Part shown: piece by piece, positions 1 to 15,764 of the stretch
Layout of the letters: every line of letters begins with the position of its first letter
How positions within the stretch are numbered: position 1 is the stretch's first letter
Assembly (NCBI GenBank): GCA_015499985.1
Contig: JAAAUF010000433.1
Location: forward strand, 1-15,764
Direction of reading: 5' to 3'
DNA length: 15,764 bases
DNA from: Haplosporangium gracile
Taxonomy: Eukaryota; Mortierellomycota; Mortierellomycetes; Mortierellales; Mortierellaceae
Notes under the pieces: model-generated
Database searches by the model: none
What the model was told of the DNA's origin: nothing
The model's input: only the letters and a program-made list of their open reading frames with translations
Program-made: the position numbers and the translations under genes

Positions 1-119
1 GATAATGTAGCTGTCAGATATAAAAAAAATGACCGAAATGTTCCGTGAACTCTCGTATGTACAAAATAAAAAAAATTTGGTCCAAGCGCGATACGATGAA
101 AAAAATAAGATGGGCTTAC

Positions 120-1527
120 GAGACGGGCAGATCGACAGCTCTAGCGGCAATCTTTCGGAACTGAAGGGTTTTTGAAGCATGGTCGACACCCTTGACCGTT
201 CCGCTGATAACCACCTGAAATGACTTATCTCGTCGCCGTCACCATAACACAAAATAAAGTCAAAAAAAAAAAAAGTCAGCTTTGCTGCAGGAAGGATCAA
301 CTATGCAAGAGTGGTATGCAAATTTTTGATAAATGAACCTTTCTTGTTCTTTACGCTGTTGATGTTGGCGATTTCGGCAATTTCTCCTGTGGATGAAAGC
401 TCGGCTTGGATATCGTGCATAGCTTTGATGAGGTCGTCGAGTTTGAAGGCGCGGACGACGAGGGCTGACATGGCTGTCATTCCTTTCTTGTCTGTCACCG
501 CCCTTGCCATTGCATCTCCGCGTATTCTCTAACAATATCAAAAGTAGCCATGCTTAAGTATTCTCAACAAAAAAAAAAAAAAAAAAGATGGCGTTCATTC
601 ACAAAGTGTTCAAATTGAACTTACTACCAAGCGGACAGCATCCGCAAGACTCAAAGCACGCGTCGCAACCAAAGCTGAATACTCTCCTAGCGAATGACCC
701 AACACAAACCGGCAACTTTCCTTTAAATCCAATCCCTGTTCAGCCTCCAGAACCCTTAACAACGCGATAGAAGTCGTCAAAATGGCGGGCTGTGCGTTCT
801 CAGTCCTTGTGAGTTCTTCTTGTGGTCCTTCAAACATGACTCTTTTCAGGTACCCTTCTTCTTGAGGTGATGATGCTGATACTGAAGGAGGCATGGAGGA
901 GAGGATGGCGTCAGCTTCGTCAATGGTTTGACGTGCGATAGGGTAAGTCTCGTAGAGATCCCGGCCCATTCCGACGAATTGTGAACCTTGGCCTAATTAG
1001 CGATAAACGTCGGGTTGATTAGAGCGTTGTTGGAGAAGTGTTGGTGGCAAAGAGGGTGGTTTAGTTTATTCTTTCGTTCACCCTGCGCTGTTCATTTCAT
1101 TTTTGCTTGAGATGAGGTACCTGGGAAGAGAATGGCGCGCTTGTTTGAAACCTGTAACAAATAAAAAAAAAAATTGAGGAGGAGTTGAGTTGAGATATGT
1201 TGTGGCTGTGCGAGGGCGAAGTTTTTGATTATTGTGAAGTGGAAGATCGATATGCTGGAGTGGTTCTCTTTCCATTTTCATGTGCTGGCATGAAAATGCA
1301 TGTACATGAAATGTTTCGCTGATTGTAGGTACCTGCGGAAGAGATGCAGGTGCACTGGAGACATTGGTCGAGTAGAGGCGTGAATAGGGTTGTGTCTGAT
1401 CCGCTCTGGTAGCGTTGAATCCAACTGATCTTGACAGGGGCGATAATTTGGTGCCTCCGATGGACGCTGTCGGGAGTCGTATTGCACTCCTGACAGCGGT
1501 AGAAGTAGAGGACGGAGCGTGTGCCAT
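120..1527 (-). CDS. MCT1: Mitochondrial malonyl-CoA:ACP transacylase (FabD family), 3' part missing
   Basis: The enzyme moves malonyl from CoA to acyl carrier protein in mitochondrial type II fatty-acid synthesis. Model (minus strand): exons 1527-1333, 1151-1121 (only 31 nt), 992-625, 528-355 and 223-120, all with GT-AG introns and matching phases, giving 290 residues plus a split Ser codon. Residues 1-65 are rich in S/T/R/A with almost no acid, ending near RLYST, which fits a mitochondrial presequence. The catalytic core follows: ILFPGQGSQ (oxyanion Gln77), the nucleophile elbow GHSLGEYSAL (Ser176), and the substrate-carboxylate Arg at RIRGDAM (Arg201). The last exon reads NINS/SFQVVISG and ends at AVDLPVS. 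The catalytic His (APFH block) and the C terminus lie beyond position 1; no fitting acceptor is visible in 1-118. The acceptor at 224-225 was chosen over the later CAG at 215-217 because it restores the SFQ of the family alignment. The start ATG at 1527 is the only one placed before a presequence. Confidence 0.93.
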
Positions 1528-2086
1528 GCTGTGAAGTTGATGTTCGAGTCGAAGTGTGGGCTGTTTATGTTTATGGAGAGGGAAAGGCGAAGAAGATTGT
1601 TGAAGGAGTATTTTTTGTGAGTGGAAGGAAGAGTGAAAAAAAACAAGGCTCTCGAAGAGAAAGATCATTTTTTGTCCCTTCTTGTCTATATCTCACGTGA
1701 TGTTGTTATTTCTTTGCCGCAACCCTTGATGTTTTCTTTTTCTTTTTTTTTTTCCCTTTCCACCCTTTCAGCATTCACCCCCTCCTTCCCTCACCACAAC
1801 TCCTCCTATCCTCTCAAACACATCGCCTCCAACCGTCCATCACCCTCTCTCTCACACACATTCAAAAAAAAGCATAACGGTTCATCATCTCATTGTCACC
1901 CCACCTTTTCTGCCCACTCTCTTTTCCTTCTGAGACACCATCCTCGCCCTGCATTTCAATAACTAGTCAATCACTGCAGCACATACACAACCCGGGTCCG
2001 AACCAGCGCATATAATTTACTAGCGCCGCGCCTCCGCCTCTTCGTCCATCAAAACTTTTTTTACAAAACGACACTTCTTTACGATC
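1528..2086. promoter_or_regulatory. Divergent promoter between MCT1 and BRF1
   Basis: These 559 bases separate two start codons that point away from each other, so they must hold both promoters and both leaders. The middle (about 1720-1960) is strongly pyrimidine-rich on the plus strand, with T runs and CT/CCT stretches. A TATA-like TATAATTTA lies at 2011-2019, about 70 bases before the BRF1 start. The leader just before BRF1 is C/A-rich with a T7 run. No coding signal was recognised on either strand. Transcription start sites cannot be placed from sequence alone. Confidence 0.55.
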
Positions 2087-4895
2087 ATGGCTTGTCCCTA
2101 CTGTGGTGGAAACAGTATCGAGTATGACTCGGGTCAAGGAAACGCAACCTGCACGGGCTGCGGTGCCGTAAGTCTTCCCTCCTCCTCGTCGTCTTTGTCT
2201 GTTACTTGGCTGTTATTTTGATGTTTGTGCGGTAATGATAACTGACACCTTCACTTTTGCCCTTCTGAAAAAAAATCAATTTGATATAGGTCTTGGAAGA
2301 AAACACCATTATTGCAGAGATCTCATTCAATGAAAGTGGAGGAGGAGCTGCCTCGGTTGTCGGAACATTCATCGGCGAAGGAAAGGGTAAGAATGCAACA
2401 ATAGATGTTTAATCGATCGATAACAAGGATATCTCGTCAAAATAGGTTTTTTTTTCTTCATCCGAGCATCCTCCTATCATGTAACGTTTTCTAATTTATT
2501 GATCCTCTTTTAATCTTTTCACCTTTTCTTTTCTATAGCTGGAGCACGATCTATGGGACCGGGACGGAGACAGACAAGTCAGGAATCGAGAGAAAAGACA
2601 TTGGATGCAGCCAGGAGACGAATCACAGCTATGGCGGTCGCTCTTAAGCTGAACGAACATCATGCTGAAGTCGCCCAACGCTATTTCAACCTGGCCATCA
2701 CCAACAACTTTATCCAGGGTCGTCGGAGTGAACATGTCGTCGCCTGCTGTCTTTATATCGTCTGCAGATTTGAAAAGACTACCCATATGTTGATCGACTT
2801 TTCCGAACTTCTTCAGGTAACTTTGGTTTTTTATTTTGAATTATTTAGTGGGAGTGTTACATGAAAAGATGACTCATCTTCTAATCTGCTCTTCTTGCTT
2901 TACCTATTCTATTAGTTGAATGTGTTCAAGCTGGGAGTGACATTTCTGCATTTGACAAAACAGCTGAACCTTCAGCTGCCACTGGTTGATCCTTCACTGT
3001 ACATTTCTCGATTTGCGACCATGCTGGATTTCGGCGAGGATACACAGCGAGTCGCCAACGACGCTCTCCGCTTGGTCTCGCGCATGGGTCGTGATTGGAT
3101 CAGGACCGGTCGTCGTCCAGCTGGTATCTGTGGCGCCTGTCTGCTCATTGCTGCGAGAATGCATCACTACAGACGTTCACAGAAGGAGATTATCCAGGTT
3201 GTCAAGATTGGAGAGTCCACTTTGAGGAAACGGTAAGGAGCACTGTGACTTTTTGTGGTTCATTTTATTTCCTTCAAAAGATATATCGTACGAGAAGTTT
3301 CTAACTTAACTTTTTTTTTTGTCGTAATAGATTGGATGAGTTTGCGTCGACGCCTTCGGGACAATTGACAGTATCTGATTTCCAGGAATTGTGGCTGGAA
3401 GATGCAGCAGATCCACCTGCGTTCACAAAGTCAATGAAAAAGGCGCACTGGGAACTTGGAGAGGACGAGGAGGAAGAAGATGAGGTCAACAAGGAAATTA
3501 TTCGTCGTGGACAAAGGTCGTCCAAGATTGATCTGCATACTGTCAAGGAGGACGAAGACGAAGAGACTAGTGCCGAACATGTTGTTCCTGTGGCTGGCAA
3601 GCGGAATCGAGAAGCTGATGATGAGGGAGATGAGGAAGACGAGGAAGCGATGGCAGCAGCGGTGGCCACAGCAAAGATTGCAGGAGAAGGTGGAGAAGAG
3701 GAGGAAGAGGGAGAGGGGGAAGAGGGAGATGAGGAAGAGGAAGAGGAACTGGAGGAGGAGATGGAGGCAGCCATGCACAATCCTCTGATAATGCGAGAAG
3801 AGGCTCGTCTGGATGGTAAGTTGCAAACGTTTTATGTTCACGCACGTTCACTGACAGTTCGTATTATTTTTCTGGGCGCATTCTTCTAAACTATGTTTCC
3901 TTTTATTTGGTGCTACTTTGATAGCTGAGGAAAAGGCGCGCAAGTTGATTCCATATGAACCCTTGGATGATGTGGACGATGACGAGATTGATAGCATTAT
4001 CCTGAACGACGAGGAGGTCAAGATCAAGACTCGGGTCTGGATGGAGTTCAACAAGGAGTATCTACAGGAACAGGAGGAGAAGCGTGCACGTATTGAGATG
4101 GAAAAGAAGATGGGTATCTATCATAACAAGAAAGGAGTAAGTTCATAAACATGTTGGAAAGATGTTTTATCGATACAGGCGTATTGAAAGAAAAGGAAAA
4201 GACGCTAACAAAACATTCACTCCTTTTCAACCTTATGTTTCGTTATATAGCGCAAGAAGGCAAAGCGCAATGTTCAGGGAGCAGGCTCGTCGACAGCAGC
4301 AGAGGCGGGAAAGAACATTTTGCAGCCAAAGCTGCCTCGCCAGAAATCAAAAAAGATCAACTACTCTGCACTGGACAACATGGACGAGCTTTTCGATACG
4401 AAGCCGGTTGTATACGAGTCTGGATCACCAGCACCCATCAAATCTGTCTTTGAGGAACCAGGATTGGTCCGGACACCTGTTCGGTCACGACAGTCATCGA
4501 TGGGTCCCAGTCGGGAGGGGTCTGCTCGCCCTGGCCGTTTGGCATCTGTCAGTAGGATGATTAAGAGCAATACGGGTAACTCTGTCAAGTTTTCGTCAAC
4601 GCCCACAGGGAGCAGGACGGTTTCGAGGGAACAGTCGATTCAGGCGCGCAGCCATGCATCCAATGGCTCGCAGCGGGAGAATGACGAGGATGAGGACGAG
4701 ATTATTGCGCCTCCCAAGTCGCGGACGAAGGCTGAACGTGAGGCTGAGGCCACCCCTGCGCCAGAGGAGGAGGAGGAAGTTATGGACGCTGAGGAGGAAG
4801 AGGAGTTGCCTGATCAGTCCTGGGGCGCGATGATGGGATACAGTCAGGTTGAGGAGGAGGATTATGGCTACAACGATATGGGCGACGACTGGTGA
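2087..4895 (+). CDS. BRF1: TFIIIB subunit BRF1 (RNA polymerase III initiation factor)
   Basis: BRF1 joins TBP and BDP1 in TFIIIB and recruits RNA polymerase III to tRNA, 5S and related genes. Model: exons 2087-2167, 2290-2386, 2539-2816, 2916-3232, 3331-3815, 3925-4136 and 4251-4895; phases agree throughout and give 704 aa. Residues 3-25 form the zinc ribbon (Cys3, Cys6, Cys22, Cys25; MACPYCGG...CTGCGA), followed by VLEENTI. Exons 3 and 4 carry the two cyclin-fold repeats; the second contains [29 protein letters not shown] and [12 protein letters not shown]. Exon 5 ends in a very acidic low-complexity stretch (about residues 355-405). Homology block II, which binds TBP in yeast, starts near residue 433 ([33 protein letters not shown]) and runs into [13 protein letters not shown] (about 526-538). 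The C terminus is acidic and ends in GDDW. Length is close to yeast and human BRF1. The ATG at 2087 places the zinc ribbon at residue 3, as is usual for the family. Confidence 0.96.
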
Positions 4896-5150
4896 AATAT
4901 ATTGCTATATCTTGCACAGTTTTTTTTTCCCATTTGCAATGAGGTCATTTGTTTTGTGTTTGCTGTTGAAAAAGAAAAAAGTTTTATACAGAGGAGCAAT
5001 AACAAAGACGGAGAGAACAAAAGAAAAGAGAAAGAGAGGGGGGAACACTATGGCTCTAACACGGACATGGTACAGCAGAAAAAAGCGACAATATTTGTCA
5101 GCAAGAGGATGGTTGTTGTTGTTGTTGGGTTGGGTTGGGTTGGGCTGAGT
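4896..5150. other. Convergent 3' spacer between BRF1 and the HMG gene
   Basis: BRF1 (plus) and the HMG gene (minus) end 255 bases apart, tail to tail, so their 3' UTRs share or nearly share this stretch. It is A/G-rich on the plus strand, with AAAAAGAAAAAAG at 4969-4981 and purine runs near 5015-5045, then GTT repeats and a GGGTT repeat. No canonical AATAAA is present on either strand, so poly(A) sites cannot be placed. No coding sequence was recognised. Confidence 0.5.
5127..5144 (+). repeat. Perfect four-run G-tract repeat (potential G-quadruplex)
   Basis: Four GGG runs at 5127-5129, 5132-5134, 5137-5139 and 5142-5144 are separated by TT each time. A short GTT repeat precedes them (5112-5126). 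The array lies 7 bases beyond the HMG stop codon, in its 3' UTR. On RNA, the G-rich form would appear only in read-through transcripts of BRF1; the HMG transcript carries the C-rich form. The unit TTGGG is not the usual fungal telomere unit. Confidence 0.7.
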
Positions 5151-5783
5151 TTAGTCTGACTCATCCTCATCCTCGTCTTCATCAGACGAAGCGGCCTTCT
5201 TGGCGTCGTAGGCAGCCTTCTCCTGCTGGTACTTGGCCTTGGCCTTCTCGTTCTTGGCGATGTAGGGCTAAGAGGCGAGGATCAATATATGGAGAAGGAT
5301 TAGGGGATGAGATTTTTTGTAATGGACGCGACGACAAACGCGTCACGAAAAGGGAAATGTTTTTTTTGTTGAAATTCCAAAAAACGAAAAACGAAATCGA
5401 AATCAAATCGAAAATTGAAAAAAAAAAAAAAAAATGAAAAAAAAAATGAAAAATGAAAAATGCAAAATGCAAAAAAGGACGAGGGTGGGGCGCGCGTTCC
5501 ACAACCAGATCGAAAAGAGGTAACGGCAAAACAAGACAAAGCATCACGAAACAAGGTCTGAGAAAAAGGCATGAGGTGCATAGGATGGGTCAACTTACAG
5601 CCTTCTTCTCGTCAGAGTATGCGCGCCACTGCTCGCCGAGAAGACGTCCGAGTTCACCTATTTGCGCAAATCAGAACAAGGCAAAGAGAAAAAATTGATT
5701 AGTTGAAGATTCGTTTCTCCATGGTTGTCACAGCTGGTCTCACTTTCGTGTTCCTGGATCTTTTGCTTGTTCGCTGCTTAGAT

Positions 5784-5824
<41 letters not shown>

Positions 5825-6068
5825 ATGTAGGTCTCTCTGTCTGTTGCTCGTTTGCCCTAAAAAGTTAAAGAAAGTGATCCTTACCGAAGGAAGAGTTGGG
5901 GTTCTGGGCCTTGACCTTCTCGCGCCACTCCTCACAGAAGAGGAGGTAGGCGGACATGGGGTTCTTGGGTGCGTTAGGGTCCTTCTTGGCCTTTCTCTTT
6001 CTCTTCTTGGGCTCCTCGACCTTGGATCTCTTTGAGACCTTTTGTTCCTTCTTGGCAACCTTAGGCAT
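5151..6068 (-). CDS. NHP6: Single HMG-box chromatin protein (NHP6/HMGB-like)
   Basis: This is a small nuclear DNA-bending protein that binds the minor groove without strong sequence preference and helps nucleosome remodelling and transcription. Model (minus strand): exons 6068-5885, 5657-5599 and 5267-5151 with GT-AG introns of 227 and 331 nt; 119 aa. Residues 1-29 are basic (KKRKRKAKK at 21-29). The HMG box starts at DPNAPKNPMSAYLLF (30-44), continues with GELGRLLGEQWRAYSDEKKA (62-81) and PYIAKNEKAKAKYQQEKAAY. The protein ends with a 12-residue acidic tail of S, D and E. Yeast Nhp6 has the same basic arm and box but no acidic tail; the tail resembles metazoan HMGB and many fungal relatives. 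Intron 1 holds a (TCTG)n microsatellite and intron 2 a long poly-A/ATG-A tract (plus strand, about 5418-5476). The symbol reflects family, not proven orthology. Confidence 0.95.
5784..5824 (+). repeat. (TCTG)10 tetranucleotide microsatellite in HMG intron 1
   Basis: About ten uninterrupted TCTG units fill 5784-5824, followed by imperfect TCTCTCTGTCTG. In the sense of the HMG transcript this reads as CAGA repeats, so every unit carries an AG close behind the donor at 5884. The true acceptor lies 125 bases further on. The tract is likely length-variable between strains. Confidence 0.9.
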
Positions 6069-6078
6069 GTTGTTTTAG

Positions 6079-6662
6079 CTATTTGTGTTGATGGAAAGGT
6101 AGTGGATGGATTGTTAGTTGAAGAACGCGCTTTCTTGTTGCTATTGTTGTTGGAGAGGATCCGCTCTGGTATAGTGCGGTTCAGTTATTTTGATTGCGTA
6201 TGTTCAACGTCATTTTTTATCTTTTTCCTGGACTTTTTGGCTGTCTGCCAGCCTTTTTTTCTCTCCATCCGAGCTTGGGGGATGGACATTTAGACGATGG
6301 TGTGGTGATTGTGGAAAGGAGTCTTTTTGTTTTTGTTTCAGGCCAATAGTTGTATTTTCCGTTGCCACCATTTTTTGATGTCTTCTGTTTATGCTGTCAA
6401 CGACCTCTCGTTCAAAAAGAAGGGTACAAGGTGTTTCTTCGGCGAATGGATGAGGATGATGGATGGGGATGAGAGTGGTGATGAGGGAGGGAGTGAGAGG
6501 GAGCGTCGCGAGGAGCAGCGATGTGGGTAGCGTTTCTTTAAGTGTATGCGTATGGCGTGGTTGCGATAGTTGTCCATAGCTAGGAGCAGCAGTGGCGGAA
6601 GGGCCACAGTATGTGGATGTGGATGTATGTGGCCATATCATATGGTGAAGGTTAGCACTTAC
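6079..6662 (-). other. Putative 5'-UTR intron of the HMG gene
   Basis: On the minus strand, a consensus donor GTAAGT lies at 6662-6657 (context CAA/GTAAGT), and an acceptor ATAG ends at 6079, only ten bases before the HMG start codon at 6068. Together they would remove 584 nt of leader. A TATA-like CATATAGAG on the minus strand at about 6755-6763 would sit at a sensible distance upstream of a short first leader exon. No coding sequence is recognised in 6069-6662. Transcript evidence is lacking, so this is an inference from splice signals only. Confidence 0.3.
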
Positions 6663-6911
6663 TTGATTTCTTGGTGGTGGTGGGGGAAGTGGGGGAGTAG
6701 TTGAGTGAAGAGAAAAAAAGAAGAAAAAACAGCGGGGGGGAATTCGATATGGGCACTCTATATGTGAAAAGAATTTCAGCAGGAATGGAGCGCAGGACTG
6801 GACTATGGACTGGGCCAGCTGATGCGGATAAGTGGTCCTGTCCTCTCACTCTCTGTGGATCCACTCAGTGAGGGTAGAACAAGAATTTTTTTTGGCTTTT
6901 TTCCACATCGA

Positions 6912-7069
6912 CAACATACATACATACACACGCACGCACACACTTGATACCACACAAACAAACGCAAACAATAAGCAGCAAAAAATCAGGAGAGCGCAGA
7001 GGGGAGGCATACACACACATACAAAAGACACAAATGACAGAGACAGAGATAGAGATAGAGATAGAGAGA
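6912..7069 (+). repeat. Microsatellite-rich stretch upstream of the HMG gene
   Basis: Two simple repeats flank about 90 bases of A-rich DNA. ACAT/CACACG-type repeats occupy about 6912-6943 and GACAGA/GATAGA repeats occupy about 7036-7069. Long open frames across this zone on both strands have repetitive L/S or T/H/R/D composition and are products of the repeats. I see no gene here. Confidence 0.7.
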
Positions 7070-7771
7070 ACAATTGCATGAGTTGAATAAGATGGCTGGC
7101 TTACTGGGCTACTTAACAACTTACAATCGTGAACTTACTGCTGCTGCCCTTCCTTTCGGATCTCTCCTCATATCAATTATTTCACTGCCGTTTTGATTCG
7201 TCTCAGAGTTTTACGACTCACTGAAGTCATTGCATACCAATTCATATCATGGCGTTCTCTCCACACGTATACACACAAACATATCGTTTCTCGTACCCTT
7301 GTCGTCTACTGCGTCGTATGCACCCAATCTATTCCACTCGCAAAAACACCACAGACGTACACAAACATGCATTCAATTCATTTCATTCTCTCTCTCTCTA
7401 TCCAAGTCATCTCATCTTTACTTTCCCTCCCTCTTTCTCTGAAGAGTACACAGACGAGATAGAGAAGAAACCATCTCTTCCGCCTTCCCTTTCCTACTTT
7501 CCACCCAGTCATACGCCTCCAGAACAATTGGAAAGTACAAAAGAAAACCAAAACTGAAAAAAATCATCGCTTTTTACTTTTGTCTTTGAAGTTCAATGGT
7601 TGACCTTACTCCTGCTACTACCACACAAACCACTGAGCAATCTTGCTCTATTTTATCCCTTTATCCCATCCTACCATATCATAAGAAATGATATTCGCGG
7701 TTTGTACTCAATTCCATCCTCACACTCTTATTCCTTTTGTCTATGGCACAAAAGTCCCTCTCTCACTCCAA
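7070..7771. other. Gene-poor spacer with clustered splice donors and CT-rich DNA
   Basis: No protein family was recognised on either strand. At 7100-7138 three donor-like GTAAG motifs occur on the minus strand (donor G at 7138, 7124 and 7104). From about 7380 to 7520 the plus strand is CT-rich with a short (CT)n run. This stretch could be upstream leader of the HMG gene or promoter of an unannotated transcript. Confidence 0.35.
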
Positions 7772-7945
7772 TACTCGATCCACGAGTCCAAGTCGATCGA
7801 GTTTGACAACGACCGCCACTTGGCTGTCTTCTGGGTTGCCTGCGAGGCTGGTACTTATATACGTACGATGTGCGTCCACATGGGTCTGTTGCTCGGCGTC
7901 GCCACACTCGCATATCACTGCAGTTGTTGTCCTGCCGCGCAGTAA
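7772..7945 (+). pseudogene. CBF5: Fragment of dyskerin/CBF5 pseudouridine synthase gene
   Basis: Frame from 7772 translates to [20 protein letters not shown] followed by [20 protein letters not shown] and LGV, up to about 7900. This matches the TruB-fold core of CBF5/dyskerin, the H/ACA snoRNP pseudouridine synthase, where the family reads RTIYES.LIEFD and [19 protein letters not shown]. After 7900 the frame is lost, but nucleotides 7916-7945 still look like a damaged HMQELRRVRSG block with several small deletions. No other CBF5 domain (catalytic Asp loop, PUA) was found in the flanks, no splice sites frame it, and a stop follows at 7943. I read it as a stranded, decaying duplicate of about 170 bases and not a functional gene. 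The family match is confident; how the fragment arrived is unknown. Confidence 0.75.
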
Positions 7946-8864
7946 TGTATACCCGTCGTAGAACAGGTCAAAAATACATTTGAGAGCCATAGTGTCCCTC
8001 TCCTCCTTTATCGTTTTCTCTGCCATGTCAACAAAATAGCCATCAGCCAAACTCTGTATGCACCCAACATCAACAACAATACACCTACCCGTTCTTCACA
8101 CGGCCAAGCAAACTATTGCCCATTGAGATTTAGATTCAATTTGCAAAGTAAGAAACTTAATGCGCCTCTCATTTTTTTTTTTCATCTTTCTAAGGCACGT
8201 TGGGTATCCAAAACTCCGGTCGTACATCAAAGTAACATTGGCCCTCGCCGTGGCTTCTCAACACGTCGTGTTGGTCCAATTGGAGTCCTACACAGGGGGT
8301 GCGTACTACGTAGTATTATTATTCTAGTAGTGTTGTGTAAGCTACTTCTGTTGAGGCGTAGGTTGTCTTCGTTTCAACGTAAGAAATAGTTACCTGATTC
8401 CCAGGCATAAGGAAGGATTTTATGTTTATTGTCCTGTTCCTACGAATTCGTTATTGTGGTTGCACCTCAATACACAAAGTCGACTATCAATTACCTGGCC
8501 ATTGCGCTTTCAGTGGGGTCAAACTCCTGCACATCGATCCCCTCTTTCCTAACCTACCTACTGCTAAAGCAACCTGGTTAGTAATATAATAAATGTTATT
8601 CTCTGATCAAGACTACGTCGCCTGCCTGGTAGAGGACGTTGCCTGGCGAGTTGTCCTTGACAAAGTAAAGTTTTCCGTTTCATTCTTCGGTAAACGAGGA
8701 TCTAACCATTTATCCCATTTCATTTCTTCTCCTCAAAATGCGCCACAAAGGGTAATCGTGGCTCTTTTTCGTTTCTTTCCTTGTCTCTCCTTTTTCTTCT
8801 TGGAACACAAAAATAAAATTAAAAGATTTATTCCCCAGCACATCGCATTTTTCTTTTCTGCAAC
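7946..8864. other. Intergenic DNA, no gene recognised
   Basis: About 900 bases between the CBF5 fragment and the leader of the transporter. Open frames are short and resemble no family I know. A 12-base perfect palindrome TACTACGTAGTA lies at 8304-8315, and AACACG-T-CGTGTT forms a short inverted repeat just before it (about 8259-8271). A/T-rich DNA at about 8805-8830 could contain promoter elements for the downstream transporter. No terminal inverted repeats or transposase remnants were identified. Confidence 0.4.
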
Positions 8865-8957
8865 ATGAATGCAGCACCGTCATCTGTCTAACGCATCAAC
8901 AACAACAACAACAACAACAACGAAAAACAACGACAGCGACAACGACTACAACTAGTC
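8865..8957 (+). promoter_or_regulatory. Leader of the MFS gene with a short uORF and (CAA)8
   Basis: An ATG at 8865 opens a frame of eight codons (MNAAPSSV) ending at TAA 8889-8891. A perfect (CAA)8 repeat follows at 8897-8920, then further CAA/CGA-rich unstructured leader up to the main ATG at 8958. If transcription starts upstream of 8865, ribosomes would meet this uORF first. The transcription start is unknown, so the uORF may lie outside the mRNA. Confidence 0.4.
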
Positions 8958-11596
8958 ATGGCAGATAGTCGCATAGACTACCAGCCACTTAGCACAAGGG
9001 GCCAAGACTCACCCGTTCTCACACGCAACAGCAACGACAAAACAAAACGTGAACATAACCACGGTCACCACGACAATGACGAGGACGATGCTATCCATGC
9101 CACAGAATCCCAGGGTCTCGTCAGCTCTTTGTCAGATCGCGATTTTGTAGAGCACCATCGACAACAGAGACTACTGGAAGACGAGGAGAATGAGGACAAT
9201 GGATCAGGACAGGCTTCAAAGAAAGATCCAAAGGTGGCCGCCGCGGAATGGGCCGTCAAAGTCCAGGCGTTCTCGTGTGCTGCCCTGCTGGGTATTTCGA
9301 CCCACTTTACAATCCACATGACAGGACCTTTGAAAGATGTCCTCAAAGAGGTGAGTTTTGCGCTTTCACTCGTCTCCAAGTTCAAGTTTGACTCGATGCT
9401 TTCACTTTTCTAAATGATCTATCCTTACCAAGACAACTAAACCTGTAACTTTGACCAAACAATGATAGAACATGGATATCAACAATACTCAGTTCTCACT
9501 GTTGCAGTCATCACTGACACTTTTCCCAACTTTGACACCACTCATTGGAGGACTCTTGATCGAGCGGTACGGGACTGGACCAAGCTCAATTGTCTTTACA
9601 ACGATTGTCATCGCTGGTCAGGCGATCGTCATTCTAGGCTGTTGGACTCACTCCATCAAGATTATGATCCTTGGATACTGTCTCTTCGGGTAAGGGTGCT
9701 CATTTGAAAGCTATCTTCTCTGCATCGTTGCAGTATGAAAGAAATTGAGTTTACTTATGTCAGCTCTTTTTTCTCCGTATGACGTTAATAGACTAGGCGC
9801 TGCGCCCATTACAATTATTCAGGAGACGATATGGGTGCGATACTTCAAGAAGGATGGTCTGGCTCTTGTCTTGGCTTTGGGGCTGACCAGCGGCAAACTG
9901 GTAATGTTGCATGAAAATACTGTTCAGGAACGTTCTTTCAGTAGCGGACGAAATTGGGGGACGGAGTCAGAGACACATTGACTCACCCTGTTATTTCGCG
10001 TTTGCTGATATATTAGGCAGGGTTTCTGGCATTGGCGACATCAGTACCGCTGAGCACACTACCGCCGTTCGGATTCGTCACGCCGTTCTTTGTGTCATTG
10101 ATCATCTCTGCGATCGCATGGGTGATGAACATTATCTTTTTGACGCTGCTGGAGAAACCAAAGGAGGGCACAGATACGATGACCAAGATTACAATCCTCT
10201 TGAAAGCTAAGCGAACCAGTCTTGGTTGGAGGGAGGTCTATGGGTTCTCAACCATGTTCTGGACACTGCTGACTATCAGCTTCTTAGTCGGTGCCAGCTG
10301 GAATCCTTTCATGCATCAGTCCAGGTAAGGGGATTGGTGGAAGATATCTTATGAAGATTGAGGTCAGCTTGCAACCGATACTAATTTATTATTTATCGAC
10401 CTAATAGTAATATTGTGAAGCATCGATACGGATTGGACGATGAACAGGCAGCATGGCAGGCATCGATCATTTTGGCGGTCCCGCTGATAATATACCCCTT
10501 TCTCGGCACTTTCATCGACCACGCCGGAAAACGCGCCTGGATGCTCTTGATCACAGCCGGATTGTTGATCGGGACACATGTGCTCCTGCTCATCCCCTAC
10601 AGCGCGATCCCGATCCCACCAACAGTTCCTATGCTCCTTTTTGCTCTCTCACTCTCACTAGGGACATTGTCGATTGTGACCAGTATGCCCGTCTTGACGA
10701 AACATGTGCCCACAGGACTCGGTCTTCACAGATCAATCGACAACATTGGAGCTACACTCTTTGGGACCGTCTCAGGGATGATGCAGGACTTTTCGGGCGT
10801 TGTAGGACCTGATGGAGAATCGGACAGCGAGAACTTTTTTGACCGACTGTACCATCACTTCTTCCCAGTTCAAGTGGACGAGGCGCTTCAAGAGAAGGAG
10901 GATACAAGGCTGTTAGGCTTGTTTTTGGCAGTCGCGGTTCTGACATTCATTGCTTGTTCAATCTTTGTCTGGGGCGATTATCATTGGACGGATGGCGAAG
11001 GTGGCAAGACAGGGTTGGTCAATGGGGTCTATGGTAAGACTCCAGCAGCGGTATTGGCAAGTCACAGGCGAAGAAGTCGACGGCGGCGGGAGCAAAGGAA
11101 CAGGCGAAGGAGCCATGAGGTCCTGGAGGCAATGACTCTGGAGCCTATATTTGAACTGGATGATGAACAGGACGCTGAAGAAGTGACCATGACTGAGATT
11201 GGCGCGCAACATTCAAACCATCACCAACGCGATCGGGACGAGCAGCACGAGTTTCACTTGTCGAATCACCCACCAGCAACACCAGACAGTCGGTTTCGTG
11301 AGTCAGAAATCGACAGCCTATCTTCCGGACAAGATTTACTCCTTGGGGATGACCACCGGTCACGGAGAGACAGCGAGTTCTTGTCGAATCCGGACGGAAG
11401 CGAAGGCGAGAGTGACGAGGAAGATGACGATGACTCTGAGGACGAGAATGGAGAGCGACGGTTTGGAGTGCGGATTGAGAGTGGTGATGATGAGGTGCCG
11501 CATTTCAAGAGGGTGCAGGCGCATTTCTGGATCATGGTCTGGTCTATCCTCCTTCTCACTAGCTGGGTCGTCTTTGGCATCGGTGTCGCCAAGTAA
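8958..11596 (+). CDS. Major facilitator superfamily transporter, MFSD1-like, with extra C-terminal membrane segment
   Basis: Model: exons 8958-9350, 9469-9689, 9792-9900, 10017-10324 and 10408-11596, phases consistent, 739 aa. Residues 1-100 are hydrophilic with His/Asp and acidic runs and are probably cytosolic. Twelve membrane segments of an MFS fold follow from about residue 105 to 535, including DINNTQFSLLQSSLTLFPTL, the helix 2-3 loop IGGLLIERYG, and helix 4 YCLFGLGAAPITIIQETIW. This pattern resembles MFSD1-type transporters (a lysosomal dipeptide uniporter in animals), but the substrate here is unknown. After helix 12 (LFLAVAVLTFIACSIFVW) comes a loop of about 175 residues with an arginine cluster (SHRRRSRRRREQRNRRRS) and many acidic runs, then a further hydrophobic segment HFWIMVWSILLLTSWVVFG and the stop. 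Intron 3 (9901-10016) starts with a weaker GTAATG donor, but its exons join precisely within SGKL/AGFLALA. Sure of the MFS family, moderately sure of the MFSD1-like affiliation. Confidence 0.9.
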
Positions 11597-11786
11597 TCGC
11601 CATAGGTTTTATTATTAAAAACGCGCTCAGTTCACCCGTGTTGTATGATAATAGAAAGTCACAATGCAGCTTTTTTTAGTCCGCTTTTTGCGTGCCTGAA
11701 CTTTCTTTTTATTGTTCATTCCTTTCGCGCATTCTCTCTTCACCCCCTTCCGACGGTTGCCAAACCCACGACACACAAACACAGCA
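11597..11786. promoter_or_regulatory. Spacer between MFS gene and helicase gene
   Basis: Only 190 bases separate the two same-strand genes. An ATTATTAAAAA stretch at about 11610-11620 could serve MFS 3' processing. The second half is pyrimidine-rich with a T7 run near 11671 and should contain the helicase promoter and leader. The frame is open upstream of the helicase ATG, but it contains no earlier in-frame ATG after the last stop. Confidence 0.45.
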
Positions 11787-14700
11787 ATGTCGATGCTACG
11801 TCTACAAGGACTCCACCATTGCATCGTCCTCAGCAGGAAGATCGCCACTCACCAACAACAACGTGCCATTCCTCGAGCCGCAGGAAACTATGTGTTTCAG
11901 TGGCCTGGAAATGCTCTTTGTCCTGTAGGGCGAATAAGAGGAGGTCAAACAAGGTTTATTTCAGAGGCGCTCCTGCGAGAGGAGTATGAGGCTGTCAAGG
12001 CAGTTGAGAAGAAGACTGTGAGACAGTGCAAGAAAGCCCCAGCCAGCAAGGATACCGTTGCCTCCACTGTCATTACCAACGCCATTACACCAAAAGTCAG
12101 CAAACCAAGGACGAAAAAGGCGCCGAGCAGTCAACAGCTCAAGGATGAGGCTCCTGGAGATGCTGCTAGGACAGTAGTCAGAATCAAGAAGGAGAAGGGT
12201 ACGAAGGACAAGAAGATTCTGGAACCAGCTCTTGTTGCGAACGAGGCAACAGCAGCTGGTCAGGTGGCGGTCGTTGCCACCAAAACCAAGCGAGCCTCCA
12301 AATCCAAAAGCAAGACTACTACGCTTGACACACCATCAGCAGATGCCACCATCCCAGCGCCACCAGTCGAGACACAGCTTCGGCCATATCAGCAAGAGTG
12401 TATCGACAAGTGTCTCGAAAACCTGAAGAACGGTATCATGCGCCAGATCGTATCCCTTCCTGTTGGCAGTGGCAAAACCGTAAGCGAGAGAGAATATACA
12501 ATCCTGTTAGCTTATCCGGATGTATTTTCATGCGTCAGGGGAAAGGAGCGGAGAAAATTGCCTTTTTGGTTCATACCCATTCTGTTACTGACAACCTTTT
12601 TTTGCATGATTTTTTTTTTTTTGGTAGGTTATCTTCTCGCATTTGATGAAGCAAGTGCCGGCACCGTTCCCGGGCGCCAACAAGACGTTGATTCTGGCGC
12701 ATAGACAGGAGCTTTTGGAGCAAACGCGGAATCATGTTCTCAGGAATGGTACCGGGCTGGTATGTTCTTATTACTTTATTTTTCTCTCGCGTCACCGTGA
12801 GTGAATCGCGAACTCATTATTTTTAGCTGAAATATTGACGGTGCATTTCTCCGTGTTTGACGTGGGCTATTAGAGAGTGACGATTGATCAAGGAAAACGC
12901 ACGGCGGATATGACTGCCGACGTGATTGTTGCGAGTGTACCGACTCTTGGACGTGCTGGAACTACTCGGATACTTAAATACAACCCACAGGACTTCAAGT
13001 GCATCATCATTGACGAGGTATCGAGTCCTACATCATGTTGCCTATGTTGATGAAAGATACATGGCTTGCTGCTTGTACGATATCTAACGCATTATCGTTG
13101 ACATATCTAGGCCCATCACGCAGCAGCAGACTCATATGGCAGGATTCTAAAACACTTCAGAGCAGATGTTCCTAAGACCCACATCTTTGTCTATGGATGC
13201 TCCGCGACCGTGAGGCGACATGATGGTCTGAAACTGGGAGGCGTTTTCGATCATATTTCGTTCCACAAAGGATTCATTACCATGATCGAGGACAAGTGGC
13301 TCTGTGGACTACGCGTGTCGACCATCAAAACCGAATTTGACCTGAAGGATGTTCAGACTAAGGGAGGCGACTTTGTGCCCAAAGAGTTATCGCTGAAGGT
13401 CAATACACCCGTCAGAAACGATATCGTTGTTCGCAGCTATATGACCTATTGTGGTAAGTGTTAGCTTGAAAGTTTATCGGCTTAGTATACTTCATGTGTT
13501 TTGTCGTCCTTCCTTTTTTTACTCGTGGCTAACTTACGTCATTTGATGTTATTTAGGCGCGCGCAAGTCGACGGTAGTGTTTGCGGTAGATATAGCGCAT
13601 TTAGAGAGTTTGACAGAGACCTTCCGACAGTACGGGTATGATGCGCGTGGACTGTCGAGCAAGACCAACGATGATGAACGCGCTCAGATGTTGAAGGACT
13701 TTAAGGATCAAAAGTTCCCCGTCATTGTCAACTGTGGTATTCTGACCGAAGGCACAGGTAAAATATTCGTTTTGTGCCTGTACTTTACGCGTTTACTCAA
13801 TTTTAAGCCCAGGACTAATTAACTGTTGTGGTTAGATATCCCGGTGATTGACTCGATTATCATGGCGCGGCCGACAAAGTCGAACGTCTTGTTCCAGCAG
13901 ATGTTGGGACGAGGAATGCGGTTGCATCCGGGGAAGGAAGATTGTCTTGTTCTTGACTTTGTGGATATTGTGCGAGGCGATGGACTTGTGACATTGCCTA
14001 CTTTGCTTGGCCTTGAGACCGATTCTATCTTAAATGGTAAGCCTTTGGTTGCCCTCGGAAAGGTTATTCTCGCGACTGGTATGGCTAGAAAACTGACTTT
14101 TTAATTTCTAATTTTGTGATGCGGATAAAAATATTGTAGAGGAGACCAAAATCAGTGATCGCGAAGTTGTAGATGCGATCCGAGACGAGCAGATCGCGAC
14201 CCTAGAAGGAGAAGTCCTCGCGTCATCCGAGTTCCCGGACGAGACCGAGACCGTTGAAGAAATCGATCCATCCACAGGACTTAAAATTGCACGGATCCGG
14301 GTCCTTGAGTACGAGAACCCGTACCAGCTGATCGGAGACTGCAGCGGGGCTAACAGGAGAGTTGCGGCCATGTCACGGAACGCTTGGGTCAATGTTGGCG
14401 CGGACGCTTTTGTCTTAATGTGTCAGGAGATTGCGTTCCGGATTGAGAAGTCGGAGAAGGATGGGCTGTATCGGTGTTATAAGCGGGTGATGATGGATAA
14501 GCGACATGAGGATGTGGATGGCAAGGCGTTGTCCTTGTCCCAGAAACTGAAGTTAGCCAAGCAGCAGCACCAAAATCCTAGGAGGCGGGAGTCCACGTCC
14601 AAGGACGGTGGCCAGGCGGCAATGTTTAGGACCAAGGAGAACGAGTTGCCGATTCAGTCAGATACACTGGAGGACTGCTTTCATGGAGTCGATACCTGGA

Positions 14701-15107
14701 TTGCCAAGAATATTGGAAACTTCCCGTGGATCTTGAGTCGGTTTGCCAAATGGCGGAAACTGCCAGCCTCGGAGTCACAGCTCAATTTCTTGAGAAAGCT
14801 TGGGTATGACCATGACCCCATCGACGATATTGGAGGAGGTGAGTATGGTGGTGAAGGTGATGATGGCAACGGAGAAGGTGGTGGTAGTAGTTTAGCAAGG
14901 GAATTAGAGATAGCGCATAGGAGGCGGAAGGAGGCAGCAGCTCGGCCGTTGACAAAGGGGCAGGCGGCGAACATGATCACACGGCTGGTCCATGGCGCCG
15001 GGAAGAGATGGACGAAGAGCAAGAAGTTTGAAGTCAAAAAGGCTAAAGCTTTAGCCAAGGAGATTGGTGTCGAAGTCGGACCCATCCCGAAACTTGTCGA
15101 CATCTAG
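11787..15107 (+). CDS. IRC3: IRC3-type mitochondrial DEAH-box DNA helicase
   Basis: Irc3 of yeast is a superfamily 2 ATPase acting on branched double-stranded DNA in mitochondria. Model: exons 11787-12479, 12628-12759, 12874-13017, 13111-13453, 13557-13757, 13836-14036 and 14140-15107; 893 aa. The N terminus (MSMLRLQGLHHCIVLSRKIA) is basic and acid-poor, fitting a mitochondrial presequence, and is followed by a long Lys/Ala/Thr-rich linker to about residue 205. Motifs in order: LRPYQQECI; Walker A PVGSGKT (Lys230); LILAHRQELLEQ; VASVPTLGR; Walker B DEAHH (322-326); SAT (354-356, in CSATVRRHDG); motif IV VFAVDIAHLESL; TEGTDIP; motif VI QMLGRGMRLHPG (526-537). The C-terminal 320 residues include SESQLNFLRKLGYD (about 781-794), a Gly/acidic loop and LTKGQAANMITRLVHG (about 841-856). 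Introns fall directly after Walker A Thr231 and between the Glu and Ala of DEAH. It is longer than yeast Irc3 (about 690 aa), mainly through the linker and C-terminal insert. The start is the first ATG in the open frame. Confidence 0.93.
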
Positions 15108-15247
15108 ACCCTCCTCCATTTTGTGTCCTGTATTCGATAAAGGTGTTTGCTTCCGCGCATTGCTTGATGCAAAATGAACAGTATCCTCGCTGTTTGGGCT
15201 TTTATTAATTAGGTATGTTGATTTTCCCGATAGAAGATATGTTGTGT
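15108..15247. other. Convergent 3' spacer with poly(A) signals
   Basis: The helicase and the YbjQ-type gene end tail to tail, 140 bases apart. On the minus strand an AATAAA lies at 15206-15201, 42 bases beyond the YbjQ stop codon, a credible poly(A) signal for that gene. On the plus strand a GATAAA variant lies at about 15136-15141, about 30 bases after the helicase stop. No coding content. Confidence 0.5.
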
Positions 15248-15670
15248 TTACTGGGGGGGTCCTTGCATCTGGCCGGGCTGTTGGAGGGGCACCAGGGTGA
15301 CGGCAGTTCCGTATGCCATGACTTCGGTCATTCTGTTACAAGTACAACAAAAAAAGAAAAAAATTGTTAGCGGCGTGGTGGTTAAAACTTGGACGAAACA
15401 AGCATGTTTTGACCAGTGGCAGTAGAAAGGTTTGTATCGTCATTTTTTTTTTTGAACTTACCCCTATTGAAAACACGTCGCGCAAATGTGAATGAAGAGA
15501 AGAGAGAAAGAGAAAAAAGAAGATGATATCGCAAAAATGTTAGTAAAGTCTGAACGTCCATCTTTAGCCATTTTGTCGCAAACTGGTGGTCCCACCGAGT
15601 CCATTGTATCACTTGCTCCTGTCTCTTACCTGGATGATCTCCTGTCCTGTAAATTTGACTCCAACAACAG
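15248..15670 (-). CDS. YbjQ/UPF0145 (DUF74) family protein, C-terminal part only
   Basis: Model (minus strand): exons 15670-15630 (41 nt), 15463-15462 (2 nt) and 15332-15248, ending in TAA at 15250-15248. The joined protein reads (A)VVGVKFTGQEIIQ, then G, then MTEVMAYGTAVTLVPLQQPG and a short Gln/Pro tail. The block AVVGVRF...I..G.TEVLAYGTAV is the C-terminal signature of the YbjQ family, a small pentamer-forming domain of unclear function, proposed to bind metal. The first exon seen starts with CT after an acceptor TAG at 15673-15671, so the preceding exon ends in phase 1 and lies beyond the right edge; no fitting donor is visible in 15674-15764. The final A run (15752-15764) may mark the end of the assembled sequence. 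The family call is fairly secure despite only about 41 residues; the micro-exon is treated separately. Confidence 0.75.
15462..15463 (-). other. Candidate 2-nt micro-exon of the YbjQ-type gene
   Basis: On the minus strand the sequence runs TTTTCAATAG, then GG, then GTAAGTTC. The acceptor AG is at 15465-15464 and the donor GT at 15461-15460, leaving an exon of only GG. The upstream exon ends in phase 0 (ATC ATC CAG, before GTAAGA at 15629) and the downstream exon starts with A ATG ACC after TAACAG. Only two inserted bases restore the frame, and GG makes GGA, the conserved Gly before MTEV. Flanking introns would be 166 and 129 nt. Confidence 0.5.
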
Positions 15671-15764
15671 CTACCATCAATTGAAAAATGCAAAAGTACA
15701 CAAAAGTAGACGTTAGCGAATGCGTATATTTTTTAATAAAAAATATATTTGAAAAAAAAAAAAA

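What the first reader, a model, noticed from the sequence alone, without database searches (positions are those of the whole stretch)
15248..15670. Two-nucleotide micro-exon needed to keep a YbjQ-family gene in frame
Seen: two exons with clear family motifs (VVGVKFTGQEIIQ and MTEVMAYGTAV) are out of frame by two bases if joined directly across 297 nt. Between them lies a consensus acceptor and a consensus donor with just GG in between (15463-15462). Including GG gives Q-G-M-T-E-V, with the conserved Gly and the exact family spacing. A longer exon in that phase is blocked because the preceding triplet is TAG. Established: exons of very few nucleotides are reported in some plants and animals but are rarely annotated, and gene finders cannot call them. 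Alternative: a weaker donor GTGATA 20 nt after CAG at 15630 would also restore the frame, but adds six residues not expected in the family.
Basis: partly seen in the sequence, partly recalled or inferred. Interest (0 to 1): 0.8.

Follow-up and report, generated by a model that had tools for sequence, protein, structure and literature searches.

The report
Two-base exon in fungal YbjQ genes
In a soil fungus of the Mortierella group, a gene of the YbjQ family very probably needs an exon only two letters (GG) long to stay in frame; a second, diverged copy in the same genome has the same two-letter exon, and public gene models of related fungi tend to go wrong at exactly this spot.

Summary
Observation confirmed. 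On the minus strand, exons 15670-15630 and 15332-15248 (PF01906, YbjQ) are two bases out of frame if joined directly. The 297 nt between them hold one AG-NN-GT site, TAG|GG|GTAAGT at 15463-15462; including GG gives QGMTEV, exact family spacing and the best Pfam score of three variants tested. Interpretation supported and extended. The same genome (almost certainly Haplosporangium gracile) has a complete diverged paralog on contig C782 with the same 2-nt exon (TAG|GG|GTAAAT) between introns that give no blastn match; without GG it hits a stop. Two tandem paralogs (C867) have one intron there, with two bases fused to the next exon. Public models of this subfamily from other Mortierellaceae break down here: 53 of 60 lack the exact spacing, against 1 of 22 in the sister subfamily. 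Seven end or run on from G as expected if AG|GG|GT is read through. The rival GTGATA donor is what the public model of this very gene uses, but its six residues occur in none of the other 123 proteins fetched. No RNA was available, and DNA was read from one fungal species only. Sub-codon exons are known (1-nt exons in Arabidopsis and Fusarium), so this is a new member of a known kind.

The parts
15630..15670 (-). 41-nt coding exon (A)VVGVKFTGQEIIQ of a YbjQ (PF01906) gene; upstream exons lie beyond the window, where the contig reads N (15765-18712)
   Evidence: the paralog has a 41-nt exon at the same place; public model P0018 supplies the upstream protein
15464..15629 (-). intron 1 (166 nt): donor CAG|GTAAGA, single CTRAY branch candidate TACTAAC at 15545-15539 followed by a pyrimidine tract, and no AG until the acceptor CAATAG
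15462..15463 (-). two-nucleotide exon GG (first two bases of the Gly codon GG|A)
15333..15461 (-). intron 2 (129 nt): donor GG|GTAAGT, nearest branch candidate GCTAAC at 15371-15366, T-rich tract, acceptor TAACAG with no AG between that candidate and the acceptor
15248..15332 (-). last coding exon (A)MTEVMAYGTAVTLVPLQQPGQMQGPPQ and TAA

Best explanation
The gene is a YbjQ-type (PF01906) gene of, almost certainly, Haplosporangium gracile (Mortierellaceae) with a constitutive 2-nt internal exon, GG. Two ordinary GT-AG introns, each with its own donor, branch candidate, pyrimidine-rich stretch and acceptor, flank it. Shown here: frame, consensus sites, family spacing, and the same exon in a diverged paralog. 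Inferred: that the mRNA contains GG, and how it is made. A 2-nt exon leaves no room for ordinary exon definition, so I think the introns are removed one after the other by intron definition. Removing intron 1 first leaves CAGGG|GTAAGT, still a good donor; removing intron 2 first leaves TAG|GGAATG, a good acceptor. GG plus the A of the last exon encodes the Gly (Asn in some bacterial relatives) in the short turn between the last two strands of the fold. The most likely history is gain of a second intron two bases downstream of an older, shared intron, before the C556-type and C782-type genes separated.
For: (1) Complete paralog on C782: exons of 98, 22, 136, 41, 2 (GG) and 211 nt give an open 169-aa protein; leaving out GG gives ...QEIIQND*. 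Its introns of 137 and 133 nt give no blastn match (word 7, E up to 10) to those of 166 and 129 nt here, so TAG|GG|GTAA is kept while its surroundings are not. (2) Tandem paralog C867a has an intron at the same place and reads GAG|GAAATGACTGAG, the two bases fused to the next exon. (3) Intron sizes: the 13 other introns read in these genes are 97-140 nt (10 of them in C867; the 3' end of one C867b intron is doubtful); the four flanking the GG exons are 129-166; merged they would be 297 and 272. (4) In the 37 homologs checked outside the two Mortierellaceae groups, the distance from the strand motif to [MVI][TN]EV is 12 in all 37 (28, the 9 missed by its pattern), preceded by G in 31 and N in 6; with GG this family also has 12. 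(5) Public models by tree group: exact spacing in 7 of 60 in the group holding C556/C782, 21 of 22 in the sister group (Fisher p 1.3e-12, rows not independent). Five of the 60 end right after G, as GGG TAA would give (compare 'QG*' for this gene if intron 2 is kept); two read GYI; three spurious inserts end in QG. (6) Gly100 of P0015 lies between strands 86-98 and 101-115 of the predicted structure (mean pLDDT 87.6).
Against: No RNA read was available. Fungal DNA was read from one species only; for the others the exon is inferred from how protein models fail. Three of the 7 exact-spacing models carry Arg, not Gly (P0009, P0014, P0076), which I cannot explain without their DNA. 43 of the 60 models (15 other inserts, 13 without the FTGQE exon, 9 other ends, 6 joining at VMAYG) neither show nor exclude the exon. 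P0012 is exact and may simply lack intron 2. One more sister-group-like model, P0122, came up only, is not in the tree and lacks the exact spacing; with it the sister count is 21 of 23. Intron 2 of C782 has no CTRAY branch candidate, only TTGAC. The site pattern shows no genome-wide excess. A 6-residue insert in a hairpin turn (rival) would not by itself destroy the fold. The grouping rests on a tree with few columns and modest support.
Confidence: 0.93

Rival explanations
1. A single 280-nt intron with the donor CAA|GTGATA, 17 nt further on, adds VRDRSK; no micro-exon.
For: It is the only in-frame single-intron solution in this gene and is the public model P0018 of this gene.
Against: It skips CAG|GTAAGA for a donor without G at -1; it scores below the Pfam cut-off (19.8 bits); the paralog's single-intron solutions give unrelated inserts with poor donors, and its public model uses a different added exon (KRNTTTGHDQK); VRDRSK occurs in P0018 alone among 124 proteins fetched.
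Confidence: 0.03
2. A pseudogene, or a sequencing or assembly indel that broke the frame.
For: A +2 frame break alone would look like this; the contig reads N just beyond the window.
Against: Both diverged paralogs are +2 out of frame at the same junction with the same rescue site, the C782 gene is otherwise fully open, and public models of many related species fail at the same place.
Confidence: 0.02
3. Complex intron (stwintron) or recursive splice site: GG is only a staging site and the final mRNA lacks it.
For: TAG|GG|GTAAGT looks like a recursive splice site, and fungal nested introns are known (listing and abstracts).
Against: A final mRNA without GG is out of frame, and in the paralog it stops at once. 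If splicing is stepwise but GG is kept, this is the same as the main explanation.
Confidence: 0.02

Closest known systems
1-nt exon of CYP621A in Fusarium (PMC12940212; parts 1-2 of 3 of the text and passages read)
   Same: Fungal nuclear gene; sub-codon exon in a conserved Gly codon (AG|G|GT); found through out-of-phase exons and relatives; public gene models wrong there, transcripts too except one
   Different: 1 nt rather than 2; P450 gene in ascomycetes; confirmed by RNA reads; here Mortierellomycota, two paralogs with and two without, no RNA yet
1-nt exons of APC11 and VPS55 in plants (PMC4674806, part 1 of 3 read; PMC8831610, passages read)
   Same: Constitutive sub-codon exon, misannotated; some copies carry it fused into a larger exon or lack it
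   Different: Plants; tested with reporter constructs (APC11) and with RNA-seq and RT-PCR
2-5 nt exons in Arabidopsis, Drosophila and human (Volfovsky et al. 2003, as cited in PMC12940212; that paper itself not read)
   Same: Same size class
   Different: Not fungal; I did not see individual cases
Stwintrons, nested fungal introns (search listing and abstract openings only)
   Same: Two introns side by side, removed in successive steps
   Different: There one intron splits a splice element of the other; here two complete introns leave GG between them

Membership tests
Micro-exon (internal exon under 3 nt) | Flanked by a complete acceptor and a complete donor | tested here: met
   CAATAG|GG|GTAAGT, branch candidates without intervening AG on both sides
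Micro-exon (internal exon under 3 nt) | Needed for the reading frame and the family's residue spacing | tested here: met
Micro-exon (internal exon under 3 nt) | Conserved in homologous genes | tested here: met
   Read in DNA of the C782 paralog; absent from both C867 paralogs; other species only by inference from protein models
Micro-exon (internal exon under 3 nt) | Present in mature mRNA | not testable with these tools
   no RNA data
YbjQ_1 (PF01906) | Profile match over the curated cut-off | tested here: met
   25 bits against 23 for the two exons with GG; not met by direct join (20.5) or GTGATA (19.8). Only the C-terminal part is in the window
Stwintron | Internal intron interrupts donor, branch or acceptor of an external intron | tested here: not met
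   each intron has its own sites; two bases remain between them and are needed in frame. Definition from abstract openings

The most novel reading that the evidence does not exclude
A 2-nt exon arose once in Mortierellaceae by gain of an intron two bases from an older one, was copied by gene duplication, and has been kept across much of the family, making it a widely conserved sub-codon exon in fungi that public annotation largely misses. Keeping intron 2 yields a ready stop (QG*), so the junction could also act as an expression switch (speculative).
Probability: 0.55. Interest if true: 0.7.

Novelty: new member of a known kind. Interest (0 to 1): 0.6.

Why it matters
It would be a 2-nt exon kept in a fungal gene subfamily, with natural controls (paralogs with and without it) in one genome. 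It tests how a spliceosome handles an exon too short for ordinary exon recognition, and shows a systematic fault in public annotation: 53 of the 60 models of this subfamily examined lack the family's exact spacing at the junction. In the library searched (the last listed only 25 of 3,437 papers, and most listed papers were not opened) I found no report of a 2-nt exon in fungi; the nearest is the 1-nt exon in Fusarium.

Tried and rejected
A second protein search, meant to find cDNA-derived fragments crossing the junction, gave 15 proteins, none recognisable as a transcript of this subfamily; four of its five new proteins or metagenome pieces looked at (P0120, P0122, P0123, P0124) do not cross the junction and are in no count. 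A genome-wide excess of YAGGGGTRAG as a sign of many such exons: none. A weak YbjQ-like match on C670 (E 1.9) was dropped. The GTGATA donor, pseudogene or assembly error, and stwintron readings were rejected for the reasons given under the rivals. The idea that the Arg models come from aligning cDNA 'GG' onto the acceptor's 'AG' was left open.

Literature: 10 searches. Three papers were opened: PMC12940212 (parts 1-2 of 3, and passages), PMC4674806 (part 1 of 3), PMC8831610 (passages). All others were seen only as listings with abstract openings, among them PMC11121469, a micro-exon in Trichoderma.

Full report
What is there. The window is the first 15,764 bases of contig C556 (33,602 bases) of a 37.5-Mb assembly. 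The gene lies on the minus strand; its 5' exons fall where the contig reads N (15765-18712).

The observation. The two exons are +2 out of frame when joined. Between them is a single AG-NN-GT site, CAATAG|GG|GTAAGT. Intron 1 has one CTRAY branch candidate, TACTAAC, and from there to the acceptor there is a pyrimidine tract and no AG; intron 2 is built likewise with GCTAAC nearest its acceptor. With GG the peptide passes the PF01906 cut-off (25 bits against 23); without it 20.5, and with the GTGATA donor 19.8. Enumerating in-frame solutions gives one single-intron solution (GTGATA, 17 nt further on) and eight with a small added exon; the GG exon has the top score on a simple consensus scale. 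Chance rates are low but were computed after the fact.

The decisive comparison. Searches of the same genome, which give lower bounds, show three more YbjQ genes. The C782 gene is complete and has the same 2-nt exon, ACATAG|GG|GTAAAT, between 137-nt and 133-nt introns that give no blastn match to those of C556, while the flanking exons are 29 of 41 and 54 of the first 70 bases identical. With GG it encodes 169 residues; without it the frame stops after QND. The two tandem genes on C867 have only the first intron, and their next exon begins GA|AATGACTGAG, so two bases are fused to it; one of them, C867b, has an early stop and looks decayed. So two of the four genes carry the exon and two do not.

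Other species, through protein models. One search listed the best 120 of 823 proteins. I took 89 fungal rows (P0001-P0094 without P0088-P0092) and placed them on a tree of their N-terminal parts (few columns, modest support, midpoint root). From it I took 60 rows as the C556/C782 group, 22 as the C867-like group, and set aside 7 outgroup rows (Actinomortierella 2, Calcarisporiella 3, chytrids 2), all 7 with exact spacing and Gly. In the first group 7 of 60 have the exact spacing (4 with Gly, 3 with Arg). The rest: 15 other inserts, 13 without the FTGQE exon, 9 other ends, 6 joining at VMAYG, 5 stopping right after G, 3 inserts ending in QG, 2 running on as GYI. In the second group 21 of 22 are exact; P0122, met later and not in the tree, would make it 21 of 23. 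Reading through the first donor would begin with V, so models that end in G or run on as GYI imply a splice to an AG followed by GG and a GT donor (GGG TAA, GGG TAT); they are from Dissophora ornata, Mortierella sp. AM989, Entomortierella parvispora, Mortierella sp. NVP85, Dissophora globulifera, Haplosporangium bisporale and Podila epicladia (names). P0060 ends in END*, as a direct join would give. The six models of the first group whose listed name begins 'putative heavy-metal-binding-domain-containing protein' (P0001, P0009, P0010, P0014, P0015, P0076) all have exact spacing; this may reflect transcript-informed annotation, but I could not check it, and three of them have Arg. Rows are not independent, and some species appear more than once.

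Function of the residue. In an AlphaFold2 model of the Linnemannia elongata relative P0015 (mean pLDDT 87.6) Gly100 sits between the last two strands, 86-98 and 101-115. In the 37 homologs checked outside the two groups the residue is G (31) or N (6) and the spacing is constant, as suits a tight turn. Bacterial relatives with solved structures exist (1y2i, 2gtc, 1vr4). The function of the protein is not known to me beyond the Pfam label 'putative heavy-metal-binding'.

How it probably works and arose. I infer two separate intron removals by intron definition, in either order, because both intermediates keep good sites. Since the outgroup models and the C867 type look like a single-intron state, gain of the second intron two bases downstream is simpler than repeated loss, but exact spacing in a model does not prove that intron 2 is absent, so this is an inference.

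Novelty. Exons of 1 nt are documented in Arabidopsis APC11 (PMC4674806), in plant VPS55 (PMC8831610) and in Fusarium CYP621A (PMC12940212), and exons of 2-5 nt are cited for Arabidopsis, Drosophila and human (PMC12940212, citing Volfovsky 2003, not read). This is a new member of a known kind; the probable conservation across related species, paralogs with and without it, and systematic misannotation are what make it interesting.

Noticed in passing
L007:1588-1609 (C782) and the two C867 genes in L008: A 22-nt exon conserved in the three YbjQ genes whose 5' part could be read; six public models (P0062, P0064, P0074, P0075, P0077, P0083) appear to skip it.
   Followed up: partly
L008 minus strand, about 4612-3650 (C867b): Tandem YbjQ copy with an in-frame TAA at codon 4 and other decay; looks like a pseudogene. 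Described only.
   Followed up: partly
public proteins P0009, P0014, P0076: Exact family spacing but Arg in place of Gly at the micro-exon codon; unexplained.
   Followed up: partly
window 610-966 (-), 2553-2816 (+), 10415-11593 (+), 13577-13822 (+): Neighbouring gene pieces: acyl transferase domain, TFIIB repeat (BRF1-like, name recalled), MFS-like protein below the Pfam cut-off, helicase C-terminal domain at its cut-off; three other pieces of the seven scanned gave no family.
   Followed up: no
contig C556 15765-18712: A run of N begins exactly where the window ends, hiding the 5' exons of this gene.
   Followed up: no
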